In this document: positions 1 through 64,000 of the stretch, in pieces | Numbering within the stretch: the stretch's first letter is position 1 | Layout of the letters: each line of letters opens with the position of its first letter | Assembly (NCBI RefSeq): GCF_024972735.1 | Contig: NZ_CP087723.1 | Coordinates: forward strand, 1,302,001 to 1,366,000 | Direction: 5' to 3' | Length of the DNA: 64,000 nucleotides | Origin: Halalkaliarchaeum sp. AArc-CO | GTDB taxonomy: Archaea > Halobacteriota > Halobacteria > Halobacteriales > Haloferacaceae | The notes under the pieces: generated by a model | What the model was told of the DNA's origin: nothing | The model's input: only the letters and a program-made list of their open reading frames with translations | Database searches by the model: none | Made by a program: the position numbers and the translations under genes

Positions 1-459
1 GTCATCGCCATCGGTGTCTACTACCTCGTCGGCCGCGCGGCACCCGGCCTCCATCTCGGAATCGGCGGAAACCGCCTGGTCGCCGCGCTCACGACCCGGC
101 TCGACCGGCTCGCATCCGGACCGGGGATCGTCGGGCTGGGGAGCCTCCACGGGCTACTCCCGTGTCCGATCCTCTATCCGGCGTACCTGTATGCGTTCGC
201 CGCGGGGTCGGCGACGTCCGGTGGACTCGCGCTGGCGGCGCTCGGCCTCGGGACGATCCCGGCTGTGTTCCTCTACGGGACGCTCATCGAGGCTGTCGGC
301 CCGACCCGCCGGCGACAGCTCCACCGAGTTCTGGGCGCGGCGTTTATCCTTCTCGGGTACATTCCACTCCAGCACGGACTGATGCTGTACGGAATCCACC
401 TTCCGCACCCGGAGATTCCGTTCTATCAGCCGCTGGAGACGCCCGGACATGGTCACTGA
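1..459 (+). CDS. SafE/TauE-family membrane exporter, C-terminal part
   Basis: The reading frame is open from base 1, so the N-terminus lies outside the window; 152 codons remain. The visible part has at least three hydrophobic segments and the motif HGLLPCP near residues 50-56 of the fragment, which resembles the conserved Pro/Cys-containing helix of SafE/TauE-like (UreH-like) membrane proteins. It ends in a short His-rich tail. The stop overlaps the start of the downstream Cu(+)-ATPase by 11 bases, so the two are translationally coupled. In many prokaryotes SafE-like proteins sit beside CcoI/CopA ATPases and help supply copper to haem-copper oxidases; that role is inferred from this pairing. 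The substrate cannot be read from the sequence. Confidence 0.7.
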   Translation, partial: VIAIGVYYLVGRAAPGLHLGIGGNRLVAALTTRLDRLASGPGIVGLGSLHGLLPCPILYPAYLYAFAAGSATSGGLALAALGLGTIPAVFLYGTLIEAVGPTRRRQLHRVLGAAFILLGYIPLQHGLMLYGIHLPHPEIPFYQPLETPGHGH

Positions 460-3004
460 CCGCAGGAACCGAGCATCCACCCCCGAGGACGGCTGCAGGC
501 TCTGTGGACTTCCGACAGCGACGCCGCCGATCCGAAACGACGACGGGGAGACGTTCTGCTGTCGCGGCTGTCTCGACGTGTCCGACGCGCTCGCCGACGT
601 CGACGGAGTGGACGCCGAAGAGGTCCGCAGGCGCCGGGAGGTTGCCGTCGACGATTCCGAACGAAGCGTCGGGGATTCGGACTCCGAGTCGGTCCCCGAC
701 GGCTACGAACGGAGCTTCTTCCGTGTCGACGGGATGCACTGTGTCACCTGCGAGTCGTTCGTCGAATCCGTCGCCTGCGGAACCGACGGGGTCGAAAACG
801 CCCGGGCGAGCTACGTCACCGATACGGTCCGCATCGACCACGATCCCGACGCCGTCGACGACGAGGAACTCACAGAGCGACTGACGGGGCTCGGCTACCG
901 GGCGAACGCACGCGACGACGAGTTCGCGCGACGACAGGCCGAAAACACCGCATTCGTCCGCCTCGCGGTCGGCGTCCTGTTCGGGATGATGGTGATGTTC
1001 CAGTACGTCGTTCTCATCTATCCCACGTACTTCGACGGCCTGTTTTACGACGAGCGGACGGCCGAGTTCCTCGCGGAGTCGATGGCCGCAACCGGGGGTC
1101 GCTACCTCTTCGTCGTGATCGCGGTACTCACGACGATCGTGCTCGTCGTCGCCGGCAAACCCCTGTTGCGTGGCGCGTACGTCGCGATCCGGACCCGATC
1201 GCCGAACATGGATCTGCTGGTCTCGATCGCGGCGGTGAGCGCGTACCTCTACAGTCATCTCGTCGTCGCGACCGGTGGCACCCACGTCTACTACGACGTG
1301 ACGGTAGCGATCGTCGTCGTCGTGACGGTGGGTCGCCACTACGAATCGACAGCGAAATCCCGCGCGACGGAACTGCTCTCGGAGCTGTCGACGGTGCGGG
1401 TCCGCGAGGCGCGACTGCTGCCCGATCCCGGGGACGGGAAAACGGACGGCGGCGATCCCGTCTCCGGCGATCCCATCTCCGGTGATCCCGTTCCTGGAGA
1501 AGTCGCAGACGGCGAAACCGTCCCGGTCGAGGACCTCGTCGGCGGGGAACGCGTGCTCGTCCGGACGGGGGAGCGCGTTCCGGTCGACGGCACCGTCCTG
1601 GAGGGAACGGCGGCTGTCGACGAGGCGGTGATCACCGGCGAGTCGCTGCCAGCCACACGGGAACCCGGGGACGCGGTCGTCGGCGGCTCCGTCGTCCGCG
1701 ACGGCGCGCTGGTGGTGGAGGTCGCACCGGGCGGCGAAAGCGGCATCGACCGACTCTCGACGATGGTGTGGGATCTCCAGAGCTCCAACCGGGGGATTCA
1801 GAAGCTGGCGGACAGGCTCGCCACGATATTCGTCCCCGTGGTTCTCGTGCTCGCGGCGGTCGTCTCCACGGCGTATCTCGTCACTGGTTCGGGCGTCACC
1901 GCGGCGCTTCTGGTCGGGCTGACCGTGCTCATCGTCTCGTGTCCGTGTGCGCTCGGGCTCGCGACCCCGCTCGCGACCGCCGCCGGGGTCAGGGAGGCGC
2001 TCGAACGGCGTCTCGTGATCTTCGACGAAACCGTCTTCGAGCGGATCCACGGCGCCGACACCGTCGTCTTCGACAAGACCGGGACGCTCACGACCGGCGA
2101 GATGAGCGTCCTCGATTCGACGGGACCGGCGGAGGCGTTCGCGGCCGCAGCCGCGCTGGAGCGCCGATCCGGCCACCCTGTCGCGGAAGCGATCGTGGAG
2201 GCGTTCGGCCACTACGACGGTTCCTCGGCCGACGTCGCCTTCGATGGCGGAGCGACTGCCTCGGTGACGCCCGCCGTCGACGACTACCGATCACACGACG
2301 ACGGCGTTTCCGGCGTCGTCGACGGCAGGGAGGTGGCCGTCGGCCATCCGGCCCTGTTCGAGCGGCGAGGATGGACGGTTCCGGAGGAAGTCGATTCGGC
2401 GGCAGAGACGGCCAGCGAGGCCGGACGCGTTCCGGTACTCGTCGGACGTGACGGCGCTGTCGAGGGCGTGGCGACTGTCGGCGACGAGTTCAGGCCCGGG
2501 TGGGAGGCCGCGATCGACCGGTTCGCCGAGCGGGGCGTCGAGGTGGTGGTCCTGACCGGCGACGACTCCGCGGCTTCCGAGACGCTCTCGAACCATCCGG
2601 GGATCGACCGGGTTTTCGCCGGCGTCCCACCGGAGGGAAAAGCCGAGACAGTGTCCCGCCTCGGGCAGCGGGGCCGAACGGTCATGGTCGGCGACGGCAC
2701 CAACGACGCGCCGGCGCTTGCAAGCGCCGATCTCGGGATCGCTATGGGCGGTGGCACCGCAATGGCCGCCGACGCCGCCGACGTCGCCGTGCTCGAGGAC
2801 GACCTCGAGAGCGTCGAAACCGTCTTCGAACTGGCGCGGGCGACCGACCGGCGGGTGAAAGGGAACGTGGGATGGGCGTTCTGTTACAACGCGATCGCGA
2901 TCCCGCTTGCGATCACCGGCCTGCTGAACCCGCTTTTCGCCGCAGTCGCCATGGCGACGAGCAGCCTGCTGGTCGTGACCAACTCCTCGCGGGACCTCCT
3001 TTGA
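449..3004 (+). CDS. Cu(+)-translocating P1B-type ATPase (CcoI/CopA-like)
   Basis: 851 aa. In order: a Cys-rich N-terminal element with CRLCG (about residue 17) and FCCRGC, as in FixI/CcoI ATPases; a heavy-metal-associated domain with GMHCVTC (about 96); eight predicted membrane helices; the CPC ion motif in SCPCALG (about 498); the phosphorylation motif DKTGTLT (about 542); a GHP nucleotide motif (about 575); and the hinge GDGTNDAP (about 749). CPC, with YN in helix 7 and MATSS in helix 8, is the Cu(+)/Ag(+) signature. ATP hydrolysis would drive copper out of the cytoplasm, either for detoxification or for cytochrome oxidase assembly; the CcoI-like N-terminus and SafE-like neighbour favour assembly. 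A low-complexity insert before the actuator domain carries three near-copies of GDPxxG (15-bp repeats near 1450-1500). Confidence 0.92.
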   Translation: MVTDRRNRASTPEDGCRLCGLPTATPPIRNDDGETFCCRGCLDVSDALADVDGVDAEEVRRRREVAVDDSERSVGDSDSESVPDGYERSFFRVDGMHCVTCESFVESVACGTDGVENARASYVTDTVRIDHDPDAVDDEELTERLTGLGYRANARDDEFARRQAENTAFVRLAVGVLFGMMVMFQYVVLIYPTYFDGLFYDERTAEFLAESMAATGGRYLFVVIAVLTTIVLVVAGKPLLRGAYVAIRTRSPNMDLLVSIAAVSAYLYSHLVVATGGTHVYYDVTVAIVVVVTVGRHYESTAKSRATELLSELSTVRVREARLLPDPGDGKTDGGDPVSGDPISGDPVPGEVADGETVPVEDLVGGERVLVRTGERVPVDGTVLEGTAAVDEAVITGESLPATREPGDAVVGGSVVRDGALVVEVAPGGESGIDRLSTMVWDLQSSNRGIQKLADRLATIFVPVVLVLAAVVSTAYLVTGSGVTAALLVGLTVLIVSCPCALGLATPLATAAGVREALERRLVIFDETVFERIHGADTVVFDKTGTLTTGEMSVLDSTGPAEAFAAAAALERRSGHPVAEAIVEAFGHYDGSSADVAFDGGATASVTPAVDDYRSHDDGVSGVVDGREVAVGHPALFERRGWTVPEEVDSAAETASEAGRVPVLVGRDGAVEGVATVGDEFRPGWEAAIDRFAERGVEVVVLTGDDSAASETLSNHPGIDRVFAGVPPEGKAETVSRLGQRGRTVMVGDGTNDAPALASADLGIAMGGGTAMAADAADVAVLEDDLESVETVFELARATDRRVKGNVGWAFCYNAIAIPLAITGLLNPLFAAVAMATSSLLVVTNSSRDLL

Positions 3005-3108
3005 AGGCGGGGGAGTCAAAGGTTCGGAGCACTCGTCGGTGACCGACCGATCTCAAAACCTGGGTATCCGCCGAACACATTTTTGTGTGTACCAGCTATT
3101 TCTAGCGG

Positions 3109-5475
3109 ATGACCACTGGAGCCTTCGTCTGTTCGTGTGTCGACACGTGCGAGCTGGATCTCGAGGCGGTGCGAAACGGGATCGACGGGGCCGACGTGAT
3201 CGCGAGCTCCTCGCACCTCTGTGGCGAGGAGGGGCTGCCGGCGATGCGTAATGTCCTCGCGGAACACGAACTCGACGAGGTCGTGATTACCTGTCCCGAG
3301 CCGCAGGTCCGAGCCGGATTCCGCGACCTCGCAGCGGGAGTCGGGATCGACGGGGAGGCAGTAACGTTCGTCGATCAGCGCGAAGGCGCAGGATGGATCC
3401 ACAAGGAGGCGGTAGCGAGTGACAAGACGGCGCGCCTGATCTCCGCCGCCGTGGCCGGCCGCGAGGTCGATTCGGCCGAAGGTCGTGGCGGGACACTCGA
3501 ACGAGAAGCCGGTTCCCGGGTCGCCGTGATCGGCGACCCGGAGGCGGCAGCCGCGCTCCCGGAAGCGGCCGAGGTCACCCTGTTTGCGGACGGCAGCGAA
3601 CTCGCGTCGTGGACCGACGATCTCGAGAACGTCCTCGTCGAACGCGGTCGTCTGGTGGAGATCGACGGCCGGTTCGGCGACTTCACGGTGACCGTCGAGT
3701 CGCGCGTCTCCGAGGACTGCGTCTCCTGTATGGCGTGTGTCCGACAGGCCCCCGACGGTGCGATCACCCGGTATCCGGTCGACATCGCCCCCGACGCGCC
3801 GGACGGCGAGTGGACCGACTGCTGTCCGACCGATGCCATCGAGATGGACGGGATCCGTCGATCGATCGAGTTCGACCAGGTCGTGTATCCGGCGGGGGAG
3901 CGGAGGACACAGGGACGGGAGGTCGGCTACCACACTGGGGCGGTCGACGCCGGGACCGCCCTCGCGGTGGAGTCGCTGCTGGGCGGCATCGAAAAACTCG
4001 CGCATCTCGATCTGGAGATGGACGCCTGCGTGGCGGGCGATTCGGGACAGTCCGGCTGTAACGACTGCGTGGAGGCGTGTCCGCACGGTGCGGTCGAACG
4101 CGCCGCCGTCGACGCCGTCGAGTTCTACCCGGAGGCGTGTCTGAACTGCGGTGCCTGTACGAGCGCCTGCCCGACCGGGGCGGTTCGGCTCCGAAACCCG
4201 TCGAACGAACGGATCGCACGGCAGGTCGAAGCGCTGGTCTCGCCCACCGACGGCGGATCCGGGGGGCCGAGCGAGTGGCTCTTCGGCGGCGACGACGAAG
4301 GGATCGAGACACCCGTCGTTGCGTTCGTCTGTTCGGAACGTGCAGCGGGGGCGATCAGGGAGTACGGACAACTGCAGGCGGCCGGAGAAACCGATATCGA
4401 CTATCCACCGTTGCTCCCGGTGTCGATCGGCTGTACGGACACGGTCGGGGAAGCTCACCTGCTGCACGCGCTCGCAGCAGGTGCCGACGGGGTCGCGGTG
4501 CTGGGCTGTGGGGACGACTGCAGTCATTCGGGGCCGAACCCGACCGCCGAACTCGTAACGCGGTGTAACCGGGTAGCCGCCGATCTGGGTCTCGGAGAGC
4601 GGTTCGCGTTCCTCTCGCCGTCGCCCGGAGCGACGGCCGAGTCAGTCGAGTCGGCCACGGAGTTCGCCGAGTCTGTCCGGGAGTTCGTCGACGGTCTGGA
4701 TCCCTCGCCGGTTCCGGCTGGCGAACACGTTGCCACCGGACGGCTCGACGCGGTCGGCGGCAACGCGGGAATCGATCCCCTGCCCGGCAGCCTGGAGCAC
4801 AGGTACGACAGCTCGACACCGGCGTTCGCCAGCCACGACTGGGCGCTCGAATCGGTTCGGACGATCATCGACCACGCCGATCCGGATCGCGAACTGATTC
4901 GTGGACTGACGGACTTCGGGTACATGGAGGTCGCCGAGGGCTGTACGCTGACGCCGACGTGTGCGACGCTCTGTCCGACCGACGCGATCCGCCGGACCAT
5001 CGAGGAGGGACGCCTCGAGTTCAACCACGAACTGTGTGTGAACTGTGGGATCTGTGCGGAGGGCTGTCTCGAGGACGTTCTGGAGATGCACGACGGCCTC
5101 GATCTCTCGCTACTGCCGGAAGCGAGAGGTGGTGAACCGTGGGTGACGGTGTACGAGGGTGAGGTGATGCAGTGTGCCGGCTGTGGGGAGCCGTTCGCCT
5201 CGACGGCGTCGACCGACGTGATGCGCGAAAAGGTGGGAGACCTCGTCGGTGATCTCGGACCGGGCGAGGCGGAGCTATTCGAGTACTGTCGCGACTGTCG
5301 GACGAGCCTGATGGCGATGCCGAGCGATCCCGCTTTCTCGGAGGCGAAAGAGAAGAACGAGAAGAACGAGAAGAACGAGAAGAACGAGAAGAACGAGAAG
5401 AACGAGAAGAACGAGAAGAACGAGAAGAACGAGAAGAACGAGAAGAACGAGAAGAACGAGAAGAACGACGAGTAG
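3109..5475 (+). CDS. HdrA/MvhD-like polyferredoxin with Lys/Glu/Asn repeat tail
   Basis: 788 aa, no signal peptide or membrane helix, so a cytosolic electron carrier. An HdrA-like N-terminal part (Cys 8, 10, 14, 38, 62) leads into a Rossmann-like stretch near residue 137 that lacks the FAD glycine signature. Next come a ferredoxin module (CVSCMAC near 204), a double [4Fe-4S] module (about 307-360), an MvhD-like hydrogenase iron-sulfur domain (about 401-501), another double [4Fe-4S] module (about 612-655), and CxxC pairs near 689 and 727. The last 42 residues are almost only N-E-K repeats. Heterodisulfide reductase parts pass electrons between ferredoxin and disulfides in methanogens; in a haloarchaeon the partner is unknown. 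A T-rich, TATA-like stretch lies 25-30 bases before the ATG. Family assignment is firm, reaction is not. Confidence 0.82.
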   Translation: MTTGAFVCSCVDTCELDLEAVRNGIDGADVIASSSHLCGEEGLPAMRNVLAEHELDEVVITCPEPQVRAGFRDLAAGVGIDGEAVTFVDQREGAGWIHKEAVASDKTARLISAAVAGREVDSAEGRGGTLEREAGSRVAVIGDPEAAAALPEAAEVTLFADGSELASWTDDLENVLVERGRLVEIDGRFGDFTVTVESRVSEDCVSCMACVRQAPDGAITRYPVDIAPDAPDGEWTDCCPTDAIEMDGIRRSIEFDQVVYPAGERRTQGREVGYHTGAVDAGTALAVESLLGGIEKLAHLDLEMDACVAGDSGQSGCNDCVEACPHGAVERAAVDAVEFYPEACLNCGACTSACPTGAVRLRNPSNERIARQVEALVSPTDGGSGGPSEWLFGGDDEGIETPVVAFVCSERAAGAIREYGQLQAAGETDIDYPPLLPVSIGCTDTVGEAHLLHALAAGADGVAVLGCGDDCSHSGPNPTAELVTRCNRVAADLGLGERFAFLSPSPGATAESVESATEFAESVREFVDGLDPSPVPAGEHVATGRLDAVGGNAGIDPLPGSLEHRYDSSTPAFASHDWALESVRTIIDHADPDRELIRGLTDFGYMEVAEGCTLTPTCATLCPTDAIRRTIEEGRLEFNHELCVNCGICAEGCLEDVLEMHDGLDLSLLPEARGGEPWVTVYEGEVMQCAGCGEPFASTASTDVMREKVGDLVGDLGPGEAELFEYCRDCRTSLMAMPSDPAFSEAKEKNEKNEKNEKNEKNEKNEKNEKNEKNEKNEKNEKNEKNDE
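5356..5463 (+). repeat. 12 perfect tandem copies of a 9-bp unit inside a gene
   Basis: Twelve uninterrupted copies of AACGAGAAG encode Asn-Glu-Lys at the C-terminus of the polyferredoxin, followed by a partial copy and the stop. There is no third-position variation, so the array is young or actively expanding and contracting. Lysine-rich tails are rare in acidic haloarchaeal proteins. Confidence 0.97.
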
Positions 5476-5487
5476 TCGGGTGGGTTC

Positions 5488-6291
5488 TCAACTCCCCGGA
5501 TCCCGCACCGGTATCAGCCCCTGGGCCATGAGTCGACGGGCGATCACGATCAGGCCGTTTCCGAATCCGACACCGAAGATTGCCCGTTCCTCCCTCGTTT
5601 CGGGCACGATCGAACTCACGAGGATGGTCGACCGATCCACCAGCAGCAACCGACCGACTGCGGTATCGTTCTCTGTGGGGTTCTCTGTACCCAACCACTC
5701 GAGGCCGGAAACGAACGTCGTCGCCTCCGGGACGGCAGTTCGAATCCGGTCCTGTACTGATTCCGACAACGTACCCACGATCACCTCGACGTTATCGCTG
5801 GCCGCCTCGAGTGTATCCAGCAGGTCATCGGTCAGCAGCGATTCGTCGCCGACGACGAAAACGATCTCCTCTGTTGCGTCCTCGATGAGGTCGTTCGTCC
5901 GGTTTTCGATCGCGTCGTGCCCCGCGATCGCCCACACCTCTTGAACGGGCGATTCGTCCTGGTTGTCGACGGTTTCGACCGTCTCTAGGGTGTTCTGGAG
6001 GCGCTCGACGCGCGCCTCGTACTGGTCGCGAAGCGTCTCCGTGGCCTCATCGAGCGGGACCGCTCGGAACTGCTGTGGACTCGAATGCTGTATCTCGACG
6101 AGACCCTGTGCCTCCAGCACTCGGATCGCGTCGTACACCCGCGTCCGGGGGACCTCGGTCAGTTCGCTGAGCTTCTTTGCCGTGCCAGTCTCGAGGCGGA
6201 TCAGTCCGACGAAACAGCGGGCCTCGTACTCCTTGAGGCCCAACTGCTGGAGGACCGCGATCGCCTCTTCCAGTTTTTCCGTTGTATCCAT
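5488..6291 (-). CDS. TrmB-family transcriptional regulator
   Basis: 267 aa from the ATG at 6291; an upstream in-frame ATG at 6405 would add a non-conserved extension, so the shorter start is chosen. The N-terminal winged helix (GLKEYEARCFVGLI through VPRTRVYDAIRVLEAQGLVEIQ) is the TrmB DNA-binding domain and is followed by a helical linker. The C-terminal half resembles the TrmB effector domain, which in other members binds sugars or other small ligands. It faces a paralogue (6675-7475) across a 383-bp divergent region, and the two share the phrase PRTRVYDA. Haloarchaeal TrmB proteins regulate central metabolism or local operons; the target of this one is not shown by its neighbours. It converges on the polyferredoxin gene, 12 bp from its stop. 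Confidence 0.88.
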   Translation of the reverse strand: MDTTEKLEEAIAVLQQLGLKEYEARCFVGLIRLETGTAKKLSELTEVPRTRVYDAIRVLEAQGLVEIQHSSPQQFRAVPLDEATETLRDQYEARVERLQNTLETVETVDNQDESPVQEVWAIAGHDAIENRTNDLIEDATEEIVFVVGDESLLTDDLLDTLEAASDNVEVIVGTLSESVQDRIRTAVPEATTFVSGLEWLGTENPTENDTAVGRLLLVDRSTILVSSIVPETREERAIFGVGFGNGLIVIARRLMAQGLIPVRDPGS

Positions 6292-6674
6292 GTGTCCCAA
6301 CCTCCCGGAATGTCCCGGGACTGTGCAGGGTACTTCGACCCCGGCACGGTTAGTTTTTGTCACTCTCACCACCACGAAAAAACGACCGGTGGCCGAGGGG
6401 TCCAATATCTGCGTCGAGTACGGCGCCTAACACGGTTTGAATATTTTGTTGTGATTTTACGAGTGACTAATTTGGCCTGTCTTATTCTCTGTGGAGATGT
6501 TCCAGGATTCTCGATATCAGATAGTCACCCGTTTAATCACAAAAGAGATATACCACCCGAAAGCTAACCTTCCACTGGCACGCAGTTCAGTGCTGTGTCC
6601 CAACCACCTTGCTGCTGCGTGCTCCCCGGCCACACTCGTGGTCGGGGTACTACTGATGTCGAACCATCGAACTG
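6292..6674. promoter_or_regulatory. Divergent control region between two TrmB genes
   Basis: 383 bp without a gene. An AT-rich core (about 6425-6560) contrasts with the GC-rich surroundings and includes a TATA-like GATATACC near 6547. The 12-mer TGTGTCCCAACC occurs at 6291-6302, touching the minus-strand start codon, and again at 6594-6605 before the plus-strand gene. That placement suits a shared operator, but this is only an inference from position. Confidence 0.4.
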
Positions 6675-7475
6675 ATGAGTAGCGAGCCACCCGAAAACCC
6701 ACGTTCGGTCGCGATCGAGCAACTCGAGGAGATCGGTTTGAGCACGTACGCCGCCCGGACGTTCGTCGCATTGTCCAGTCTCGGCACGGGAACAGCACGG
6801 GAGGTGAGCCGGGTTTCGGAGGTTCCACGCACCCGCGTGTACGACGCGGTCGAGGAACTCAGTGATCGGGGTCTCGTGGACGTCCAGCACTCGACGCCGA
6901 AGGAATTCTGGACCGTCTCTGCGGAAACCGCAGCACGCACGTTCGAGCGCGAACTGCACAATCGAACGACGACGCTCCTGGCGGCGCTGGAGGAACTCCA
7001 GCCAATCGATCGACGTACCGAACAGCGGGGGGTCTGGACGGTGGACGGACAGCCGGCCGTCACACAACGCGTCCTCGAGTTCTTCGACGAGGCGGAGGAA
7101 GAAATCGTCTACATGACTGTCGAGGATCTCCTGGTCGACGAACTGATCACAGGCCTCAGTGCGGCTCACGACCGGGGTGTCTCCATCAAACTCGCGGGGA
7201 TTTCCCCGGCCGTTCAAGAGCGGATTCAAGCGGACATCCCCGGGGCGACGGTGTTCGAGTCGCTGTGGCTCTGGTCGGACACGCCGGCGGGTCGGCTGTT
7301 GATGGTCGACGGTCGAACGATCCTCGTGAGCGCGCTTCTCAACGGCGACGACGCCAGCCCGTCCGATCCGAGATCCGAGACTGCGATCTGGGGAGAAGGA
7401 GAGGCGAACAGCCTGGTTGCGGTCCTGAAAGCGATATTCACCTGGCAGCTCGATAAAACCGACTTGAACCGGTGA
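6675..7475 (+). CDS. TrmB-family transcriptional regulator (second copy)
   Basis: 266 aa. It has the same architecture as the divergent gene at 5488-6291: a winged helix near residues 14-70 (GLSTYAARTFVAL, then VPRTRVYDAVEELSDRGLVDVQ), a coiled linker (about 85-110), and a C-terminal effector-like domain ending in a hydrophobic strand pattern (GRLLMVDGRTILVSALL). The two proteins are clearly paralogous but well diverged, so the duplication is not recent. The gene converges with a small wHTH gene at 7515. The ATG at 6675 is the natural start because the winged helix begins soon after it. Ligand and regulon are unknown. Confidence 0.87.
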   Translation: MSSEPPENPRSVAIEQLEEIGLSTYAARTFVALSSLGTGTAREVSRVSEVPRTRVYDAVEELSDRGLVDVQHSTPKEFWTVSAETAARTFERELHNRTTTLLAALEELQPIDRRTEQRGVWTVDGQPAVTQRVLEFFDEAEEEIVYMTVEDLLVDELITGLSAAHDRGVSIKLAGISPAVQERIQADIPGATVFESLWLWSDTPAGRLLMVDGRTILVSALLNGDDASPSDPRSETAIWGEGEANSLVAVLKAIFTWQLDKTDLNR

Positions 7476-7514
7476 GCCGCTGACCGATAGTTGGCCCCCA
7501 GAGAAGAGCGGAGA

Positions 7515-7850
7515 TCAGGGGCTGGGGGGTATCGACTCCTCGGGAAGGGAATCGAGTATCGCTTCGAGTCGTTCGTGGGGCCGATATCGGACCGTCCCGC
7601 TGTCGGCATCGTATTCGACGACGTCGAAGTCTGCCATCTTCGGGAGATGGTTGTGGTGCAGGTGGAGTGCGATACGGTCCCGCTCCAGATGCGAGTCGTC
7701 CTCCCGGGCCCATTCGGAGTCGTGCAATCGATCCACGAGGGCCTCGACGGTAATCTCACCGTCCTTCGTTTGCCGCAGCTCGCGGACGATTCGGCGCCGC
7801 CGCCGATCGGCGACGAGTTCGAGACACGCGTCGAGGCCCTGACTCGTCAT
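7515..7850 (-). CDS. Small winged-helix protein (DUF7344-like)
   Basis: 111 aa. The sequence reads as one compact winged-helix domain: an N-terminal helix with DRRRRRIVRELRQ, a helix-turn-helix around the VEALVDRLHD segment, then HLHHNHLPKMADFDVVEYD and a strand pair with VRYRPHERLEAIL. This pattern (helices, then HHxHLPKL, then DYD) is typical of a very large haloarchaeal family of small transcription regulators. It stands alone between convergent and divergent neighbours. Its target is unknown. The family number is from memory and should be verified by HMM search. Confidence 0.75.
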   Translation of the reverse strand: MTSQGLDACLELVADRRRRRIVRELRQTKDGEITVEALVDRLHDSEWAREDDSHLERDRIALHLHHNHLPKMADFDVVEYDADSGTVRYRPHERLEAILDSLPEESIPPSP

Positions 7851-7958
7851 ACAGTATCATAGACCTGCCCGTCACATCAACCAGCCTGGTTTCCCACTCC
7901 GAATATTTTTTCATTAACCGAGTGACACCCTGTCGACGAGGCTCGCGCTGTCGACATT

Positions 7959-8402
7959 TCAGCTATCGTCGTGTGGATCGCCGTCCCGAATCGTGCCGAT
8001 CCCCTGGCGCGCCAGTTCTGTGACGGCATACCCCCGTCGACCGTCGACAGTCGCCTCCTCGATCAGTCCGGCAGCGCGAAACTCCGACAGCGCCCCGTGC
8101 AGGTCGGACTCACAGAGATCGACGGCGTCGAGCAACTCGCGGGCCGAGACGCGCTCCCTGTCGACGAGTTCGACGAGTAGTCCGAGAGTCCGCTCGTCGT
8201 GAACGGCCGTGAGTACTACCCGCACAGGTTCCGGGACCCCGCTCGCGGCCACTGACAGTGGCGACTCGCCGGAGACGGGTTCCAGCGACGTGTTCGGCAG
8301 GTGGGCGGTCTCGCCGGTGGCCGGGTCCCGAACGAGACTGGCGTCGGAGGACTCGCGCAACAGCACGTACACCGTGCCGTTCTCGTCACGAACAGTTCTC
8401 AC
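7959..8402 (-). CDS. Haloarchaeal wHTH-type protein (DUF7346-like)
   Basis: 147 aa. The N-terminal 45 residues form a strand-rich segment beginning MRTVRDENGTVYVLL. The rest, from about residue 55, is a winged helix (VLTAVHDERTLGLLVELVDRE, a recognition helix near LLDAVDLCESDLHGAL, a wing near RRGYAVTELA). The start overlaps the stop of the upstream membrane-protein gene by four bases (8399-8402), so the two form one transcript. The fold suggests DNA binding or use as a protein scaffold. No ligand-binding or catalytic residues are visible, and the function is unknown. Confidence 0.65.
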   Translation of the reverse strand: MRTVRDENGTVYVLLRESSDASLVRDPATGETAHLPNTSLEPVSGESPLSVAASGVPEPVRVVLTAVHDERTLGLLVELVDRERVSARELLDAVDLCESDLHGALSEFRAAGLIEEATVDGRRGYAVTELARQGIGTIRDGDPHDDS

Positions 8403-8857
8403 GGATTCGTCACCGCCTCGTCTGTCGGCTCCGATTCAATCGAATCTGTCGGATCTTCCTCGCTCCAGTCGCGTGCGTCGTATTCACGGTAGTACTGATA
8501 CGTCCGAAAGCCGGCGAGGACCCCGACGAGCACCAGCCCGCCGCCGATCCTGGTCATCCCCTCGAAGTACCACACCATGACGCCGAGGCTGAACGCCAAC
8601 AGCGCGAGGTTCAGCGCGACGACGCTGGCGACGAACAGCCGGAGCAGATCCGGATGGACCTCCTGGATCGCCCCCTCGAGCTGTTCGTCCGTGCCGTCCC
8701 CTCCGAAGGTCTGAACCGACGGTGCTTCGGGAATTTCGACGGAACTTGGTTCGATGGAGACCGTTTCCGCGAGGTCGAACCGCTCTGTAAACTCACCGGA
8801 GTCGCCGGACTCGTCGGATTCGTCGACCGTCTTCTCCGCGCCGCCGGTTTCGGTCAC
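8399..8857 (-). CDS. Two-helix membrane protein (DUF7322-like)
   Basis: 152 aa. The first 80 residues are acidic and low in complexity, with no catalytic pattern. Two membrane helices follow (LFVASVVALNLALLAFSLGV and the GGGLVLVGVLAGF region), then a short acidic cytoplasmic tail. There is no signal peptide, so the N-terminal segment is probably cytoplasmic. It is the first gene of a two-gene operon with the wHTH protein and overlaps it by four bases. A membrane-linked regulatory pair is conceivable but is only suggested by the coupling. Confidence 0.65.
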   Translation of the reverse strand: MTETGGAEKTVDESDESGDSGEFTERFDLAETVSIEPSSVEIPEAPSVQTFGGDGTDEQLEGAIQEVHPDLLRLFVASVVALNLALLAFSLGVMVWYFEGMTRIGGGLVLVGVLAGFRTYQYYREYDARDWSEEDPTDSIESEPTDEAVTNP

Positions 8858-8916
8858 TGCTCGCAGGTAGGCAGCCGTCGGGAAAAAGCGATTCGCTCTT
8901 CAGGGCAGCCTGGCGG

Positions 8917-9105
8917 TCACGCGTGTTCGCTCAGATCAACCGCCACCGCCGCCTCGACCCACGCGAGAGGGTTTTCCGCGTCGTAAAACACCACGTTCCC
9001 GTCGTCCTCGTACGCCTCCACGGTGTCGTCGCCGAACGCCGACAGGGTGGCGTCCGCTGACAGCGACCGATCCAACTGTGACCCGTCGTCGGAATGCGCG
9101 GTCAT
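8917..9105 (-). CDS. Small acidic protein (DUF7331-like)
   Basis: 62 aa starting at the only in-frame ATG that gives a compact product. It is strongly acidic, with the segment VEAYEDDGNVVFYDAENPLAWVEA in the C-terminal half, a pattern I associate with a short conserved haloarchaeal family. It has no Cys pairs, membrane segment or known motif. It lies downstream of the threonine-synthase homologue on the same strand, with 56 bp between. Function unknown. Confidence 0.55.
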   Translation of the reverse strand: MTAHSDDGSQLDRSLSADATLSAFGDDTVEAYEDDGNVVFYDAENPLAWVEAAVAVDLSEHA

Positions 9106-9161
9106 GGTCCGAAGTTTGGTAATTGTTGGCACGGGATATGTCTTTCCGTCGCGGCAGCAGT

Positions 9162-10355
9162 TCAGATCCCCTTGCTCATCAGGTGACTTCGGAGCACGTC
9201 CGGGGTTTTCCCACCCGATTCGGTATTGAGCAGTACGACCTCGGCGTCGGAATCGAGCTGTGATGCGAGTTCCCAGGCGCCGGCGGCTGCAGCCCCGCCG
9301 CCGGGGCCCATCTCCACGACAGTGGTCTGATTGATCGTCACTGCGCTCTCGAGGATCTCCTCGTCCTCGACGGTGACTGCCCGGCCGCCGATCCGATCGA
9401 GCGCCCCGAGCGCCCGTGCCCCACCTTCGGGATCGGGGATCTCGAGTTCCCCGACGATCGTGTCGGGAACGTCCCACGGCTCCGGCTGGCCGAGACCCTG
9501 CTCGTGGGCCGCTGCGATCGGTGCGCAGCCGGATGGTTGGACCGCGATTACGTCGGGAATGCGCTCAATCAGGTCCAGGTCGGCGGCGAGTTCGAATCCC
9601 CGGACGACCCCCACGAGGAGTTCGCCGGTCCCGGTGGGGACGAACACGGCATCCGGGGCCGTCCAGTCCCGATCTGCGAGCAGCTCCAGCGCGACGGTTT
9701 TGACTCCCTCGTGGCGATACGGCGTGGTGAACTCCTGCAGCGAGTAGTAGTCGGCCGCGAGCTGGTCGTCGATCGCCGCCCGGGCGTCCTCGTAGCGTCC
9801 GCCGACGACCTGCATCTCCCCGCCGTGGACGTTCACCATCGCCTTGTTCGAGAACGCACACCGCGAGGGGACGAACGCGTACAGCCGAAGATCCACCCGG
9901 CCGGCGTACGCCGCAGCCGACTGGGCGGCGTTGCCCGCTGCAGCGAGCGCCAGCGGTTCGACATCGCTTCCTTCCGCGTGACCCGCTGCAGCGGTCACAG
10001 CGAGGCTGAGTCCCCGGTCGAGAACAGTTCCGGTCGGATTTCGGGACTCGTCTTTGATCTCCACGCTGGCGACGCCGAGTTCTTCGGCGAGCCGATCGGC
10101 GTCGACGAGCGGCGTACCTCCCTCGGCTGCGCTCACCCGGGTGCCTGCGGGAAAGGGCAACACGGCGTCGAACGCCCACATACCGACCGGATCCGGAGGG
10201 CGTTCGATCACGTCGGCGTGGACGTCGACGGCCGAGAGGTCGTACGTCGGATCGAGCGGTCCGTTACAGTTCGGGCAGCCTCCTGCGGTGTCGGCGTCGT
10301 GAACGGCACCGCAGTCGGTACACTCGAGACCGGAAAACGCCTTCGTCGTCTCCAT
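9162..10355 (-). CDS. Threonine synthase-like fold-type II PLP protein lacking the catalytic lysine
   Basis: 397 aa. It starts with a zinc ribbon (Cys 12, 15, 27, 30), as in archaeal threonine synthases, followed by the tryptophan-synthase-beta fold: NPTG (106-109), a PTGTG phosphate-loop-like segment and a glycine-rich GPGGG near the C-terminus. Threonine synthase normally has NPTGSFKDRG, whose Lys forms the Schiff base with PLP; here the segment reads NPTGTVLDRG, with Leu at position 112. The Asn/Ser-rich loop that binds the cofactor carboxylate is also changed (AAGNAAQSAAA). The frame is intact, so this is not simple decay. It may be a pseudoenzyme, a regulator, or an enzyme with a relocated lysine. 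Genuine ThrC is presumably elsewhere in the genome. Confidence 0.75.
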   Translation of the reverse strand: METTKAFSGLECTDCGAVHDADTAGGCPNCNGPLDPTYDLSAVDVHADVIERPPDPVGMWAFDAVLPFPAGTRVSAAEGGTPLVDADRLAEELGVASVEIKDESRNPTGTVLDRGLSLAVTAAAGHAEGSDVEPLALAAAGNAAQSAAAYAGRVDLRLYAFVPSRCAFSNKAMVNVHGGEMQVVGGRYEDARAAIDDQLAADYYSLQEFTTPYRHEGVKTVALELLADRDWTAPDAVFVPTGTGELLVGVVRGFELAADLDLIERIPDVIAVQPSGCAPIAAAHEQGLGQPEPWDVPDTIVGELEIPDPEGGARALGALDRIGGRAVTVEDEEILESAVTINQTTVVEMGPGGGAAAAGAWELASQLDSDAEVVLLNTESGGKTPDVLRSHLMSKGI

Positions 10356-10378
10356 ACTGGCGGTTCTCGCCCGCGCTA

Positions 10379-10762
10379 CTAATCTCCCGCTGTTTCGGGG
10401 TCCTCTCGGTCGCCGCTTTCCGTCGGAGCATCGTCGGATGGCTCCGCCTTGCCTCCGCCGGATTCGGCGTCATGTTCCTGTTCTGGAGTTTCCTCGGCGG
10501 TTTCCTGGATCCCTTCGGCGTCGGAGATGTGTGCCTCTGCACTCACAGTTTCGACGTCGATGTCGAGCTCTTCGGCGACGGCGTTCAACAGCGCACGCTG
10601 TTCGGCCATCTCGTTTTCGAGCCGCTTGACGCGATCGGTCGTGTCGGTGACGCTGTCGTGGGTTGCCTGTACCTGCTCGCGGAGTTCGTTGAGCCGCTGA
10701 TACATCTTTTCGGCCGTGTCCGCGAGCGTCTGGATCTTCTTTGCGGTTCCACCGAGTCCCAT
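10379..10762 (-). CDS. Coiled-coil protein (DUF5798-like)
   Basis: 127 aa from the ATG at 10762, which gives MGLGGTAKKIQTLAD. The first 75 residues form a continuous amphipathic helix with heptad spacing (QTLADTAEKMYQRLNEL and onward), followed by an extremely acidic disordered tail. The pattern fits a small haloarchaeal coiled-coil family. The gene is divergent from surE with 98 bp between them and ends 23 bp from the PLP-protein start. A structural or partner-binding role is likely, but nothing more specific is visible. Confidence 0.65.
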   Translation of the reverse strand: MGLGGTAKKIQTLADTAEKMYQRLNELREQVQATHDSVTDTTDRVKRLENEMAEQRALLNAVAEELDIDVETVSAEAHISDAEGIQETAEETPEQEHDAESGGGKAEPSDDAPTESGDREDPETAGD

Positions 10763-10860
10763 GGTCGACGTATTTATCCCCGGCCTTGTGTGCGTTCCGC
10801 TTGTCGTCTCTCCGCCGGTTGCGACCGAGCCCTTTTCAGGGTACGCAGCCAGATTCGGGT

Positions 10861-11688
10861 ATGGACGATGGTCGGATGCGGATCCTGCTGACGAACGACG
10901 ACGGGATCGACACCGTCGGGTTCCGGGCGCTGTACGACGGCCTCTCACAGATCGCGGACGTCGTTGCTGTCGCACCCAAGAACGACCGGAGTTCGGTCGG
11001 TCGAGCGCTGTCACACGAGGTGCCCGTCGAGGAACACGAACTCGGCTACGCGATCGAAGGAACCCCGGCCGACTGCACGGTCGCCGGACTGGAGGTGCTT
11101 TGTCCCGACGTCGACCTGGTCGTCGCGGGCTGTAACAAAGGCGCGAACATCGGGGCGTACACGCTGGGTCGGTCGGGGACGGTCTCCGCCGCGGTGGAGG
11201 CGGCCTTCTTCGAGGTGCCTGCGATCGCCGTCTCGCTTTACATCCCCGTCTCCGACGACTGGGAGAAGCTGGCGACCGACCCCGAAGACTTCCGACAACC
11301 CGTCGAAATCGCGACGTTCCTGGCGGAGCACGCGATCGACGCCGGGGTGTTCGAAGGCGTCGACTACCTCAACGTCAATGCCCCGTACGATGCGACCGAC
11401 AAGCCGAACGCCGACAGCGGAGGGGCTGCGGGGGATCGTCTGCCCGTCGAGGTCACGAGACCATCGAGGCTGTACGACATGACCGCCGAACGAAACGGGG
11501 ATTCGATCCGGCTCCGGGACAGAATCTGGGAGCGAATGGCCGACGGCACCCTTCCAGAACCCGAGGGAACGGATCGATACGCAGTCATGAACGGACGGGT
11601 GTCGGTGTCACCGCTCACTGCACCACACACGACCGAGCGCCACGGAGCACTCGCCGAACTACTCGACGGATACGGTTCGACTGAATAG
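10861..11688 (+). CDS. surE: 5'/3'-nucleotidase SurE
   Basis: 275 aa from the ATG at 10861, which places MRILLTNDDG at the N-terminus as expected. The NDDG motif (12-15) supplies the two metal-binding aspartates, and VAPKNDRSSVGRA and GCNKGANIG carry the Ser and Asn ligands of the SurE active site. SurE hydrolyses nucleoside 5'- and 3'-monophosphates in the cytosol and can act on short polyphosphate. The length is normal for archaeal members. It is divergent from the coiled-coil gene and has its own promoter region. Confidence 0.93.
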   Translation: MDDGRMRILLTNDDGIDTVGFRALYDGLSQIADVVAVAPKNDRSSVGRALSHEVPVEEHELGYAIEGTPADCTVAGLEVLCPDVDLVVAGCNKGANIGAYTLGRSGTVSAAVEAAFFEVPAIAVSLYIPVSDDWEKLATDPEDFRQPVEIATFLAEHAIDAGVFEGVDYLNVNAPYDATDKPNADSGGAAGDRLPVEVTRPSRLYDMTAERNGDSIRLRDRIWERMADGTLPEPEGTDRYAVMNGRVSVSPLTAPHTTERHGALAELLDGYGSTE

Positions 11689-11823
11689 AGCCGCAGAATA
11701 CGGGGAACTCACCCCGGGGTCAAGTCCCGGGGCAGTCGCCTCGACCGCCTGTACAGGAACCACCGGACAGTCGATGTCCGATGCAGGATGGATCCCGTCG
11801 GCACTTCCTCGCCCGACTGTCGA

Positions 11824-12324
11824 TTACTCGTCTACCATCTCTTCGAACTCCGGCAGCAGGTCGTCGTCCCCGTTACCGTTCCCTCCGTTTTCGTCGTCCG
11901 ATCCGCTATCGGTGGGGTCGTCGGATCCGTCGCCCTCCTCGGTTCGGCCGTTCCCGTCTCCTTCCTCACCGCTTTGCTCGTCTTGCTCGTCCGGGATTAC
12001 TTCGACCTCGAGCACTTTGAGGGGAATGTTGCGGAGTCGCTGTCCGATCTCCTTGCGTGCGATCCGACTCGCGTGTTCTTCCCGTTCGACGTTGAACACC
12101 GTCATCTCCAGCTCCAGCGCGACGAGCGCCTCGTCGGCGGCGATGAACGCCGGCGGCAACGACTTCCCGTCTGGGGTGGTTCGCTCGCCCATGTTGATCT
12201 CCACGTAGTTGAGATCCGGGTTCAACATCTCTCCCGTCTTCGAAATTGCGATCCGAATCGCCTCGTCGGGCGTTTCCACGTCGTACACCGGCACCGCAGC
12301 TTCGACGACGACTCGGCAGTCCAT
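11824..12324 (-). CDS. UPF0212 / DUF555 family protein
   Basis: 166 aa from the ATG at 12324; an upstream in-frame ATG at 12378 would prepend a basic, non-conserved stretch. The conserved part begins MDCRVVVEAAVPVYDVETPDEAIRIA and runs to about residue 110; this is the core of the archaeal UPF0212 family, of unknown function. It is followed by a 50-residue Asp/Glu/Gly/Asn-rich tail that looks like a haloarchaeal solvent-adapted extension. The gene stands alone, divergent from the lipoprotein genes at 12537. Confidence 0.85.
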   Translation of the reverse strand: MDCRVVVEAAVPVYDVETPDEAIRIAISKTGEMLNPDLNYVEINMGERTTPDGKSLPPAFIAADEALVALELEMTVFNVEREEHASRIARKEIGQRLRNIPLKVLEVEVIPDEQDEQSGEEGDGNGRTEEGDGSDDPTDSGSDDENGGNGNGDDDLLPEFEEMVDE

Positions 12325-12536
12325 AGTGTTCGATACTACAGTGTGATGATGTATGAAGGTTCGCCCGCGAACCCGCACTGAAGAGGGGTGATCCAGACGA
12401 ACGGGAAATCAGATCGCCGATCGTACCGGTCTGGGTTCGGGAATGTCACACGTACAGATAGATAAAAGTGGGACGATGTTATCGTTTTGAGAGAATATCA
12501 CACGGAATAGATTTCATCGCGGACGAATTTTCACAC

Positions 12537-13013
12537 ATGGTCACACGAAGGTACCTGTTAGCGGGGGGAGCCGCGCTCGCCTGTTCGGCGACGCTTGCGG
12601 GCTGTACAGGAATGTCGTCCGATGACGGCCCGTTCGAGTTCGAGACGGTGGCGTTCACGGACGGACAGCCGGAGGGGTACGAGGAGTATGACGAGCAGCC
12701 CGACAACACGTACGCGGTCGGCGAGACGGTCTGGGTTCTCGTTGCGGTCCAGAACGTTCCTACAGATGAAGACGGGACTGCAACACTCGAATATACGTTC
12801 GACGTGGAGACGCCGGACGGGGACACGTGGGACAAAGATGACCGGGAAGAACGCTGGGAGGACGTAGAGTCAGGGGACGTATTGATCATCTGGGAGGGGT
12901 TTGCGACGTTCGAGGAGGATCCGCCGGGCGAGTACGAGCTGACGATCACCGTCGAGGAACAGAGCGTGGGGGAGACGATCCGGACCACCGAAACGTTCAC
13001 GCTGGAGCAATAG
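12537..13013 (+). CDS. Tat/lipobox lipoprotein, single-domain paralogue
   Basis: 158 aa. The N-terminus MVTRRYLLAGG has a twin arginine and is followed by a hydrophobic stretch and a lipobox ending LAGC, so it should be Tat-exported and lipid-anchored outside the membrane. The mature part is one beta-rich domain running from FEFETVAFTDGQPEGY to the shared C-terminus TTETFTLEQ. The second half of the next gene (13026-13946) has the same domain with near-identical phrases such as DDREEHWE and DPPGEYELT. The pair is 12 bp apart and likely cotranscribed. No ligand site is recognisable. The domain resembles extracellular Ig-like modules, and the function is unknown. Confidence 0.75.
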   Translation: MVTRRYLLAGGAALACSATLAGCTGMSSDDGPFEFETVAFTDGQPEGYEEYDEQPDNTYAVGETVWVLVAVQNVPTDEDGTATLEYTFDVETPDGDTWDKDDREERWEDVESGDVLIIWEGFATFEEDPPGEYELTITVEEQSVGETIRTTETFTLEQ

Positions 13014-13025
13014 GGGTGAGTACCC

Positions 13026-13946
13026 GTGAATACTCGACGCGCGTTCGTCGTCAAGGGTGGAGTGGTCGTTGGCGCGACAGTGGGTGCCGGCTGTCTGTCT
13101 GATCCGGCCGGCGATCCGGAAGCCGAGGAACCCGAAGACAACGGTCCAGAAGAGGACGAGGAGAGACCGCCGTTTTCGATCGACCGGTTCGCGTTCACGT
13201 CAACTCGGGCAGAAGGTCACGGCGAGTATACGGCTCAACCTGACGACCGGTACGAGGTGGGCGAGATGGTCTGGGTGTATCTGGAAGCCTCCAACGTCAG
13301 CCCCGATGCGGACGAGCCGCAGCTCGACTCCCAGTGGACGATTCTCGCCCCCGACGGGACCGAACTGGCGGCTATCGAAGAGCCAATATCGATCCCTCAG
13401 GCAACGCTCGGGGAGCTCCCGAACGAGGTGTACGTGACCCAGGGATTCGACACCGGGAAACTGGACGTTCCCGAGGCCGGCGAGTACACTCTCGAGGTCA
13501 CCCTGACCGATCGTGAGTCCGACCAAACGGCCTCGATTTCCCGCCCGTTCAGATTGGTGCAGTTCGAATTCGAGCGGGTGGTGTTCACCGACGGGGAACC
13601 GGATGGAATGGACGACTACGACCCCCAGCCGAACGACACGTACGCTGTCGGGGACACGATCTGGCTCCTCGTGAGGGTCCACCACGTCCCCGTCGACAGC
13701 GCTGGCACTGCCAGGCTCGTGTACACGTTCGAGATCGACGCACCCGACGGGAGCACCTGGGACGTAGACGACAGGGAGGAGCACTGGGAGCGGGTCGGCG
13801 AACACCACATCCTCGCCATCTGGGAGGCCATCTCGACGTTCGAGGATGATCCGCCGGGCGAGTACGAGTTGACGCTCACTGTCGAGGATCAGGTTCACGG
13901 CGAGGCGATCCGGACCACCGAGACGTTCACGCTGGAGCAGAATTAG
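13026..13946 (+). CDS. Tat/lipobox lipoprotein with two repeats of the same domain
   Basis: 306 aa, starting at a GTG. The leader MNTRRAFVVKGG has the twin arginine, and the lipobox ends GAGC. After an acidic linker come two domains: about 45-180 (IDRFAFTSTRAEGHGEY...) and about 182-306 (FEFERVVFTDGEPDGMDDY...). The second is much closer to the protein encoded just upstream (12537-13013) than to the first, implying an old internal duplication plus a recent gene duplication. Both proteins face the outside of the cell. Role unknown. Confidence 0.75.
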   Translation: MNTRRAFVVKGGVVVGATVGAGCLSDPAGDPEAEEPEDNGPEEDEERPPFSIDRFAFTSTRAEGHGEYTAQPDDRYEVGEMVWVYLEASNVSPDADEPQLDSQWTILAPDGTELAAIEEPISIPQATLGELPNEVYVTQGFDTGKLDVPEAGEYTLEVTLTDRESDQTASISRPFRLVQFEFERVVFTDGEPDGMDDYDPQPNDTYAVGDTIWLLVRVHHVPVDSAGTARLVYTFEIDAPDGSTWDVDDREEHWERVGEHHILAIWEAISTFEDDPPGEYELTLTVEDQVHGEAIRTTETFTLEQN

Positions 13947-13986
13947 GGAAGCCAAATTTTTTATTTAGGAGGGTAGTACCACCGGT

Positions 13987-14910
13987 ATGGCACTCTCTCG
14001 TCGGGTTCGTCACGACGAGTATCCCGACTGGATGCTCGCGTTCGGACCGTTCTTCGTCCTCGCGATCGTCGTTGCCGCTCTTTACGGTGTGATTTCGCTC
14101 GTAGGCGTCGACTGGCTCGCCGCGACGGCGACGCTGGACGTGATCGTGGTGTTGACCGGGATCGGCTTCGTCGCGGGGATCCTTCCGGTCGTCGTCGGCA
14201 TGCTCTGGTTCCCGTACTTCCGGCGGCTCGATCTGGGGTGGATCCACGCAGTGTTGGCGTTTTCGGCGGGGATCCTCGCGTATATCGCCGTCGAGATGGG
14301 TCTCGAGGCGGTCGAGTTCGCCGCTGCCGTTCCGGCGCCGTACCTCGGCGAATCGGTCGCAGTCGGAGCCGTGCTCGTCACTGTGGTGACGATGGAACTC
14401 GCAAGCCGATGGCGGAAGCGAAAAACCGCGGCTGTTTCGGGTGACGGGCTCCGGGTCGCGTATCTGGTCGCGATCGGCCTCGGATTACACAGCATCGGCG
14501 AGGGGCTCGCCATCGGGAGCGCGTTCGTGCTCGGGGAGCTCGGACTCGTGGCGCTTCTGGCCGTCGGGTTCATCATCCACAACGTCACCGAGGGACCGGC
14601 CGTCATCGCCGCCCTGGCTCGCGAACAGGAAGCGCCGCCGTTGCGTCACTTCGCCGCGCTGGGTCTGCTCGCGGGCGGCGGGGTCATCGTCGGGGGCTGG
14701 ATCGGTAGCCTGGTCGACTCGGCGCTGGTCGCCACCCTCTTTTTCGCCGTCGCCTTCGGGGCGATCGTACAGGTCCTGTGGGAGATGGCCGACCTCATCA
14801 GTTCGGAGGTGGCAACGCTCGTGACCCGCCGGACTGCGCTCGGGTTCACCGCCGGCATCGCGGTGCTGTTTCTCCTCGAAGAGGTCATCGTCGACGGGCT
14901 GCTCTTATAA
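13987..14910 (+). CDS. ZIP-family divalent metal transporter
   Basis: 307 aa with about eight hydrophobic segments. Two metal-site helices are visible: HSIGEGLAIGSAF and IIHNVTEGPAVIAAL. The HNxxEG and HSxxEG patterns are the transmembrane metal ligands of the ZIP (ZupT/GufA-like) family, which imports Zn(2+), Fe(2+) or related cations. The usual His-rich cytoplasmic loop is missing and replaced by a short basic loop (RWRKRKT). The gene starts 40 bp after the lipoprotein pair and may share transcription with it. A T-rich stretch just upstream (about 13956-13968) could act as a terminator or promoter. Confidence 0.85.
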   Translation: MALSRRVRHDEYPDWMLAFGPFFVLAIVVAALYGVISLVGVDWLAATATLDVIVVLTGIGFVAGILPVVVGMLWFPYFRRLDLGWIHAVLAFSAGILAYIAVEMGLEAVEFAAAVPAPYLGESVAVGAVLVTVVTMELASRWRKRKTAAVSGDGLRVAYLVAIGLGLHSIGEGLAIGSAFVLGELGLVALLAVGFIIHNVTEGPAVIAALAREQEAPPLRHFAALGLLAGGGVIVGGWIGSLVDSALVATLFFAVAFGAIVQVLWEMADLISSEVATLVTRRTALGFTAGIAVLFLLEEVIVDGLLL

Positions 14911-14927
14911 GCGTCGACCCTCGGGAG

Positions 14928-15437
14928 TCAGGTTCGCCGCTCCACGCGGAGCAGCAAGACGCCCAACACGAGCAGGATGACAGTGCCCACCGGGACCGGG
15001 TATTCGGGGAGCCCGAACCTGAACCGGAGGTAGGTCGCTGCCGCGAACAGCCCCCCGGAAAGAACCAGCAGCGCGCCGACGAGCCTGACCGGGTCGACAG
15101 GTCCGGATTCGACGGTTTCTTCACGCAGATAGAATACGACGCCCACCAGCGCCGCAGCGATTACCACGGCACCAGCCCCGCCCCACACCCAGTAGGCGAC
15201 CGCGACGCTCTCGCCGGCCTGGAGTCGGATCGCCGCCGGGATCGAGTGCAGCGCGATCCCGTTCAGTTCGGGGATCGCGAACCCCCAGCCGTACTGGATT
15301 TCGAACAGCGGAAACCGCACCGAGAGAAACCGCCCGTCGAACACGCGCTGGCTGACCGACACGTTCCACGGCACCAGCACCGCCACCCACGCCGAGATTA
15401 CCGCGAGCTCGCCCGCGTACTCCGATCGGACCCACAT
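14928..15437 (-). CDS. Membrane protein with four helices (DUF7549-like)
   Basis: 169 aa from the ATG at 15437; a longer frame exists but runs through the short tandem repeats upstream. It begins MWVRSEYAGELAVISAW, with a first helix directly at the N-terminus, and has further helices around YWVWGGAGAVVIAAAL, ALLVLSGGLFAAATY and VILLVLGVLLL. It has no recognisable catalytic or transport motif. It is transcribed convergently with the ZIP transporter (17 bp apart) and divergently from gatD. The family name is from memory; function unknown. Confidence 0.6.
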   Translation of the reverse strand: MWVRSEYAGELAVISAWVAVLVPWNVSVSQRVFDGRFLSVRFPLFEIQYGWGFAIPELNGIALHSIPAAIRLQAGESVAVAYWVWGGAGAVVIAAALVGVVFYLREETVESGPVDPVRLVGALLVLSGGLFAAATYLRFRFGLPEYPVPVGTVILLVLGVLLLRVERRT

Positions 15438-15493
15438 GTGACTGTCTGTACGCCGGTCTGCTGGCGACTTAAAAGGTCGCGGACTCCGATCCG

Positions 15494-15548
15494 CGGTCGA
15501 TCCCCGATCGATCCCCGATCGATCCTCGGTCGATCCTCGGCCGATCCC
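15494..15548. repeat. Five tandem copies of an 11-bp unit before gatD
   Basis: Consensus CGRTCGATCCY, five copies head to tail with one to three changes each, lying between two divergent genes. Each copy contains the palindrome CGATCG or CGGTCG/CGGCCG next to CC. The array is 70-120 bp before gatD and could be a protein-binding array or a simple slippage repeat. Confidence 0.85.
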
Positions 15549-15616
15549 CAGTTGCACACGGTTCCGCGTACGGGCGAACGGATGGTTTCAAGTCCGCAGA
15601 CGGAAAACCCGCGTGC

Positions 15617-16921
15617 ATGCAACCGGGAGATCGCGTCCGCGTCGAGCGCGGAGGCGTCACGAACGAAGGCGTACTGTTGCCCTCCACCACCGAGGAGTAT
15701 CTGGTGGTGAAGCTCGACGGCGGCTACAACGTCGGAATCGATCGCGAGGAGGCGTCAATCGACGTTCTGGAGTCGTCCGTCCACAACATCGACGGGGGCG
15801 GAGCCGGCGAGGACGGAGTGTCAGAAATCGAGTTCGAGGGTGACCTCCCGACCATCTCGTTGATCTCGACGGGGGGAACGATCGCCTCGACGGTCGACTA
15901 CCGGACGGGTGCGGTCACCGCCCAGTTCGACGCCGAGGACGTTCTCCGGGCGGTTCCCGAACTCGCCGGGCGGGCCAACTACCGCGGGCGCGTTGTGGCG
16001 AACATCCTCTCGGAGAACATGGAGGTGCCGATCTGGCAGGATCTCGCGCGGGCCGTCCACGAGGAGATCGACGCCGGAGCGGACGGCATCGTCGTCATGC
16101 ACGGGACCGACACGATGCAGTTCACCGCGTCGGCGCTGTCGTTCATGCTCGAGACGCCGGTGCCGATCGTGTTCACGGGCAGCCAGCGCTCCGCCGACAG
16201 GCCCTCCTCGGACAACGTGATGAACGCGGTCTGTTCGGTGGAGGCCGCCAAAGCCGACCACGCCGAGGTGCTGGTCTGCATGCACGCTGGCGCTTCCGAC
16301 GACGTCTGTGCGCTCCACCGGGCCACCCGGGTGCGGAAGAACCACACCTCCCGCCGGGACGCCTTCGAAACTGTCGGGGCGAAACCGCTCGGGGAAGTCG
16401 ACTACGAGGCGGCCACCGAGACCGGCGGGGACGGCGGCGTCGCCGAGGACGCGATCACGTTCCGTCGCGACTACCGGGACCGCGGGGCGGTCGACCTCTC
16501 GCTGTCCCCGGAGCTGGAGCCCGACGTCGAACTCGTGAAGTTCACTCCCGGGATGGATCCGGCCGCCTGGGAGTACCTCGACGGGAAGGACGGCGTCGTC
16601 GTCGAGGGGACCGGCCTCGGTCACGTCCACACGGACCTGATCCCTCGACTCGAGGAGCTGGCGGAGGACGGCACCACCGTCGTGATGACCAGCCAGTGTC
16701 TCGAGGGTCGCGTCTGCGACCGCGTCTACGACACGGGTCGGGACATCCTCGATGCGGGCGTGATCGAGGGCGGCGACACGCTCCCCGGCACGGCGAAGGT
16801 GAAGCTGATGTGGGTGCTCGGGAACGTCGGCGGCGACGCCGTCGCGGCCGAGTCGGTCGCCGAGGCGATGCGGACCGACCTCGCCGGCGAACTGACCGCC
16901 GAATCGCAGCCGTGGCGATAA
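15617..16921 (+). CDS. gatD: Glu-tRNA(Gln) amidotransferase subunit D
   Basis: 434 aa. A short N-terminal SH3-like domain (about 1-75) precedes an asparaginase-type domain. The catalytic threonines are in STGGTIAS (Thr 85) and HGTDT (162-166). GatD releases ammonia from glutamine, and GatE uses it to convert Glu-tRNA(Gln) to Gln-tRNA(Gln); this GatDE route is archaea-specific. The length and both active-site motifs match the family. The partner gatE is not in the window. A GNAT gene follows 16 bp downstream and may be cotranscribed. Confidence 0.95.
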   Translation: MQPGDRVRVERGGVTNEGVLLPSTTEEYLVVKLDGGYNVGIDREEASIDVLESSVHNIDGGGAGEDGVSEIEFEGDLPTISLISTGGTIASTVDYRTGAVTAQFDAEDVLRAVPELAGRANYRGRVVANILSENMEVPIWQDLARAVHEEIDAGADGIVVMHGTDTMQFTASALSFMLETPVPIVFTGSQRSADRPSSDNVMNAVCSVEAAKADHAEVLVCMHAGASDDVCALHRATRVRKNHTSRRDAFETVGAKPLGEVDYEAATETGGDGGVAEDAITFRRDYRDRGAVDLSLSPELEPDVELVKFTPGMDPAAWEYLDGKDGVVVEGTGLGHVHTDLIPRLEELAEDGTTVVMTSQCLEGRVCDRVYDTGRDILDAGVIEGGDTLPGTAKVKLMWVLGNVGGDAVAAESVAEAMRTDLAGELTAESQPWR

Positions 16922-16937
16922 CGGGGGTGGATCCGTC

Positions 16938-17963
16938 ATGAGCTCTCGTGATGACGCGGCCGACGGCGGGATCGACGTCACGGTCAGACAGGCACGACCG
17001 GAGGACGAAGCCGACGTTGTCGCGTTTACGGCCGACACCTGGAGCGGTAGGGACGCCTCCGATTACATTCCGCGGGTGTTCTCAGAGTGGGTCGAAACGG
17101 ATGGACCCAACCAGCGCACGTTCGTGCTCGTCGTCGAGGACGATGCTGACGGCGGCGGCACCGAGGACGGTGATGGCGCCGCCGATGTCGACGACGACGG
17201 CGAGATCGCCGGGCTCTGTCAGGGGGTGTTGCTCTCGGAGTATGAAGCGTGGGCACAGGGGATGCGCGTGCATCCGGAGTACCGCGGACTGGGGATCTCG
17301 CGGCTGCTCACCGACGCGATCTTCGAGTGGGCTGAGGATCGGGGGGCGACGGTGGTGCGCAACATGGTGTTCTCCTGGAACGTGGCCGGCCTCGGCCAGT
17401 CCCGTTCGGCGGGTTTCGATCCCTGTACGGAGTTTCGGTACGCGAGACCGGAGCCCGACGGCCATGTCGACCCCGCGCTGTCGATCGGCGCCGACGCGGT
17501 CGGCGCCTGGACGTTCTGGGGTCAATCCGAGACCAGGACCCACCTCCGCGGACTCGCAATGGACGACAGCGAATCGTGGGCGCTCTCGGAACTCACCCCA
17601 GAAAAGCTCCAGACGGCGGCAAACGAGGACCGTCTCTTCACCGTTCACGATCGGGGCGTCCGCGGGTTCACCTATCGGGATCGGACCTTCGAGCGCGAGA
17701 ACGAGGACGGTGAACCCGAGCAGTGGGCGCTGTACGCGGTCGGCGCGTGGGACACTCCCGAGGCGGCCGACTCCCTGTTTGCGGCCGTACAACGGGACGC
17801 GGCAGCCGTCGGCGTCGACAACGTTCGCGTGATGATTCCCGAGGGCGTCGAGTGGATCAGCGACGTCGCCACAGCACGTGTTCCGGTCGCGGACGAACCT
17901 GACTTCGTGATGGCCGCCGATCTGACCGACTCGACGCTCGTTCCGTCGGACGGTCGGCTGTAG
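16938..17963 (+). CDS. GNAT-family N-acetyltransferase
   Basis: 341 aa. The GNAT fold occupies about residues 12-170. The acetyl-CoA loop is VHPEYRGLGISRLL, a good match to the R/Q-x-x-G-x-G/A motif. The C-terminal 170 residues form a second, less conserved domain with a beta-rich pattern that could be a degenerate second GNAT repeat. The acceptor is unknown. An acidic Asp/Gly insertion (about 70-90) sits between the first strands, as often seen in haloarchaeal proteins. It lies 16 bp after gatD on the same strand. Confidence 0.82.
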   Translation: MSSRDDAADGGIDVTVRQARPEDEADVVAFTADTWSGRDASDYIPRVFSEWVETDGPNQRTFVLVVEDDADGGGTEDGDGAADVDDDGEIAGLCQGVLLSEYEAWAQGMRVHPEYRGLGISRLLTDAIFEWAEDRGATVVRNMVFSWNVAGLGQSRSAGFDPCTEFRYARPEPDGHVDPALSIGADAVGAWTFWGQSETRTHLRGLAMDDSESWALSELTPEKLQTAANEDRLFTVHDRGVRGFTYRDRTFERENEDGEPEQWALYAVGAWDTPEAADSLFAAVQRDAAAVGVDNVRVMIPEGVEWISDVATARVPVADEPDFVMAADLTDSTLVPSDGRL

Positions 17964-18012
17964 CCACGCTCGATGGCTGGGTTTTTACTCGCTCCCACCT
18001 GAAAAAGGACTA

Positions 18013-18240
18013 ATGGATCCGCTGGTGGTGGAAAGTTTGCCGACGATTCGGTCGCTCCTCTATTACGGTGCAGTGTACGGCATCCTCGTCGCAGTCGCCT
18101 ACTGGGTGTACACCGACGCGCGGGCTCGCGGAAGCCGATACGCGGTGCTGTGGGGGCTCGCGACGCTCGTGTTCGCCATCCTCGCGGTGATCCCGTATAT
18201 GTATCTCCGGTGGCGTGACGGCACGGAGGCGGCCGCCTGA
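18013..18240 (+). CDS. Small two-helix membrane protein
   Basis: 75 aa. Two hydrophobic helices (YYGAVYGILVAVAYWVY and LWGLATLVFAILAVIPYMYL) are joined by a short arginine-rich loop, and the C-terminus ends in WRDGTEAAA. The loop should be cytoplasmic by the positive-inside rule. A poly-T and AAAAAGG region just upstream separates it from the GNAT gene. No family was recognised, and it is not obviously linked to the neighbouring cobalamin transporter. Confidence 0.6.
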   Translation: MDPLVVESLPTIRSLLYYGAVYGILVAVAYWVYTDARARGSRYAVLWGLATLVFAILAVIPYMYLRWRDGTEAAA

Positions 18241-18292
18241 TCGTCGGGAGGCTGCTGATTTTAAAAACGAGTCAGCAACAGCGTCCGCGAAC

Positions 18293-19450
18293 CTATTCGA
18301 CGCGCCGGAGCGCCAGCAGTGCGGCCAAAAGCGTCCCGACGAGGGCGACGACGACGCCGAAGCCGGGCGTCGTCACGTCGGCAGCGTCGTCGGGCGTCTC
18401 TTCGGGTGTCTGTTCGTCAGCACCTTCCTCTTCGGTTTCCTGCGCTTCAGTGCTCTCTTCCTCGGCCGCCTCATCGACCGACTCGACGGTGATCTCCGAT
18501 CGCTCGACGTAGACGCTCTCGTCGTACAGCTCGGGATGCAGCTGCGCGGCGAGTTCGTGTGTCGCCTCCACCATGCTGCGTGGTGCTGGCTGGTTCAGCC
18601 ACTGCACATCGACGACGACTTCGGACTCTGTTTCACCGGCAGTCGTCGAGGCGTACGGTTCCTGTTCGAGGAAGACACCGGGCATCGTCACCACGAGAAC
18701 CTCGGGATCCATCTCGAGCAGCACTTCGTCGTTCAGCTGCGGGAAGTCCTCGTGTTCGTGTGCGACGTTGTCGGCACCGGAAACGGTGATGATCTCGTCG
18801 ATGAACGTGTTGCCGCCGGCAACGAAGCCGTCACCGAGGGGGTACAGTGCGGCAGGACGCTCGTCGGCCTCGGCGGTAACGCTGTTCAGGGCGTCGACGT
18901 TGGCGTGCATCCAGGCGTTCGCCTCGGCGGCACCCTCGCAGTTCCCGGTGAGCTTGCCGATCGTTTCCGTCTTCTCGGCGACGTCGTCCGTGTCGGTCGC
19001 CTCGGGGAAGTGATAGACTGTCAGGCCGGCCTCGCGGAGGGGTTCGACGTCCTGGGCGCTGACGTTCGGAGCCAGAACCAGATCGGGGTCGGTCGCGACG
19101 ACCTGTTCGACGCTGGCGCCGAATTCGGCGGAGACGTTGGCCTTCTCCTCGGCGCCATCGAGATAGTGGGCGAACTGTGAGACGCCCACGACCTGCTCTT
19201 CACCGCCGATCTCCCACATCGTCTGGGCTGCACTCGGCCCGATCGTGGTGACTCGTTCGGGCTTCTCTTCGATCGTCACCGTCTCGCCGGTCGCGTCGGT
19301 CAGTTCGACCGGGAACTCGCACGGTTCGTACGTCGCGTCGGGTTCGTCCACGTCCGCAACCGATGAAGACGCCGCACCGGCCGCAGGGGCGACGCCGACG
19401 CCGGCCAAAAGAACGAGGATCGAAACAACGATGGCTGTCCGTTGCATCAT
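18293..19450 (-). CDS. btuF: PGF-CTERM-anchored ABC substrate-binding protein (BtuF-like)
   Basis: 385 aa. A Sec-type signal peptide is followed by a class III periplasmic-binding fold (VTIEEKPERVTTIGPSAAQTMWEIG, later LVLAPN and VLVVTMPG), the type that binds cobalamin, haem or siderophores. A long Glu/Thr-rich linker (about 315-360) leads to TTPGFGVVVALVG plus a hydrophobic helix and RR. This is a PGF-CTERM signal, which archaeosortase replaces with a lipid anchor at the cell surface. It is divergent from the permease and ATPase genes, with 56 bp of AT-rich shared promoter between them. Cobalamin is the likely ligand by comparison with haloarchaeal BtuCDF; a siderophore is the alternative. 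Two adjacent ATGs (19450, 19447) are possible starts. Confidence 0.78.
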   Translation of the reverse strand: MMQRTAIVVSILVLLAGVGVAPAAGAASSSVADVDEPDATYEPCEFPVELTDATGETVTIEEKPERVTTIGPSAAQTMWEIGGEEQVVGVSQFAHYLDGAEEKANVSAEFGASVEQVVATDPDLVLAPNVSAQDVEPLREAGLTVYHFPEATDTDDVAEKTETIGKLTGNCEGAAEANAWMHANVDALNSVTAEADERPAALYPLGDGFVAGGNTFIDEIITVSGADNVAHEHEDFPQLNDEVLLEMDPEVLVVTMPGVFLEQEPYASTTAGETESEVVVDVQWLNQPAPRSMVEATHELAAQLHPELYDESVYVERSEITVESVDEAAEEESTEAQETEEEGADEQTPEETPDDAADVTTPGFGVVVALVGTLLAALLALRRVE

Positions 19451-19506
19451 CTTGTCCGAAGCGTTAACCCAATAAGTATTTATCTATTGAAAGTGGGGTT
19501 GTAGAT
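19451..19506. promoter_or_regulatory. Divergent btuF / btuC promoter region
   Basis: 56 bp, unusually AT-rich for this genome, with the stretch AAGTATTTATCTATTG at about 19472-19487. This is suited to TATA elements for both directions. There is no room for a cobalamin riboswitch, and none was seen. Confidence 0.5.
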
Positions 19507-20670
19507 GTGAGCACCGAGGGAGTCGACCGGCTGGTCCGCGCCGTAACGCGGTGGGAGCCGGCGGCTCGGTCGGCAAAATCGCGAGCAGTGGCGTGGTCGA
19601 CGTTGTTAGCTGCGCTGCTTGCGGTCGTGGTGACGGTCGCGGCTGGGATCGGCCCCGTGACGATCCCGCCGACCGAGATCGCGAAGATCCTCCTCAATTC
19701 GATCCCGGTTCCGGCCGGACTCGAGTTGACCTGGGGCGGTGTTGTGATCGGCGGGCTGTTGCAGCTCCCCGGCATCGATCTGAGCTGGCGCCCGCTGACT
19801 GCGTACCCGGTCAATTCGACGCACGAACGGATCGTGATGCAGGTTCGGCTCCCGCGGATCCTGCTTGCCGCACTCGTCGGCTTCTCGCTTGCGGCGGCCG
19901 GCACCGTGATGCAGGGATTTTTCCGTAACCCGATGGCGGACCCGTCGATCATCGGCGTGTCCTCGGGCGCGGCGCTGGGTGCGACGGTGTTCATCGTCGC
20001 GCCGCTGGCGCTGCCGTTCGGGCTCGGGCTTCGCGGGGCGGCGTTCGCCGGGGCGTTGCTCGCCGCGTTTGCCGTCTACGTGATCGCGACTGAAAACGGC
20101 AGGACCCCGGTCGCTACGCTGTTGCTCGCTGGGGTCGCCGTCCAGACGTTCCTGGGTGCGATGATCTCGTATCTCCAGCTCCAGGCGGGCGAGAGCCTCA
20201 GACAGGTCGTCGCGTGGCTCATGGGTCACCTCCAGGGGTCGACCTGGAGCGAGGTACAGGCGACGCTTTTGGTGGTTCCGATCCTTTTCGTCGTTTTGCT
20301 CGCCTACTCCCGGGACCTGAACGTCCTCCTTCTGGGCGAGGAGGACGCCAAAGGGCTCGGGATCGAGGTCGAACGCACGAAACGGATCCTGCTTGCCGCC
20401 TCCAGCGTGATCACCGCCGCCGGGGTCGCCGTCGCGGGGGTCATCGGCTTCGTCGGACTGATCGTCCCGCACATGCTCCGGCTCGTCGTCGGCCCCGACC
20501 ACCGCGTACTGTTGCCCGCCTCGGCGCTTGCGGGGGCGGCGTTCCTCGTCGTCGCCGACACCGTCGCACGGGCGGGCGCGACGGAGATCCCGGTCGGGAT
20601 CGTCACCGCCGCGGTCGGCGCGCCCTTCTTCCTGTATCTGCTCCGCAAACGGGAGGTGCACGAACTGTGA
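19507..20670 (+). CDS. btuC: ABC transporter permease (BtuC/FecCD family)
   Basis: 387 aa, starting at a GTG, with about ten membrane helices. Family hallmarks include RLPRILLAALVGFSLAAAGTVMQGFFRNPMADPSIIGVSSGAALGA, spanning helices 2-3, and GLIVPHMLRLVVGPDHR near the C-terminus, which contacts the ATPase. An extra loop of about 40 residues after helix 1 (about 70-105) is predicted to be outside the membrane. The protein forms the channel for the BtuF-bound ligand. The stop codon overlaps the GTG of the ATPase gene by three bases, so translation is coupled. Confidence 0.88.
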   Translation: MSTEGVDRLVRAVTRWEPAARSAKSRAVAWSTLLAALLAVVVTVAAGIGPVTIPPTEIAKILLNSIPVPAGLELTWGGVVIGGLLQLPGIDLSWRPLTAYPVNSTHERIVMQVRLPRILLAALVGFSLAAAGTVMQGFFRNPMADPSIIGVSSGAALGATVFIVAPLALPFGLGLRGAAFAGALLAAFAVYVIATENGRTPVATLLLAGVAVQTFLGAMISYLQLQAGESLRQVVAWLMGHLQGSTWSEVQATLLVVPILFVVLLAYSRDLNVLLLGEEDAKGLGIEVERTKRILLAASSVITAAGVAVAGVIGFVGLIVPHMLRLVVGPDHRVLLPASALAGAAFLVVADTVARAGATEIPVGIVTAAVGAPFFLYLLRKREVHEL

Positions 20671-22082
20671 GCCGCGGCGAGTTCGATCCGGATCGGCGGT
20701 TCGGAAACCCGACCGACCAACGGAACGCGAAGCAGAACACCGGACGGAACGGCGACAACAGCCACGCCAACGGCAACGGCGATCGCGATCTCCCGGTCGA
20801 ACTCTCGAACGGGGAGACGGTGGCTGACGATCCTGCCGCCGCCGCGGCTTCCGAGCCCGTCGTCGACGCCCGGGGTATCGACGTGTCGCTCGGCGGGGTC
20901 CGGATCCTCGAAGACGTCGACGTCACCGTCGACCCCGGGACGCTAGTGGGTCTCGTCGGGCCCAACGGAGCAGGGAAGTCGACGCTACTTCGGGCGATGC
21001 GCGCGTTGCTCCCCATCGACGCCGGGCAGGTTCGGGTGGCTGGCGTTCCGGTCCACGACCGGCCAGCACGGGAAGTGAGCCGAACGGTTGCGACGGTTCC
21101 ACAGACGACGACGCTGTCGTTTTCCTTTACGGTCCAGCAGACCGTGGAGATGGGGCGGACGCCGCACGTCTCCCGGTTCGGGACGCTCGGGCCGGACGAC
21201 AGGGAGGCGATCCGAGCGGCGATGGAACGGACCGAGATCACCCAGTTCGCCGACCGGTCGATAACCGAAGTCTCGGGCGGCGAGCGCCAGCGGGTTTTGC
21301 TCGCCCGGGCGCTCGCCCAGGAGACGCCGGTGCTGTTTCTGGACGAACCGACGGCGAGTCTCGACGTGAACCACGCGGTTCGAACCCTGGAACTGGTGGA
21401 CGAGCTCGTCGAGGAGGGAAAGACCGTCGTCGCCGCGATCCACGATCTCGACCTGGCGGCGCGATACTGCGACGAGCTGGTGTTGCTCTCGGACGGCCGC
21501 GTACAGGCGTCGGGCCCTCCCTCGGAAGTGCTCACCGCCGAGAGTCTGGAGGAAACGTTCGACGCGACGGCTGTCGTGACCGGTCAGCCGGCCGCGGACG
21601 CGCCGGGCGTAACGGCGTTTTCGCCGGCGGCGTGTACCGACCTCCGAACGGATTGTCGCGTCCACGTGCTCGGCAACGGGCGTCCGGCGGCGCTTGTCCT
21701 GGCTCGCCTCGCGGCCACGGACGCGACGATCTCTCTCGGCCCCGTCCACGAGGGTGACGACGCCGCCGTACTGGCCGAGGACGTGGGGGCAGACGCGGTG
21801 ACGGTCCCGCCGTTTTCGGGGCTGTCCGACGCGACGTTCGATCGGGTTCGGGGGGTCGTCTCGTCGGCAGACTGTCTCGTCCGGGCCGGCGACGTGTCAC
21901 ACGCGGTCGAGAATCTCCTCGAGGAGTCCACTGGTCAACAACTCCCGCCGGTCGTCGACGCCCGGTCGCTGGAGCCGGACGCCGTAGCGTGTGCGATCGA
22001 AGCGCGTCTCGACGCGCGATCCGGTGAGTCCCGCGACGACGGGGCCGTCGATGAAGCCACCGGCGAGACGGTCGAACCGTAG
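20667..22082 (+). CDS. btuD: ABC transporter ATPase (BtuD-like) with a C-terminal extension
   Basis: 471 aa from a GTG that overlaps the btuC stop. After an Asn/Asp-rich leader of about 65 residues comes the ATPase: Walker A GPNGAGKSTLL, signature VSGGERQRVLLARAL, Walker B VLFLDEPTASLD and switch His in AAIHDLD. It energises uptake through BtuC. About 165 residues follow the ATPase domain (VHVLGNGRPAALVLARLAA..., VTVPPFSGLSD...). They look like a Rossmann-type or cobinamide-phosphate-binding-like fold rather than a known ABC accessory domain. Haloarchaeal BtuD proteins are longer than bacterial ones. The role of the extension is unknown. Confidence 0.85.
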   Translation: MSRGEFDPDRRFGNPTDQRNAKQNTGRNGDNSHANGNGDRDLPVELSNGETVADDPAAAAASEPVVDARGIDVSLGGVRILEDVDVTVDPGTLVGLVGPNGAGKSTLLRAMRALLPIDAGQVRVAGVPVHDRPAREVSRTVATVPQTTTLSFSFTVQQTVEMGRTPHVSRFGTLGPDDREAIRAAMERTEITQFADRSITEVSGGERQRVLLARALAQETPVLFLDEPTASLDVNHAVRTLELVDELVEEGKTVVAAIHDLDLAARYCDELVLLSDGRVQASGPPSEVLTAESLEETFDATAVVTGQPAADAPGVTAFSPAACTDLRTDCRVHVLGNGRPAALVLARLAATDATISLGPVHEGDDAAVLAEDVGADAVTVPPFSGLSDATFDRVRGVVSSADCLVRAGDVSHAVENLLEESTGQQLPPVVDARSLEPDAVACAIEARLDARSGESRDDGAVDEATGETVEP

Positions 22083-22113
22083 CGCTTTCGCCGGTCGGCT
22101 GACTTCTCTCTGT

Positions 22114-23136
22114 ATGTCCGTTCCGTGCGTGGCGGTCCCCCGGGAGCAGGGCGAGGCCGTCCGACAGGCGCTTTCGTCGGCCGGCGTGCTCGACGGCACC
22201 CACCGGATCGTCGTCGAGGAGGCGACCATCTACCTTCCGATCACCGACCCGGCGAGCGTTCCCGAGGAGTACGCCGACGCGGTGACCGAGCGGGAGCTCC
22301 CCGAACAGGAGCCACAGCGGACCCCGGCTGATCTCCTCGGCTACGACCCGACCTACGAACGACTCGGAGACATCGTCATCCTCGACGAGGACGACCCCGA
22401 CCGGGCACGCGAGATCGCGAACGCGGTCGTCGACTCGGACATCCCTGTGCGGACCGTTTTGAACCGCGCCTCGAAGATCCGGGGCGAACTGCGGGTCCGG
22501 GACTGGGAGGTAATCGTCTCCCCGGAGGATATCGGGGCGTCGAACCCCTACAGCTCGCCGACGGAGACGGTCCACCGCGAGTACGGCTACGAGTTCCTGC
22601 TCGACGTCGACGAGGTGTACTTCTCGCCGCGGCTCGCGACGGAGCGACACCGCGTGCTCGAGACAGTGGGCCCCGACGAGCACGTCTTCGACATGTTCGC
22701 CGGCGTGGGGCCGTTCGCGATCCCGGCGGCCGACCGGGGGGCGGAGGTGGTGGCCTGTGATCTCAACGAGCGGGCGGTCGACTACCTCCGGGAGAACGCC
22801 CGCCGGAACGGCGTGAGCGATCGGATCACGGCGATCCACGGCGACGTTCGAGACGTCGCCACCGACTGGGAGGGGTGGGCCGAACGGATCTTTATGAACC
22901 TCCCGCACTCGGCCGGCGAATTCCTCGATACGGCGGTCGCTCTCGCGGGAGAGGAGTGTGTGCTCCACTACTACGACATTCAACACGAGGGCGATCCGTT
23001 CGGTCCCGGACGGCGGGCGATCCGCGAGGCGGCCGGCGAGGCGTACGAGGTTCGGGTCGAAACCGAACACGTCGTTCGGTCGTATGCGCCACACGAACTC
23101 AACGTCTGCCTGGACGTTCGTCTGGTCGAACGGTGA
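22114..23136 (+). CDS. trm5: tRNA (guanine37-N1)-methyltransferase, Trm5 family
   Basis: 340 aa from the ATG at 22114, which gives MSVPCVAVPREQGEAVRQ; longer in-frame starts would overlap btuD. The N-terminal D1 domain is followed by a D2/D3 Rossmann methyltransferase with FDMFAGVGPFAIPA (SAM loop), VVACDLNERAVDYLREN (acidic ribose contact) and the motif MNLPHSA near residue 265. Trm5 transfers a methyl group from SAM to N1 of G37 in tRNA, preventing frameshifting, and starts wyosine formation in tRNA-Phe. It lies just before tRNA-Thr, which is probably coincidental. Confidence 0.88.
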   Translation: MSVPCVAVPREQGEAVRQALSSAGVLDGTHRIVVEEATIYLPITDPASVPEEYADAVTERELPEQEPQRTPADLLGYDPTYERLGDIVILDEDDPDRAREIANAVVDSDIPVRTVLNRASKIRGELRVRDWEVIVSPEDIGASNPYSSPTETVHREYGYEFLLDVDEVYFSPRLATERHRVLETVGPDEHVFDMFAGVGPFAIPAADRGAEVVACDLNERAVDYLRENARRNGVSDRITAIHGDVRDVATDWEGWAERIFMNLPHSAGEFLDTAVALAGEECVLHYYDIQHEGDPFGPGRRAIREAAGEAYEVRVETEHVVRSYAPHELNVCLDVRLVER

Positions 23137-23192
23137 CCTGTTGCCCGAATCCGGAACCCTTATTGCCGTCATCGAGATACGAACCAATGCAC

Positions 23193-23265
23193 GCCGGAGT
23201 AGCTCAGCTGGCAGAGCGAATCCTTCGTAAGGATTAGGTCGAGGGTTCAAATCCCTCCTCCGGCT
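23193..23265 (+). tRNA. tRNA-Thr (anticodon CGT)
   Basis: 73 nt fold as a full cloverleaf. The acceptor stem is GCCGGAG/CTCCGGC with discriminator T, the D-arm contains AGCTCAGCTGG, the anticodon stem is AATCC/GGATT around loop TTCGTAA (anticodon CGT, reads ACG), and the T-arm is GAGGG-TTCAAAT-CCCTC. CCA is not encoded. TATA-like CCTTATTG lies about 35 bp upstream. The 3' end seems to be an integration target: a similar 3'-terminal sequence recurs at about 23352-23373 and 26268-26289. Confidence 0.96.
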
Positions 23266-23276
23266 CTTCTGACGGA

Positions 23277-23367
23277 ACGAAGTGGAGTCGAAGAGACGCG
23301 TGAGGGATTTGAATCAGGGAGTGCAGCGAGCGTAGCGAGCGAAACGACCGTGGTTCACACTCCCTCC
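23277..23367 (+). repeat. 91-bp direct repeat, left copy (next to tRNA-Thr)
   Basis: Identical over 91 bp to 26193-26283, starting 11 bases after tRNA-Thr. Its right end (GGTTCACACTCCCTCC, then TCCGG) resembles the T-arm and acceptor 3' half of that tRNA. With the right copy it brackets 2.8 kb of unrelated DNA, as expected for the two ends of an integrated element or a recombination scar. Confidence 0.93.
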
Positions 23368-23450
23368 TCCGGATTAATAAATCAGGTTCACTTTTTATTG
23401 ACTATCTACCTGGGGAGGTGGTGCTGTCTTGAGCCATTTCACGGAAACTT

Positions 23451-23909
23451 TTGCTTCCACCAATGGCTCGTCGTGGCTGTTCCGTGCCCTGTCCTGTTGC
23501 CCTCACTACTGTTCCCGATATACGTCCGTGTCCCGACAGAGGTACCAAATACGGCGAGTTGATCGCCTCCCACGAGTGGGACGACGGAGACGGATCGACC
23601 ACCCCGCGTGCGACGGTGATCCAACAGCAGGTGACCGTTCGCTGGGACGCCGAGCCCACGCTCGAATTCCAGATCCACATCGAGTACAGTAACCAGCTCT
23701 CACCGTTCGCAAGCTACGCAAAGCGCGTCCGACGGGTTCCGGGTTCGATGCAGTACGAGCCGGCTCACAATCGCTCGAGAAATGCCTGCATTTCCGGGTG
23801 GGCGTCGATCCGTTCGTCGTCCGGATCCTTGTTCAAGAAACAAACAGGAAACCCCGCCGCTTGCGGCGGGAAGGGACGCGACATGGTGAAAACCAACCGG
23901 AGAAGGTGA
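23451..23909 (+). pseudogene. Possible decayed gene fragment
   Basis: An open frame whose middle part (about 23550-23760; phrases ASHEWDDGDGSTT and TVRWDAEPTLEFQIHIEYS) has the acidic, ordered composition of real haloarchaeal protein. Both ends look random and Cys/Arg-rich. I could not assign a family. It lies just inside the left copy of the 91-bp repeat, where remnants of mobile DNA are expected. Confidence 0.25.
23841..23870 (-). terminator. Hairpin plus T-rich tract downstream of the 435-aa gene
   Basis: The perfect stem CCCGCCGC/GCGGCGGG (23853-23870, two-base loop) is followed, on the minus strand, by a T-rich run (TTTCCTGTTTGTTTC). This lies 110 nt after the stop of the minus-strand operon and looks like its transcription terminator. 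A similar hairpin also marks the ends of some IS200/IS605-type elements, so it could instead be a scar. Confidence 0.5.
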
Positions 23910-23979
23910 CTAGTTACACCTCGACGATCGTGAGAACACAACTTGCCGTGGACTACTTGACGAACTGATCGAGATGCCA

Positions 23980-25287
23980 CTAGGATTGTTGCTCCTCTCC
24001 GGGACCGAGGTCCTGCACAACCTCTTGGCAGCCCTCCGTCACGGGACAAACCATCTCTCGGGAAAACTGATCGCTGTCCCCTCCGGCAGCTAGGTAGAGG
24101 TACTCTTCGTCGGTAAAGACGCCGAACTGGCCGTTCACATTTTGGCTGAGTAAATACTCCACAGCGAGCCCGATAATCTCGCCGTACACGCCTCCAAGTG
24201 AGCGACCTGCCGCGTTCGAAAGCAACGAGGCGCCCCGACGCAAATTGTACTCGGAGAGCTCGTGGAGAGCGCCACCGAGTTCGAGAAGACCGGTCACGGT
24301 CCGGTCGTCCAGCGGAAAATCCGCCGTTCGATCGACCTTCACGTGCTGGCGGACGACCGTCGTCGCTATTGCGGCAACGAACGTGGAGTGATAGTTGTCC
24401 ACCACGACGTCAGCGTCGTCCGGACCCGTGACGTCTCGATGGGCTTGGCGGAACTCGGGACCTGGGACGAATCCCAATGAATCCGATCGGACGTATACCC
24501 AGGACAGTGCCAGGTACTCGATCTCGCGGGGTAACTGGTCCTGTAACACACCGGCAACGAGAAGTTCCAGGACGACGTCGGTGTTACCTTCTGCCAGGTA
24601 TCGAAGGATCAGCGCGATCAGTGTCGTACGGAGGTCATAGGGAGCAGGGTCCGAAGAAAAAGCCGGATGGGGGATCCCGAAGTTTCGATAATAGAAGACG
24701 TTGTGAGTGAGAGCGTAAGCGTCCTGGTCGATAGAGTTGACGACGTCGAACTGTCGGTTTAGACAGCTTGTGGCGATGACGGCGTCCGGGTTCAGCCTGT
24801 CAGTCTCGTATCCGTACGCGCAACAGAAAAACCACAGTTCCAGCAGCCGAAACGGTGGTAACTCGACGCTCCAGACTGCCGGTTGCTCCAGAACTCGCTC
24901 CGGAACCGTTTTCGCGTCCGCGTCCAGGACTCCGGTCTCATTGGCGTAAAGGAAAGCAGCGTAATAAAGGAGGAACTCCCTCGGATGGCGAATCGGAAGC
25001 CGGTAATATCGTGGGTCGTTGATTCGCTTGACGACCCTGTCGGCGTAGTTGACGTCACCGCCGCGATGTCCATCTCGCACGTAGAGGTACAGACAGAGTT
25101 CCGAGAACGCTTTTCGTCGGAAATGCCTGTCGTCTTCGTCGTCCCAGGCGAGCGGATCGAACCGGTTGACATGGTTGGCGATCCATCGGTCCGCCAGAGT
25201 GTCGATCTCGGAAACCACATCAAAAAATTCTTCGGGAGACGTCGGATAGGTCACCTTCAACCGCTTCCCTGCCTTCACCTGCCTCAT
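23980..25287 (-). CDS. Helical protein of unknown function, possibly DUF6895-like, partner of the Cys-tail peptide
   Basis: 435 aa, almost entirely alpha-helical, with no signal peptide, membrane helix or nucleotide-binding loop. Conserved-looking patches are DAYALTHNVFYYRNFG (about 188-203) and DNYHSTFVAA (about 295-304), each with a His in an aromatic setting that could be catalytic or metal-binding. The phrase 'D-x-YALTH, then Y-x-x-x-FG' reminds me of DUF6895, an actinobacterial family; this is memory only and needs a profile search. The start is 15 nt after the stop of the 76-aa peptide gene, so the two form an operon. A hairpin spans the junction and may lower expression of this gene relative to the peptide. 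The likely role is modification, export or sensing of the peptide, inferred from linkage alone. Confidence 0.7.
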   Translation of the reverse strand: MRQVKAGKRLKVTYPTSPEEFFDVVSEIDTLADRWIANHVNRFDPLAWDDEDDRHFRRKAFSELCLYLYVRDGHRGGDVNYADRVVKRINDPRYYRLPIRHPREFLLYYAAFLYANETGVLDADAKTVPERVLEQPAVWSVELPPFRLLELWFFCCAYGYETDRLNPDAVIATSCLNRQFDVVNSIDQDAYALTHNVFYYRNFGIPHPAFSSDPAPYDLRTTLIALILRYLAEGNTDVVLELLVAGVLQDQLPREIEYLALSWVYVRSDSLGFVPGPEFRQAHRDVTGPDDADVVVDNYHSTFVAAIATTVVRQHVKVDRTADFPLDDRTVTGLLELGGALHELSEYNLRRGASLLSNAAGRSLGGVYGEIIGLAVEYLLSQNVNGQFGVFTDEEYLYLAAGGDSDQFSREMVCPVTEGCQEVVQDLGPGEEQQS

Positions 25288-25294
25288 TGTTCCA

Positions 25295-25318
25295 GTGTGA
25301 GCCTACTTTTTTTCACAC
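25295..25318 (-). promoter_or_regulatory. Intercistronic hairpin between the peptide and its partner gene
   Basis: The inverted repeat GTGTGA/TCACAC with a 12-nt loop encloses the last codons and stop of the peptide gene and lies just before the start of the 435-aa gene. Such hairpins commonly set an excess of precursor over its enzyme in peptide operons. The stem is only 6 bp, so this is a suggestion. Confidence 0.35.
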
Positions 25319-25533
25319 GAATTACAGACGACGTAACAGCCACTGACGACACAGTAGTTTCCCGAATCCATCGGCTCAAAGTTTCCTTCTTGGGTCGCCT
25401 TCAACAGGTCCTCCAGCGTCAGATCCTGTTCTTGAAGTAGTTCCCTGATCTCCGCCACTGCATCAGGGATTGCTTCCATCTCCCTCGCTGGCGGGTCACG
25501 CTCCAATCGTGTCGACGGGTCTTCCGATGTCAT
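25303..25533 (-). CDS. 76-aa peptide with Cys-rich C-terminus, candidate RiPP precursor
   Basis: 76 aa in two parts. Residues 1-58 are acidic and mostly helical (DAVAEIRELLQEQDLTLEDLL), like a leader peptide. Residues 59-76 read NYCVVSGCYVVCNSCEKK: four cysteines spaced C-x4-C-x3-C-x2-C (61, 66, 70, 73) among Val, Tyr, Ser and Gly, ending in two lysines. Cysteine is very scarce in haloarchaeal proteins, so four in the last 16 residues stand out. The TATA box is about 28 nt before the ATG, so the transcript should be leaderless. No LanM, radical-SAM or YcaO gene is nearby. The alternative is a small zinc-binding or regulatory protein. No signal peptide is present. Confidence 0.65.
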   Translation of the reverse strand: MTSEDPSTRLERDPPAREMEAIPDAVAEIRELLQEQDLTLEDLLKATQEGNFEPMDSGNYCVVSGCYVVCNSCEKK

Positions 25534-25554
25534 CGCGTTTGATGTCGTGCGAGG

Positions 25555-25607
25555 TCTGTATATAGGTAACTAGTGACATTCGTGCAACGCATGAAATTTG
25601 TGCAACG
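25555..25607 (-). promoter_or_regulatory. Leaderless promoter and paired upstream sites of the peptide operon
   Basis: On the minus strand, CCTATATACAG (25555-25566) lies about 28 nt before the ATG, the distance expected for a haloarchaeal TATA box of a leaderless mRNA. Immediately upstream, the 8-mer GTGCAACG (plus-strand reading) occurs twice, at 25582-25589 and 25600-25607, 18 bp apart (under two helical turns). This suits binding of a dimeric activator or repressor. Operon-specific regulation is an inference. Confidence 0.5.
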
Positions 25608-25624
25608 GGTGACGAACGTTCCTC

Positions 25625-25985
25625 AAGATGAATATCGTTCAGTCAGCGATCCTCAGGTTCGGAATCAAGCGTAGCGACAGTTCGCTTCTAACGTCTGCTC
25701 GACTTAGCTTGCATAATTTTGAGCGTTAGAAATCACTGGGTGAGCATCCAATAGATGAAATCTCTATGTCTTGCATACAACTACTATTGCACTTCGACAT
25801 ATCTGGAGTCTGATGATCGATGTCGCCGTTACATCGCTCACGGCCACTGACCAGTGAGTGCTGAATATGTGCCTTACATCCTGCACCTCCCTCTCATATA
25901 GAAGATGCTAGTAATCGCCAGCCCGGGCCAGCGTTGCGAACCGCCGGGCGGATCGTGGAACGACCTCGAGGGACGGCCGGATGGT
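25625..25985. other. Gene-poor, partly AT-rich stretch within the tRNA-Thr element
   Basis: No convincing coding sequence. Up to about 25890 the base composition is much lower in GC than the chromosome around it, which fits foreign or decaying DNA. After that it becomes GC-rich and merges into the remnant at 25989. Confidence 0.5.
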
Positions 25986-25988
25986 CCC

Positions 25989-26180
25989 TTAGGCCTGCCC
26001 TCGAGCGCTGCGGTACGCCTTCCGGAGCGAGACGACGTCCTCGACCGGACAAGTCTCCTGGAACGCCTGCTCGATGTCTCGACGGCGCTGTTCGAGATCC
26101 TCATCGCGCTCGATCGAACGGTGCCTGGCGACCGTGCGGCGAGCTGGCGCCGCACGGTGGTGACACTCTCGGCATCGGGT
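25989..26180 (-). pseudogene. C-terminal remnant of an unidentified protein
   Basis: On the minus strand the frame ending at 25989 reads ARHRSIERDEDLEQRRRDIE, then EQAFQETCPVEDVVSLRKAY, a charged helical sequence typical of real haloarchaeal protein. It has no plausible start and is cut off near the right 91-bp repeat. I could not identify the parent family. It is probably a fragment left by integration or deletion. Confidence 0.35.
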
Positions 26181-26192
26181 TGCTCGAGACCG

Positions 26193-26283
26193 ACGAAGTG
26201 GAGTCGAAGAGACGCGTGAGGGATTTGAATCAGGGAGTGCAGCGAGCGTAGCGAGCGAAACGACCGTGGTTCACACTCCCTCC
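26193..26283 (+). repeat. 91-bp direct repeat, right copy
   Basis: Identical to 23277-23367. It ends TCCCTCC and then CCGGCTT, again similar to the 3' end of tRNA-Thr. It marks the right border of the 2.9-kb inserted block. Confidence 0.93.
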
Positions 26284-26427
26284 CCGGCTTAGAAGAATTT
26301 CCTTATAAGTGGCTGGGTCGGCCTGACCGCCATCGCTCCGGTTGTCTGGTCGGTTGTTCCAGAGCATGAGCAGTTGTTCCCTTTATATTTGACAACCCCG
26401 TAGATTTCGAACGGAACCTGACACACC

Positions 26428-26676
26428 ATGTCCGATCCAACACCCGGCCCGCCACCGTCCGCGAAAGACGCCGTCATCGAACAGTGGTACGAGACCGTCG
26501 AGCTGGTACCTGAGGACAGCGAGTACAGCGAGTTCTTCACAACGCACGACATCCACGACGAGGAGGATCGGCACAAGGCCGAGACCATCATCTTCGACGA
26601 AATGGAGGAGTCAGAACTGCAAGGGAGACTCGCGGACGCCTTTCACGGCCTCCGCAATCACTTCAGTGACCTGTGA
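26428..26676 (+). CDS. Small acidic protein of unknown function
   Basis: 82 aa, highly acidic, with two predicted helices. The sequence includes the phrases DAVIEQWYETVELVPED and EEDRHKAETIIFDEMEE. A TATA-like CTTTATATTTG lies about 40 bp upstream. It is the first gene after the tRNA-Thr element. I do not recognise the family; the absence of Cys, membrane segments and motifs leaves the function open. Confidence 0.6.
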   Translation: MSDPTPGPPPSAKDAVIEQWYETVELVPEDSEYSEFFTTHDIHDEEDRHKAETIIFDEMEESELQGRLADAFHGLRNHFSDL

Positions 26677-26710
26677 AGCGTTCGACGGCACCTGAACGTT
26701 CTCGAAACGA

Positions 26711-27055
26711 CTACGATTCAGTCGCAGAGGCCGCGGACGCCCGCCGCCGGACTCCGTACCCGATCGCCGCCAGTATTCCGAGCAGCACTGCTGGGATGAG
26801 GTACGGCGGGTGGGTCAGCGACAGCCGGAAATAAACCGGGAACGACAGACAGACCTCGGGAACCGGCGGCCCGTAGAAGTCCGCATACGAGCCACAGAAG
26901 GCGGCCGTATTCCAGATCCGCCAGCTGTTGTTGAGGATGGCGATGCCGACCAGGACCGCGACAGTGACGAACAGTCCGATGCCGACCGCCACAGGGAGGT
27001 CGCGGTCGAGTGAGAGGGCCTTGGTCTTCATATCGGACGTCGTACTGGACGACAT
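26711..27055 (-). CDS. Two-helix membrane protein
   Basis: 114 aa from the ATG at 27055 (MSSSTTSDMKTKAL). It has one helix near the N-terminus (VAVGIGLFVTVAVLVGIAIL), an external loop with two cysteines about 20 residues apart (AAFCGSYADF, PEVCLSFP) that could form a disulfide, a second helix (YLIPAVLLGILAAIGYGV) and a basic tail. It stands alone, facing the small acidic gene. Function unknown. Confidence 0.65.
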   Translation of the reverse strand: MSSSTTSDMKTKALSLDRDLPVAVGIGLFVTVAVLVGIAILNNSWRIWNTAAFCGSYADFYGPPVPEVCLSFPVYFRLSLTHPPYLIPAVLLGILAAIGYGVRRRASAASATES

Positions 27056-27145
27056 ATAACAGTACTTTCCAGAGTTACGGAAAAACGAGGCGAAAGCCTC
27101 GCGGTTCACCGCAGGGAAGAAATCAACGACCCTCCGATCCCTTCT

Positions 27146-27919
27146 TCACCGACTCAAGTATCCGCCGTCGATGGCGAGCGTCTCGCCGGTCGCGAACGAC
27201 GCCTGTTCGGAGGCGAGCCACGTCACCGCGTCGGCGATCTCCTCGACTGTTCCCAGCCGCTTCATCGGGTGGAGCTCCTTGGTCTTTGCAAGCAGTTCCT
27301 CGTCTTTCGTCACCCCGGCATCGTCGAGCATCTGTGTCTCGATATACCCCGGACACACTGCGTTGACCCGGATCCCGTCGGTCGCGTGATCCAGTGCTGC
27401 GACCTTCGTGAGCCCGACGACCCCGTGTTTTGCAGCCGTATACGCCGGCGTCCCGGCCTCGCCGACCTTGCCCAGTATCGAGGCGGTGTTCACGATCGAG
27501 CCGCCGCCGTTCTCGAGCATGAGTGGGATCTCCTTTCGCATGCACCGCCAGACACCGGTGAGGTTGACGTCGATAATCCGCTGCCAGTCCTCCTCGGAGA
27601 TTTCCTCTGTCGCGTCGAATGTCCCGCCGATCCCGGCGTTGTTGAACGCCACGTCGAGCCCACCGTACTCCTCGCGAGCCGTCTCGACCATCCGCTCGAC
27701 GTCGTCGTCGTCGGTGACGTCTACCTCGACAAACGTCGCGTGGCCGTCCGTCTCCCCGAGTATCGTTTCGGCGACTTCCTCGCCACCCTCGACATTGACG
27801 TCTGCGAGGACGACGTTCGCTCCCGCTCCGGCGAACGCGACCGCGGTCTTCCGGCCGATTCCCGATCCCGCCCCGGTGACGACGACTGTCTTGCCGTCGA
27901 AGTCACTGTGGTGTGTCAT
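27146..27919 (-). CDS. SDR-family oxidoreductase (FabG/glucose-dehydrogenase-like)
   Basis: 257 aa from the ATG at 27919; an ATG at 27934 would add five residues. The classical SDR pattern is complete: cofactor loop TGAGSGIG (about 15-22), NNAG, catalytic Ser in NTASILG, and YTAAKHG (YxxxK), then CPGYIETQM. DVN after the second strand suggests NAD(H) preference. Substrate cannot be predicted; sugars, steroids or 3-oxoacyl compounds are all possible. A paralogue lies at 35737-36501. An AT-rich region upstream (27930-27955) supplies a promoter. Confidence 0.9.
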   Translation of the reverse strand: MTHHSDFDGKTVVVTGAGSGIGRKTAVAFAGAGANVVLADVNVEGGEEVAETILGETDGHATFVEVDVTDDDDVERMVETAREEYGGLDVAFNNAGIGGTFDATEEISEEDWQRIIDVNLTGVWRCMRKEIPLMLENGGGSIVNTASILGKVGEAGTPAYTAAKHGVVGLTKVAALDHATDGIRVNAVCPGYIETQMLDDAGVTKDEELLAKTKELHPMKRLGTVEEIADAVTWLASEQASFATGETLAIDGGYLSR

Positions 27920-27979
27920 ACATTTGAATATCACTTTATATCATGATAAATCTGCTCCCCGGGCGCAGCCAACGGCCGA

Positions 27980-28399
27980 CTACGCCTCGACGACTTCGAG
28001 GAAGTTGCCGTCCGGATCGCGGAAAAACACGATCGAGGTTCCCGTCTCGACCGGCTGCGGGCTGCTCAGCGGTTCCGCGTCGTCCGGAAGCTGCTCGTAG
28101 AATTCCTGGATATCTTCGACTACGAATCCGACGTGTTGCGCCCCGAGTCCGTTGATCGCGTCAGCCCGGCTGTCCGAACCGGTCGGGTCGTATTCGATCA
28201 GTTCGACGCGTGCGCCGTTCCCCTCCAGGTGGACGAAGTCGCCGGTGACATCCTCCACCCCGATCGCGGTCCCGATGCCGGGTTCCGACAGCGTGAACTC
28301 GTCGGCCACCGAGAGGCCGAGGGTGTCTCTGTAGAACGCCACGGCTTCCTCGAGGTCGCTCACGACGATTCCGACGTGATGGATCGCTAGGTCGCTCAT
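27980..28399 (-). CDS. VOC-family (glyoxalase/epimerase-like) protein
   Basis: 139 aa, two betaalphabetabetabeta modules of the vicinal-oxygen-chelate fold. The likely metal ligands are H7/H8 in IHHVGIVV, E in RVELIEY, H in AQHVGFVV and E in GNFLEVVEA. The pattern resembles methylmalonyl-CoA epimerase and glyoxalase I, and the His-Glu-His-Glu set is complete. The substrate is not evident. It is on the same strand as the SDR gene downstream, 60 bp apart, so the two may be cotranscribed. Confidence 0.85.
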   Translation of the reverse strand: MSDLAIHHVGIVVSDLEEAVAFYRDTLGLSVADEFTLSEPGIGTAIGVEDVTGDFVHLEGNGARVELIEYDPTGSDSRADAINGLGAQHVGFVVEDIQEFYEQLPDDAEPLSSPQPVETGTSIVFFRDPDGNFLEVVEA

Positions 28400-28452
28400 G
28401 GTGGTACTCCACACACTGCACGGATAAAGCCGGGTGCCGTTGAGACTCTCTC

Positions 28453-28534
28453 ATACTGATTATTCTCGGCCGTAACCGGTCGATCGGCCATCCGGCCCGC
28501 CGATCGACCGGTAAATCGCTACAATAATCAGTAT
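28453..28534. repeat. 82-bp nested palindrome, copy 1
   Basis: A perfect 12-bp outer inverted repeat (ATACTGATTATT) encloses a perfect 13-bp inner one (ACCGGTCGATCGG) with a 12-nt loop. Its last base is the first base (in plus-strand reading) of the complement of the permease stop codon. It matches copy 2 (35656-35737) in length, inner stem and layout, in inverted orientation. As RNA it would form a long hairpin at the end of the mRNA. Confidence 0.93.
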
Positions 28535-29733
28535 CACTGCCGCGGATCCAGCGCGTCCCGGAGGCCGTCCCCGAGTAGTTTGAACGACGTGATCGTGAGC
28601 GTCAACGCCAGCGCCGGCAGTCCAGAAACCCACCAGATCTGGTACGCCGGCCGGTCGGCCCGCAACTGCAGCCGACTTCCGATCTGGGCGTTGATCGACT
28701 CGCTTATGGTCGATCCCCACGAGTGGAGCCGCAGTTCGTGGAATCCGAGGAATGCCAGCCCCGCCTCGACGAGCACGAGTATCGCGAACAGGTGAAAGAC
28801 CGCCGGAACGACGGTGTTCGTGACGTTCGGCAGGAGGTGACGCTTCGCGAGATACGACTTCCTCGCCCCGAGGCTGCGCGCGACCAGCACGTGGCCCCGT
28901 TCCCGACGCTGCAGGGTTTCACTGCGCACCAGACGCGCAATGCCGCCCCAGCTGAACAGGCCGAACACTACGAGCAACAACAGCAGTGATGGACCGAGAA
29001 CCGCAAAACCGACGAAGTAGACGACGACCGCGGGGATCGACAACTGGACGGTCACGACCGACATCAACACGTCGTCGACGAGTCCGCCACGAAGTCCGGC
29101 GATCACACCGATCACGACCGCCGGCGGAACCACGAATGCGGCAGTAAAGACGACGACGTACAGCGCTACCCGTGCGCCCTCCACCAGCAGGAACCCCAGT
29201 GGATGTCCCCGATGGTTCGTGCCCAGCGGGTACGCCCACGATCCGTGACACTGTCTATCGAAGGCGTCCCCGGTCACTTCGCCTGGGCAGTCGACGGCGA
29301 CGAACTCCGCTGAAAACCCCACGGGCGGGAGATATTCGAGCCCGTATTGCAATCCCGGATCCCGGTAGAGTATCGGGCCGAAAAGCCCCACCAGAACGAA
29401 GATCCCGAGGTAGACGCCGGCCAGTGTTACTGCCGGGCGTCGAAACAGCCTCCATCCGACACGTCGAAACGTGCGTCGGCGTCGGAGCGCCGGCACTCCG
29501 GCGTGTGAGACCAGCACGACGAGTCCGACCAACAACAGCCAGTCGAGGCCATCGGTCTGCCAGTTCCCGATCAGGTACACGTGCGCGACGTAGGTGTCGT
29601 AGGCCACGAGCCCGGAGACGACTGTCAACCCGAAGACGAGGACGATCCGTTCGGGCGTCAGTATCGTCCGAGAGCGGGAGCGGTCCGTCCAGTCGACGTG
29701 CTCGAAGGTAGCTGGAGGACTGTCGTCGCTCAT
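28534..29733 (-). CDS. ABC transporter permease, DppC/OppC-like
   Basis: 399 aa from the ATG at 29733; an ATG at 29787 would add 18 unlikely residues. It has two helices near the N-terminus, an external loop with two cysteines (VDCPGEVTGDAFDRQC), and the BPD_transp_1 domain with the EAA-like loop ARSLGARKSYLAKRHLLPN. The C-terminus GLRDALDPRQ is typical of DppC. It would import peptides or similar solutes together with the divergent DppB-like protein at 29907. No ATPase or binding-protein gene is adjacent, which is unusual. The stop codon abuts the 82-bp palindrome. Confidence 0.85.
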   Translation of the reverse strand: MSDDSPPATFEHVDWTDRSRSRTILTPERIVLVFGLTVVSGLVAYDTYVAHVYLIGNWQTDGLDWLLLVGLVVLVSHAGVPALRRRRTFRRVGWRLFRRPAVTLAGVYLGIFVLVGLFGPILYRDPGLQYGLEYLPPVGFSAEFVAVDCPGEVTGDAFDRQCHGSWAYPLGTNHRGHPLGFLLVEGARVALYVVVFTAAFVVPPAVVIGVIAGLRGGLVDDVLMSVVTVQLSIPAVVVYFVGFAVLGPSLLLLLVVFGLFSWGGIARLVRSETLQRRERGHVLVARSLGARKSYLAKRHLLPNVTNTVVPAVFHLFAILVLVEAGLAFLGFHELRLHSWGSTISESINAQIGSRLQLRADRPAYQIWWVSGLPALALTLTITSFKLLGDGLRDALDPRQ

Positions 29734-29906
29734 GGAGGGCAATCGGGGATCGAAACGCACAATATTAAAACTGTCCGCGGACGCCACGGTGCGGCTCGAA
29801 CCCGCCTATTCGCCGATACGTTTTTTGATCTCGCTTCGAATCCCGGATGTATGGTCCCCCTCCAGCAGCGCGCTGCCTCCGGAACTGCCTCGCTCGAATC
29901 GGGCAG

Positions 29907-30851
29907 ATGAACCCGGGAAAGCTGATCGCGAAACACCTCGTATTCGGGCTGATCACCGTCTGGGGTGTTTTGACGGCGGTGTTTGCGTTGTTTCTGCTGA
30001 TCCCCGAGTATCTTCCGACGCGTCGGGCCGGATCCGCGACTGCGCCGGGTACTGGAATGGGGACGGCCGAATCGTCGCTATTCGAACTGTACGTGGGCTG
30101 GGTTCGTCGGATGGCGACGCTCGACTGGGACGTGGCAACCGGCGGGGATCCCGAGGCGTACACCTACGCGTATCACGCCGGCGACGCAGTGATGCCGCTG
30201 GTGTTTTCGGCGTTGGGGCGGACGCTGCTGTACGTGCTTCCGGCCCTCGCAATCGGATTCTCGATCGCCACCTTGCTTGGACTGTACGCCGCACTCAGGC
30301 CGGACTCGCGGCTCGCCGCTGTCGGCACGGGAACATCGTACGTGGCGTTTGCCGTTCCGACGTTCTGGCTCGGGGCGATCCTGCTGTCCGTTTCGATCGC
30401 CGGTCACCTGGTGTACTCCTCACTGCTGTTCGAATATCTCCTTCCGATCGTCCTCGTGACTACGACGCTGCTCGGTGGCCCGTTGAGCTACGCCCGGGCA
30501 TATGCGAAGGAGTACGTCTCCGCCGAGTTCGTCAAACTCGTCGAGGCGAAAGGCGCGTCCAGTTGGAGGGTCACCGAACACGTTCTCCACAACGCGGCGA
30601 TACCGATGATTTCGATGGTGTTTACGGAGGCGCTTGGACTGCTCGTGCTTTCGGTGTTCGTCATCGAGGTCGTCTTCGGAATCGAGGGGTTCGGATTGGT
30701 CCTGTTCGGGGCGGCAAACTCCCGCGACGTTCCCGTCCTGCTCGGCTGTGTTCTCGTCGTGGTCGTGGTCGGAGTGCTCGGGAACCTCCTGCAGGACCTC
30801 TCTTATGGAGTTCTCGATCCACGCGTCGACCCAGGAGCAAGGAGGGAGTGA
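29907..30851 (+). CDS. ABC transporter permease, DppB/OppB-like
   Basis: 314 aa from the ATG at 29907 (MNPGKLIAKHLVFGLITVWGV); the ATG at 29847 is possible but adds 20 residues before the usual first helix. It has about six helices, a permease core, EAA-like loop VEAKGASSWRVTEHVLHNA, and the ending DLSYGVLDPRVD, characteristic of DppB. It is divergent from the DppC-like gene with 173 bp between starts. A lipoprotein gene follows after 8 bp. Normally dppB, C, D and F are colinear; here the two permeases point away from each other. Confidence 0.85.
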   Translation: MNPGKLIAKHLVFGLITVWGVLTAVFALFLLIPEYLPTRRAGSATAPGTGMGTAESSLFELYVGWVRRMATLDWDVATGGDPEAYTYAYHAGDAVMPLVFSALGRTLLYVLPALAIGFSIATLLGLYAALRPDSRLAAVGTGTSYVAFAVPTFWLGAILLSVSIAGHLVYSSLLFEYLLPIVLVTTTLLGGPLSYARAYAKEYVSAEFVKLVEAKGASSWRVTEHVLHNAAIPMISMVFTEALGLLVLSVFVIEVVFGIEGFGLVLFGAANSRDVPVLLGCVLVVVVVGVLGNLLQDLSYGVLDPRVDPGARRE

Positions 30852-30859
30852 GTCCGGAT

Positions 30860-31597
30860 ATGTACCGTCGCACACTGCTCGGTTGTGTCCCCGTACTCGC
30901 ACTCGGTGCGGCTCCCGGCTGTCTCGCTGTCGACGGGGACGGCGGAGTCGACGACCGGGAGGTTCACCAGGTGGTACGCGAGTGGGAAACCGATAGAACG
31001 TTCTCACTCGAGGCCGCCACCGGTGAATTCCTCGTCGTCGCGCTCGACACCCGTCGACCGGTCCCCGGCCGAACCACAATAACCGTCTTCGACCCGGGCG
31101 AACAGCCGATCGCGACGTATCAACTCACCGCCGGTGAGCCGACGGTGGTCCAGGAGGTCCGAACCGACGGTCGCTATGGGGTGCTCGTGACGCCCGAGGA
31201 CCAGGACAGACAGCCGGTTCGGGTGTGGATACGGATTACCGTCGAGGAGACGCCACCGGAGACACGACTTGAGCGACGGTCGGAGGCGATCTTCGACGCG
31301 ATCGACGAGTCGGCGGCTGTACAGGTCCGGGGCGGAGATATCGACGATAGCCGCCTGTTCGTCGCGATCCAAAGCTCCGGCGAACCCGAGGAGGCAGTCA
31401 TGACTGCTGCCCGGGCGTACGCCGAGGGCGTCGCGGAGGGGTTCGAGCTCCCGTTCGAAGGGGTGGTCGTCGATCCGAATGGCGAGGAACTCGCCAGATT
31501 CGAGATAGCTGTGAGGTGGGCGCAGTCGTACGCTGCCGGCGAGATCTCGAGAGGGGAGTATCTGGAGTGCGTGTTCGAAACGGTAGACTGGCGGTGA
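30860..31597 (+). CDS. Lipoprotein with a C-terminal domain shared with 38827-40101
   Basis: 245 aa. The signal peptide ends with a lipobox APGC, giving a lipid-anchored surface protein. An N-terminal beta-rich domain (about 40-130) precedes a C-terminal alpha/beta domain (about 140-245). Its end, AYAEGVAEGFELPFEG...AAGEISRGEYLECVFETV, closely parallels AYAEAVAKGLETDRLQ...DEELTDEEYLQDVYDN in the lipoprotein at 38827. It starts 8 bp after the permease and is probably cotranscribed, so it could help capture the transported solute, although it is not a classical binding protein. Convergent with the SLC13 gene (one base between stops). Confidence 0.7.
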   Translation: MYRRTLLGCVPVLALGAAPGCLAVDGDGGVDDREVHQVVREWETDRTFSLEAATGEFLVVALDTRRPVPGRTTITVFDPGEQPIATYQLTAGEPTVVQEVRTDGRYGVLVTPEDQDRQPVRVWIRITVEETPPETRLERRSEAIFDAIDESAAVQVRGGDIDDSRLFVAIQSSGEPEEAVMTAARAYAEGVAEGFELPFEGVVVDPNGEELARFEIAVRWAQSYAAGEISRGEYLECVFETVDWR

Positions 31598-31598
31598 A

Positions 31599-33104
31599 TC
31601 ATCCGAACGGCGTCACCGGCAACCAGAGATACGACAGCAGCGCAACGAGGGGAATACAGATCAGGTTGATCACGATCCCGACCCGCATCATCTGTGCGAT
31701 GTCGAGGTGGCCGTTTCCGTAGGCGATCGCGTTCGGCGGCGTGCCGACGGGCAACACGAATACGAACGACGCTGCCAGTGCGGCCGGCGCCATCAGGTAC
31801 AGCGGCGGCGAAGAGGCCAGGGGCGCGAACGCGACGAGGATCGGCAGAAACACCGTCGCAGTCGCCGTGTTCGACATGAGGTTCGAGAGAGCCATGACGG
31901 CGGTCACGATGGTGGCGATCAAAAGCAGCACCGACATCCACTCCAGACTGGAGAGTGACTGGGCAACTACCTCGTCTAGTCCACCGACCTGGAAGGCGTG
32001 GGCGACTGCGAAGCTCCCGCCGATCAAAAGGAGCACGTCCCAGGGCAGCTCTGCGGCGTCCTCCCACGACAGGAGGCGGTCTTCTCCGTCCGGTCCGCCC
32101 GGAACGAGAAACAGCGCGATCCCGCCCACCACCGCGATGACGTGGTCGGTGAGACCCGGAAGGATCGGTTCGATCACCGCCGGACGGAGGAGCCAGGCGA
32201 CGATGACGAGCCCGAAGACGAGAGCGACCCGGCGTTCGTCACTTTCCATGGCGGACATCCCGGCGTAGTACTTTCTGGCGAACTCCTCGTCGATAGACGA
32301 CGTCGGGTCGGTCAGCAAGATAATACATCCCCAGGCGACGAAAAGCGTCACGACGACCAGCGGAACCGCATAGATCATCCAGTCGAGAAAGCCGACGTCA
32401 ACGCCGAGCTGTGACCCGGCAATCCCGGCGAAGATCGCGCTCGGCGGACTGCCGATGAGCGTGGCCGCCCCGCCGATGTTCGCGCCGAAGGCGACCCCCA
32501 AAAGGAGGGCGAGGCCGAACCCCTTCGACAGTAGCCCGTCCGGGGATTCGATCTCTTCGGCCGATTCCCCGGGGGAAAGCGACGGCGCGTCATCGACGCC
32601 GTTTGCCCCCGCAAGCGCGATCGCGGCTGCGATCGGGAGCATCAACATCGCCGTGGCGGTGTTGGAGATCCACATCGACAGGAACGCGGTGACGGCCATT
32701 ATCCCGAGGAGGAGACGCGCCGGCGCGCCGCCGACGTTGGCCATGAAGACGATCGCGAGCCGTCGATGGAGGTGACACCGCTCGACGGCGAGCGCGAGCA
32801 TGAACCCGCCGAGAAGGAGAAACACGATCGGATGGGCGTACTGAGCGGTGATCGCGTCGACTTCGGCGACGCCGACCTGTGAGAACACCGGGATCGGGAC
32901 GAGGCTCGTCACCGCGAGGTGAACCGGTTCGGTCACCCACCAGATCACGATCCAGAGTGCGCCGGCGAGAACTGCGTTGGCAGCCGGCGGAATGCCGAAC
33001 GGGTTCCCGAGGTAGACGAGTCCAAAAACCAGCGGCCCGAGAACTGCGCCGATTACTTTGACGCACAATACCCCCCGACAACGCTGGAAGAGCGGATCTA
33101 TCAT
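31599..33104 (-). CDS. SLC13 (DASS) family Na+/anion symporter
   Basis: 501 aa, about eleven membrane helices. Both SNT signatures of the Na+/substrate sites are present: MWISNTATAML (first half) and LSNLMSNTATATVF (second half), plus GSPPSAI and VLPVGTPPNAIAYG. Members take up di- and tricarboxylates or sulfate with sodium. A 30-residue acidic insertion (SPGESAEEIESPDG) lies on the cytoplasmic side. A second ATG a few residues in is possible. It is read convergently with the lipoprotein gene. Confidence 0.9.
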   Translation of the reverse strand: MIDPLFQRCRGVLCVKVIGAVLGPLVFGLVYLGNPFGIPPAANAVLAGALWIVIWWVTEPVHLAVTSLVPIPVFSQVGVAEVDAITAQYAHPIVFLLLGGFMLALAVERCHLHRRLAIVFMANVGGAPARLLLGIMAVTAFLSMWISNTATAMLMLPIAAAIALAGANGVDDAPSLSPGESAEEIESPDGLLSKGFGLALLLGVAFGANIGGAATLIGSPPSAIFAGIAGSQLGVDVGFLDWMIYAVPLVVVTLFVAWGCIILLTDPTSSIDEEFARKYYAGMSAMESDERRVALVFGLVIVAWLLRPAVIEPILPGLTDHVIAVVGGIALFLVPGGPDGEDRLLSWEDAAELPWDVLLLIGGSFAVAHAFQVGGLDEVVAQSLSSLEWMSVLLLIATIVTAVMALSNLMSNTATATVFLPILVAFAPLASSPPLYLMAPAALAASFVFVLPVGTPPNAIAYGNGHLDIAQMMRVGIVINLICIPLVALLSYLWLPVTPFG

Positions 33105-33404
33105 CGGATGTGACTCGTATTCGGAGCTGGTGTGGAATCGCGGGGTTCCGACAGGGGTCGCCGGTTTTCCATGCGTGATTTTCTCCCGGAGAGTGCGCCC
33201 CCACGTCGTGGCTGCACCGCAACTGGACTTCGCTGTGTCGCTATATTTTGTATCTATTTATACTGGCTCCTCGGATTCCCGGACGCTCCTGATGCTGTTT
33301 TTGGAGTGTGTTGCTTCCGGCAAGGGACGAACGCAACTCGTGTACTGAAGAGGAACGATCACGAACGGGAGACTCATGAGGGTCGAGAAGGTGAGCAGCT
33401 ACTG
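33105..33404. other. 300-bp intergenic region between SLC13 and MFS genes
   Basis: Divergent spacer with an AT-rich patch around 33238-33260 (TATATTTTGTATCTATTTATAC) that can supply TATA boxes. No repeat, small gene or RNA could be supported. Confidence 0.5.
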
Positions 33405-34682
33405 ATGGGGACTCTCTTCGGTGTGAACCCACAGGTGTTGGCACTCGCGCTCGCCCGGATGTCCGAATCCGTCGGCAACTCGTTTCTGATCGTCGTGTTG
33501 CCGCTTTTCATCGCGAGCGAGTTCGTCACTGGCGGCACGTTCGGGCTGACCGAAGTGGCGATCACGGGGATCGTCCTCTCGCTGTTCGGATTCGTCAACA
33601 GTCCGCTCCAGCCGTTCACCGGGAGGCTTTCCGATCGCACGGGACGCCGAAAGATCTACGTGTTGTTCGGCCTGGCCGTCCTCGCCGCTGCGAGCTTCGC
33701 CTACTCGTTCGTCTCCGAGTACTGGCATCTAATCGGGCTCCGCGTCCTTCAGGGTGTGGCCGGCGCGTTCATCATTCCGACGACGGTCGCACTCGTAAAC
33801 GATCTGGCGGCGGAGACGAACCGCGGCGGCAACATGGGAACGTACAACACGTTCCGGCTGGTCGGGTTCGGCGTCGGACCGGTTGCGGCCGGTGCCGTCG
33901 TCGCCGCAGGTCCTTACACCGTCGACGTCGGTTCTGTGAGCGCACACATCTCCGGATTCGACGCCACCTTTTACTTCGCCGCCTTCACCGCAACTCTCGC
34001 ACTGGTACTCGTGCTCGTGCTCATCGACGACCCCGACATCGAGCCGTCCGATCCGGAGGACGACGACACGAGTCTGGCGATCTTCGATCAGGCGGGGGAA
34101 CACACGTTCGACCCGGTGTTTACGCTGAGTGTGATCTCCTTTTTCATGGCCATCGGGATCGCCGTGTTCGCGACGCTGGGGGACCTCATCAACAGTCGGC
34201 TCGACCAGGGGCCGACGATGTTCGGCCTCCAGTTCGCGGCGTTCGTGCTGGCCCAGATCTTCCTGCAGATGCCCATCGGCCGCGCGACGGACTTCTACGG
34301 CCGCAAGCGGTTCATCGTCCTCGGGATGGCGCTTCTGGTACCGACGACGGCCGCCCAGGGGTTCGTTCTCGACTCCTGGCTGATGTTCGGGGCGCGGTTC
34401 GCCCAGGGGGTGGCCGGGGCGATGGTGTTCGCGCCGGCGCTGGCGCTTGCGGGTGACCTCGCCAGCGAGACCACATCGGGAACGACGCTGTCGGCTTTGA
34501 CGATGGCGTTCGGTTTCGGAGTCGCCGCGGGGCCGCTCCTTTCGGGGTTCCTCGTCGAATTCGGGTTCCACGTCCCGTTCACGCTCGCAGCGGTGCTGGC
34601 GGGCATCGGGATGGTGCTTGTTTACTCTCAGGTGGAGGAGGTCAGAACGCCCAATCGCCGTGGTGCCCCCGCGGACGCGTAA
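33405..34682 (+). CDS. Major facilitator superfamily transporter
   Basis: 425 aa from the ATG at 33405 (MGTLFGVNPQVLALALARM), about twelve membrane helices. The MFS loop 2-3 signature is present as GRLSDRTGRRKIYVLFGL, and its half-repeat appears in the second half as GRATDFYGRKRFIVLGM. A central cytoplasmic acidic loop (DDPDIEPSDPEDDDTS) separates the halves. It probably exports drugs or metabolites with protons; the substrate is not predictable. It overlaps no neighbour. Confidence 0.9.
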   Translation: MGTLFGVNPQVLALALARMSESVGNSFLIVVLPLFIASEFVTGGTFGLTEVAITGIVLSLFGFVNSPLQPFTGRLSDRTGRRKIYVLFGLAVLAAASFAYSFVSEYWHLIGLRVLQGVAGAFIIPTTVALVNDLAAETNRGGNMGTYNTFRLVGFGVGPVAAGAVVAAGPYTVDVGSVSAHISGFDATFYFAAFTATLALVLVLVLIDDPDIEPSDPEDDDTSLAIFDQAGEHTFDPVFTLSVISFFMAIGIAVFATLGDLINSRLDQGPTMFGLQFAAFVLAQIFLQMPIGRATDFYGRKRFIVLGMALLVPTTAAQGFVLDSWLMFGARFAQGVAGAMVFAPALALAGDLASETTSGTTLSALTMAFGFGVAAGPLLSGFLVEFGFHVPFTLAAVLAGIGMVLVYSQVEEVRTPNRRGAPADA

Positions 34683-34731
34683 CGATCACTGCGTCCCGGT
34701 GGGGGGACGATCCGATCGTGAGGAGAGAAAA

Positions 34732-35196
34732 TTAACTGACGTCGACGACTTCGAACTCGAACTCGAGGGTCTCACCCGCGAGCTGGTGGTTGAAATCTAC
34801 CTTGACGACGTCCTCGTCGACGTGGACGATCTCCGCGAGGGTGCCGTTCTGGTCCCGGACGTACGCGCCCTCTTCGGGCTCCTGTCCGACCGTCTGGACG
34901 AACTGGGCGGCACCGAACTCACGGATGTTCGCTTCGCTCCACTCGTATGCTTTCTCGGGCGGGATCTCGACGGTCTTGTTGTCTCCCTCGTCCATGCCGA
35001 CGAGTGCCTCCTCGAGCCCTTCGATGATCTGTCCCGCACCGATTTCGACGGTGAGGGGGCTGTACTCCCGGTCGGAGCCGTCTTCGTCGAGCCCGGCCTC
35101 GACGGCGACGGACTCGTGGGTCGTGTCGAATACGGAGCCGTCGTCCAGCCGGCCGGTGTACTCGATCGTCACCGAGTCGCCGGTTTCGATTGTCAT
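34732..35196 (-). CDS. FKBP-type peptidyl-prolyl isomerase (SlyD-like)
   Basis: 154 aa from the ATG at 35196; an in-frame ATG at 35277 gives a non-conserved extension. The FKBP core begins VTIEYTGRLDDGSVFDTT and is interrupted after GAGQIIEGLEEALVGMDEGD by an IF (insert-in-flap) domain (KAYEWSEANIREFGAAQF...), returning with VKVDFNHQLAGETLEFEFEV. This is the SlyD/FKBP26-type architecture: a cytosolic prolyl isomerase and chaperone. It lacks the metal-binding His/Cys tail of bacterial SlyD. It is divergent from cutA. Confidence 0.92.
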   Translation of the reverse strand: MTIETGDSVTIEYTGRLDDGSVFDTTHESVAVEAGLDEDGSDREYSPLTVEIGAGQIIEGLEEALVGMDEGDNKTVEIPPEKAYEWSEANIREFGAAQFVQTVGQEPEEGAYVRDQNGTLAEIVHVDEDVVKVDFNHQLAGETLEFEFEVVDVS

Positions 35197-35327
35197 ACGC
35201 GGAGGTGTCGCCTCCGCCGTATAAGCCTTGAGATCCAACGATACCACTCCTTCGAACTTCGCGGTCGCGCTCCCCATCGAGATCCGGGAGCTGGTGTCTT
35301 AAGTAGTCGGCGCTACCGCGTTCGACC

Positions 35328-35633
35328 ATGCCGACAGCGTACGTCACAGCTCCACGGGAGTCCGCAGACGAGTTGGCTTCGTTTCTGGTCCAAGAACGCC
35401 TGGCCGCCTGCGTCAACGTGGTCGACTGCCGATCCACCTACAGGTGGGACGGTGAGGTCTACGACGGGGACGAAGAGGCGATCCTGTTTGCGAAAACAAC
35501 TGCCGAACGGTATCCGGAACTGAAAACGCGTCTAGTGGAGCGTCATCCGAACGAAGTCCCCTGCGTCGAACGGTTCGACGAGGTGGACGTGTTCGAGCCG
35601 TTCGAAGACTGGATCGAAACCGAGGTGGAGTAG
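35328..35633 (+). CDS. cutA: Divalent-cation tolerance protein CutA
   Basis: 101 aa, full length for the family. Landmarks are YVTAPRESADELASFLVQERLAACVNV near the start, STYRWDGEV in the middle, and a C-terminus ending FEDWIETEVE. CutA is a small trimeric cytosolic protein with a ferredoxin-like fold, related in structure to PII. The link to copper tolerance is historic, and its real role is unsettled. The copy-2 palindrome begins 22 bp after its stop. Confidence 0.93.
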   Translation: MPTAYVTAPRESADELASFLVQERLAACVNVVDCRSTYRWDGEVYDGDEEAILFAKTTAERYPELKTRLVERHPNEVPCVERFDEVDVFEPFEDWIETEVE

Positions 35634-35655
35634 GGAGGATCGGTCCCGACGTCTC

Positions 35656-35737
35656 ATAATGGTGGTTGTAGTGATTTACCGGTCGATCGGTCACCCGGCC
35701 CGCCGATCGACCGGTTACGGCCTACAACCATCATTAT
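35656..35737. repeat. 82-bp nested palindrome, copy 2
   Basis: The outer inverted repeat is 15 bp with one mismatch (ATAATGGTGGTTGTA / TACAACCATCATTAT). The inner 13-bp repeat (ACCGGTCGATCGG) and 12-nt loop match copy 1 at 28453. The outer arms differ in sequence between copies but pair within each copy, which supports selection on the hairpin. Its last base is again part of the complement of a TGA stop, here of the SDR gene. Confidence 0.93.
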
Positions 35738-36501
35738 CAGGCCCCTGCCGTGAGTCCGCCGTCGACGACGAGGTTGTGACCCGTGACGTAGGCGGCCTCC
35801 TCGCTCGCCAGGAACAGCGCGACGTCGGCGACGTCCTCCGGCGTTCCGTCCCGGCGCAGCGGGATCGTCTCCGTCATCGTTCCGGCCACCTCCTCGTCCT
35901 CGGTGGTCATCGCGGTTTCGATGACGCCGGGGTTGATCGCGTTGACTCGGATCCCGTCAGGCCCCAGCTCCATTGCGAGCTCCCGAGTGACGTTGGCGAC
36001 ACCGCCTTTCGAGGCACAGTACAGCGACGAATCGTCGAACCCGTTGAGCCCGGCGATCGACGACAGGTTGACGATCGCCCCGCCGTCGTCCTGTTCGCAC
36101 ATCACTTCGGCGGCGAGTTTGCTTCCGAAGACGACGCCTTTGAGGTTGATGTCCATCAACCAGTCGTAATCCTCCTCGTCGATTTCCGAAATCGGCTGCA
36201 TTCCGGGGAACACGCCCGCGTTGTTCACCATCACGTCGAGCGATCCGAACGCGTCGACCGTCTCGTCGACTGCCTGTTTCAGGTCCTCGACGCTGCTTAC
36301 GTCCGTCTCGACGAACTGCGCCTCCCCGCCGCGTTCTTCGATCAGCTCGTGCGTGGCTGTTCCACCCTCCCGCGGCTCCTCGCGGATGTCTGCGACCGTG
36401 ACGCTTGCCCCTTCGTCTGCGAATGTGAGGGCGATCTCCCGTCCGTTCCCCGACGATGCTCCCGTAATCAGTGCGGCCTGTCCTGAAAGTCGTTCGGTCA
36501 T
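35737..36501 (-). CDS. SDR-family oxidoreductase
   Basis: 254 aa. The classical SDR motifs are TGASSGNG (usually TGxxxGIG; Asn replaces Ile), NNAGVFPG, NLSSIAG with the catalytic Ser, YCASKGG (YxxxK) and NPGVIETAM. DI after the second strand suggests NAD(H). It resembles the SDR at 27146-27919 in length and layout but is well diverged. Both SDR loci lie near an 82-bp palindrome. Substrate unknown. The C-terminus GGLTAGA and stop abut copy 2. Confidence 0.9.
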   Translation of the reverse strand: MTERLSGQAALITGASSGNGREIALTFADEGASVTVADIREEPREGGTATHELIEERGGEAQFVETDVSSVEDLKQAVDETVDAFGSLDVMVNNAGVFPGMQPISEIDEEDYDWLMDINLKGVVFGSKLAAEVMCEQDDGGAIVNLSSIAGLNGFDDSSLYCASKGGVANVTRELAMELGPDGIRVNAINPGVIETAMTTEDEEVAGTMTETIPLRRDGTPEDVADVALFLASEEAAYVTGHNLVVDGGLTAGA

Positions 36502-36616
36502 AGTACACCCATTGGATATTGGTACCGTAATACAATCAACTGTTCCCCGCCATATCCAGGGTGTTGATCAAACGACATTTGATGGCGGATTCCCCTGATC
36601 TGGGGGATATTTCGGT

Positions 36617-38677
36617 CTACAGCAGCCTTTTCCGCTCCAGATGTTCCCTGGCGACGACTCGCGGATGACGTTTCCCGATATCGACCTGTCGGACCAGACG
36701 GCGCATCTCGGTGACGTCCTCGAGCGTGGGGCCGAGACGGTTCAACGTGTCAATCGCGTCCGGATCTGCCTGTATGATGTCTTTCCGGACCAGTGGTGCA
36801 GGGTTGTATATCGGGAAGAACTGTCTGTCGTCGTCGAGCTGGACGAGATCGTGGACGTCGATCAGTGCGTCGACGGTGAGACCCATCGTCACGTCGACGG
36901 TGGAGCGGTTGATCGCCTCGTATCTCTTTTCGGCGGGTTCGACCGTCTCCGTCCGAGCCCAGATCCGTTCGCGAACTTCCGGTTCGAACGGGTGTTCGGC
37001 GAGCAGGCCCTTCCAGCCGTCCTCACGGTCACAGAAGTCCGGGCCGACGACTGCGGTAAGCTCCCCCTCGGCGTCGTTTGCGAACCGGGCGAGCGCGTCC
37101 AACGAGTCGACGCCGGTTTGCTCACACCACACGCGGGGTGCGAGGATCGTGTAGGTGTTGTTGTATTCTGCACGGGCGCCGAACCGGAGATCCCGCTTTG
37201 ACTCGATTCCGGATTTCGCTGCCTCGTGCAGGCGATCGGGGTCGGTGACCGACTCCGTGGCGTCCAGGAACTGTCCGTAGATCGTCCCCGTGTACTCCCA
37301 GTAGAGATCAAGTTCCCCTTCCGTGAGCTTCCGGAAGTTCTCGTCGGTGATTCCGGAGCCGACCGCATCGACCGGGACGAGATCGGTTTCGACCTCGAGA
37401 AGTTCGTACGCCAGATACGCCAGCACCTTGTTTGCGGTGAACGGCTTCGATCCGATGACGACTGACGTCCCCTCGACGCCTGCGGTGTCGGTTCTGGTCT
37501 CCGAATCCAGCAGTTCGACGCCGCCGACGGACTGGTACTCGAAGCCGTCGAGCTGCTCTTCGAGGACGGTCGTCTGGGCCGCGAGTGTCTTCACCTCGTG
37601 GCTGATTCGGGAGACCTCCTGATCCTGTGTCCGGACTGCGTCCAGTACCCGATCGGCTCGGGCGGCTGTCTCCTCTGCAAGTTCCGTGAGTTCGTCGGCC
37701 ATCTCCGAGACGTCCTGTGCGGCCCGTGCCTGTTCTGCGGTAGCGTCGTCGATCTCTCGGATCCCGTCGTTGGTCTCGGCTGCGCTTTCGGCGATCTCGT
37801 CTAGCGAGTCGAGCGCGCTCTCGATCGTCTCGGCTCCGGTAGAAACGCGTTCGGCCGTCCGTTCGAGCTCTTGTTCGGTGTCTTCGGCACGATCGTGAAC
37901 CTCTCTGAGGAGGTCGCCTATGCGATCGGTTGCCTCCTTCGTCTCCTCGGCGAGGTCCTTGATCTCCTCGGCGACGACCTCGAACCCGTCGCCGGCCTCG
38001 CCCGCACGTGCCGCCTCGATCGAGGCGTTGAGCGCGAGCAGGTTCGTCTGTTCGGCGATGTCAGAGATGAACTCCAGAACGTCGTCGATCTCCACGGTTC
38101 GGTCCGTAAGCTCACCGGCCGTCCGCTTTGCCTCCTCGATGTCGGACTCGATCACGTCGAGCTGTTCGATCGCCTGTTGAGCCGTTTGTTGCCCCTCCGT
38201 TCCTCGAGTGGCAGTTCGCTCGGACTGTTCGGCGACCGACGCTGCCGTCGCCGTGATCTCTTCGATGGTCGCCGAGACGTTACCCATCTCGGTCGAGAGC
38301 TCCTCGACGTTTCGCTGTTGCTCTTCGGTGGTCCCGCTGATCTCTCTGGCCGTCCTGTGGACCGCCTCCGTCTCACCTCTAACGTCTTCGACCGAACGTG
38401 TCGTTTCGTGGCTGGTCTCGCCGACGTCCGTCGCGAAGCCGTCGACCGTCGCGAACGTGTATTCGAGCGACGCCAGGAGATCGTTGAGCGTCTCTACGGT
38501 ATTCGCTAGCTCGGGATCGTCGAACGAGAGCTTCGCTCGGGAAGAGAGGTCACCATCCGCCGCCGACTCGAGGGTTGATTGGAGTTCCTCGACGAACGCG
38601 TCGACGTCCCTCCCCTGTTCGGCGTCCCTCCCCTGTTCCGTGGCCCTACTGTCACCAGGTGGCGTCTGCCCGGACAT
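36617..38677 (-). CDS. Soluble chemotaxis transducer fused to an OpuAC-like ligand-binding domain
   Basis: 686 aa with no membrane helix or signal peptide. Residues 1-400 are acidic and helical, ending in a methyl-accepting signalling domain with the highly conserved hairpin tip ([26 protein letters not shown]). From about residue 403 to the end is a periplasmic-binding-type domain: [35 protein letters not shown] and [11 protein letters not shown] match glycine betaine/choline-binding OpuAC/ProX proteins. The transducer should pass a signal to CheA/CheW in the cytoplasm. The ligand domain implies sensing of an intracellular osmolyte, perhaps betaine or choline, not an external one. Such proteins are normally separate and extracellular. 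Confidence 0.85.
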
Positions 38678-38826
38678 CGTGTTGCCAACTCCGAACCGTC
38701 AGTATAGTTGTATCGGAACCCGCCGGCAGGTGCAGCCACATTCCCCACCACGTCACAGGAGGTCACTATATCACGGCTGATACTGTGGAGAGAAACGTCA
38801 TTACGGGGGCTCGAGAACTGTCCCAC

Positions 38827-40101
38827 ATGAACAACCGCCGTGACCTCCTCCGGGCCGGGACGCTCCTCGTGACCTGCGGGTCGCTCGGGGCGATCTCCGG
38901 CTGTACCGGTACGCCGGCTGATCCGGAGGGAGAGCCGGAAGAGGACGTCCCGGAGGACACGACGACACCCGAGGAGGCGGATCCGAACGAGGAGACGGAG
39001 GACGACCCGGATCGGGAGCCACAGTTGGGGATCGAACGGATTCGGTTCCTCGAATCCCCGCCGGACGGGTATCGCGAGTACACGGAGATCGAGGACGCCA
39101 CCTACGGTTCGGAGGGGGAGATCGTGATCTACCTCGAACCGACGGGCGTCGAGTTCGAGCCGACTGACGACGGCGAGCAACGGTTCGACCTCGACGTTCA
39201 CATCTCGGTGACTGGACCCGACGGTGAGGAACTCCGACCCTTCAGGGACGACGTGAGCGACACGGTGTCCGAAGACGCAGCCTCGATCGACCTGTACGTG
39301 GCAGCTACCTATCCCATCCGGGAACCTCGAGTCGGCGAGTACACAGTCGACATCGAGGTCCTCGATCGGATCTCCCGTGCGCGAGCCGAGGAGACAGCGA
39401 CGTTCCGGATCGAGGACGAACAGCTGCGGCTCCTCACGGAGTTCCGGGACCGTGCCGACGCCGAGACGGACGGCGAGATCGACCGTCACTCTCTGCGGGA
39501 CGGGACGCTGTCGGTGACAATCGACTCGCCGTACGAAATCGACGACAGACGCTTTTACGACGACGTGGCCGAGCTCGCCCTCGCGTACGCGGAGGCGGTC
39601 GCCAAGGGCTTGGAAACGGATCGTCTCCAGGTCAGTCGGTCTGGCGGTCCCGACGACTACGGTCGGGGAGTCTCGATCGACAGCACTCGAGCCCAGGCGT
39701 ACGCCGACGAGGAGCTCACCGATGAGGAATACCTGCAGGACGTGTACGACAACTACTATGCCGTCGTATTCCAGCAGGTGATCGTCGAGGAGACGGAGAT
39801 CGAGTTCGAGCGCATCTCGATGCGGGACGACGGGACGCTGTCCGTGAACTACACCGCTGCCCACCCGTTCGACGACGAGGGGTTCGACGACGAGGTCGCA
39901 AGCGTCGCCGGCGCGTACGCCGGGGTGATCGCCACGGGGCTTTCGGCCGACCAGCTGCGTGCGGGTGGCGAGGACGCTGAAGGAACCGGTTTTAGCTACC
40001 GGATCGACAGCGAAACCGCACGGAAATACGGGGACGACGAGATCGACGAAGAGGAGTATCTGGAGGCAGTCTTCGAGACGCTACGCCAGCGGGACGACTG
40101 A
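38827..40101 (+). CDS. Tat/lipobox lipoprotein with two copies of an alpha/beta domain
   Basis: 424 aa from the ATG at 38827. The leader MNNRRDLLRAG has a twin arginine, and the lipobox ends ISGC. After a Glu/Asp/Pro-rich linker comes a beta-rich domain (about 60-200), then two repeats (about 205-315 and 320-424), each built of a strand pair (SLRDGTLSVTIDSPYEID; SMRDDGTLSVNYTAAHPFD) and a helical end (YADEELTDEEYLQDVYDN; YGDDEIDEEEYLEAVFET). A single copy of this repeat ends the lipoprotein at 30860. It is divergent from the chemotaxis transducer. Surface-exposed; function unknown. Confidence 0.75.
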   Translation: MNNRRDLLRAGTLLVTCGSLGAISGCTGTPADPEGEPEEDVPEDTTTPEEADPNEETEDDPDREPQLGIERIRFLESPPDGYREYTEIEDATYGSEGEIVIYLEPTGVEFEPTDDGEQRFDLDVHISVTGPDGEELRPFRDDVSDTVSEDAASIDLYVAATYPIREPRVGEYTVDIEVLDRISRARAEETATFRIEDEQLRLLTEFRDRADAETDGEIDRHSLRDGTLSVTIDSPYEIDDRRFYDDVAELALAYAEAVAKGLETDRLQVSRSGGPDDYGRGVSIDSTRAQAYADEELTDEEYLQDVYDNYYAVVFQQVIVEETEIEFERISMRDDGTLSVNYTAAHPFDDEGFDDEVASVAGAYAGVIATGLSADQLRAGGEDAEGTGFSYRIDSETARKYGDDEIDEEEYLEAVFETLRQRDD

Positions 40102-40168
40102 CGGTCGTTCGTCTGACCGACATTGTGGAGCCGGCGAAGCGAGGACACGCTCGGAGCCGACAAGCCCC

Positions 40169-41224
40169 TCAGCGGTTCGAAAACTGGCGTGTCCGGCCGA
40201 GCAGAGCGTATTCGGCGTCCTGAAGCTCCGAAACCGACGCCGATCCAGTCGCGAACATCGCGGTCTGAAGTTCGGCCTCGAGGTCCTCGATCAGTTCGAC
40301 GACGGCGTCCGTTCCCTCCCGGGCCGGCGCCAGGAACGGCTTTGCAAGCCCGCCGGCACGGGCACCCAGCGCGATCGCCTTGGCGACGTCGAGTCCGGAT
40401 CTGACCCCGCCGCTTGCGACGACGCATGGGTGCTCGCGGGCCACCTCCAGCGTGGAGACTGCGGTTGGAATCCCCCACTCCCGGAACCGGGTTCCAACGC
40501 GGGCCCGGCGGCGGTCGCCGACTGCGGCCGCCCGATACGCCTCCACGCCGGACCACGTGGTTCCGCCCTTCCCGGCCACGTCGATCGCGTCGACGCTCGC
40601 GTCAGACAACCTCCGGGCCGTCTCCCGGGAAATCCCGTTCCCAGTCTCCTTGACGATCACGGGGACGCTCAATCCGTCCGCCACTGTCTCGATGGCGGAC
40701 AGACACCCACGGGCGTCGACGTCCCCCTCCGGCTGGGCGGCCTCCTGCAGGAAGTTGAGGTGAATCGCCATCGCGTCTGCGTCGATCATCTCGACGGCGC
40801 GTTCGACCCCTTCGACGCCGTACTCGGAGAGCTGTGCCGCACCGATGTTGCCGTAGATGAACGCGTCCGGGGCGGCCTCTCTGACGACGGTAAACGACTC
40901 GAGGAGGTCTTCGTCGTCGCGCTCCAGCCCGGCACGCTGGCTGCCGACGCCCATGGCGATTCCCGTCCGTCCGGCCGCCGCAGCCAGCGACCGGTTGATC
41001 TCGGTGGTGTTCGGGTGACCGCCGGTCATGCTCTCGATCACGATCGGGCTCGAAAGCTCTCTCCCGCAAAGCTCCACGCTGGTGTCGATCGCGTCGCGGT
41101 GCAGTTCCGGCAGCGCCTCGTGAATAAGCTGTACGTCCTCGAACCCGCTGCCGGCCGTTTCGACGTCCTCCTCGAGAATGATCTCGATGTGGTCGTCCTT
41201 TCGATCGGAAGTTTCGGGGGACAT
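40169..41224 (-). CDS. fni: Type 2 isopentenyl-diphosphate delta-isomerase
   Basis: 351 aa. It is a TIM-barrel FMN enzyme. MTGGHP near residue 67 binds the flavin, GSQRAGLE and [14 protein letters not shown] carry substrate contacts, and GKGGTTW and [19 protein letters not shown] form the phosphate-binding end. It interconverts IPP and DMAPP with reduced FMN and NADPH, feeding isoprenoid lipids and carotenoids, which are essential in archaea. The length is normal. It is convergent with the lipoprotein gene and 71 bp downstream of the membrane-protein gene on the same strand. Confidence 0.95.
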
Positions 41225-41295
41225 CCTCTACAGAGGAAGTCTGGTGTGTCCGGCTTCAACTGATCGATTCGCACCGACACCCGTCGCCCGGCAGG

Positions 41296-42228
41296 TCACG
41301 AGTAGAGATGCGTCGGCGGATTCCGAACGCGACCCGGGGTGGCCCGACGCTCGGCCCGGCCGTCGAGCGTCTCGAAGTCGAAGTCGGCAAACTGCTCGGG
41401 AACCCGCTCTTCGGCCGCGTAGACGTACAGCGCGGTTTTCGTGATCGCCCAGATCGTCTGCCCGAGCAGATAGGTCCCGACGAGGACGCCCCCGACGAGG
41501 AAGATCCCGAGCAGGATCCCGGCGGCGGGAAACACCACACCGAGGCCGATCGCGAGCAGGATCGCGACGACGAGCCCGACGATCCCGACCACGACCTGGA
41601 TGAGGGTTACCCCCAGCCCGATACCGATGCTTTCACCCCACGTGTCCTTGAACGTCTCAGCACTCCGGGTGAACATCGACTTCACGGTGACGTCCTCGAA
41701 GACGATCACCGGGACAATAAAGAACGTCGTGATCGTCCAGCCGAACGCGAATATCGACGAGAGAATGCGGGCCAGCGCACTGTCGGATTCCTCCAGCTTT
41801 TTGAGGATGACGCTGACGATCGCCGCGACCGCCGACCAAACCAGAATCGGTCCCTTTCGCCGCCAGGCGGCACGCATGCTCTCGCCCAGCTGTGGCTCCT
41901 CCCCGTGGAACGTCTGGTTGACGGCAAACACCAGCGACGCAGTGAAAAACGTCGCGAAGAACGTCGTCACGAAGTACAACAGAAACAGCACGACGAGCTC
42001 CGCGCCGGTTCCGAGCAGGTTTGCGATCCACAGTGGAAGGAGAAACACGATCCAGAAGGCGAGTGTCGACAGCGCGCCCAACAGCGGAAACACCAGCAGC
42101 TTCGGGTGGTCTCTGACGACCCCGATGCTGTCTCGCGACAGCTTGAGGCCGGTTTTGAACTTCCCGATTAGTCCGGCGTTCCCACCGCGTCCACCACGGC
42201 CAGGAACGATCGACTGATTGCGTGCCAT
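41296..42228 (-). CDS. Polytopic membrane protein (DUF6159-like)
   Basis: 310 aa from the ATG at 42228 (MARNQSIVPGRGG); longer frames upstream are Arg-rich and overlap the next gene antisense. It has six predicted helices, starting KLLVFPLLGALSTLAFWIVFLLP, with a conserved FFATFFTASLVFAVNQTF segment. The phrase GWTITTFFIVPVIVFEDVTVKSMFTRSAETFKDTWGE is typical of this family, found in archaea and bacteria with unknown function. Divergent from the AGE epimerase. No enzymatic residues are evident. Confidence 0.75.
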   Translation of the reverse strand: MARNQSIVPGRGGRGGNAGLIGKFKTGLKLSRDSIGVVRDHPKLLVFPLLGALSTLAFWIVFLLPLWIANLLGTGAELVVLFLLYFVTTFFATFFTASLVFAVNQTFHGEEPQLGESMRAAWRRKGPILVWSAVAAIVSVILKKLEESDSALARILSSIFAFGWTITTFFIVPVIVFEDVTVKSMFTRSAETFKDTWGESIGIGLGVTLIQVVVGIVGLVVAILLAIGLGVVFPAAGILLGIFLVGGVLVGTYLLGQTIWAITKTALYVYAAEERVPEQFADFDFETLDGRAERRATPGRVRNPPTHLYS

Positions 42229-42290
42229 ACCCAATCCATCTGGGGTAGATGGTATAAGCCTTAAGTAGCTTCGGAGACCCTCCTCGGTCG

Positions 42291-43550
42291 ATGACGGCCC
42301 CGACCCTCGTCGATCCAGACTCCCTCCGAGCGGAACTCCTGACGCTTCTGGAAGCCAGGTACCCGGACTGTCTCGCCGACCGCGGATACGTCGCGGGGTT
42401 CGATCCCGAAACCGGCGAGATCGTCGACCGGGACTCCCGTCACCTCGTGGCGACATGTCGATACGTCGCGAACTTCTCGCTTTCGGTGTCACACGACGGA
42501 CGGGAGCCGTGGATCGAGGCCGCAGCCCACGGACTCGAATTCCTGGAACAGATTCACCGAGACATCGACGCGAACGGGAAACCGGAATATCGATGGCTGC
42601 TTTCGGCAGCCGATACCGACGACTCCAACGGCTCGTTCCAGATCGTTGATGGCCGGCTCTCGGCGTACGGTCACGCGTTCGTCGTACTGGCACACGCCCG
42701 GGCCGCACACGCGGGATTGGACTCGGTTGATGGGTGTGTGGCCGACACGGAGGTGGTCGCCGATCCTGTTGCAGTCGCCGACGCGTTCCTCGATCGGTTT
42801 TACGAAGCCGAACACGGTCTCTGTCGGAGCGACCTCGACGCCGACGGGGAGCCGATCGAACCCTATCGCGGCCAGAACGCCAACATGCACGCGTGCGAAG
42901 CACTCCTCGCTGCCGCCCGTGCTACCGGCGACGGTGCACTTCTCGAACGGGCCGAGACGATCGCCCGACGGATCACCGTAGATCTGGCTGCAGAAACCGA
43001 TGGTCTGGTGTGGGAGCACTACACACCCAACTGGGAACACGACTTCGCGTACAACGAGGACACTCCCCGGGATCAGTTTCGGCCCTGGGGGTACCAGCCG
43101 GGCCACCACGCCGAGTGGGCGAAACTTCTGGGGGAACTCGATCGCGAGGGGATTGGGTGGGCCCTCGAACGCGGGATCGAACTGTTCGACGCCGCCATCG
43201 ACCTGGGCTGGGACGGCGACCGTGGCGGCTTCTACTATGCGGTCGAGGCCGACGGCAACCCCGTCGCCGACGAGAAGTACGGCTGGGCAACCGCGGAGGC
43301 GATCGGCGCGGCGGCCGTGCTGTTCGAGCGAACAGGCGACGATCGGTTCCGACGGTGGCACGACCGCCTCTGGGAGTACGCCGCGGCACACCTCCGCGCG
43401 CCGACGGGGATGTGGCGGGAACGCCTCGGCCCAACCAACGAGCCGATCCCGCCCACCGACGCACCGCCCGTCGAGCCCGACTATCACCCGATCGGAGCGT
43501 GCCACGCGGGTGTCGAGTGTTCGAAGGCGATCCGCGAACATCGTGACTGA
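42291..43550 (+). CDS. AGE-family epimerase/isomerase
   Basis: 419 aa forming an (alpha/alpha)6 barrel. The family marker RGQNANMHACEAL contains the conserved Asn-x-x-x-His, and further histidines occur in SAYGHAFVVLAHA, YQPGHHAEWAKLL and HPIGACHAGVECSKAI, positions that supply the catalytic bases in N-acylglucosamine 2-epimerase and mannose/cellobiose isomerases. It likely interconverts aldose and ketose sugars such as mannose and fructose. The ATG at 42291 is 62 bp from the divergent membrane-protein gene. Confidence 0.87.
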   Translation: MTAPTLVDPDSLRAELLTLLEARYPDCLADRGYVAGFDPETGEIVDRDSRHLVATCRYVANFSLSVSHDGREPWIEAAAHGLEFLEQIHRDIDANGKPEYRWLLSAADTDDSNGSFQIVDGRLSAYGHAFVVLAHARAAHAGLDSVDGCVADTEVVADPVAVADAFLDRFYEAEHGLCRSDLDADGEPIEPYRGQNANMHACEALLAAARATGDGALLERAETIARRITVDLAAETDGLVWEHYTPNWEHDFAYNEDTPRDQFRPWGYQPGHHAEWAKLLGELDREGIGWALERGIELFDAAIDLGWDGDRGGFYYAVEADGNPVADEKYGWATAEAIGAAAVLFERTGDDRFRRWHDRLWEYAAAHLRAPTGMWRERLGPTNEPIPPTDAPPVEPDYHPIGACHAGVECSKAIREHRD

Positions 43551-43637
43551 CGCGAGTAAAAACGGCGTCGGGATCCCAAAAAATTGTGAACGGCCGACGG
43601 TTTTATCAGGCGTCTGCGCCTATGTCGGTCGACTTCG

Positions 43638-44021
43638 ATGAATGGAAACAACCCCTATGCAGGGGCACCGGGCGTCGTCGAGGCGGGACAGCCGTCCGCG
43701 GACGTCAGCCTCTCGGAGGAACAGGAACGCGCTCTCCGGCGGGCGATCGCTGGAATCGTCACGCGAACCGAGTCGTATCTCCCGGAAGGGTACGTCGTCG
43801 GCTCGGAACTCAGTCACGGACAAAACGGCGTCGAGGCGACGGTCGCCGTCAATCCGCCCGCAGGACATCCCGTCAGCGCGGGGTTCACGCCGGATCCCGA
43901 AGAGCTCGAAGCCGGCCTCGACGACACCGAACGCGACGAGGTCGCCCGCGGGCTCGCCGCCAGCGCGGCAGTACAGGTGATGAACGCCGTCGGTGACGAC
44001 CTCACCCCGACCGGCCGGTAG
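43638..44021 (+). CDS. DUF5811-like small protein
   Basis: 127 aa starting MNGNNPYAGAPGVVEAG. The C-terminal 85 residues form an alpha/beta domain (LSEEQERALRRAIAGIVTRTESYLPEGYVVGSEL), followed by VNPPAGHPVSAGFTPDPEE and a helix. No catalytic motif is visible. A short AT-rich leader with TTTTATCAGG lies about 35 bp before the ATG. Haloarchaeal family of unknown function; the family number is from memory. Confidence 0.65.
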   Translation: MNGNNPYAGAPGVVEAGQPSADVSLSEEQERALRRAIAGIVTRTESYLPEGYVVGSELSHGQNGVEATVAVNPPAGHPVSAGFTPDPEELEAGLDDTERDEVARGLAASAAVQVMNAVGDDLTPTGR

Positions 44022-44061
44022 ACAGTCATCTTCCAGACGCTCAATCTGTCGACTCCGCTTT

Positions 44062-44556
44062 TCACCTGTCCGGATTCCTCGGTTCTCTCGCCGCTTCGCT
44101 CTCGTCTTCGTCATTGTTTTCGTCTTCGTCGGCTTCGAGCGTCCACTCCACGATACGCGCTTCGACGAGATCGCGAGGCTCAACGAGCTCGTCGCCGTTC
44201 TCGTAGCGGACCACCGCCTCGCGGGCCTCCTCGAGCATCCGCTTCTCGAGGGGTGCGTGATCGGGCTGCTCACGGGTCGCGTTCAGGTACGCCTCGTAGT
44301 CTTCCCTGAGAGCGAACGACGCCCTGGCAGCGTTACAGCGGGAGAGCGGACTCATCCCCGTTTTTAACACGAGATCTCGGACCAGGTCCCAGTCGTTTTC
44401 ACAGAAGAACAGAGATACCTCGCCTTCGACGTCTTGCCAGGCGATCGGGCCGGCGTTCTTCATCGATTTCAGCGCCCGTGGCGGGACATCGATCCGGTGG
44501 GCGGTGTTGCTGCGATCACACAGACAGCATGGCTTTTCGGGCCGCCCGGTGTACAT
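44062..44556 (-). CDS. Cys-containing small protein, unknown function
   Basis: 164 aa from the ATG at 44556 (MYTGRPEKPCCLCDRSNTAHRIDVPP). The CCLC at 10-13 and later FFCENDWD and SRCNAA give a possible zinc site split over the chain. The rest is helical and ends in a very acidic tail. The phrase RIDVPPRALKSMKNAGPIAWQD suggests a conserved haloarchaeal family. A much longer open frame upstream is Arg/Pro-rich and overlaps the next gene out of frame, so the short form is chosen. It lies downstream of the zinc-finger gene at 44637. Confidence 0.6.
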   Translation of the reverse strand: MYTGRPEKPCCLCDRSNTAHRIDVPPRALKSMKNAGPIAWQDVEGEVSLFFCENDWDLVRDLVLKTGMSPLSRCNAARASFALREDYEAYLNATREQPDHAPLEKRMLEEAREAVVRYENGDELVEPRDLVEARIVEWTLEADEDENNDEDESEAAREPRNPDR

Positions 44557-44636
44557 GTCCGGAGAGTAGTGGACGACGACCTTGGGATTGTCGCCGCGAA
44601 TTTTCGCTCCTCGATTGTGGAATTCGGCGTCGGAAC

Positions 44637-44990
44637 TCAACGATTGAAGTCGAATCGCGGGCGATCGTACGCTGGTTGACGGTGTGATACCTGCGTTCCG
44701 TCCTCGTACTTCACATAGTTCAGGTAAAAGGTCCGCCCGCAGCCGTCGCGGTCGACTGCAGGACCGTCGACGTCGCGGTCGGCAGCAGGGTCGTCGTCGT
44801 TCCGCTCTGTGCCGTCGGCCCCCAGACAGACGAACTCGATGCCGTCGGCGGCCTCGACGTCGCCGGTCGTGTCGGCGTACTCCCACCCCTCCAGGGGTTC
44901 CCGCGTCACACACTTGTCCCGGAGGTAGCCGTCGCGTTCGATCCCCGTAACGGCCCCGCAGTACGGACAGTGATACGTGACCTCGACCAT
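44637..44990 (-). CDS. Zinc-ribbon protein (DUF7561-like)
   Basis: 117 aa from the ATG at 44990. The N-terminus MVEVTYHCPYCGAVTGIERDG has a CxxC pair, a lone Cys follows at DKCVTRE, and EFVCLGAD plus the distant GCGRTF complete potential zinc ligands. Between them is an Asp-rich loop. It looks like a small cytosolic zinc-binding adaptor. The gene is divergent from the FAD oxidoreductase at 45247, with 256 bp of promoter region, and 80 bp upstream of the Cys-containing gene on the same strand. Confidence 0.65.
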   Translation of the reverse strand: MVEVTYHCPYCGAVTGIERDGYLRDKCVTREPLEGWEYADTTGDVEAADGIEFVCLGADGTERNDDDPAADRDVDGPAVDRDGCGRTFYLNYVKYEDGTQVSHRQPAYDRPRFDFNR

Positions 44991-45246
44991 GTGTCGTGTA
45001 GGGGTTCGAGGGCCAAATCTGTCTCGCCCTCGAGCTCTCCGGCCCGGGCTGTTCCGGCCCGTGAGGTACCGTTCGGGAGAAAACACAGATCCGACGGCGA
45101 GGACCTCCGGCCCTGGAAGCCGGAGATTCCGGATCTGATATCGAGTCGTTTCCGGCGAACGAACGTGCCACCAGTCGTCCAGGCGTGTTGTCGACCACGA
45201 CTGGTCAGGTGTATTCCTTATACTGATCTGATTCTTTAACATTGTA

Positions 45247-46926
45247 ATGACAGAGGTATTCGTAATCGGTGGTGGGATCGGCGGCCTTTCGGCGGCGCAC
45301 GAACTCGCACAACGGGGGGTAGACGTAACCGTCTTCGAAGCCAACGATCGGTTCGGTGGAAAGGCGCGATCGATGCCGATCGACGACAGCCCGATGCCGT
45401 TACACGGCGAACACGGATTCCGGTTCTTCCCGGCGTTTTACCGGCACGTCGTCGACACCATGGATCGAATCCCGCTCCGGGACGGCGAACTGTTCACAGA
45501 CCTCGAGGACGGTCCGACAGTCGCCGACAACCTTGTCGAAACGGGCGAGACGCTGGTTGCGAGCACGACCGGTCCCGGAAACGTCGCGAGCGTCGCCACC
45601 CCCGAGTCCGTCAGCGACTGGCTCGAGACACTGCGACCGGCGTTCGTCGACGAACTCCCCCGGGAAGACGTCCGGTTTCTGCTCGAGCGGTTGCTCTACC
45701 TGGTGACCGCCTGTCAGGAGCGTCGAGACGACGAACTCGACGACGTGTCCTGGTGGGAGTTCATCGACGCCGACAATCGGTCCGAGGAGTTCCGCGATCG
45801 GCTCGCGTACGCCACCCAGTCGCTGGTCGCGTTACGTCCCCAGGTCGGCAGCGCGCGCACCATCGGGACGATCTATCTCCAGTTGCTGTTCGGCCAGTTC
45901 GACCCGACCCGCCCCACGGAGCAAATCCTGAATGGGCCGACGAACGAGGCCTGGATCGACCCGTGGATCGACTACCTCGAGTCGCTGGGGGTGACACTGT
46001 ACGCCGATTCGCCGATCGAGCGTCTGACGTTCGACGGCCGACGGATCACTGGCGCCGTTGTGGCCGATGGGGCAGCCGCGCCGGTCGCCGGGGAGACCGT
46101 CACCGCCGACGAGTACGTCCTCGCAGTGCCTGTCGAGGTCGCCCCCGAGTTCGTCACTCCCGAAATGGCCTCGGCGGCGCCGGAGCTGGGTCGGATCGCA
46201 AACCTCGATACGGCGTGGATGAACGGGATCCAGTTTTACCTCACGGAGGACGTCGAACTGGTTCGCGGCCACCAGGTGTACGCCGACGCACCGTGGGCGT
46301 TGACGTCGATCTCCCAGCGCCAGTTCTGGAGTGACTACGACGTCGATTCGCGTGGACCCGAGGAAGTAGCGGGCGTCCTCTCGGTGATCGCCTCCGACTG
46401 GGACACGCCAGGGGTACTGTACGGCAAACCGGCCCGGGAGTGTACCCGCGAGGAGATCGCCGCGGAGATCTGGTCGCAGGTGAAATCCCACCTGAACGTC
46501 GCGGGTGACAGACTCACCGACGACATGCTCGTCGACTGGTTCCTTGATCCGGCGATCGTCGAGACGGAAGACGGCGTGGAGAACCGGTCTCCGTTGTTGA
46601 TAAACACTGTCGGCTCACTTCGGAACCGCCCGCCGGCGGACGTCGCCATCCCGAACCTCACGCTCGCGAGCGACTACGTCCGGACGAACTCGGACCTGGC
46701 GTCGATGGAATCGGCCAACGAGGCGGGCCGACGCGCTGCGAACGCAATTCTCGAACGGACGGGGTACAGCGGCCGGACGGCCCGAATCTGGGAACTGGAG
46801 GAACCGGCAGTCTTCGATCCGTTCAAGCGACAGGACGCGATCCGGTACCGGCTCGGGCTGCCGCATCCGGCCGAGATCACACAGTCAGTTCGGGGGTTGA
46901 CGACGCGGTTGCGGGGACGTGCATGA
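45247..46926 (+). CDS. FAD-dependent oxidoreductase, phytoene-desaturase/amine-oxidase type
   Basis: 559 aa. The FAD Rossmann motif at the N-terminus is GGGIGGLSAAHELAQRGVDVTVFEAND, followed by GGKARSMP and HGEHGFRFFPAFYRHVVDTM, a segment characteristic of hydroxysqualene dehydroxylase/phytoene-desaturase-like flavoproteins. The C-terminal LTLASDYVRTNSDLASMESANEAGRRAA closes the FAD site. It may act on a carotenoid or other isoprenoid, but no crt gene is adjacent. The next gene is also an FAD oxidoreductase. An AT-rich stretch before the ATG (45213-45246) fits a promoter. Confidence 0.82.
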   Translation: MTEVFVIGGGIGGLSAAHELAQRGVDVTVFEANDRFGGKARSMPIDDSPMPLHGEHGFRFFPAFYRHVVDTMDRIPLRDGELFTDLEDGPTVADNLVETGETLVASTTGPGNVASVATPESVSDWLETLRPAFVDELPREDVRFLLERLLYLVTACQERRDDELDDVSWWEFIDADNRSEEFRDRLAYATQSLVALRPQVGSARTIGTIYLQLLFGQFDPTRPTEQILNGPTNEAWIDPWIDYLESLGVTLYADSPIERLTFDGRRITGAVVADGAAAPVAGETVTADEYVLAVPVEVAPEFVTPEMASAAPELGRIANLDTAWMNGIQFYLTEDVELVRGHQVYADAPWALTSISQRQFWSDYDVDSRGPEEVAGVLSVIASDWDTPGVLYGKPARECTREEIAAEIWSQVKSHLNVAGDRLTDDMLVDWFLDPAIVETEDGVENRSPLLINTVGSLRNRPPADVAIPNLTLASDYVRTNSDLASMESANEAGRRAANAILERTGYSGRTARIWELEEPAVFDPFKRQDAIRYRLGLPHPAEITQSVRGLTTRLRGRA

Positions 46927-46981
46927 GTCATCCGGTCGAACCGGCCGACAGCATTTGGTGGTCCCACGACAACACCAACCC

Positions 46982-48025
46982 GTGACCAGAATCGGAGTCG
47001 TCGGCGCCGGCAGCGCGGCCGCAGCCGCCACGTTCGTGCTCGATACTGTCGTTTCGGACGTCGATATCACCGTTCTCGAGAAGTCCGGCGGCGTTTGCGG
47101 ACGCGCGGCCACCCGTCGGCGCGGGGACGTCACCTACGATTACGGCGCGAACTACGTCACATCCGATAACGAACGCGTGGCTGAGCTCCTCACAGACACT
47201 CTCGACAGCCAAGGGCTCGTCCACATCGCCGAGCCCATCTACACCTTCGACTCTGCTAGCGAAATCACGCCCGGCCGGGATCCCGAGGGGCACCGGTGGT
47301 CGTATAAAAACGGACTCACCCAGATCGCCAAGCGCCTGTTCGGTCGCACAGACGCCACGGTCCACCGGCGGACCAGGATCGAAACCATTCTCAGGCAGGA
47401 GCCCCGGGAAACCTGGACGCTCCGGGACGCCGACGGTCGCGAGTGGGGACCGTTCGACGCGCTTCTTGTGACCCCACCGGCGCCGCAGACCGCCGATCTT
47501 CTCGCCGACGCCCGGTGGGACCATCCCGCCCGAGAGGGGCTGGCGACGGCAGCCAGCGAGGTCCCCTTCCGTCCGGTGTGGACCGCGATTCTCGGCTACG
47601 AATTCGAACTCGACGTTCCGTACTACGGCCTCATTAATACGGACGACCAGCACGAGATCGGATGGATCGCCCGCGAGGAGTGCAAACCGGGTCACGTGCC
47701 GGCGGGTGAATCAGTTCTCGTGGTCCAGGCTGCGCCGGACTGGTCTCGGGAACGGCACAATTTATCGTCCGCGGAGAACGTCGATCTCCTGACCACGCTC
47801 ACCGCGGACCTGATCGGGGACGAACGTCTCCAGGATCCCGCCTGGACCGACCACCAGGGATGGCGCTTCGCCCTCCCAGACGAGGGGATCCGACCCGGGG
47901 CCCTCCGGGCGGCCGAATCAGCGGGGCTCTACTGTGCGGGCGACTGGGTCGCAGGCGAGGCGCGGGCCCACGCGGCACTTGCGTGCGGACTGCGCGTCGG
48001 CGAGCGGCTGAGCTACTCCTTATAA
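46982..48025 (+). CDS. Renalase-like NAD(P)/FAD-dependent oxidoreductase
   Basis: 347 aa starting at the GTG at 46982, so that the Rossmann motif IGVVGAGSAAAAATFVL is N-terminal as usual. An alternative GTG at 46919 overlaps the previous stop and adds 21 residues. Other landmarks are LEKSGGVCGRAATRR, YDYGANYVTSDNERV and the C-terminal FAD loop GLYCAGDWVAGEARAHAALACG. The fold is that of renalase and related amine-oxidase-like flavoproteins. Its position directly after another FAD enzyme suggests a shared pathway, but the substrate is unknown. Confidence 0.82.
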   Translation: MTRIGVVGAGSAAAAATFVLDTVVSDVDITVLEKSGGVCGRAATRRRGDVTYDYGANYVTSDNERVAELLTDTLDSQGLVHIAEPIYTFDSASEITPGRDPEGHRWSYKNGLTQIAKRLFGRTDATVHRRTRIETILRQEPRETWTLRDADGREWGPFDALLVTPPAPQTADLLADARWDHPAREGLATAASEVPFRPVWTAILGYEFELDVPYYGLINTDDQHEIGWIAREECKPGHVPAGESVLVVQAAPDWSRERHNLSSAENVDLLTTLTADLIGDERLQDPAWTDHQGWRFALPDEGIRPGALRAAESAGLYCAGDWVAGEARAHAALACGLRVGERLSYSL

Positions 48026-48165
48026 ACTCCCTGGGGTTGCTCCTCGAACTCCTCCGATTCGCGACGGAAGTCCGGATTAACTCGGCTTAAACGGCAGTGT
48101 ACCCCGGTGAAACCCGGTTCGGGGTTTCCCCCTATTAAGGGGCCCAAACGGAAGGCTCCACGTGC

Positions 48166-48687
48166 ATGAACCCACGACAGATCCTCACGATCGGTATCGC
48201 GATGTCGGTGCTGCTCGGTGGTGCGATGGTGCTGGGCGTCGTCGCCGGAGCCGCCACCGTCGATCACGCGACGAGCGCACACGACGTGGAAACGGATGCG
48301 GAGACGCCTGACGAACAGCCCACGAACGAAACCGAGGATGCCACCGACAACTCGTCTGACGTCTCCGTCGGAGACGTTCCTGACAACTCCACCCAGATAG
48401 ATCCGGAGGATGCTGACGGCACTCACGATGCCGACGACCGTCCCGACGCTGACGACCGTCCCGACGCTGACGACCGTCCTGATGCCGCCGACGAACGCGC
48501 CGGCGACGGAGACGGCGTCGGCCCCGCTGACGGGCTCCCCGAGCAGGCTGCAGATCACGTGAGCGAAATCCACGAGACTATCCAGTCGTACCTCGAAGGC
48601 GACCTCGATCATCTCGGTGACGCCCTGAGCAGCCTCCTCTCGAACGGGGACGCAGCTGACAACGGTGCAGCTGCCGGCGGTGGCTGA
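48166..48687 (+). CDS. Exported or membrane-anchored acidic repeat protein
   Basis: 173 aa. An N-terminal hydrophobic segment (ILTIGIAMSVLLGGAMVLGVVAGAA) acts as signal peptide or anchor. The rest is highly acidic and disordered, with three exact or near-exact 18-bp tandem repeats encoding ADDRPD (48430-48483). Near the C-terminus a helix (EQAADHVSEIHETIQSYLEGDLDHLGDAL) looks folded. It ends GAAAGGG. No family recognised. Confidence 0.65.
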   Translation: MNPRQILTIGIAMSVLLGGAMVLGVVAGAATVDHATSAHDVETDAETPDEQPTNETEDATDNSSDVSVGDVPDNSTQIDPEDADGTHDADDRPDADDRPDADDRPDAADERAGDGDGVGPADGLPEQAADHVSEIHETIQSYLEGDLDHLGDALSSLLSNGDAADNGAAAGGG

Positions 48688-48792
48688 TAGCTTATGAGAC
48701 GCGCCGGCGAATCACTACCTTGGATGTAGCCGATCCAACTGCGCAGATACTTTCATACAGGAGTCGTAGGATGCAACAATCAGACGAATACT

Positions 48793-49095
48793 ATCGATGA
48801 TCTCCCTGGAGAGGCCGGGTTCTACGTCGAGGACGACGGACCAGGAATCCCCGAAGCCGAGCGGGAGAGGGTGTTCGAGAGCGGGTATTCGAACGCCCCG
48901 GGCGGCACCAGGTTCGGGCTTGCGATCGTCGGCGAAATCGCCGGTGCACACGGGTGGACCTCGAGGTCCCGGAAGGAACAGCGGGGGGCCACGCGGTTCG
49001 AAATCGTCTCTGCTGAACGGATGGCACCATCCCGTTCGAGACGGATAGTTAATAACTGTATAAATCCGGATAAACTGTCGGACTTTATTTACTGA
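48793..49095 (+). pseudogene. Histidine-kinase ATPase-domain remnant
   Basis: The plus-strand frame reads GFYVEDDGPGIPEAERERVFESGYS and then FGLAIVGEIAGAHG. These are the G1 (DDGPGIP), F and G2 boxes of a HATPase_c domain, with the second G-box eroded (the usual GTGLGL reads GTRFGL). The sequence upstream contains a stop at 48727 and no kinase sequence: the sensor, HisKA and N-box parts are missing. It is a C-terminal fragment of a two-component kinase left by deletion or rearrangement. Confidence 0.88.
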
Positions 49096-49115
49096 CGGGC
49101 GTCGAAGACGACCAC

Positions 49116-50348
49116 ATGGTTTCAATCAGGGTGTGGGGTGGGGTCGGACTGGTCGTTCTGGCAGTCGTCGTGGTCGGTATACTGGCTGTCGGCGGCAGTG
49201 CCGCCCAAGACGACGTCGTTACGCTCACAGTCTCCGTCGAGGATCGGGACGGCAACCCCGTCGGCGGTGCAGACCTTACCGCTACCTGGGAGGACGGTGA
49301 GGCGACAGCGACGACCGCGAGCAACGGCCGAGCGTTCGTAGACGTCGAACGCGCTGCAGACGTCGAAATCGATGTCGCACACGACGAGTACGTCAGAAAC
49401 ACTCCGTTCCTCGTCGAGAACGCCACCGAACGGGACGTCACAGTCGACGTCGCCAGACAGGGTGGAATCGTCGTGACGACGACGCACGACGAGACGTCCG
49501 TAGCGGACGTAACCGTCACCGTTCGCAAGGATCGCGTGCGAATCGTCGACGGTGAAACGACGGCCGACGGCGAGTTCGATTCGGGCGTCATCGAACAGGG
49601 CGAGTACACCGTTTCGGTCGTGAAGCAGGGCTACTTCCAGCAGACCCACGAGGTCACTGTCGACGGTGACGTGACCCAGGAGTTCGAACTCCGCCGCGGA
49701 TCGGTTCTGCTTTCGATCGACGTCGCAGACGACTACTACGAGGAGCCCCGGCCCATCGAAGGCGCCCAGGTCGCCATCGAGGACGTCGGGACCGTCACGA
49801 CGTTGAGTGACGGTGAGGCCACCGTTCGGGCTCCCGTCAACGCGTGGCTCACCGTCACTGCCGACAGGGACGGATACAGTCCCACCTCACAGTCGGTCCG
49901 GATCCGCGAAGTCGATCGGAACGTCTCGTTGATGATAAACCGCGAACCCACGCTCGCGGTGGAGCCGAGCAACGAGCGGATCGTCTCTGGCGAGCGGCTC
50001 ACCGTCTCTGTTCTCGACGAGTACGACGACCCCGTCGAGGGTGCGACGATCCGGGTCGACGGCGAGGACGTCGCCGAAACCGGCGATGACGGCGTCGCCA
50101 CGTTCCGACTCGAGGGGGCAACCCAGCGCGAAATCGTCGCCGTCAGGGACGGTATCGAGTCCGAACCGGTGACGGTCCGGGTCGTCGCCGACGAACCGGA
50201 GACGCCGACGCCCACCGCGACACCGACACCCACCGAGACGCCGACGCCCACCGAGACGCCGACCGACGAGGATGCCACCGGATTCGGTGCCGCGATTGCC
50301 CTCGTTGCAATTGCCGTCAGTCTGTTCCTCCTCCGGCGACGCGGATAG
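49116..50348 (+). CDS. PGF-CTERM surface protein with carboxypeptidase-regulatory-like domains
   Basis: 410 aa. It has a signal peptide (GLVVLAVVVVGILAVGGSAAQ), then four to five beta-sandwich repeats with the pattern 'V-x-D-x-x-G-N-P-V-x-G-A' (VEDRDGNPVGGADLTATW; LDEYDDPVEGATIRVDG). A stalk of TPT/TET repeats follows, then TGFGAAIALVAIAVSLFLLRRRG, a PGF-CTERM type signal processed by archaeosortase. It is displayed on the cell surface. A TATA-like CTTTATTTA about 30 bp upstream suggests a leaderless mRNA. Ligand or structural role unknown. Confidence 0.82.
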   Translation: MVSIRVWGGVGLVVLAVVVVGILAVGGSAAQDDVVTLTVSVEDRDGNPVGGADLTATWEDGEATATTASNGRAFVDVERAADVEIDVAHDEYVRNTPFLVENATERDVTVDVARQGGIVVTTTHDETSVADVTVTVRKDRVRIVDGETTADGEFDSGVIEQGEYTVSVVKQGYFQQTHEVTVDGDVTQEFELRRGSVLLSIDVADDYYEEPRPIEGAQVAIEDVGTVTTLSDGEATVRAPVNAWLTVTADRDGYSPTSQSVRIREVDRNVSLMINREPTLAVEPSNERIVSGERLTVSVLDEYDDPVEGATIRVDGEDVAETGDDGVATFRLEGATQREIVAVRDGIESEPVTVRVVADEPETPTPTATPTPTETPTPTETPTDEDATGFGAAIALVAIAVSLFLLRRRG

Positions 50349-50587
50349 CCCCACGTCGCAGACTGGTCGAAAGTTGAGTTGCTCTCATACCTGTACGGGC
50401 CAGAGTTGTGCCGTTTCGGTTGACATCCGCCAGGTTGACATCCGCCATCACTACGGAAGAAGAAAAATAGACCGTGGGCTACAGTCTCGTCTCCGCGCTG
50501 GAATACTTGCATTATTAATCATTATAAAGACGCCAATATTACAGCAGAAGAGCAATAGTTCGAGAAGTGACATTTTTATCTGGAGCC
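50349..50587. other. AT-rich spacer before the AOR gene
   Basis: About 240 bp. Much of it (about 50500-50580) is AT-rich, with ATTATTAATCATTATAAAG near 50512 as a candidate TATA region. No gene or repeat was seen. Confidence 0.45.
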
Positions 50588-52477
50588 ATGCCACAGGGAG
50601 GCTACGCAGAAACACTACTCGAGGTGAACCTGACCACGGGGGAGGTCACGGAACTACCGTTCCCGGACGACGAGGTGCTGAAAGCGTACGTCGGCTGTTC
50701 CGGGCTCGGACTGCATTTGCTGTACGGCAGGATCGAACCGGGAATCGATCCGCTGGACCCCGAGAACCCGATGGTGTTGACGACGGGACCGCTGACGGGG
50801 CTGCCGATGGTGCCGGCGGCGACGAATGCGACGATCACGACGCTGAACGGTGACACGGGATTCACGGCGGGTCGATCCCACTCGCACGGCTGGTTCGGAC
50901 CGCGACTGAAGCGCGCCGGTTACGACGGGCTCGTCATCACCGGTGCCGCAGACGAGTGGACGTCGCTCGTCATCGAGAACGGCTCGATCGAACTACGGGA
51001 CGCGAGCGATCTGGAGGGCGCCGACACCCACGACACGGAGGACCTCCTCAAGGAGGAACTAGGTTACACAACGGAGCTGCCCGGTGAGATGAGCGTGGCC
51101 GCCATCGGACCAGCGGGCGAAAATCTGTGTGACGGGGCGCTCATCGAAAACGACAAGAACCACTCGTTTTCCCACTCCGGTGTCGGTCAGATTATGGGTT
51201 CGAAGAACTTGAAGGCGATCGGGGTGCGGGGAACCGGTGAGGTACCGATTCACGACGAAGACCGGCTCCGTGAAATCGCGAAGCGATGGAACGAGAACCT
51301 CGAAGAGAGCACCGTCTATCAGGGGCTGTCGGACGCCGGTATCCCCTCGGGTGAATACGAGTACCCCAAAGAGACGTCGATGACGGTCGCGAAGAACATG
51401 CTCGAGGTGCCGGGTCCCGATCACGAGTGGGGCCAGGGGATGGCGGACCACGACATCGACCCACGGCCCTGCTTCGGCTGCCCGGTCGGCTGTTCGTACG
51501 ACTTCGAATACGTCGAGGGACCGAACGAAGGGTACGTCGCGACGCCCGCCGGGGGCGGCGAGAACCTGGAGGGGTCTGCTTCAATCGTCGGCGTCTACGA
51601 CACCGACTGGGTCCACTATCTCACCGATCGGTGTGACCGGCTCGGCTTCGAGTCCAGCGGCATCGGCGCCTCGATGGCGGTCCTCATCGAGGCGTATCAG
51701 GAAGGACTGATCGACGACGAAGACACTGACGGGATCGAACTCGGCTGGGGCGATCCCGAACTCGTCGAGCAGCTCCTGGAGATGGCGGCCCACCGCGAGG
51801 GAACGCTCGGCGAGGTGCTCGCCGAGGGCCCCGGCTACGCCGCCGACTGGGCCGGTGGGGACGCCCACGACCGGGCTGTCCACGTCAAAGACTCCGGGAT
51901 GAACCTTCACGACTGGCGGGCCGCCTGGGGGATTATGCTCGGTCAGATCGTCGGGCCGAGCGCGAGTTGGCCCGCGCCCGGCGCCGACGCGTGGGGAATC
52001 CCCTACGACGCCGGCTACGAGGAGTTCCAGGACCCCTTCGACTGGAAAGAAAAACCGACGGACGTCGTCAACACCTGGCCCGTGAAGTACTGGGACGACG
52101 CCAACGGCACCTGCTGGTTCGGGACGTGGGGCGTTCCGGATCAGGTCGAACTCTCCGCGCAGGCAGTGGCTGCAGTCACCGGCTGGGAGTTCACCCGGGA
52201 GGACGCCCTCGAAGTCGGCGAGCGGCTCGTCCACTTCGAGCGCGGGTTCGGGGCACGCTTCGGTCACACCGCCGAGAACGACCTCGACGTCCCCGAACGT
52301 ATCGTGGAGGAACCGCCCGAAGGTCTCGGTGCCGGAAAGGAGATGAAACAGCATCTCGAGTGGATGATCAGAGAGGTCTACCGGCTCAACGGCTGGGACG
52401 AACGGACCGGCAAGCCGCAGCGCTCCACCCTCGAGGAGGTCGGACTGGAGAAGGTCGCAGACGACATCTGGGCCTAG
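50588..52477 (+). CDS. Aldehyde:ferredoxin oxidoreductase (tungstopterin, AOR family)
   Basis: 629 aa from the ATG at 50588. The N-terminal AOR domain contains TTGPLTGLPMVPAATN and GFTAGRSHSHGWFGPRLKRAGYDG (pterin binding). The [4Fe-4S] cysteines are C295, C298 and C302 (CFGCPVGC) and C509 (NGTCWFG). The enzyme oxidises aldehydes to carboxylic acids and passes electrons to ferredoxin, using a bis-molybdopterin tungsten cofactor in the cytoplasm. Haloarchaeal AORs are typical of sugar or amino-acid catabolism. No adjacent MoaD- or ferredoxin-type partner gene was found. Confidence 0.93.
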   Translation: MPQGGYAETLLEVNLTTGEVTELPFPDDEVLKAYVGCSGLGLHLLYGRIEPGIDPLDPENPMVLTTGPLTGLPMVPAATNATITTLNGDTGFTAGRSHSHGWFGPRLKRAGYDGLVITGAADEWTSLVIENGSIELRDASDLEGADTHDTEDLLKEELGYTTELPGEMSVAAIGPAGENLCDGALIENDKNHSFSHSGVGQIMGSKNLKAIGVRGTGEVPIHDEDRLREIAKRWNENLEESTVYQGLSDAGIPSGEYEYPKETSMTVAKNMLEVPGPDHEWGQGMADHDIDPRPCFGCPVGCSYDFEYVEGPNEGYVATPAGGGENLEGSASIVGVYDTDWVHYLTDRCDRLGFESSGIGASMAVLIEAYQEGLIDDEDTDGIELGWGDPELVEQLLEMAAHREGTLGEVLAEGPGYAADWAGGDAHDRAVHVKDSGMNLHDWRAAWGIMLGQIVGPSASWPAPGADAWGIPYDAGYEEFQDPFDWKEKPTDVVNTWPVKYWDDANGTCWFGTWGVPDQVELSAQAVAAVTGWEFTREDALEVGERLVHFERGFGARFGHTAENDLDVPERIVEEPPEGLGAGKEMKQHLEWMIREVYRLNGWDERTGKPQRSTLEEVGLEKVADDIWA

Positions 52478-52929
52478 GGAGGCGGTGATCCCGCCCGACC
52501 TCGATAACAGTTGTTGGCAATTCGATCTTCTTTATTCGGGTCGGAACTCGCAAACTAGCGTTCCACGTTCGAGTACTCCGGTTTCGTGTATAAACGCCGG
52601 TCATATTGCCAACTACTGATAAAGACTACCGACTTTCCAGTTTCGGAGGCGATTCGGTCCGGAACTGTCCGACGTGGTTCCCCTCGTTTGTTGGGCATGA
52701 CCGTCGATGGGCTGTCGACTGCGATGTCTCGTCCGAATTCGCCCGACAGTGGTTCGGGTTCGGGTTTGTTGAGGGTTTGCCGGTGATACCGTTCAGGAAC
52801 GATCGGAACAAAGCGGCGACGTCTGTAGTTAACTGGCCCTGGTTCGTTCGTAGTCACTCGCGCCGGCGTCCGGGTGGGCGATCCGCTCGCCAGTGCTCGG
52901 GTTGTAGAGCTGGGACGCACGGACGAACC
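52478..52929. other. 450-bp region without a supported gene, left of the integrated element
   Basis: Open frames on both strands have low-quality composition. A short minus-strand frame near 52836-52945 (phrases QLYNPSTGERIAHPDAG and ASDYERTRAS, possible GTG start) looks protein-like but is only about 35 aa, and I cannot place it. Confidence 0.35.
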
Positions 52930-53160
52930 TCACCGGGACCACCCCCCGGCTTCGGCGCCGTGACGGCCGGGATTCTCACGGGCGTCGGGTGTCGGCACGT
53001 CTTTTCCGGCGGCGCTCCCCTCGAAGAGCCGAACCCAGGTGTCGCACTGTGGGCAACGATGGGCGCGGTTGTTTCCGTCGCCGTAGACCCGACGGAAGTC
53101 TCTCGATACGTGGGCCTCACACTCTTCGCAACGGGTTTTTGGAGAAGTCGAATCACCGAA
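52930..53160 (-). pseudogene. Zinc-finger protein (DUF7563-like) without a usable start codon
   Basis: The frame reads CEECEAHVSRDFRRVYGDG and then HRCPQCDTWVRLFEGSAAGKDVP: two CxxC knuckles in the spacing of small haloarchaeal DNA-associated zinc fingers. It is open upstream to a stop at 53236 but contains no ATG, GTG or TTG; the open part runs through the tRNA fragment at 53187-53212. The gene either lost its 5' end when the element integrated or uses an unusual start. It lies on the host side of the attachment site. The family number is from memory. Confidence 0.55.
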
Positions 53161-53186
53161 GTCGCCGCCTTCGGCTTTTTTTCGTA

Positions 53187-53212
53187 TCCGCCCTCCCCGA
53201 TTTGAACGGGGG
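53187..53212 (-). other. tRNA 3'-end fragment, candidate attachment site (tRNA-Tyr-like)
   Basis: On the minus strand CCCCG-TTCAAAT-CGGGG forms a perfect T-arm, followed by AGGGCGG plus A, which reads as the 3' acceptor strand and discriminator. A matching 5' acceptor would be CCGCCCT, with C1-G72, the archaeal tRNA-Tyr identity pair. No D-arm or anticodon arm is present, so this is only the 3' end, as left at one border of an element integrated by the nearby tyrosine recombinase. Confidence 0.65.
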
Positions 53213-53216
53213 TTTC

Positions 53217-53275
53217 GTGGAGCCTTCGGGCGGTTTCACCGCCCTCGGCTCCACTTATCGCGGCCTGACGGCCGC
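53217..53275. repeat. Two adjacent perfect hairpins at the attachment site
   Basis: GTGGAGCC/GGCTCCAC with inner GGGCGG/CCGCCC (53217-53254), then GCGGCC/GGCCGC (53260-53275). They lie between the tRNA fragment and the integrase start and could be recombinase arm sites or terminators. Confidence 0.7.
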
Positions 53276-53339
53276 GAACAAGCCGATCTCCGGTCGCCGG
53301 GGCCTCGGTCGCTCCGTGGTCGTGGGTTCAAAACGAACC

Positions 53340-54362
53340 ATGACCGACCAAAACGACCTCGAACCCCTCGACCCCGAGACGGCCAAGGAGATGTACCATC
53401 GGGAACGCGAGGGGGAAGTGACGGAGCGGACGCTACAGGCACACCACTACCGACTCGTCCACTTCATCCGCTGGTGTGACGAGGTGGACATCGATGATCT
53501 GAACGACCTCTCGGGTCGCAAGCTCCACGAGTACCGGCTCTGGCGAAAGGAAGACGGGGACCTGAACGCGGTGTCCCTTCGGACCCAGTTGGAGACGCTG
53601 AGGGTGTTCATACGGTTCTGTGAGACCATCGACGCCGTCCCGAGCGGGCTCCACGAGAAGATCCTCCTCCCGACCCTCTCGAACGACGACGAACAGCGCG
53701 AGGAGATCCTTCGGTCGGAGCAGGCCGAGGACGTGCTGGAGTACTTGCGCCGCTTCGAGTACGCCTCTCGGACTCACGTGGTCCTCGAACTGCTCTGGCA
53801 CACTGGGATCCGACTCGGGTCGCTGGTGGCCCTCGATCTCGACGACTACAATCCGGAGGAACAGCGACTCGAACTCCGACATCGGCCCGAGACCGACACG
53901 GGCCTGAAGAACGGGAGCGAAGGCGAGCGGCTGGTCGCTCTCGATCCGTATGTCTGCGACGTCCTTGACGACTGGATCGACCGGCAGCGACCTGCGGTGA
54001 CGGATGATCATGGACGAGACCCCTTGCTGACGACTCAGCACGGACGACTCTCGGGGACGACGGTCCGGGAGACGGTCTACAAGGCGACGAGGCCGTGCTA
54101 CTACGGCGACGACTGTCCCCATGACCGCGATCCTGACGAGTGCGAGGGCGCGGATTATGGGTCCTACAGCCTGTGTCCGTCGAGTGTGAGCCCTCACTCG
54201 GTTCGTCGAGGGTCGATTACGCACCATCTTTCCGAAGACGTCCCCGAAACCGTCGTCAGCGACCGAATGAACGTGGGCAAGGAGGTCCTCGATAAACACT
54301 ATGACCGGCGCTCCGAGGAAGTGAAGGTCGAGCAGAGACGAGAGTATCTGGACGGGGTATGA
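53340..54362 (+). CDS. Tyrosine recombinase (integrase)
   Basis: 340 aa from the ATG at 53340. An N-terminal SAM-like core-binding domain (about 20-110; TERTLQAHHYRLVHFIRWCD) precedes the catalytic domain. The active-site Arg is in HTGIRLGSL (about 158), HSVRRGSITHH gives the H-x-x-R (about 286), and the nucleophile Tyr321 is in LDKHYDRR. A Cys/His-rich insertion (CYYGDDCPHDRDPDECEG...SLC) just before H-x-x-R probably binds zinc, as in other haloarchaeal integrases. It would insert the element at the tRNA 3' end 130 bp upstream. The next gene starts 3 bp after the stop. Confidence 0.92.
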   Translation: MTDQNDLEPLDPETAKEMYHREREGEVTERTLQAHHYRLVHFIRWCDEVDIDDLNDLSGRKLHEYRLWRKEDGDLNAVSLRTQLETLRVFIRFCETIDAVPSGLHEKILLPTLSNDDEQREEILRSEQAEDVLEYLRRFEYASRTHVVLELLWHTGIRLGSLVALDLDDYNPEEQRLELRHRPETDTGLKNGSEGERLVALDPYVCDVLDDWIDRQRPAVTDDHGRDPLLTTQHGRLSGTTVRETVYKATRPCYYGDDCPHDRDPDECEGADYGSYSLCPSSVSPHSVRRGSITHHLSEDVPETVVSDRMNVGKEVLDKHYDRRSEEVKVEQRREYLDGV

Positions 54363-54365
54363 TCC

Positions 54366-54758
54366 ATGGATCGCACTGAAGACTCACGAGACGCCTCTGT
54401 GACCGATCTCTCGGAGGTCAGAGAGCCCGCTGACGACGAGACAAAGCCCGAGATCAAGCCCGACTCGTGGCGTGACCTGACCGAGTTCGTCGACCAGTTC
54501 GACGACGCCGTCTTCGGCGTGCTCGCGGATCCCGATGACAGTCCCGAGGGGTTTTGGATCGTTGAGGACATCGACAAGGTTCGGCCAGCCGCTGTTCCTC
54601 TTGGTGATCCAGCGACGTTCGACATGGATGTTCTCGGGCCCGGCGGGAAGGTAGTTGACGAGATCCGTCTGACCATCGAGGAGATCGAGCACGTCAGGGC
54701 GGCTGAACCCTCAGGCGTGGCTCCCGAGACCGACGAGGAGGAGATCGAGGAGACCTGA
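54366..54758 (+). CDS. Hypothetical acidic protein of the integrase operon
   Basis: 130 aa, starting 3 bp after the integrase stop. Ordered core about 25-105: KPDSWRDLTEFVDQFDDAVFGVL, then GFWIVEDIDKVRPAAV and FDMDVLGPGGKVVDEIRLTI, an alpha/beta pattern, with acidic ends. No family recognised. Its position suggests a role in excision, control of the recombinase or element maintenance, which is inference only. Confidence 0.65.
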   Translation: MDRTEDSRDASVTDLSEVREPADDETKPEIKPDSWRDLTEFVDQFDDAVFGVLADPDDSPEGFWIVEDIDKVRPAAVPLGDPATFDMDVLGPGGKVVDEIRLTIEEIEHVRAAEPSGVAPETDEEEIEET

Positions 54759-54761
54759 CCC

Positions 54762-54914
54762 ATGCCAATCGCCTGGGAGGTATCCGAGCCCTGTCCTCGC
54801 TGTGGTGACGACAGCGACGTCTGGATGTTCGAGAAGGACGAGCCAACGATCATCAAGGAGCACTACACCTGTGAGACGTGTGGCTGCGAGTGGACGGAAG
54901 TGAGACAGGACTAA
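54762..54914 (+). CDS. 50-aa zinc-ribbon protein
   Basis: A short gene 3 bp after the preceding stop. The product begins MPIAWEVSEPCPRCGDDSD, and near the end has HYTCETCGCEWTEVRQD. The two CxxC pairs, 25-30 residues apart, form a classic zinc ribbon (CPRC...CETC). Its tight spacing in the operon supports translation despite its size. Small zinc ribbons of this type are common cargo in haloarchaeal plasmids and proviruses; the role is unknown. Confidence 0.7.
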   Translation: MPIAWEVSEPCPRCGDDSDVWMFEKDEPTIIKEHYTCETCGCEWTEVRQD

Positions 54915-54940
54915 CTATCTCCCCGCTCTTGCTCCTGGTG

Positions 54941-55162
54941 ATGAAGCGGTTCACTGAGGGCGACCACGTCCGGGTCGACATCCCCGACGAGACCGATCCC
55001 GACCATGACGTCTATCATGGGGAGGAAGGGGTCGTTCTCGGCGTTCTCGAAGACGATGCTTCTGAAACGACTGGTGACGAACGCGACTCCCAGATCTATC
55101 GACTCGAACTCGACTCGGGCGACGTTGTCGACTTCCGCTGGCGGGATCTTCGTCCGCCTTGA
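54941..55162 (+). CDS. Small SH3-like beta-barrel protein
   Basis: 73 aa from the ATG at 54941 (a GTG three bases upstream is possible). The strand pattern EGDHVRVDIPDETDPDHDVYHGEEGVVLGVL, then YRLELDSGDVVDFRWRDLRPP resembles a KOW/SH3-type barrel, as in ribosomal or DNA-associated proteins. It is acidic and has no Cys. It is the last gene of the integrase operon before the repeat-rich region. Function unknown. Confidence 0.55.
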   Translation: MKRFTEGDHVRVDIPDETDPDHDVYHGEEGVVLGVLEDDASETTGDERDSQIYRLELDSGDVVDFRWRDLRPP

Positions 55163-56414
55163 TCGGCGTAGATCGACGCTGAGGGCGAGCAACCCTCGCC
55201 ACGCCCCTCTGCTGACCCTCGAACGCGCTCGACGATGTATCCCCCTCGTCGAGCGAAGGAGTTCCTGTTGACGCCTCCACGAGGCCTGCGACGGACCCTC
55301 TCGATGATTTCGCACCAGAACCCGGAATCTCTCGCGCCGCGGGCCGGACACCAACCGGATGGAGTGCGAGATGATTACTCGATACTCGCTGGGGTACAGC
55401 CAGAGGTACACCGCTGTCTGAGGGGTCAGACGGTGGACCATCTATCTACTCGTACTGTAGAATCTGGAGAGATGTCTGAGCCCTCAGACAGAGAATAGTA
55501 ATATATACGATACTAATTCTCGTAAGTTTGTGTCTGAGGGTTCAGACGAACGAAGTGATATTAGCTACTGGCATAGAGGGCACCAGTAAGGCGATTATAG
55601 CTGTCTGAACCTTCAGACGGATTCCCTACTCTGCCTGTTTCAGTACGGTACTATTTGTCTGAACCTTCAGACGTTCGACATACTTATGTCCCCCGAGGTC
55701 GTGGTAACACTCGTTGACCGTTGACGAGTGAACGAAGCCGAACCCCCCGAAGACCGTTATACGAACAGGACTTCGGGAAATCCGGAACGACTCCGGTCTG
55801 GTCGAGAAACCCAGTGCAGGAAACGAAAGCCCCTCTACGTCGGAAGGTGGAAGGTGAGGAAATGAGTCCCCTCACACTTCCTTAGGGAGGTCCGAAGTAA
55901 TGGGCTTTCGGGACGACCCCTCCCCTCTAAGGGACGTCTCCGTCTTCCCGTGCAGTGCGGGGCGGTCAAGGCGCGTCAGCGCCGCCAGTTTCTGTTCGGT
56001 ATCGGTCGAGGGGGGTGAGGTGGAGTAGGTCGGTAGTAGAGCTGTGGCTGTACTAATGGGATTGTAAAGGGAAAAACGGGCTCTTCAGACAGAACGTGAG
56101 TTCGCTGAGGGTTCAGACGACACCACCCTGTCGGCGAGGTCGCCAGTGCATCCGAGGCCGACGAGTCCGTCTGAGGGTTCAGACGAGGATATACCCTACC
56201 GAGTGTCGGACCGAGGTCGCCGACGAGTTCGTCTGAGCACTCAAACCGGAGAGAGCCCGTCTGAGGGTTCAGACAGGTCGGACAGCGAGCGGGCTCGGAG
56301 AGGGTATGGGCACGACAGGAACGATCCCCTCGATTACTGTCTGAGGGTCCAGCGAGCTACGAACGCCCCAACGCCCATATATAAGCGCGTTTAAAAGCCG
56401 GTTCGAGAGGCTTC
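55163..56414. other. 1.25-kb gene-poor region carrying palindromic repeats
   Basis: No convincing gene in either direction. It holds about ten of the GTCTGA-N4-TCAGAC palindromes, an AT-rich patch (55495-55535, AATATATACGATACTAATTC) and a strong potential RNA hairpin (55825-55909). The combination of iteron-like repeats and an AT-rich tract is what a replication origin or a complex control region of a mobile element looks like. Confidence 0.6.
55825..55909. ncRNA. Candidate structured RNA or long hairpin
   Basis: The outer stem GAAAGCCC/GGGCTTTC (55825-55832 with 55902-55909) encloses a second stem GGAAG-GTGAGG / CCTCAC-A-CTTCC (55849-55859 with 55870-55881). The nested pairing over 85 nt exceeds what neighbouring DNA shows. 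No known family was recognised, and strand and expression are not determined. Confidence 0.35.
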
Positions 56415-57068
56415 ATGTCCGATCAGCGCCACCGGACCTCCCAACTCGCCCTCTCACGCGGTACGACAGACCCGTCCGAGTACTCCTCACCGGACGCGAA
56501 GGCCCGCTTCGCGGTCGCCAAGCACTACGGGATGGGTTCGGACGGCGAGTGGTCGGTCGAGGAGATCGCAGAGGCCCTCGACGTCACCGAGAGGCAGGTC
56601 TACCGGTATATCAACGAGTCGGAGATCGGCCGGGAGGTCCGCGAGACCATGGCCGTGACGGACGCCGAGTGGCGACTCGACGCCGCGCTCACCCTCCGCG
56701 AAGAGATCGAGAGGCTGGAGGAAATCGAGAAGGAGTTGCTCGAACAGACGACGACCATCCCGACCGACTTCGAGGACCAGACTGTCGAGGGGACGCCCAC
56801 GAGGGACGGACAGATGATCCTCGTCGACGAGGACGACTACACCCTGACGATCCCCGTCCCAAGCGAGTACGAGGAGATCACCGAGTACGGATCCGACCTC
56901 GAACGGATCCAGAAGGAGAAGCGCCAGCACATCGAGCAGATCACCAAGCTCCTCGGGCTCGACGACCACGACTGGCACTACCGCGAACAGAGGCCGTCTG
57001 AGGGTTCAGACACGACCCCCGTCCAGTTCCGGGAGATCGACGACGGGTGCGACGCGACGGGTGGCTGA
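56415..57068 (+). CDS. Helix-turn-helix DNA-binding protein of the element
   Basis: 217 aa. The HTH lies near residues 44-75: EWSVEEIAEALDVTERQVYRYIN, close to sigma-region-4/homeodomain-like helices. A long helical part follows (about 80-115, REEIERLEEIEKELLEQ), then a beta segment and a final coiled coil (SDLERIQKEKRQHIEQITKLLG). Coiled coils suggest dimerisation. It sits at the right border of the palindrome cluster and carries one copy (56996) in its own coding sequence, so it is a plausible ligand of those sites and possibly a regulator of the downstream hsd genes. A TATA-like ATATATAA precedes it (about 56376). Confidence 0.75.
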   Translation: MSDQRHRTSQLALSRGTTDPSEYSSPDAKARFAVAKHYGMGSDGEWSVEEIAEALDVTERQVYRYINESEIGREVRETMAVTDAEWRLDAALTLREEIERLEEIEKELLEQTTTIPTDFEDQTVEGTPTRDGQMILVDEDDYTLTIPVPSEYEEITEYGSDLERIQKEKRQHIEQITKLLGLDDHDWHYREQRPSEGSDTTPVQFREIDDGCDATGG

Positions 57069-57236
57069 GGGTTCAGACAGGACGGACCGGAACGCGAGAC
57101 GGGGAGAACCGGGCTCTCAGGGGACCCTCCCGCAGAGAGCGGGACCACCTCCTCGAACTCCGGGGGGTGGGAAGCAAGCGGTGAAGTGGACCGCCAATCA
57201 CCAACGCCTAAGAGGTTACCCTGTTATCACCTTGGT

Positions 57237-58718
57237 ATGTCGCTGACCCTCGACGAACTCGACTCTCATCTGTTCAAGTGCGCTGACATCATCCGTGACG
57301 CCGTCGACTCGACCGACTATAAGGACTTTATTTTACCACTCGTATATTACAAAACTATCTCGGACAACTTCGAGGTCCAGTACCGACAGTACGTCGAGGA
57401 GTACGGCGAAGAGTACGCCCGTCGACCGAACCTCTACGACGTCCCCTACGTCCCCGAGGGCTACACCTGGGAGGACCTCCGGGCGGTCAACGAGAACGTC
57501 GACGAGGCGATCAACGACGCCTTCGACGCGCTCCGGGAGGCAAACGACGGCGAGGTCGAGGGGGTGTTCCGCGCCGACTACGTCGCAGAGGACGCCCTGA
57601 CCGACGACCGACTCACGCGGCTGATCGAACATCTCACCACCTACGACCTCGACACCGACAGCATCCCCGCCGACATGCTCGGCGAGGCGTACATGGACCT
57701 CGTGCGCCACTTCGCCGAGGAGGAGGGCAAGTCCGGCGGGCAGTTCTTCACACCGCCCCACATCGTCCAGCTGATGGTCCGACTACTCGCGCCCTTCGAG
57801 GACGGTGACACGTTTCACGACCCGACTGTGGGGTCAGGCGGGATGCTCGTCGAAGCGGCCACCCACTACCGCGACGAACAGGGCGGCGATCCCTCGAAGC
57901 TCACGTTCACGGGCCAGGAGATCAACCCCGACATCGCTGCCATCGCCAAAATGAACCTCTCGATCCACGGCCTCAGCGGGCGGATCGAGCGCGAGGACTC
58001 CCTCCTGCGACCACAGTTCACCGAGAACGGTTCGCTGACCAGGTTCGACTATGTCCTTGCCAATTTCCCGTTCTCGGCGGACTGGCAGAAGGACGAACTC
58101 CAGGACGACACCTACGGGCGCTTCGACTGGCACGAGAAGCTCCCCCGAGCCGACCGGGGCGACTACGCATTCATCATGCACATGGCCGAGCAGTTGAACG
58201 AGACCGGCCAGGCAGCGATCGTCATTCCCCACGGCGTGCTGTTCCGGAAGCACGAGAGCCGGTATCGGGAGCCGATGATCGACGACGACCTCGTCGAGGC
58301 CGTGGTCGGGTTGCCCGAGAACCTCTTCCAGAACAACTCCATCCCGAGCGCGATCCTGGTGTTGAACCGCGACAAGCCCGCGGAACGTACCGATCAAGTT
58401 CAGTTCATCCATGCCGCCGACGAGGCGTTCTACGAGGAGCTGAGCAACCAGAACGAGCTGACCGAAGCGGGGATCGACCACATCGTCGAGAACTTCGACG
58501 GCTGGACGACCGAGGAGCGGGTGAGTCGGACGGTGTCGGTCGAGGAGATCCGCGAGAACGACTACAACCTGAACATCGCGCTGTACGTCGACACGACCGA
58601 ACCGGAGGAAGACATCGACGTGGCCGAGGAGTTGGCCGAGTTGCGGGAGTTACAGGCCGAGCGCGACGAGATCGAGGCGCAGATGACCGAGCACATGGAG
58701 GCGCTGAACTATGAGTGA
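57237..58718 (+). CDS. hsdM: Type I restriction-modification methyltransferase subunit
   Basis: 493 aa from the ATG at 57237. The N-terminal HsdM helical domain (LDSHLFKCADIIRDAVDSTDYKDFILPLVYYKTISD) is followed by an N6-adenine methyltransferase fold. SAM motif I is DPTVGSGGMLVEA (about 195), and the catalytic motif IV is NFPF (276-279), a variant of NPPF/NPPY. It methylates the HsdS-defined target to protect host DNA and is needed for cleavage by HsdR. The stop overlaps the hsdS start by 8 bp. A 168-bp gap with one half-altered palindrome separates it from the HTH gene. Confidence 0.95.
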   Translation: MSLTLDELDSHLFKCADIIRDAVDSTDYKDFILPLVYYKTISDNFEVQYRQYVEEYGEEYARRPNLYDVPYVPEGYTWEDLRAVNENVDEAINDAFDALREANDGEVEGVFRADYVAEDALTDDRLTRLIEHLTTYDLDTDSIPADMLGEAYMDLVRHFAEEEGKSGGQFFTPPHIVQLMVRLLAPFEDGDTFHDPTVGSGGMLVEAATHYRDEQGGDPSKLTFTGQEINPDIAAIAKMNLSIHGLSGRIEREDSLLRPQFTENGSLTRFDYVLANFPFSADWQKDELQDDTYGRFDWHEKLPRADRGDYAFIMHMAEQLNETGQAAIVIPHGVLFRKHESRYREPMIDDDLVEAVVGLPENLFQNNSIPSAILVLNRDKPAERTDQVQFIHAADEAFYEELSNQNELTEAGIDHIVENFDGWTTEERVSRTVSVEEIRENDYNLNIALYVDTTEPEEDIDVAEELAELRELQAERDEIEAQMTEHMEALNYE

Positions 58719-60054
58719 GGAGCAGGTGACCCTGGATGATCTTGACGAGGTAGCTGATGAGGCCGGTTCGAGTACGAATGGGTGGCAACAAATCGAAATG
58801 GGGGAGTTAGCCGAATATCAAAACGGAAATGCTTTTAGTAAGAGTGAATGGACCGACGACGGGTATCCCATAATTCGCATCCAGAATCTCACAGGAGAGC
58901 AGGAGGAGTTCAATTATTTCGACGGGGAATTAGAAGATCGCTATAGAGTCAAAAACGGCGACCTTCTTTTGTCGTGGTCAGCCACAATTGATGTTTTCGA
59001 GTGGAATGGGCCAGAGGCGGCTTTGAATCAACACATCTACAGAGTTGACACCACAGACCAGGTAAATGAGATATTCTTCCGGTTCAAGTTAGAAGAACTC
59101 CTTCCACGTTTAGAGGCTCTATCGCACGGGAGTACGATGAAACACGTCCGGAAGGCCGATCTGGTCAATCTTGACGCTGATATTCCACCACTCGAAGAAC
59201 AGCGCAAAATCGCCAGCGTGCTCTACACCGTTGATCAGGCGATTCAGAAGACGGAAGCAATTTCCCAGCAATTATCCACCCTTCGACGAGGGCTTCGTCA
59301 GGATATTTTCAGTGGACAGGTGGGCCGTAGAGATACAAAGAGTACCAGAACTGGTCCAATAAGCATAGAAATCCCACGAGAGTGGGAAGTTAGACCTCTT
59401 GGTGATTTTGTGGATGAGTTTGTCGGCGGTGCCACGTTGTCGAAAGATGATTTCACCGAAAAGGGGGTGAGTGTATTGCCAAAAAAGGCGGTTAATGACA
59501 TCGGAATCGCCGCTGTTGATGGGGACGAACGACAGTTCTGCTCCGAAGATACCGCCCAGGAAAACCAGACGAACTTAGTTGATTCTCAATATCTTATCAC
59601 GGCACTCCGGGATTTGAACGCTGACGCGCCAAGTATCGGTCGGATTGTTAAGATCTCACCTGAATCTAAGTACCCAGATGGTGACCAATTTTTACTCGCC
59701 CAGGGAGTCCATGGGATAAAAACATCCCAGAAAATTCTTAATGATTATCTGATTGAAGTCTCGAACTGCGGTTGGTATCGGAGATACGTGAAGAGTATCT
59801 CGGTCGGAAGTACCCAAATTCACATCCGCAACGATGAGTTTCTTGATATCAAAATTCCGGTTCCACCACTGGAAGAACAGCAGGAAATCGCCACCCGTCT
59901 CCGGGACATCGTACGACTCCAATCTAAGCAGAACAGCTATCGGGACGGTCTCCAACGCCTCAAACAAGGCCTCATGCAGGACCTCCTCTCGGGCGAGGTC
60001 CGCACCCACGACACGGACATCGAGATCGTAGACAAAGTCCTCCAGCATGACTAA
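58711..60054 (+). CDS. hsdS: Type I restriction-modification specificity subunit
   Basis: 447 aa, two target-recognition domains, each followed by a conserved helical region. The repeats PPLEEQRKIASVLYTVDQAIQ (about 160-180) and PPLEEQQEIATRLRDIVRLQ (about 385-405) mark the two half-subunits. The TRD-coding parts (58790-59850) are markedly more AT-rich than hsdM and hsdR, which fits horizontal exchange of specificity domains. It binds a bipartite DNA site; the target cannot be read from sequence. The start overlaps hsdM, and the stop overlaps hsdR by 8 bp. Confidence 0.95.
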   Translation: MSEEQVTLDDLDEVADEAGSSTNGWQQIEMGELAEYQNGNAFSKSEWTDDGYPIIRIQNLTGEQEEFNYFDGELEDRYRVKNGDLLLSWSATIDVFEWNGPEAALNQHIYRVDTTDQVNEIFFRFKLEELLPRLEALSHGSTMKHVRKADLVNLDADIPPLEEQRKIASVLYTVDQAIQKTEAISQQLSTLRRGLRQDIFSGQVGRRDTKSTRTGPISIEIPREWEVRPLGDFVDEFVGGATLSKDDFTEKGVSVLPKKAVNDIGIAAVDGDERQFCSEDTAQENQTNLVDSQYLITALRDLNADAPSIGRIVKISPESKYPDGDQFLLAQGVHGIKTSQKILNDYLIEVSNCGWYRRYVKSISVGSTQIHIRNDEFLDIKIPVPPLEEQQEIATRLRDIVRLQSKQNSYRDGLQRLKQGLMQDLLSGEVRTHDTDIEIVDKVLQHD

Positions 60055-63007
60055 CGAACAACCATCCGAGGGCGGCCTTCAGACGTCGGTCCTCCAGTGG
60101 CTCGACGGCCTCGGATGGGAGACCTACAACCCCGACGAAGGTCACGGCGCGACGGTCCTCGACGAGCGATACGGTCGCCAGCGTTCGGAGGTCGTCTACT
60201 GGGATCTGCTCGCGGAGACCGTCGTCGAGATCAATGACGAACTGACCGAGGCCAACGTCGACCGGTTCCTGAACTCGCTTCGACGCGACCTCGACCACGA
60301 CAACCTGCTCGACGGCAACGAAGCGTTCTACGAGATCCTAACCACGGGCAAGAAACACACCGTCGACCAGCAACACAACGGGACGAAGACAATCTACGCC
60401 GACCTGATCGACTTCGAAAACCCCGAGAACAACCGGCTTCACGCCGTCGACGAGTTCGCCGTCTCCCGACGCGGCTCAATCCGTCCCGACGTAACCCTCC
60501 TCGTCAACGGGATCCCCAGCGTCCAGATGGAGCTGAAGTCCGTCACCCAGGACAACGACTTCTACGACGCCATCACCGACCTCCAAGCCTACGAGGAAAA
60601 GGTCCCACGAGCGTTCATCCCGACGCTGTTCAACGTCGCCGCCGACCAGAGTGTCCTCCAGTACGGAGCCGTCGGTGCCCCCCGCGAGTTCTATCAGGGG
60701 TGGACGACCGCGCCCGAGCGCTACCAGTCGGACAACGACGTCAAGCAGGCCGTCCAGGCCCTGCTGAACCCTCAGACGCTGCTCGACGTCCTGAAGTACT
60801 TCGTCTTCTACGAGGAGCGTCCCGACCAAGACGCGAAGATCATCCCCCGCCACATGCAGTACTATGCGGTCAAGCGGATCCTCAACCGGGTCGAGCGCGG
60901 CGAACACCGGAAGGGACTGATCTGGCACACCCAGGGATCGGGGAAGTCGTTCACGATGCTGTTCACGGCGAAGAACCTCCTCGAACGCGATATTCTCGAC
61001 GCACCGCAACTGTTCGTCGTCGTCGACACGGACAAACTCAACAGCCAGATGCGCGACCAGCTCGCGAACCTCTCCTTCGAGCGCTGGACCGAAGCCGAGA
61101 GCATCGAGGGGCTCGAAGACACCATCGCGGCGGGCCGGAGCGAACTCGTCGTTACGACCATCCAGAAGTTCCAGGACGTCGACCCCGGCGTCCAGTCGAC
61201 CGACGAGGCCGTCGTCATGTCCGACGAGGCCCATCGGTTCATGGAGGCCGACCTCGGGAGCCGGCTCGAAGCCGCCCTTCCCGACGCCTACCACTTCGGC
61301 TTCACTGGGACGCCCGTCCGGGAGGGCGACCGCGAGAAGGACCGCAACACGTTCGACGAGTTCTCCCCCGAGGACGAGGAGTACCTCCACCGCTACTCGA
61401 TCAAGGACGGCATCGACGACGAACTGATCCTCCCGGTCTTCTTCCGGCTCCGTCACGAGATGGACTGGGACGTCGACGAGGCTGGCCTCGACGAGGAGTT
61501 CGACGAGGCGTTCGCCACCCTCCCCAAAGAGGAGAAGCTGGCGATCATCCGCGACCACGTCACCAGTCGGATGCTCGCCGAGATCGAGCCCCGCGTCGAG
61601 CGCGTGGTCGCCGAGATCGACGATCACTTCGACGGCGTCGAGAAGAACGGCTGGAAGGGCATGGTCGTCACGCCGAGTCGGAAGTCGGCGGCCATGTACG
61701 GGGAACGGCTGATCGACCGTCGAGGCGAGGACGCCGTCGACGTGCTCTTTACCACGACCCAGAACGACCCTGATCTGCTCCAGCAGTTCCACACCGACCC
61801 CGGCGAGCGCGACCAGATCGTCCGGGACTTCAAAAACGAAGACGAGCCCAAACTGCTCGTGGTCCACAACATGCTCCTGACGGGCTTCGACGCCCCCGTC
61901 CTGAAGACGATGTACCTGGACCGGGAACTCCGGGATCACACCCTCATGCAGGCCATCGCCCGGACGAACCGGCCAGCTGACGGCAAGGAGAATGGCGAGA
62001 TCGTCGACTTCCAGGGCGTGTTCGAGAACATCGACGACGCTCTCGACTACGACGACGAGACGAAACAGTACGCCGCCCAGGACAGCGAGCAACTGTTCGA
62101 GAAGCTCCAGAATCAACTCGACGCCGTCCTCGACATCTTCGAGGGGATTCCCCGCGAGGACAGCCAGGAAGTCGTCGACGAGTGTCTCGACCGAGTGAGC
62201 ACCCACCCCGAGAAGCGCGAGTTCAAGCAAGGGTTCCGACGACTCCAGGACCTCTACGAGTCCGTCTCGCCCGACCGCCGACTCGTCGAGGAGCGGATCG
62301 ACGAGGACTACGGCTGGCTCGGGCGGATCCACACGGCCTTCCAGCGGACGGCCAACCGGTCGGAACGGCCCGAAGACGAAATGCGCGAAAAGACCCGCGA
62401 GATCGTCGAGGAGCACGTCGACATCGGCGAGATCAAGCGGGACTACCCGGTCTACGAACTCGGCGCGGAGTACCTGGAAGACCTCGATCACCTCAGAAGT
62501 GACGCCGCGAAGGCGTCAACGATTGCCCACGCCATCCAGGAGAGCACGCAATCCCGAATGGGCCAGAACCCCCGCTACGAACGACTGAGTGAGCGTGTGA
62601 CCGACATCGTCGAGGCGTGGCAGGCCGGCGACCGAGCCGATCCCGAGGCCGTCGAGGCGCTCCGCGAGGTCGAAGCGGCGGTGCTCGCGATCGACGAAGA
62701 GGCCAATAAGTGCGGGATGTCAGACGCCGAGTTCGCCATCTTCACCGATCTCACCGAGGAGCGCGATCTTGATCTCTCGGAGGACACCGCCGAAGCACTC
62801 GCCCGCGACATCGTCGCCGAGTTCGACGACCGCGTCGACACGAGTTACGAGGGCTGGGAGACGAACGACCAGACGGTCAAGGAGATCGAGCTTGTACTGT
62901 TGGATGTACTGGTGAAAGAACACGACCGGGGTGAACTGGTCACCGACGAGTTCATCGACGCCGTCCATACCTACCTGATTCAAAACTATGTCGCAGACGA
63001 GGCGTAA
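60047..63007 (+). CDS. hsdR: Type I restriction-modification motor and nuclease subunit
   Basis: 986 aa. The N-terminal PD-ExK nuclease has RPDVTLLVNGIPSVQMELKS, with ELK at 162-164. Two RecA-like motor domains follow: Walker A TQGSGKS (about 295-301), DEAH box SDEAHRF (about 393), FGFTGTP, and motif VI QAIARTNRP. A helical C-terminal domain binds the HsdM2S core. It translocates DNA with ATP and cuts at collision points. No disruption is visible, so the system should be active. The ATG overlaps the hsdS stop; the metallopeptidase gene overlaps its 3' end by 20 bp. Confidence 0.95.
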   Translation: MTNEQPSEGGLQTSVLQWLDGLGWETYNPDEGHGATVLDERYGRQRSEVVYWDLLAETVVEINDELTEANVDRFLNSLRRDLDHDNLLDGNEAFYEILTTGKKHTVDQQHNGTKTIYADLIDFENPENNRLHAVDEFAVSRRGSIRPDVTLLVNGIPSVQMELKSVTQDNDFYDAITDLQAYEEKVPRAFIPTLFNVAADQSVLQYGAVGAPREFYQGWTTAPERYQSDNDVKQAVQALLNPQTLLDVLKYFVFYEERPDQDAKIIPRHMQYYAVKRILNRVERGEHRKGLIWHTQGSGKSFTMLFTAKNLLERDILDAPQLFVVVDTDKLNSQMRDQLANLSFERWTEAESIEGLEDTIAAGRSELVVTTIQKFQDVDPGVQSTDEAVVMSDEAHRFMEADLGSRLEAALPDAYHFGFTGTPVREGDREKDRNTFDEFSPEDEEYLHRYSIKDGIDDELILPVFFRLRHEMDWDVDEAGLDEEFDEAFATLPKEEKLAIIRDHVTSRMLAEIEPRVERVVAEIDDHFDGVEKNGWKGMVVTPSRKSAAMYGERLIDRRGEDAVDVLFTTTQNDPDLLQQFHTDPGERDQIVRDFKNEDEPKLLVVHNMLLTGFDAPVLKTMYLDRELRDHTLMQAIARTNRPADGKENGEIVDFQGVFENIDDALDYDDETKQYAAQDSEQLFEKLQNQLDAVLDIFEGIPREDSQEVVDECLDRVSTHPEKREFKQGFRRLQDLYESVSPDRRLVEERIDEDYGWLGRIHTAFQRTANRSERPEDEMREKTREIVEEHVDIGEIKRDYPVYELGAEYLEDLDHLRSDAAKASTIAHAIQESTQSRMGQNPRYERLSERVTDIVEAWQAGDRADPEAVEALREVEAAVLAIDEEANKCGMSDAEFAIFTDLTEERDLDLSEDTAEALARDIVAEFDDRVDTSYEGWETNDQTVKEIELVLLDVLVKEHDRGELVTDEFIDAVHTYLIQNYVADEA

Positions 63008-63713
63008 GCGAACGACGACGCTGGCCGGCGAGCAAGTGATCTACGAGGTCTCGCGGAGCGACGACGCCACACAGCCCCGGATCGACGCGGGGATCGACGG
63101 GATTACCGTCATTGTACCCTCAGACGCCCACGAGGATCCGGAGGCGATCCTGTCGGAAAACGCGACATGGGTGCTCGACAAGAAGGCGAAGTTCGAGCGC
63201 TATCGGGACGACGTCCCGGATCGAACGTTCGAGCCCGGTGAAACGTTCCCGTACCTGGGCGAAGAGCACGAACTCGTCGTCGAGCCCCGACAGAAGTCCG
63301 TCGTCGAGGACGAGACAATCCGTCTCCGACGAAGCGCGGTCGAACAGTCGTCGGTCAAGCGGGCCCTTCGGAACTTCTACCGACGTCAGGCCCGCGAATA
63401 TCTCTCCGAGCGTCTCGACCACTTCGCCGACGAGATGGGGCTGGAGTACGACGGCCTCGAAATCAGGAACCAGCGGACCCGCTGGGGGAGTTGTTCGACG
63501 AACGGCACGATCAGCCTGAACTGGCGGCTGCTGATGGCCCCGCAGGACATCGTCGACTACGTGGTCGTCCACGAACTCGCCCACCTACGAGAGCCCAATC
63601 ACACCGACGCTTTCTGGTCGCTCGTGGCCGAGCACGATCCCCGCTACGAGGCACACGCCGAGTGGCTGGAGGAGCACAGCGCCAGACTCGTGTTCAGTCG
63701 CGAGGATCTCTAG
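62988..63713 (+). CDS. YgjP-type (DUF45) zinc metallopeptidase
   Basis: 241 aa, starting inside hsdR (20-bp overlap), so translation is coupled. The C-terminal domain has NQRTRWGSCSTNGTISLNWRL, typical of YgjP/DUF45, followed by the zinc site HELAHLREPNH (H195, E196, H199) and a distal acidic residue. YgjP genes are often cotranscribed with type I restriction genes in bacteria, and their role there is unresolved: possibly control of the endonuclease by proteolysis, like the ClpXP alleviation of HsdR. Here the overlap makes a functional link likely. Confidence 0.9.
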   Translation: MSQTRRKRTTTLAGEQVIYEVSRSDDATQPRIDAGIDGITVIVPSDAHEDPEAILSENATWVLDKKAKFERYRDDVPDRTFEPGETFPYLGEEHELVVEPRQKSVVEDETIRLRRSAVEQSSVKRALRNFYRRQAREYLSERLDHFADEMGLEYDGLEIRNQRTRWGSCSTNGTISLNWRLLMAPQDIVDYVVVHELAHLREPNHTDAFWSLVAEHDPRYEAHAEWLEEHSARLVFSREDL

Positions 63714-64000
63714 GTCGTCCCGACCCGTGGAACCCGCTGTGAGCCGTCTCTGACACCCACGATGAAGTAAGACTACCCATACCACTCAGCCATCGTCGGA
63801 TGATCACGAGAGGGGTCACAGAGGCGTCCCCAGGAGGCTGAGAGAGGCCTCAGGTTCGTGTGACTGACCGAAACCCGGACTGCTGACGCTGGCTGCGCCG
63901 GAGGGATCGAGGAAGAGAGCAGGAGGTGATTCTGAAGATCTCTGGGGTGTCGCTGACGGTTCAGACGGAGTCTGGATCCCTGTCGGTAAGCGCCGACAAG
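63714..64000. other. Intergenic end of the window
   Basis: No gene. One weak copy of the palindrome (GCTGACGGTTCAGAC, 63952-63966) shows that the element continues. The far attachment site must lie beyond the window. Confidence 0.5.

Follow-up and report, generated by a model that had tools for sequence, protein, structure and literature searches.

A small island in the haloarchaeon Halalkaliarchaeum sp. AArc-CO carries a gene for a 76-aa precursor-like peptide directly followed by a gene for a 435-aa protein of the DUF6895 family. The reading we favour, and consider rather probable, is a two-gene system for a ribosomally made, modified peptide (RiPP), with DUF6895 as the sole modification enzyme at the locus and probably an epimerase; here we infer the chemistry. 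The precursor–enzyme relation, taken alone, is very likely. The locus has the marks of a RiPP pair: a precursor gene lies beside a modification enzyme gene, an arrangement that recurs across genomes (archaeal and bacterial loci), and a conserved leader is combined with a variable core. One DUF6895 epimerase has been reported; the stand-alone use of such an enzyme with a precursor in archaea appears to be new, as it was not found in the literature searched.

A peptide gene and its partner on a tRNA-linked island

The window is the whole 64,000-nt stretch of DNA that was analysed, and coordinates are positions within it. Its relevant features are as follows.

23193–23266 (+): tRNA-Thr (CGT), likely insertion site; the left repeat starts 10 nt after it
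23277–23367 (+): left-hand boundary of the island, formed by one copy of a perfect 91-nt direct repeat
23980–25287 (−): 435-aa DUF6895 protein, candidate peptide epimerase (Pfam PF21836, alignment, AlphaFold2 model)
25303–25533 (−): 76-aa precursor-like peptide (ORF, codon score, homology to the L045 peptide)
25303–25374 (−): putative core PMDSGNYCVVSGCYVVCNSCEKK (residues 54–76) plus stop codon (sequence; CxxSGC common to L045)
25559–25565 (−): TATA box at leaderless distance
25578–25589 (−): CGTTGCACGAAT, tandem direct repeat copy 1, candidate regulator site
25596–25607 (−): CGTTGCACAAAT, tandem direct repeat copy 2, 18 bp from copy 1, candidate regulator site
26193–26283 (+): right-hand copy of this 91-nt repeat, offset from the left one by 2916 bp

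The peptide has the sequence MTSEDPSTRLERDPPAREMEAIPDAVAEIRELLQEQDLTLEDLLKATQEGNFEPMDSGNYCVVSGCYVVCNSCEKK. Of the six frames, the one encoding it has the highest codon score, at 0.062 per codon, and the remaining five lie between −0.21 and −0.53; the 435-aa gene scores 0.106. The leader, residues 1 to about 53, is acidic and helical and carries the motif DLTLEDLLKATQEGNF, with [DENS]LT at residue 37; the putative leader/core border lies at about residue 53/54. In the tail, Cys61, Cys66, Cys70 and Cys73 are spaced C-x4-C-x3-C-x2-C. The two ORFs are on the same (−) strand and 15 nt apart. They also share one frame, with one TAG and five codons between them (25287–25305, −), such that read-through would yield a fusion.

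An earlier note on this DNA, made from the letters alone, had described this Cys-tailed peptide and the helical protein 15 nt after it, and both descriptions hold. It had likewise pointed to paired 8-mers upstream of a TATA box at leaderless distance. The first base of the TATA box is indeed at −31 from the ATG, and the 8-mers belong to a pair of 18-nt units arranged in tandem directly upstream of it. These two are the only matches in the window at up to one mismatch (chance expectation 0.39). A hairpin proposed to span the junction of the two genes did not survive scrutiny: it is at chance level (z = 0.24), with 109 of 200 shuffles folding equally well.

Searches with the peptide against Pfam, NCBIfam and PADLOC returned nothing above cut-off. 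Across 391 haloarchaeal genomes, a sample that does not include L045, there were weak matches only, mostly within long frames; the best non-self match (E = 2e-4, a segment of a 414-aa frame) was judged to be chance.

When compared with a same-genus genome, the window is collinear at 88% identity across the tRNA as far as about 23305; collinearity is then lost until about 26410. That genome is without DUF6895, and at the corresponding site the same-genus genome G359 has only the first 28 nt of the repeat (93%), followed by about 3.8 kb of other DNA. G+C is lowered at the island (0.555 in 24–26 kb). Elsewhere in the window, positions 58001–60000 have a G+C of 0.535, below the island value. Judged from the sequence, the pair seems to have been acquired recently at a tRNA hotspot; no gene for an integrase was recognised. 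Immediately next to the pair, one side encodes an SDR and two small proteins of 82 and 108 aa, and the tRNA is on the other side; the island also includes stretches without recognisable genes. No dedicated leader protease or exporter gene was recognised within the island, while such genes are present at several other DUF6895 loci. A dedicated protease or exporter gene is not obligatory for RiPPs.

The whole of the organism's own genome gave no match to DUF4135 (the LanM dehydratase) or to LanC-like proteins. Seven other DUF6895 genomes served as positive controls, with DUF4135 found in five and LanC in four (both in G151, G345, G124 and G147; DUF4135 in G308). On these grounds the locus as LANTHIPEPTIDE was ruled out, and it does not belong to the class II lanthipeptides, whose LanM dehydratase and LanC-like cyclase went undetected in the genome. 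The absence of the usual modification genes noted earlier is therefore correct for LanM here, but some other archaeal DUF6895 genes do have LanM genes alongside.

The partner is a DUF6895 protein and a candidate epimerase

The 435-aa protein matches PF21836 with E = 5.1e-39 (134.8 bits against a curated cut-off of 23.8). An alignment of 23 relatives from archaea and bacteria shows no variation at E63, T194, H195, D237, E241, L242 and H300 and almost none at Y299 and K59; the window protein has all of these residues. The AlphaFold2 model, built on rows of archaeal and gammaproteobacterial sequences only, is all-helical (pLDDT 87.1, pTM 0.89). Compared with the PDB, its fold has no match at E ≤ 0.001, and the DUF6895 profile matched none of the PDB sequences. 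PADLOC did not match the protein either.

The title of Shi et al. (ACS Catal 2026, 10.1021/acscatal.5c08590, PMC13352647) calls a DUF6895 protein a lasso-peptide epimerase. From our analysis, the window protein is probably an epimerase too. Its identity to archaeal relatives is about 30%, and to Shewanella and Paraglaciecola proteins 23–25%; because identity is this low, its reaction could differ from the reported one. Because the fold does not resemble any solved structure, a catalytic site cannot be transferred to it. It is nonetheless reasonable to suppose acid/base catalysis by the paired conserved His, Asp and Glu residues.

We also modelled the peptide tethered to the enzyme, reading the peptide stop as Gln solely for tethering. 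The leader was predicted as two helices with modest confidence and the core as disordered (pLDDT about 30). The model has a core of low confidence and no readable contacts, and so does not constitute docking evidence.

Small acidic peptides recur upstream of DUF6895 genes

A single-sequence scan of the genome contigs detected no relatives; an alignment scan detected six loci. DUF6895 is rare in haloarchaea, occurring in 8 of 391 genomes of the class, 9 of 392 of the order and 5 of 170 of the same family (overlapping samples), and was absent from viral contigs. Fifteen archaeal loci, the window locus included, were compared. A DUF4135 gene is near DUF6895 in six, accompanied by a LanC-like gene in five (L016, L019, L020, L050 and L051) and without one in L017. 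The other nine are LanM-free: the window, L012, L013, L014, L015, L018, L045, L049 and L052.

An acidic small ORF on the same strand precedes DUF6895 in eight of these nine LanM-free loci, and in L017; in L014 the DUF6895 gene has no obvious precursor. Of the 15 archaeal DUF6895 genes, 9 have an acidic upstream ORF with [DENS]LT; among 157 control genes taken from these loci, 3 do (P 3e-9), two of them ahead of LanM genes. As [DENS]LT was picked after inspection of the loci, the conservative figure is the one that does not require the motif: 9/15 against 23/157 (P 2e-4). The motif is present in all eight precursor families of the LanM-free loci, those lacking a full LanM/LanC pair (product of shuffle probabilities 3e-9). 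The leaders associated with LanM look different, being of the SxDE/Q..F.E.KH type. This recurrence directly upstream of the enzyme supports the reading as a ribosomal modified peptide put forward in the earlier note.

Precursor copies are arranged in tandem at L015, L017, L012 and L026: L015 has three (...SVALISL or ...WFWINL), L017 four (...AIAWITW and variants) and L012 two. Small peptide ORFs also adjoin DUF6895 at the bacterial loci L035–L038. The window leader resembles peptides beside DUF6895 on Kitasatospora, Streptomyces and Pseudalkalibacillus plasmids, and against a profile of bacterial DUF6895-linked leaders only 10 of 5000 shuffles score as well as the window peptide. Two of the plasmid peptides, L035 8741–8938 (Kitasatospora) and L037 4569–4925 (Streptomyces), both before DUF6895, share the core YVLAW(D/E)(K/R)YVLVV, and the archaeal L012 peptide has a similar core, YIAGWSDWVLAV. 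In Shewanella salipaludis (L026, 3611–5705 and 5962–7251), a 72-aa peptide occurs in three near-identical copies in tandem, together with two DUF6895 genes; Paraglaciecola (L025) likewise has two DUF6895 genes.

The nearest relative of the window peptide is a 130-aa peptide upstream of DUF6895 in L045, from another genus of the same family. The segments ...IEGIPEDIVDRPLSELTLDDVTRAVDEGGFGLGGAGQTFVICGGSGCAGYDN and MEAIPDAVAEIRELLQEQDLTLEDLLKATQEGNFEPMDSGNYCVVSGC... align with a Smith–Waterman score of 65, a value that neither 5000 shuffles nor 1019 protein tiles attained. The two peptides have the leader LTLxDxxxAxxEGxF in common and differ in their cores, the L045 tail being CxxSGC (CGGSGC) with two Cys only. 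Each locus is a bare peptide plus DUF6895, with no LanM beside it. For exactly the window peptide, the precursor link is supported by this one clear homologue. In a DUF6895 tree no supported grouping joins the window and L045 enzymes, and so the tree does not support co-descent of enzyme and peptide.

The check that the earlier note had proposed, a search for homologues of the large protein beside small peptides, thus came out in favour of the pair, with the L045 relative keeping a CxxSGC tail. The idea of a dedicated partner gene stands in that the pairing is recurrent; the partner, however, is not nameless, belonging to a family with an epimerase reported in the title of Shi et al. A Cys tail is found again in L045 but is not general among DUF6895 peptides, most of the others being Cys-free.

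DUF6895 neighbourhoods include D-peptidase-type hydrolases

The genes that accompany DUF6895 vary and include LanM, S12 hydrolases, P450 and PKS neighbours; ABC exporter genes or an S9 prolyl-oligopeptidase gene occur in many of the archaeal loci. In the LanM/LanC locus L051, DUF6895 is present as two ORFs, apparently a broken copy (7486–8834, −). At L014, an S12 peptidase with a beta-lactamase fold and a Pab87 octamerisation domain (PF00144 + PF13969; 9641–11050, +) is divergent to the adjoining DUF6895 gene, and in Streptomyces fungicidicus (L039) an S12 hydrolase (PF00144) directly follows DUF6895. The stretch 4037–7892 of L039 encodes a P450, a small peptide, two consecutive DUF6895-like proteins and the S12 hydrolase. 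Pab87 of Pyrococcus acts specifically on D-amino-acid peptides (PMC2651629). Neighbours of this S12 D-peptidase type are circumstantial evidence that fits D-residue chemistry, in the same direction as the literature title.

Relation to known peptide systems

According to its title, the DUF6895 lasso epimerase of Shi et al. acts on a ribosomal peptide and belongs to the same family, PF21836; the present system differs from that pathway, as far as the title describes it, in its archaeal host and stand-alone precursor, and no lasso cyclase or B-protein gene is among the immediate neighbours of the archaeal pair. MslH, the epimerase of the lasso peptide MS-271, is alike in principle, since it epimerises a ribosomal precursor by non-radical acid/base chemistry while the leader is still attached (PMC10406935). 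It has a calcineurin-like, Ca(II)-dependent fold with His/Asp dyads (PMC10406935), whereas the DUF6895 model is all-helical and without a PDB match; by fold, DUF6895 is therefore not a relative of MslH.

In the epipeptides YydF/EpeX, the radical SAM epimerase YydG is likewise the main tailoring enzyme acting on a small precursor. Here the adjacent enzyme is DUF6895 rather than a radical SAM enzyme, and the further genes of the epe operon (epeXEPAB) are missing from the island. The class II lanthipeptides of haloarchaea (PMC10105419, PMC12144867) are haloarchaeal RiPPs as well, and DUF6895 adjoins LanM/LanC at several loci, but LanM and LanC are undetected in this genome. Neither of these two papers mentions DUF families or epimerisation.

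Alternative explanations

The two genes might form a precursor/enzyme pair in which archaeal DUF6895 carries out some other reaction on the core, for example at Cys or aromatic residues, or mainly binds the leader. Low identity among DUF6895 proteins, the variety of their partners and a fold without a PDB match leave room for this; we nevertheless hold it to be unlikely, as the sole reported member is called an epimerase in the title of its report, the window protein keeps every family-invariant polar residue, and the neighbouring S12 hydrolases of D-peptidase type are consistent with D-residues. Less probable still is a decayed lanthipeptide locus, a former LanM/LanC cluster reduced to precursor and DUF6895. 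LanM genes adjoin DUF6895 at six archaeal loci, the core has Ser57, Ser64 and Ser72 along with its four Cys, and parts of the island are without recognisable genes. Yet the arrangement is common, with eight other LanM-free loci, and several of the cores are Cys-free, making lanthionine impossible. Moreover, L045 has the same leader without LanM beside it, LanM-associated leaders are of another type, and both the codon score and the invariant residues are intact.

It seems very improbable that the peptide, rather than being a product precursor, is a small zinc knuckle that partners the 435-aa protein in a regulatory or structural role. The C-x4-C-x3-C-x2-C pattern could bind metal, and the genes are tightly spaced on one strand. 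However, there are only two Cys in the L045 peptide, and the majority of the other DUF6895 peptides are Cys-free; the four-Cys site is thus not conserved, which makes such a zinc site unlikely. The predicted disorder of the tail in the tethered model is weak evidence to the same effect. A toxin–antitoxin or defence module would suit two genes on a small island with direct repeats around them and a tRNA beside, but neither protein is matched by PADLOC and the relatives sit with exporter, LanM and peptidase genes, leaving this explanation barely credible.

Discussion

In the two-gene RiPP system that we favour, the product of the 76-aa gene would be a precursor whose helical leader is followed by a C-terminal core. 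DUF6895 would bind and recognise the helical leader and turn at least one core residue from the L into the D form, presumably using the conserved acid/base residues His195, His300, Asp237, Glu241 and Glu63. For cutting off the leader, exporting the peptide and forming whatever disulfides the four Cys may make, the system would then depend on general host enzymes, since the island has no recognised protease or exporter gene dedicated to these steps. The role of the product would most likely be antagonism or signalling between haloarchaea.

A wider and more tentative proposal, which we put at rather less than even chances, is that haloarchaea make D-amino-acid ribosomal peptides from a two-gene mobile module of precursor and DUF6895. 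This would be a RiPP class with a non-radical epimerase, of a fold without a PDB match, as the sole modification enzyme at the locus. Its products would supply the archaeal CubicO/Pab87 D-peptidases with a natural substrate, and these peptidases would be its maturation or immunity counterpart.

Judging by the two-gene island, archaea may produce D-amino-acid peptides of their own, and with unusually simple machinery. With precursor genes, a candidate enzyme with few invariant residues and natural haloarchaeal variants to hand, the proposal can be tested in Haloferax with two genes. A search rule of DUF6895 plus an upstream [DENS]LT peptide would uncover RiPPs that mining based on LanM, YcaO or radical SAM would miss. 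The finding also suggests that DUF6895 serves lanthipeptide, lasso and stand-alone precursors alike.

Follow-up and report, generated by a model that had tools for sequence, protein, structure and literature searches.

Dispersed palindromes in an integrated element of the haloarchaeon Halalkaliarchaeum sp. AArc-CO as candidate operators of a PadR-like regulator in a PICI-like candidate satellite

The stoperators of mycobacteriophage L5 are, in the portions of two papers drawn on here, 13-bp asymmetric sites whose orientation follows transcription and to which a two-domain protein binds as a monomer (PMC6550527, PMC9283540). Satellites of archaeal fuselloviruses are already known, as sections of two further reports indicate (PMC4027180, PMC11389934). 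In the literature searched, which included few subscription journals, no stoperator-like operator network of an archaeal virus was found, no terS-carrying satellite of tailed haloviruses was among the matches listed, and the string GTCTGAGGGTTCAGAC did not occur. The palindromes of Halalkaliarchaeum sp. AArc-CO described here may be dispersed operators of a PadR-like regulator, similar to stoperators, in a PICI-like candidate satellite, a reading drawn from sequence comparison to which we assign a probability of about 0.5.

The window, that is the whole stretch of 64,000 nucleotides that was analysed, contains by motif scan eight perfect copies of GTCTGA-N4-TCAGAC, starting at 55416, 55474, 55532, 55603, 55657, 56169, 56259 and 56996, and four altered ones, at 56231 and 57063 (one mismatch each), 56103 (two mismatches) and, read directly from the sequence, 56340 (three mismatches). 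This agrees with a first-pass annotation of this DNA, which had reported at least eight intact and four altered copies within 55416-57078 and an exact 58-bp spacing of the first three. With up to two mismatches allowed the window holds 15 matches versus 4.15 expected, and 15 was reached in 0 of 100 shuffles. The AT-rich tract that had been described between copies is located at 55490-55531 (11 of 42 bases G or C), and the region is gene-poor as claimed: 55163-56414 wholly encloses just two short open reading frames of at least 80 aa, 55235-55498 and 56146-56394, neither of which by eye resembles a haloarchaeal gene. CRISPR arrays have longer repeats, unique spacers and cas genes. The palindromes are 16 bp long, irregularly spaced and also present inside genes, and the proteins scanned gave no cas match in Pfam, so the earlier dismissal of a CRISPR array stands.

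Are the palindromes a property of the genome or of a part of it? The 3.18-Mb AArc-CO genome has nine perfect sites and none for the reversed control motif. Eight form the cluster, and the ninth, at G000:C2:1368305, lies beyond the window at 66305 in extended coordinates (window numbering continued past position 64,000), 9.3 kb downstream of the cluster. Tolerating one mismatch raises the genome count to 13, with two of the four added sites in the cluster, and gives one site for the reversed control. All nine perfect sites are inside a single 13.9-kb element; the genome-wide count that had been named as a check therefore finds them confined to one element and not uniformly distributed. The features of this element are given below; G033, G050, G173 and G290 denote genomes with related loci.

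53187..53212, no strand: left attachment repeat of 26 bp, an exact direct repeat identical to the 3' end of tRNA-Tyr
53340..54362, plus strand: tyrosine recombinase (integrase) of 340 aa; Pfam PF00589 (longer frame 53250-54362) and PHROG integrase
54366..54758, plus strand: 130-aa protein, conserved in three elements (AArc-CO, G033, G050)
55183..56186, no strand: noncoding region of ~1 kb, 88% identical in G033, with the densest palindrome cluster
55416..55672, no strand: five perfect palindromes at spacings of 58, 58, 71 and 54, the same spacings as in G033
56103..56274, no strand: second palindrome group, with 56103 (two mismatches), 56169 (perfect), 56231 (one mismatch) and 56259 (perfect)
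56340..56355, no strand: altered copy GTCTGAGGGTCCAGCG with three mismatches, ~60 bp upstream of the terminase-like gene (read from the sequence)
56415..57068, plus strand: helix-turn-helix (HTH) protein of 217 aa, homologue of terminase small subunits (PHROG 26615); Pfam, PHROG, synteny and fold matches
56996..57078, no strand: two copies at the end of the HTH gene, 56996 perfect and inside its 3' part, 57063 with one mismatch and over its stop codon
57237..63007, plus strand: hsdM-hsdS-hsdR, type I restriction-modification cargo (Pfam, PADLOC; hsdM start read from the sequence)
62988..63713, plus strand: YgjP-like metallopeptidase (Pfam PF01863)
63951..63966, no strand: palindrome copy with two mismatches that contains the stop codon of the PadR-like gene
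63961-64209 in extended coordinates (63961..64000 in the window), minus strand: PadR-like winged-helix gene, 82 aa; promoter palindrome 16-mer at 64256-64271
67100 in extended coordinates (G000:C2:1369100), no strand: right repeat, the 3' end of the tRNA-Tyr gene called there

The two flanks (AArc-CO 50510-52494 and the tRNA-Tyr side from 67100) are ~2.5 kb apart in the sister genome G359, and 53213-67099 has no match there except for a partial 23-bp copy of the repeat ~115 bp further left. The element is therefore absent from G359, though the insertion site is not cleanly empty: the full attachment repeat is present at tRNA-Tyr, and the 2.5 kb between the flanks is unrelated to the AArc-CO flank. 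In two genomes without the element, G359 (L181 16870-17010) and G006 (L182), a second, partial copy of the repeat lies 0.1-0.2 kb away from the 3' end of tRNA-Tyr and may be a trace of previous integrations there. The 88-nt tRNA-Phe that ARAGORN calls at 53187-53274 has the 26-bp tRNA-Tyr repeat as its first bases; it is probably spurious, a chimera of repeat and element DNA. The integrase is 93% identical in G033 and 64% in G050, and for the 130-aa protein Pfam, PHROG and NCBIfam gave no family. Among the element proteins scanned against Pfam and PHROG (all except three small ones) neither structural nor lytic genes were found, nor did these databases give a Rep, Orc or primase family (for the proteins other than those of 50, 91 and 45 aa), and a plasmid and phage DNA similarity search gave no match. 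The element also encodes further small proteins. One of 45 aa at extended 66397-66534 (L010 13397-13534) has relatives of ~50 aa in G050, G173 and G290 and appears, by eye, to be a small conserved protein of the element family. A second conserved stretch without a recognised gene, extended 65381-65776 (L010 12381-12776), is shared by AArc-CO, G033 and G050, at ~78% identity to AArc-CO in the best segments, and contains indels of 1-2 bp, which argue against coding.

The comparison was extended to eight records, consisting of five element loci (AArc-CO, G033, G050, G173 and G290) and three virus contigs (G391, G392 and G393), with the mean of 60 dinucleotide shuffles per record as baseline. The core CTGA-N4-TCAG occurs 20 times in the 13.9-kb AArc-CO element versus a shuffled mean of 0.27, a total that includes copies beyond the cluster with arms of the CGCTGA...TCAGAC type. 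The corresponding numbers are 14 versus 0.08 in G033, 8 versus 0.23 in G050, 7 versus 0.38 in G173 and 7 versus 0.40 in G290 for the related loci, and 18 versus 0.23 in G391, 32 versus 0.77 in G393 and 6 versus 0.12 in G392 for the virus contigs; in all eight records the count exceeds the largest of the record's own 60 shuffles. In the AArc-CO element the 16-mer is wholly noncoding at 14 of 20 sites, compared to 22.6% of positions (p=8.7e-6), and by rough gene calls sites lie within 50 bp of gene ends in 11 of 32 cases in G393 (p=0.004), 4 of 6 in G392 (p=0.005) and 4 of 18 in G391 (p=0.11). The embedding of sites in start and stop codons, as in genes whose products begin with MSEGSD or MTEPSD, is striking by eye, yet in a crude count it is about at background (7/224 and 12/224 strand-sites versus 4.7% and 3.2%) and was discarded as a special feature.

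The 112 core sites of these records yield the extended consensus YGTCTGA-ACCC/ACCT-TCAGACR, with ACCC/GGGT at the centre of 49 and ACCT/AGGT at the centre of 21. The outer two positions are often CG on one side only (GT with CG in 23/112), and the outer arms pair at positions 2 and 15 in 50 and at positions 1 and 16 in 66 of the 112 sites. Since the outer arms are not compensated, an RNA hairpin is ruled out in favour of a DNA site, and the palindrome looks like a predicted protein-binding DNA site with half-sites rather than an RNA stem. A recognition site of the type I enzyme is ruled out as well, because sites occur in G033, whose element has no hsd homologue, and in the virus contigs.

Across 391 Halobacteria genomes the 16-bp motif with an RSSY centre is found in eight, with eight copies in AArc-CO, four in G033 and one each in six genomes. 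The reversed-motif control is found in two genomes with one copy each, and some of the six single-copy genomes may therefore be due to chance. A site pair at the spacing of the cluster is restricted to two genomes, AArc-CO and G033. Together with the genome-wide count this survey rules out chance or a genome-wide repeat as source of the palindromes. Two of the single copies, in G173 and G290, belong to loci with ~60% related integrases, PadR-like genes and further degenerate sites. The lone site of G264 is located 0.57 kb from tRNA-Tyr, with no homology to the element beyond the tRNA region, and G277 and G355 have lone perfect sites only; these three were set aside. The HTH protein has one relative outside AArc-CO at E<=1e-5 (G050, 76%), and the 130-aa protein is present in three of the 391 genomes (AArc-CO, G033 with 83% and G050 with 63%). 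A word-pattern scan of genome contigs gave no match, which for the integrase shows only that the patterns were poor, since integrase relatives exist in 355 of 391 genomes. In the 30 best integrase loci (~4 kb each), 22 of 23 cores belong to AArc-CO, G033, G050 and G290 and the other 26 loci share one, so that the sites are unsupported as a general property of elements with a related integrase.

The relative in G033 is a minimal one. At the same tRNA-Tyr it comprises, within 4.8 kb, an integrase, a 125-aa protein, a zinc-ribbon protein and a site cluster with spacings 58-58-71-54, and it lacks the HTH protein, hsd genes and a close PadR. Its 14 core sites, seven of them perfect, make up the highest site density. 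The first-pass annotation had proposed either iterons of a replication origin or operators serving the HTH protein beside the cluster and the hsd genes. An element-specific operator or iteron fits the data, but operators for these particular genes fit poorly, as G033 has the same cluster at the same spacings without either. The adjacent HTH protein fits poorly as the best candidate binder, being a homologue of a terminase small subunit (TerS) and missing from G173 and G290, which nevertheless carry sites.

The iteron reading, according to which the repeats at 55416-55672 would be bound by some initiator, draws on the same locus. The spacings 58-58-71-54 are kept in G033 despite a compensating pair of one-base indels between two copies, an AT-rich tract lies in ~1 kb of noncoding DNA that is 88% conserved, and G050 has a Prim-Pol/RepB-primase gene (L014:10376-11740), between the TerS-like gene and the integrase side, in the position where AArc-CO and G033 have the noncoding cluster region. 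A Prim-Pol-type replication protein is also encoded in G173 (L113:10361-11842). However, the repeats are not beside an initiator gene, a family of this kind being absent among the AArc-CO element proteins scanned, sites are found at gene ends and throughout the virus contigs too, and G050 has the motif though the noncoding region is absent, all of which renders an origin quite unlikely as explanation of the palindromes. Within the noncoding kilobase, 84 bp (55778-55861) are identical between AArc-CO and G033, members of different families, and the RNA fold of 55673-56100 has z-scores of -2.1 on the plus and -2.4 on the minus strand. No Rfam family scored above threshold, with one sub-threshold match (E 0.38); this segment may be a novel structured RNA or belong to an origin.

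Could the repeats instead be homology linkers, that is recombination joints for module exchange between elements and viruses? Some alignment segments start or end in or next to copies, at 56186 for G033 and at 56172, 56272 and 56339 for G050. This may however simply follow from the presence of repeats that are maintained for some other purpose, other segment ends are away from copies, and the strong palindromy and the promoter footprint would be left unexplained. We consider linkers very unlikely.

This promoter footprint belongs to the PadR-like gene, whose 82-aa product passes the Pfam PadR cut-off and has only sub-cut-off matches in NCBIfam. The gene is 81-83% identical across AArc-CO, G050, G173 and G290, and in all four loci a core is positioned at -60 from its ATG. 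A perfect CTGACCGGTCAG is found at -62 in three of three homologues with 61% identity, which are encoded on megaplasmids of Halobacterium DL1, Natrinema versiforme and archaeon DL31; these megaplasmids are almost the same as one another here and therefore count as one lineage, and the 20 kb around each homologue contain one other core in total. A second partial site ending in CCGGTCAG is found near -23/-26 in AArc-CO, G050 and the plasmids, its position being taken by CATCGGTCAG in G173 and G290. In addition, the stop codon of the gene falls within another palindrome copy in AArc-CO and G050. The flanks at the promoter, ..CTGA-N4-TCAGAG, differ from the dispersed GTCTGA-N4-TCAGAC, and the core is missing at two more distant homologues, in H. 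walsbyi (43%) and in HJTV-2 (47%). On this evidence the PadR-like protein of the element is the likeliest binder of the palindromes. Against the PadR reading stands G033, with 14 cores and neither a PadR-like nor a TerS-like protein; no close PadR homologue was found in its element or elsewhere in its genome. A regulator of a helper virus, to which the satellites would respond in trans, would account for sites in the absence of both candidate proteins and for an identical motif in viruses and elements, but no such regulator was found in the virus contigs, records that may be fragments, and the idea appears highly improbable.

The virus contigs were reached through the HTH protein, which has relatives with 51-55% identity in the three IMG/VR contigs G391, G392 and G393; a profile scan with the protein returned the same three. 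With at most one mismatch there are 12 sites in G391 (12.95 kb), 17 in G393 (30.2 kb) and two in G392, at a control count of 0. G393 encodes a large terminase (TerL) and portal by PHROGs and G391 an 81% relative of the G393 terminase; the G391 portal and the terminase and portal of G392 were judged by eye. Of the element proteins the HTH protein alone is matched in these contigs (E<=1e-4). A scan of viral contigs with the 130-aa protein gave no match, the ncRNA-like 24-mer occurs in no viral contig, and the three contigs, possibly fragments, yielded no PadR. Nine stretches of 8 viral contigs contain the exact 17-mer GTCTGAACCCTCAGACR, with more than two cores only in G391 and G393. Contig L023 (GC 0.50), whose two perfect copies belong to a local repeat, was excluded as unrelated. 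In 80 loci examined among 257 TerL relatives only G391 and G393 have at least three cores or a perfect copy, so that the sites are unsupported as a general property of viruses with a related TerL. A TerL of the L026 type was found in none of six genomes searched, five of which carry elements, in a search run without positive control.

We take the HTH protein to be a TerS homologue mainly from synteny and less firmly from fold. A 33% relative is encoded directly upstream of the HNH-TerL in HCTV-16 and HVTV-1, and in PHROG the similarity to terminase small subunits is weak. The structure model is of modest confidence (mean pLDDT 68.8, pTM 0.39); in a viral fold library TerS takes ranks 1 and 2 (best E 6.5e-4) at low TM-scores (0.26-0.31 for the best), and in the PDB no match was below E 0.1, with a weak one to 2ao9, a Bacillus cereus phage protein. 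NCBIfam gave no match for this protein. It could be imagined that the TerS homologue binds the palindromes as packaging sites, like the R sites of cosB or a pac region, and that a tailed virus packages the element. The cluster adjoins the TerS-like gene, TerS relatives are encoded in all three virus contigs with sites, and in G391 a ~1.4-kb gap without a picked gene that adjoins the TerS gene likewise carries a site cluster. Such a function is nevertheless unlikely, as sites are scattered over virus contigs and elements, G033, G173 and G290 carry them without a related TerS, and Druskaviridae with the ~33% TerS homologue have zero core sites in the stretches read.

How would a PadR-like regulator act on these sites? 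The regulon would be specific to the mobile element and its relatives, with the palindromes as its DNA operators. A dimer of the PadR-like protein would bind the two CTGA half-sites and control its own promoter via the sites at about -60 and -23, and the dispersed copies, mostly noncoding, would act much like stoperators and silence the remainder of the element. With its integrase, TerS homologue and defence cargo and with no capsid genes found, the element would be a PICI-like candidate satellite that shares its operator sequence with tailed haloviruses and might depend on one of them for packaging. A wider proposal is possible, if doubtful: a family of archaeal PICI-like satellites would share a genome-wide palindromic operator code, bound by the small PadR-like protein as an archaeal equivalent of stoperators, with helper tailed viruses, and combine joint silencing and induction with a borrowed TerS and swappable defence. 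If right, these readings would provide a compact, testable system in non-pathogenic haloarchaea for lysogeny-type silencing and satellite-helper interaction, and the density of CTGA-N4-TCAG would serve as sequence signature for finding more such elements.

How does the locus compare with described systems? In the sections cited here pSSVx is an archaeal satellite whose small winged-helix protein, Stf76, regulates its own expression and whose promoter sites are two palindromes; it differs in being a satellite of a Sulfolobus fusellovirus and in its sites, TTAA-N7-TTAA, which are described there only in the promoter (PMC4027180). The tailed halovirus HF2 similarly has repeats in intergenic positions, but, as far as the sections consulted describe them, these are AT-rich, ~50 bp long and include promoter motifs (PMC7230728). 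HF2 1-45000 (of 77.7 kb) contains one CTGA-N4-TCAG core. The Druskaviridae (HCTV-1/5/16, HVTV-1/2) share an HTH/TerS homologue upstream of terL and a similar TerL (55%), but not the sites, no core being present in the 16.6-kb and 21.4-kb stretches read.

The PICI/SaPI elements are closer in overall plan, with a size of ~14 kb, a terminally placed integrase, a terS homologue and no structural genes found, and the likeness extends to a primase, in two relatives (G050 and G173), and to exchangeable defence cargo, as parts of one account present these elements (PMC6092414). In AArc-CO this cargo is type I restriction-modification, and in G173 (L113:3839-9886) a defence-type cluster of an HmaB/DUF1156 methylase, an HmaC/DUF499 ATPase and a PglZ-like protein. 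By eye, G290 (L115) has a defence-type cluster similar to that of G173. Also PICI-like is an integrase with a specific attachment site (26-bp repeats at tRNA-Tyr, the element being absent from the sister genome). Unlike in PICIs, a primase/rep module followed by ori is not recognised in the AArc-CO element, the host is a haloarchaeon, and the candidate regulator is PadR-like and not beside int; the term PICI-like candidate satellite thus expresses likeness and not classification.

Finally, in comparison to the stoperators, the sites of the element are palindromic, the proposed binder is a small protein with a winged helix and the host is archaeal, and the likeness is one of site layout. This layout resembles in two respects that of cluster A mycobacteriophages such as L5 and Bxb1, as portrayed in the portions cited: at least 20 copies of a short site are dispersed in promoters and intergenic spaces, and the regulator gene, in the element a candidate, has its own upstream site with further copies downstream (PMC6550527, PMC9283540).
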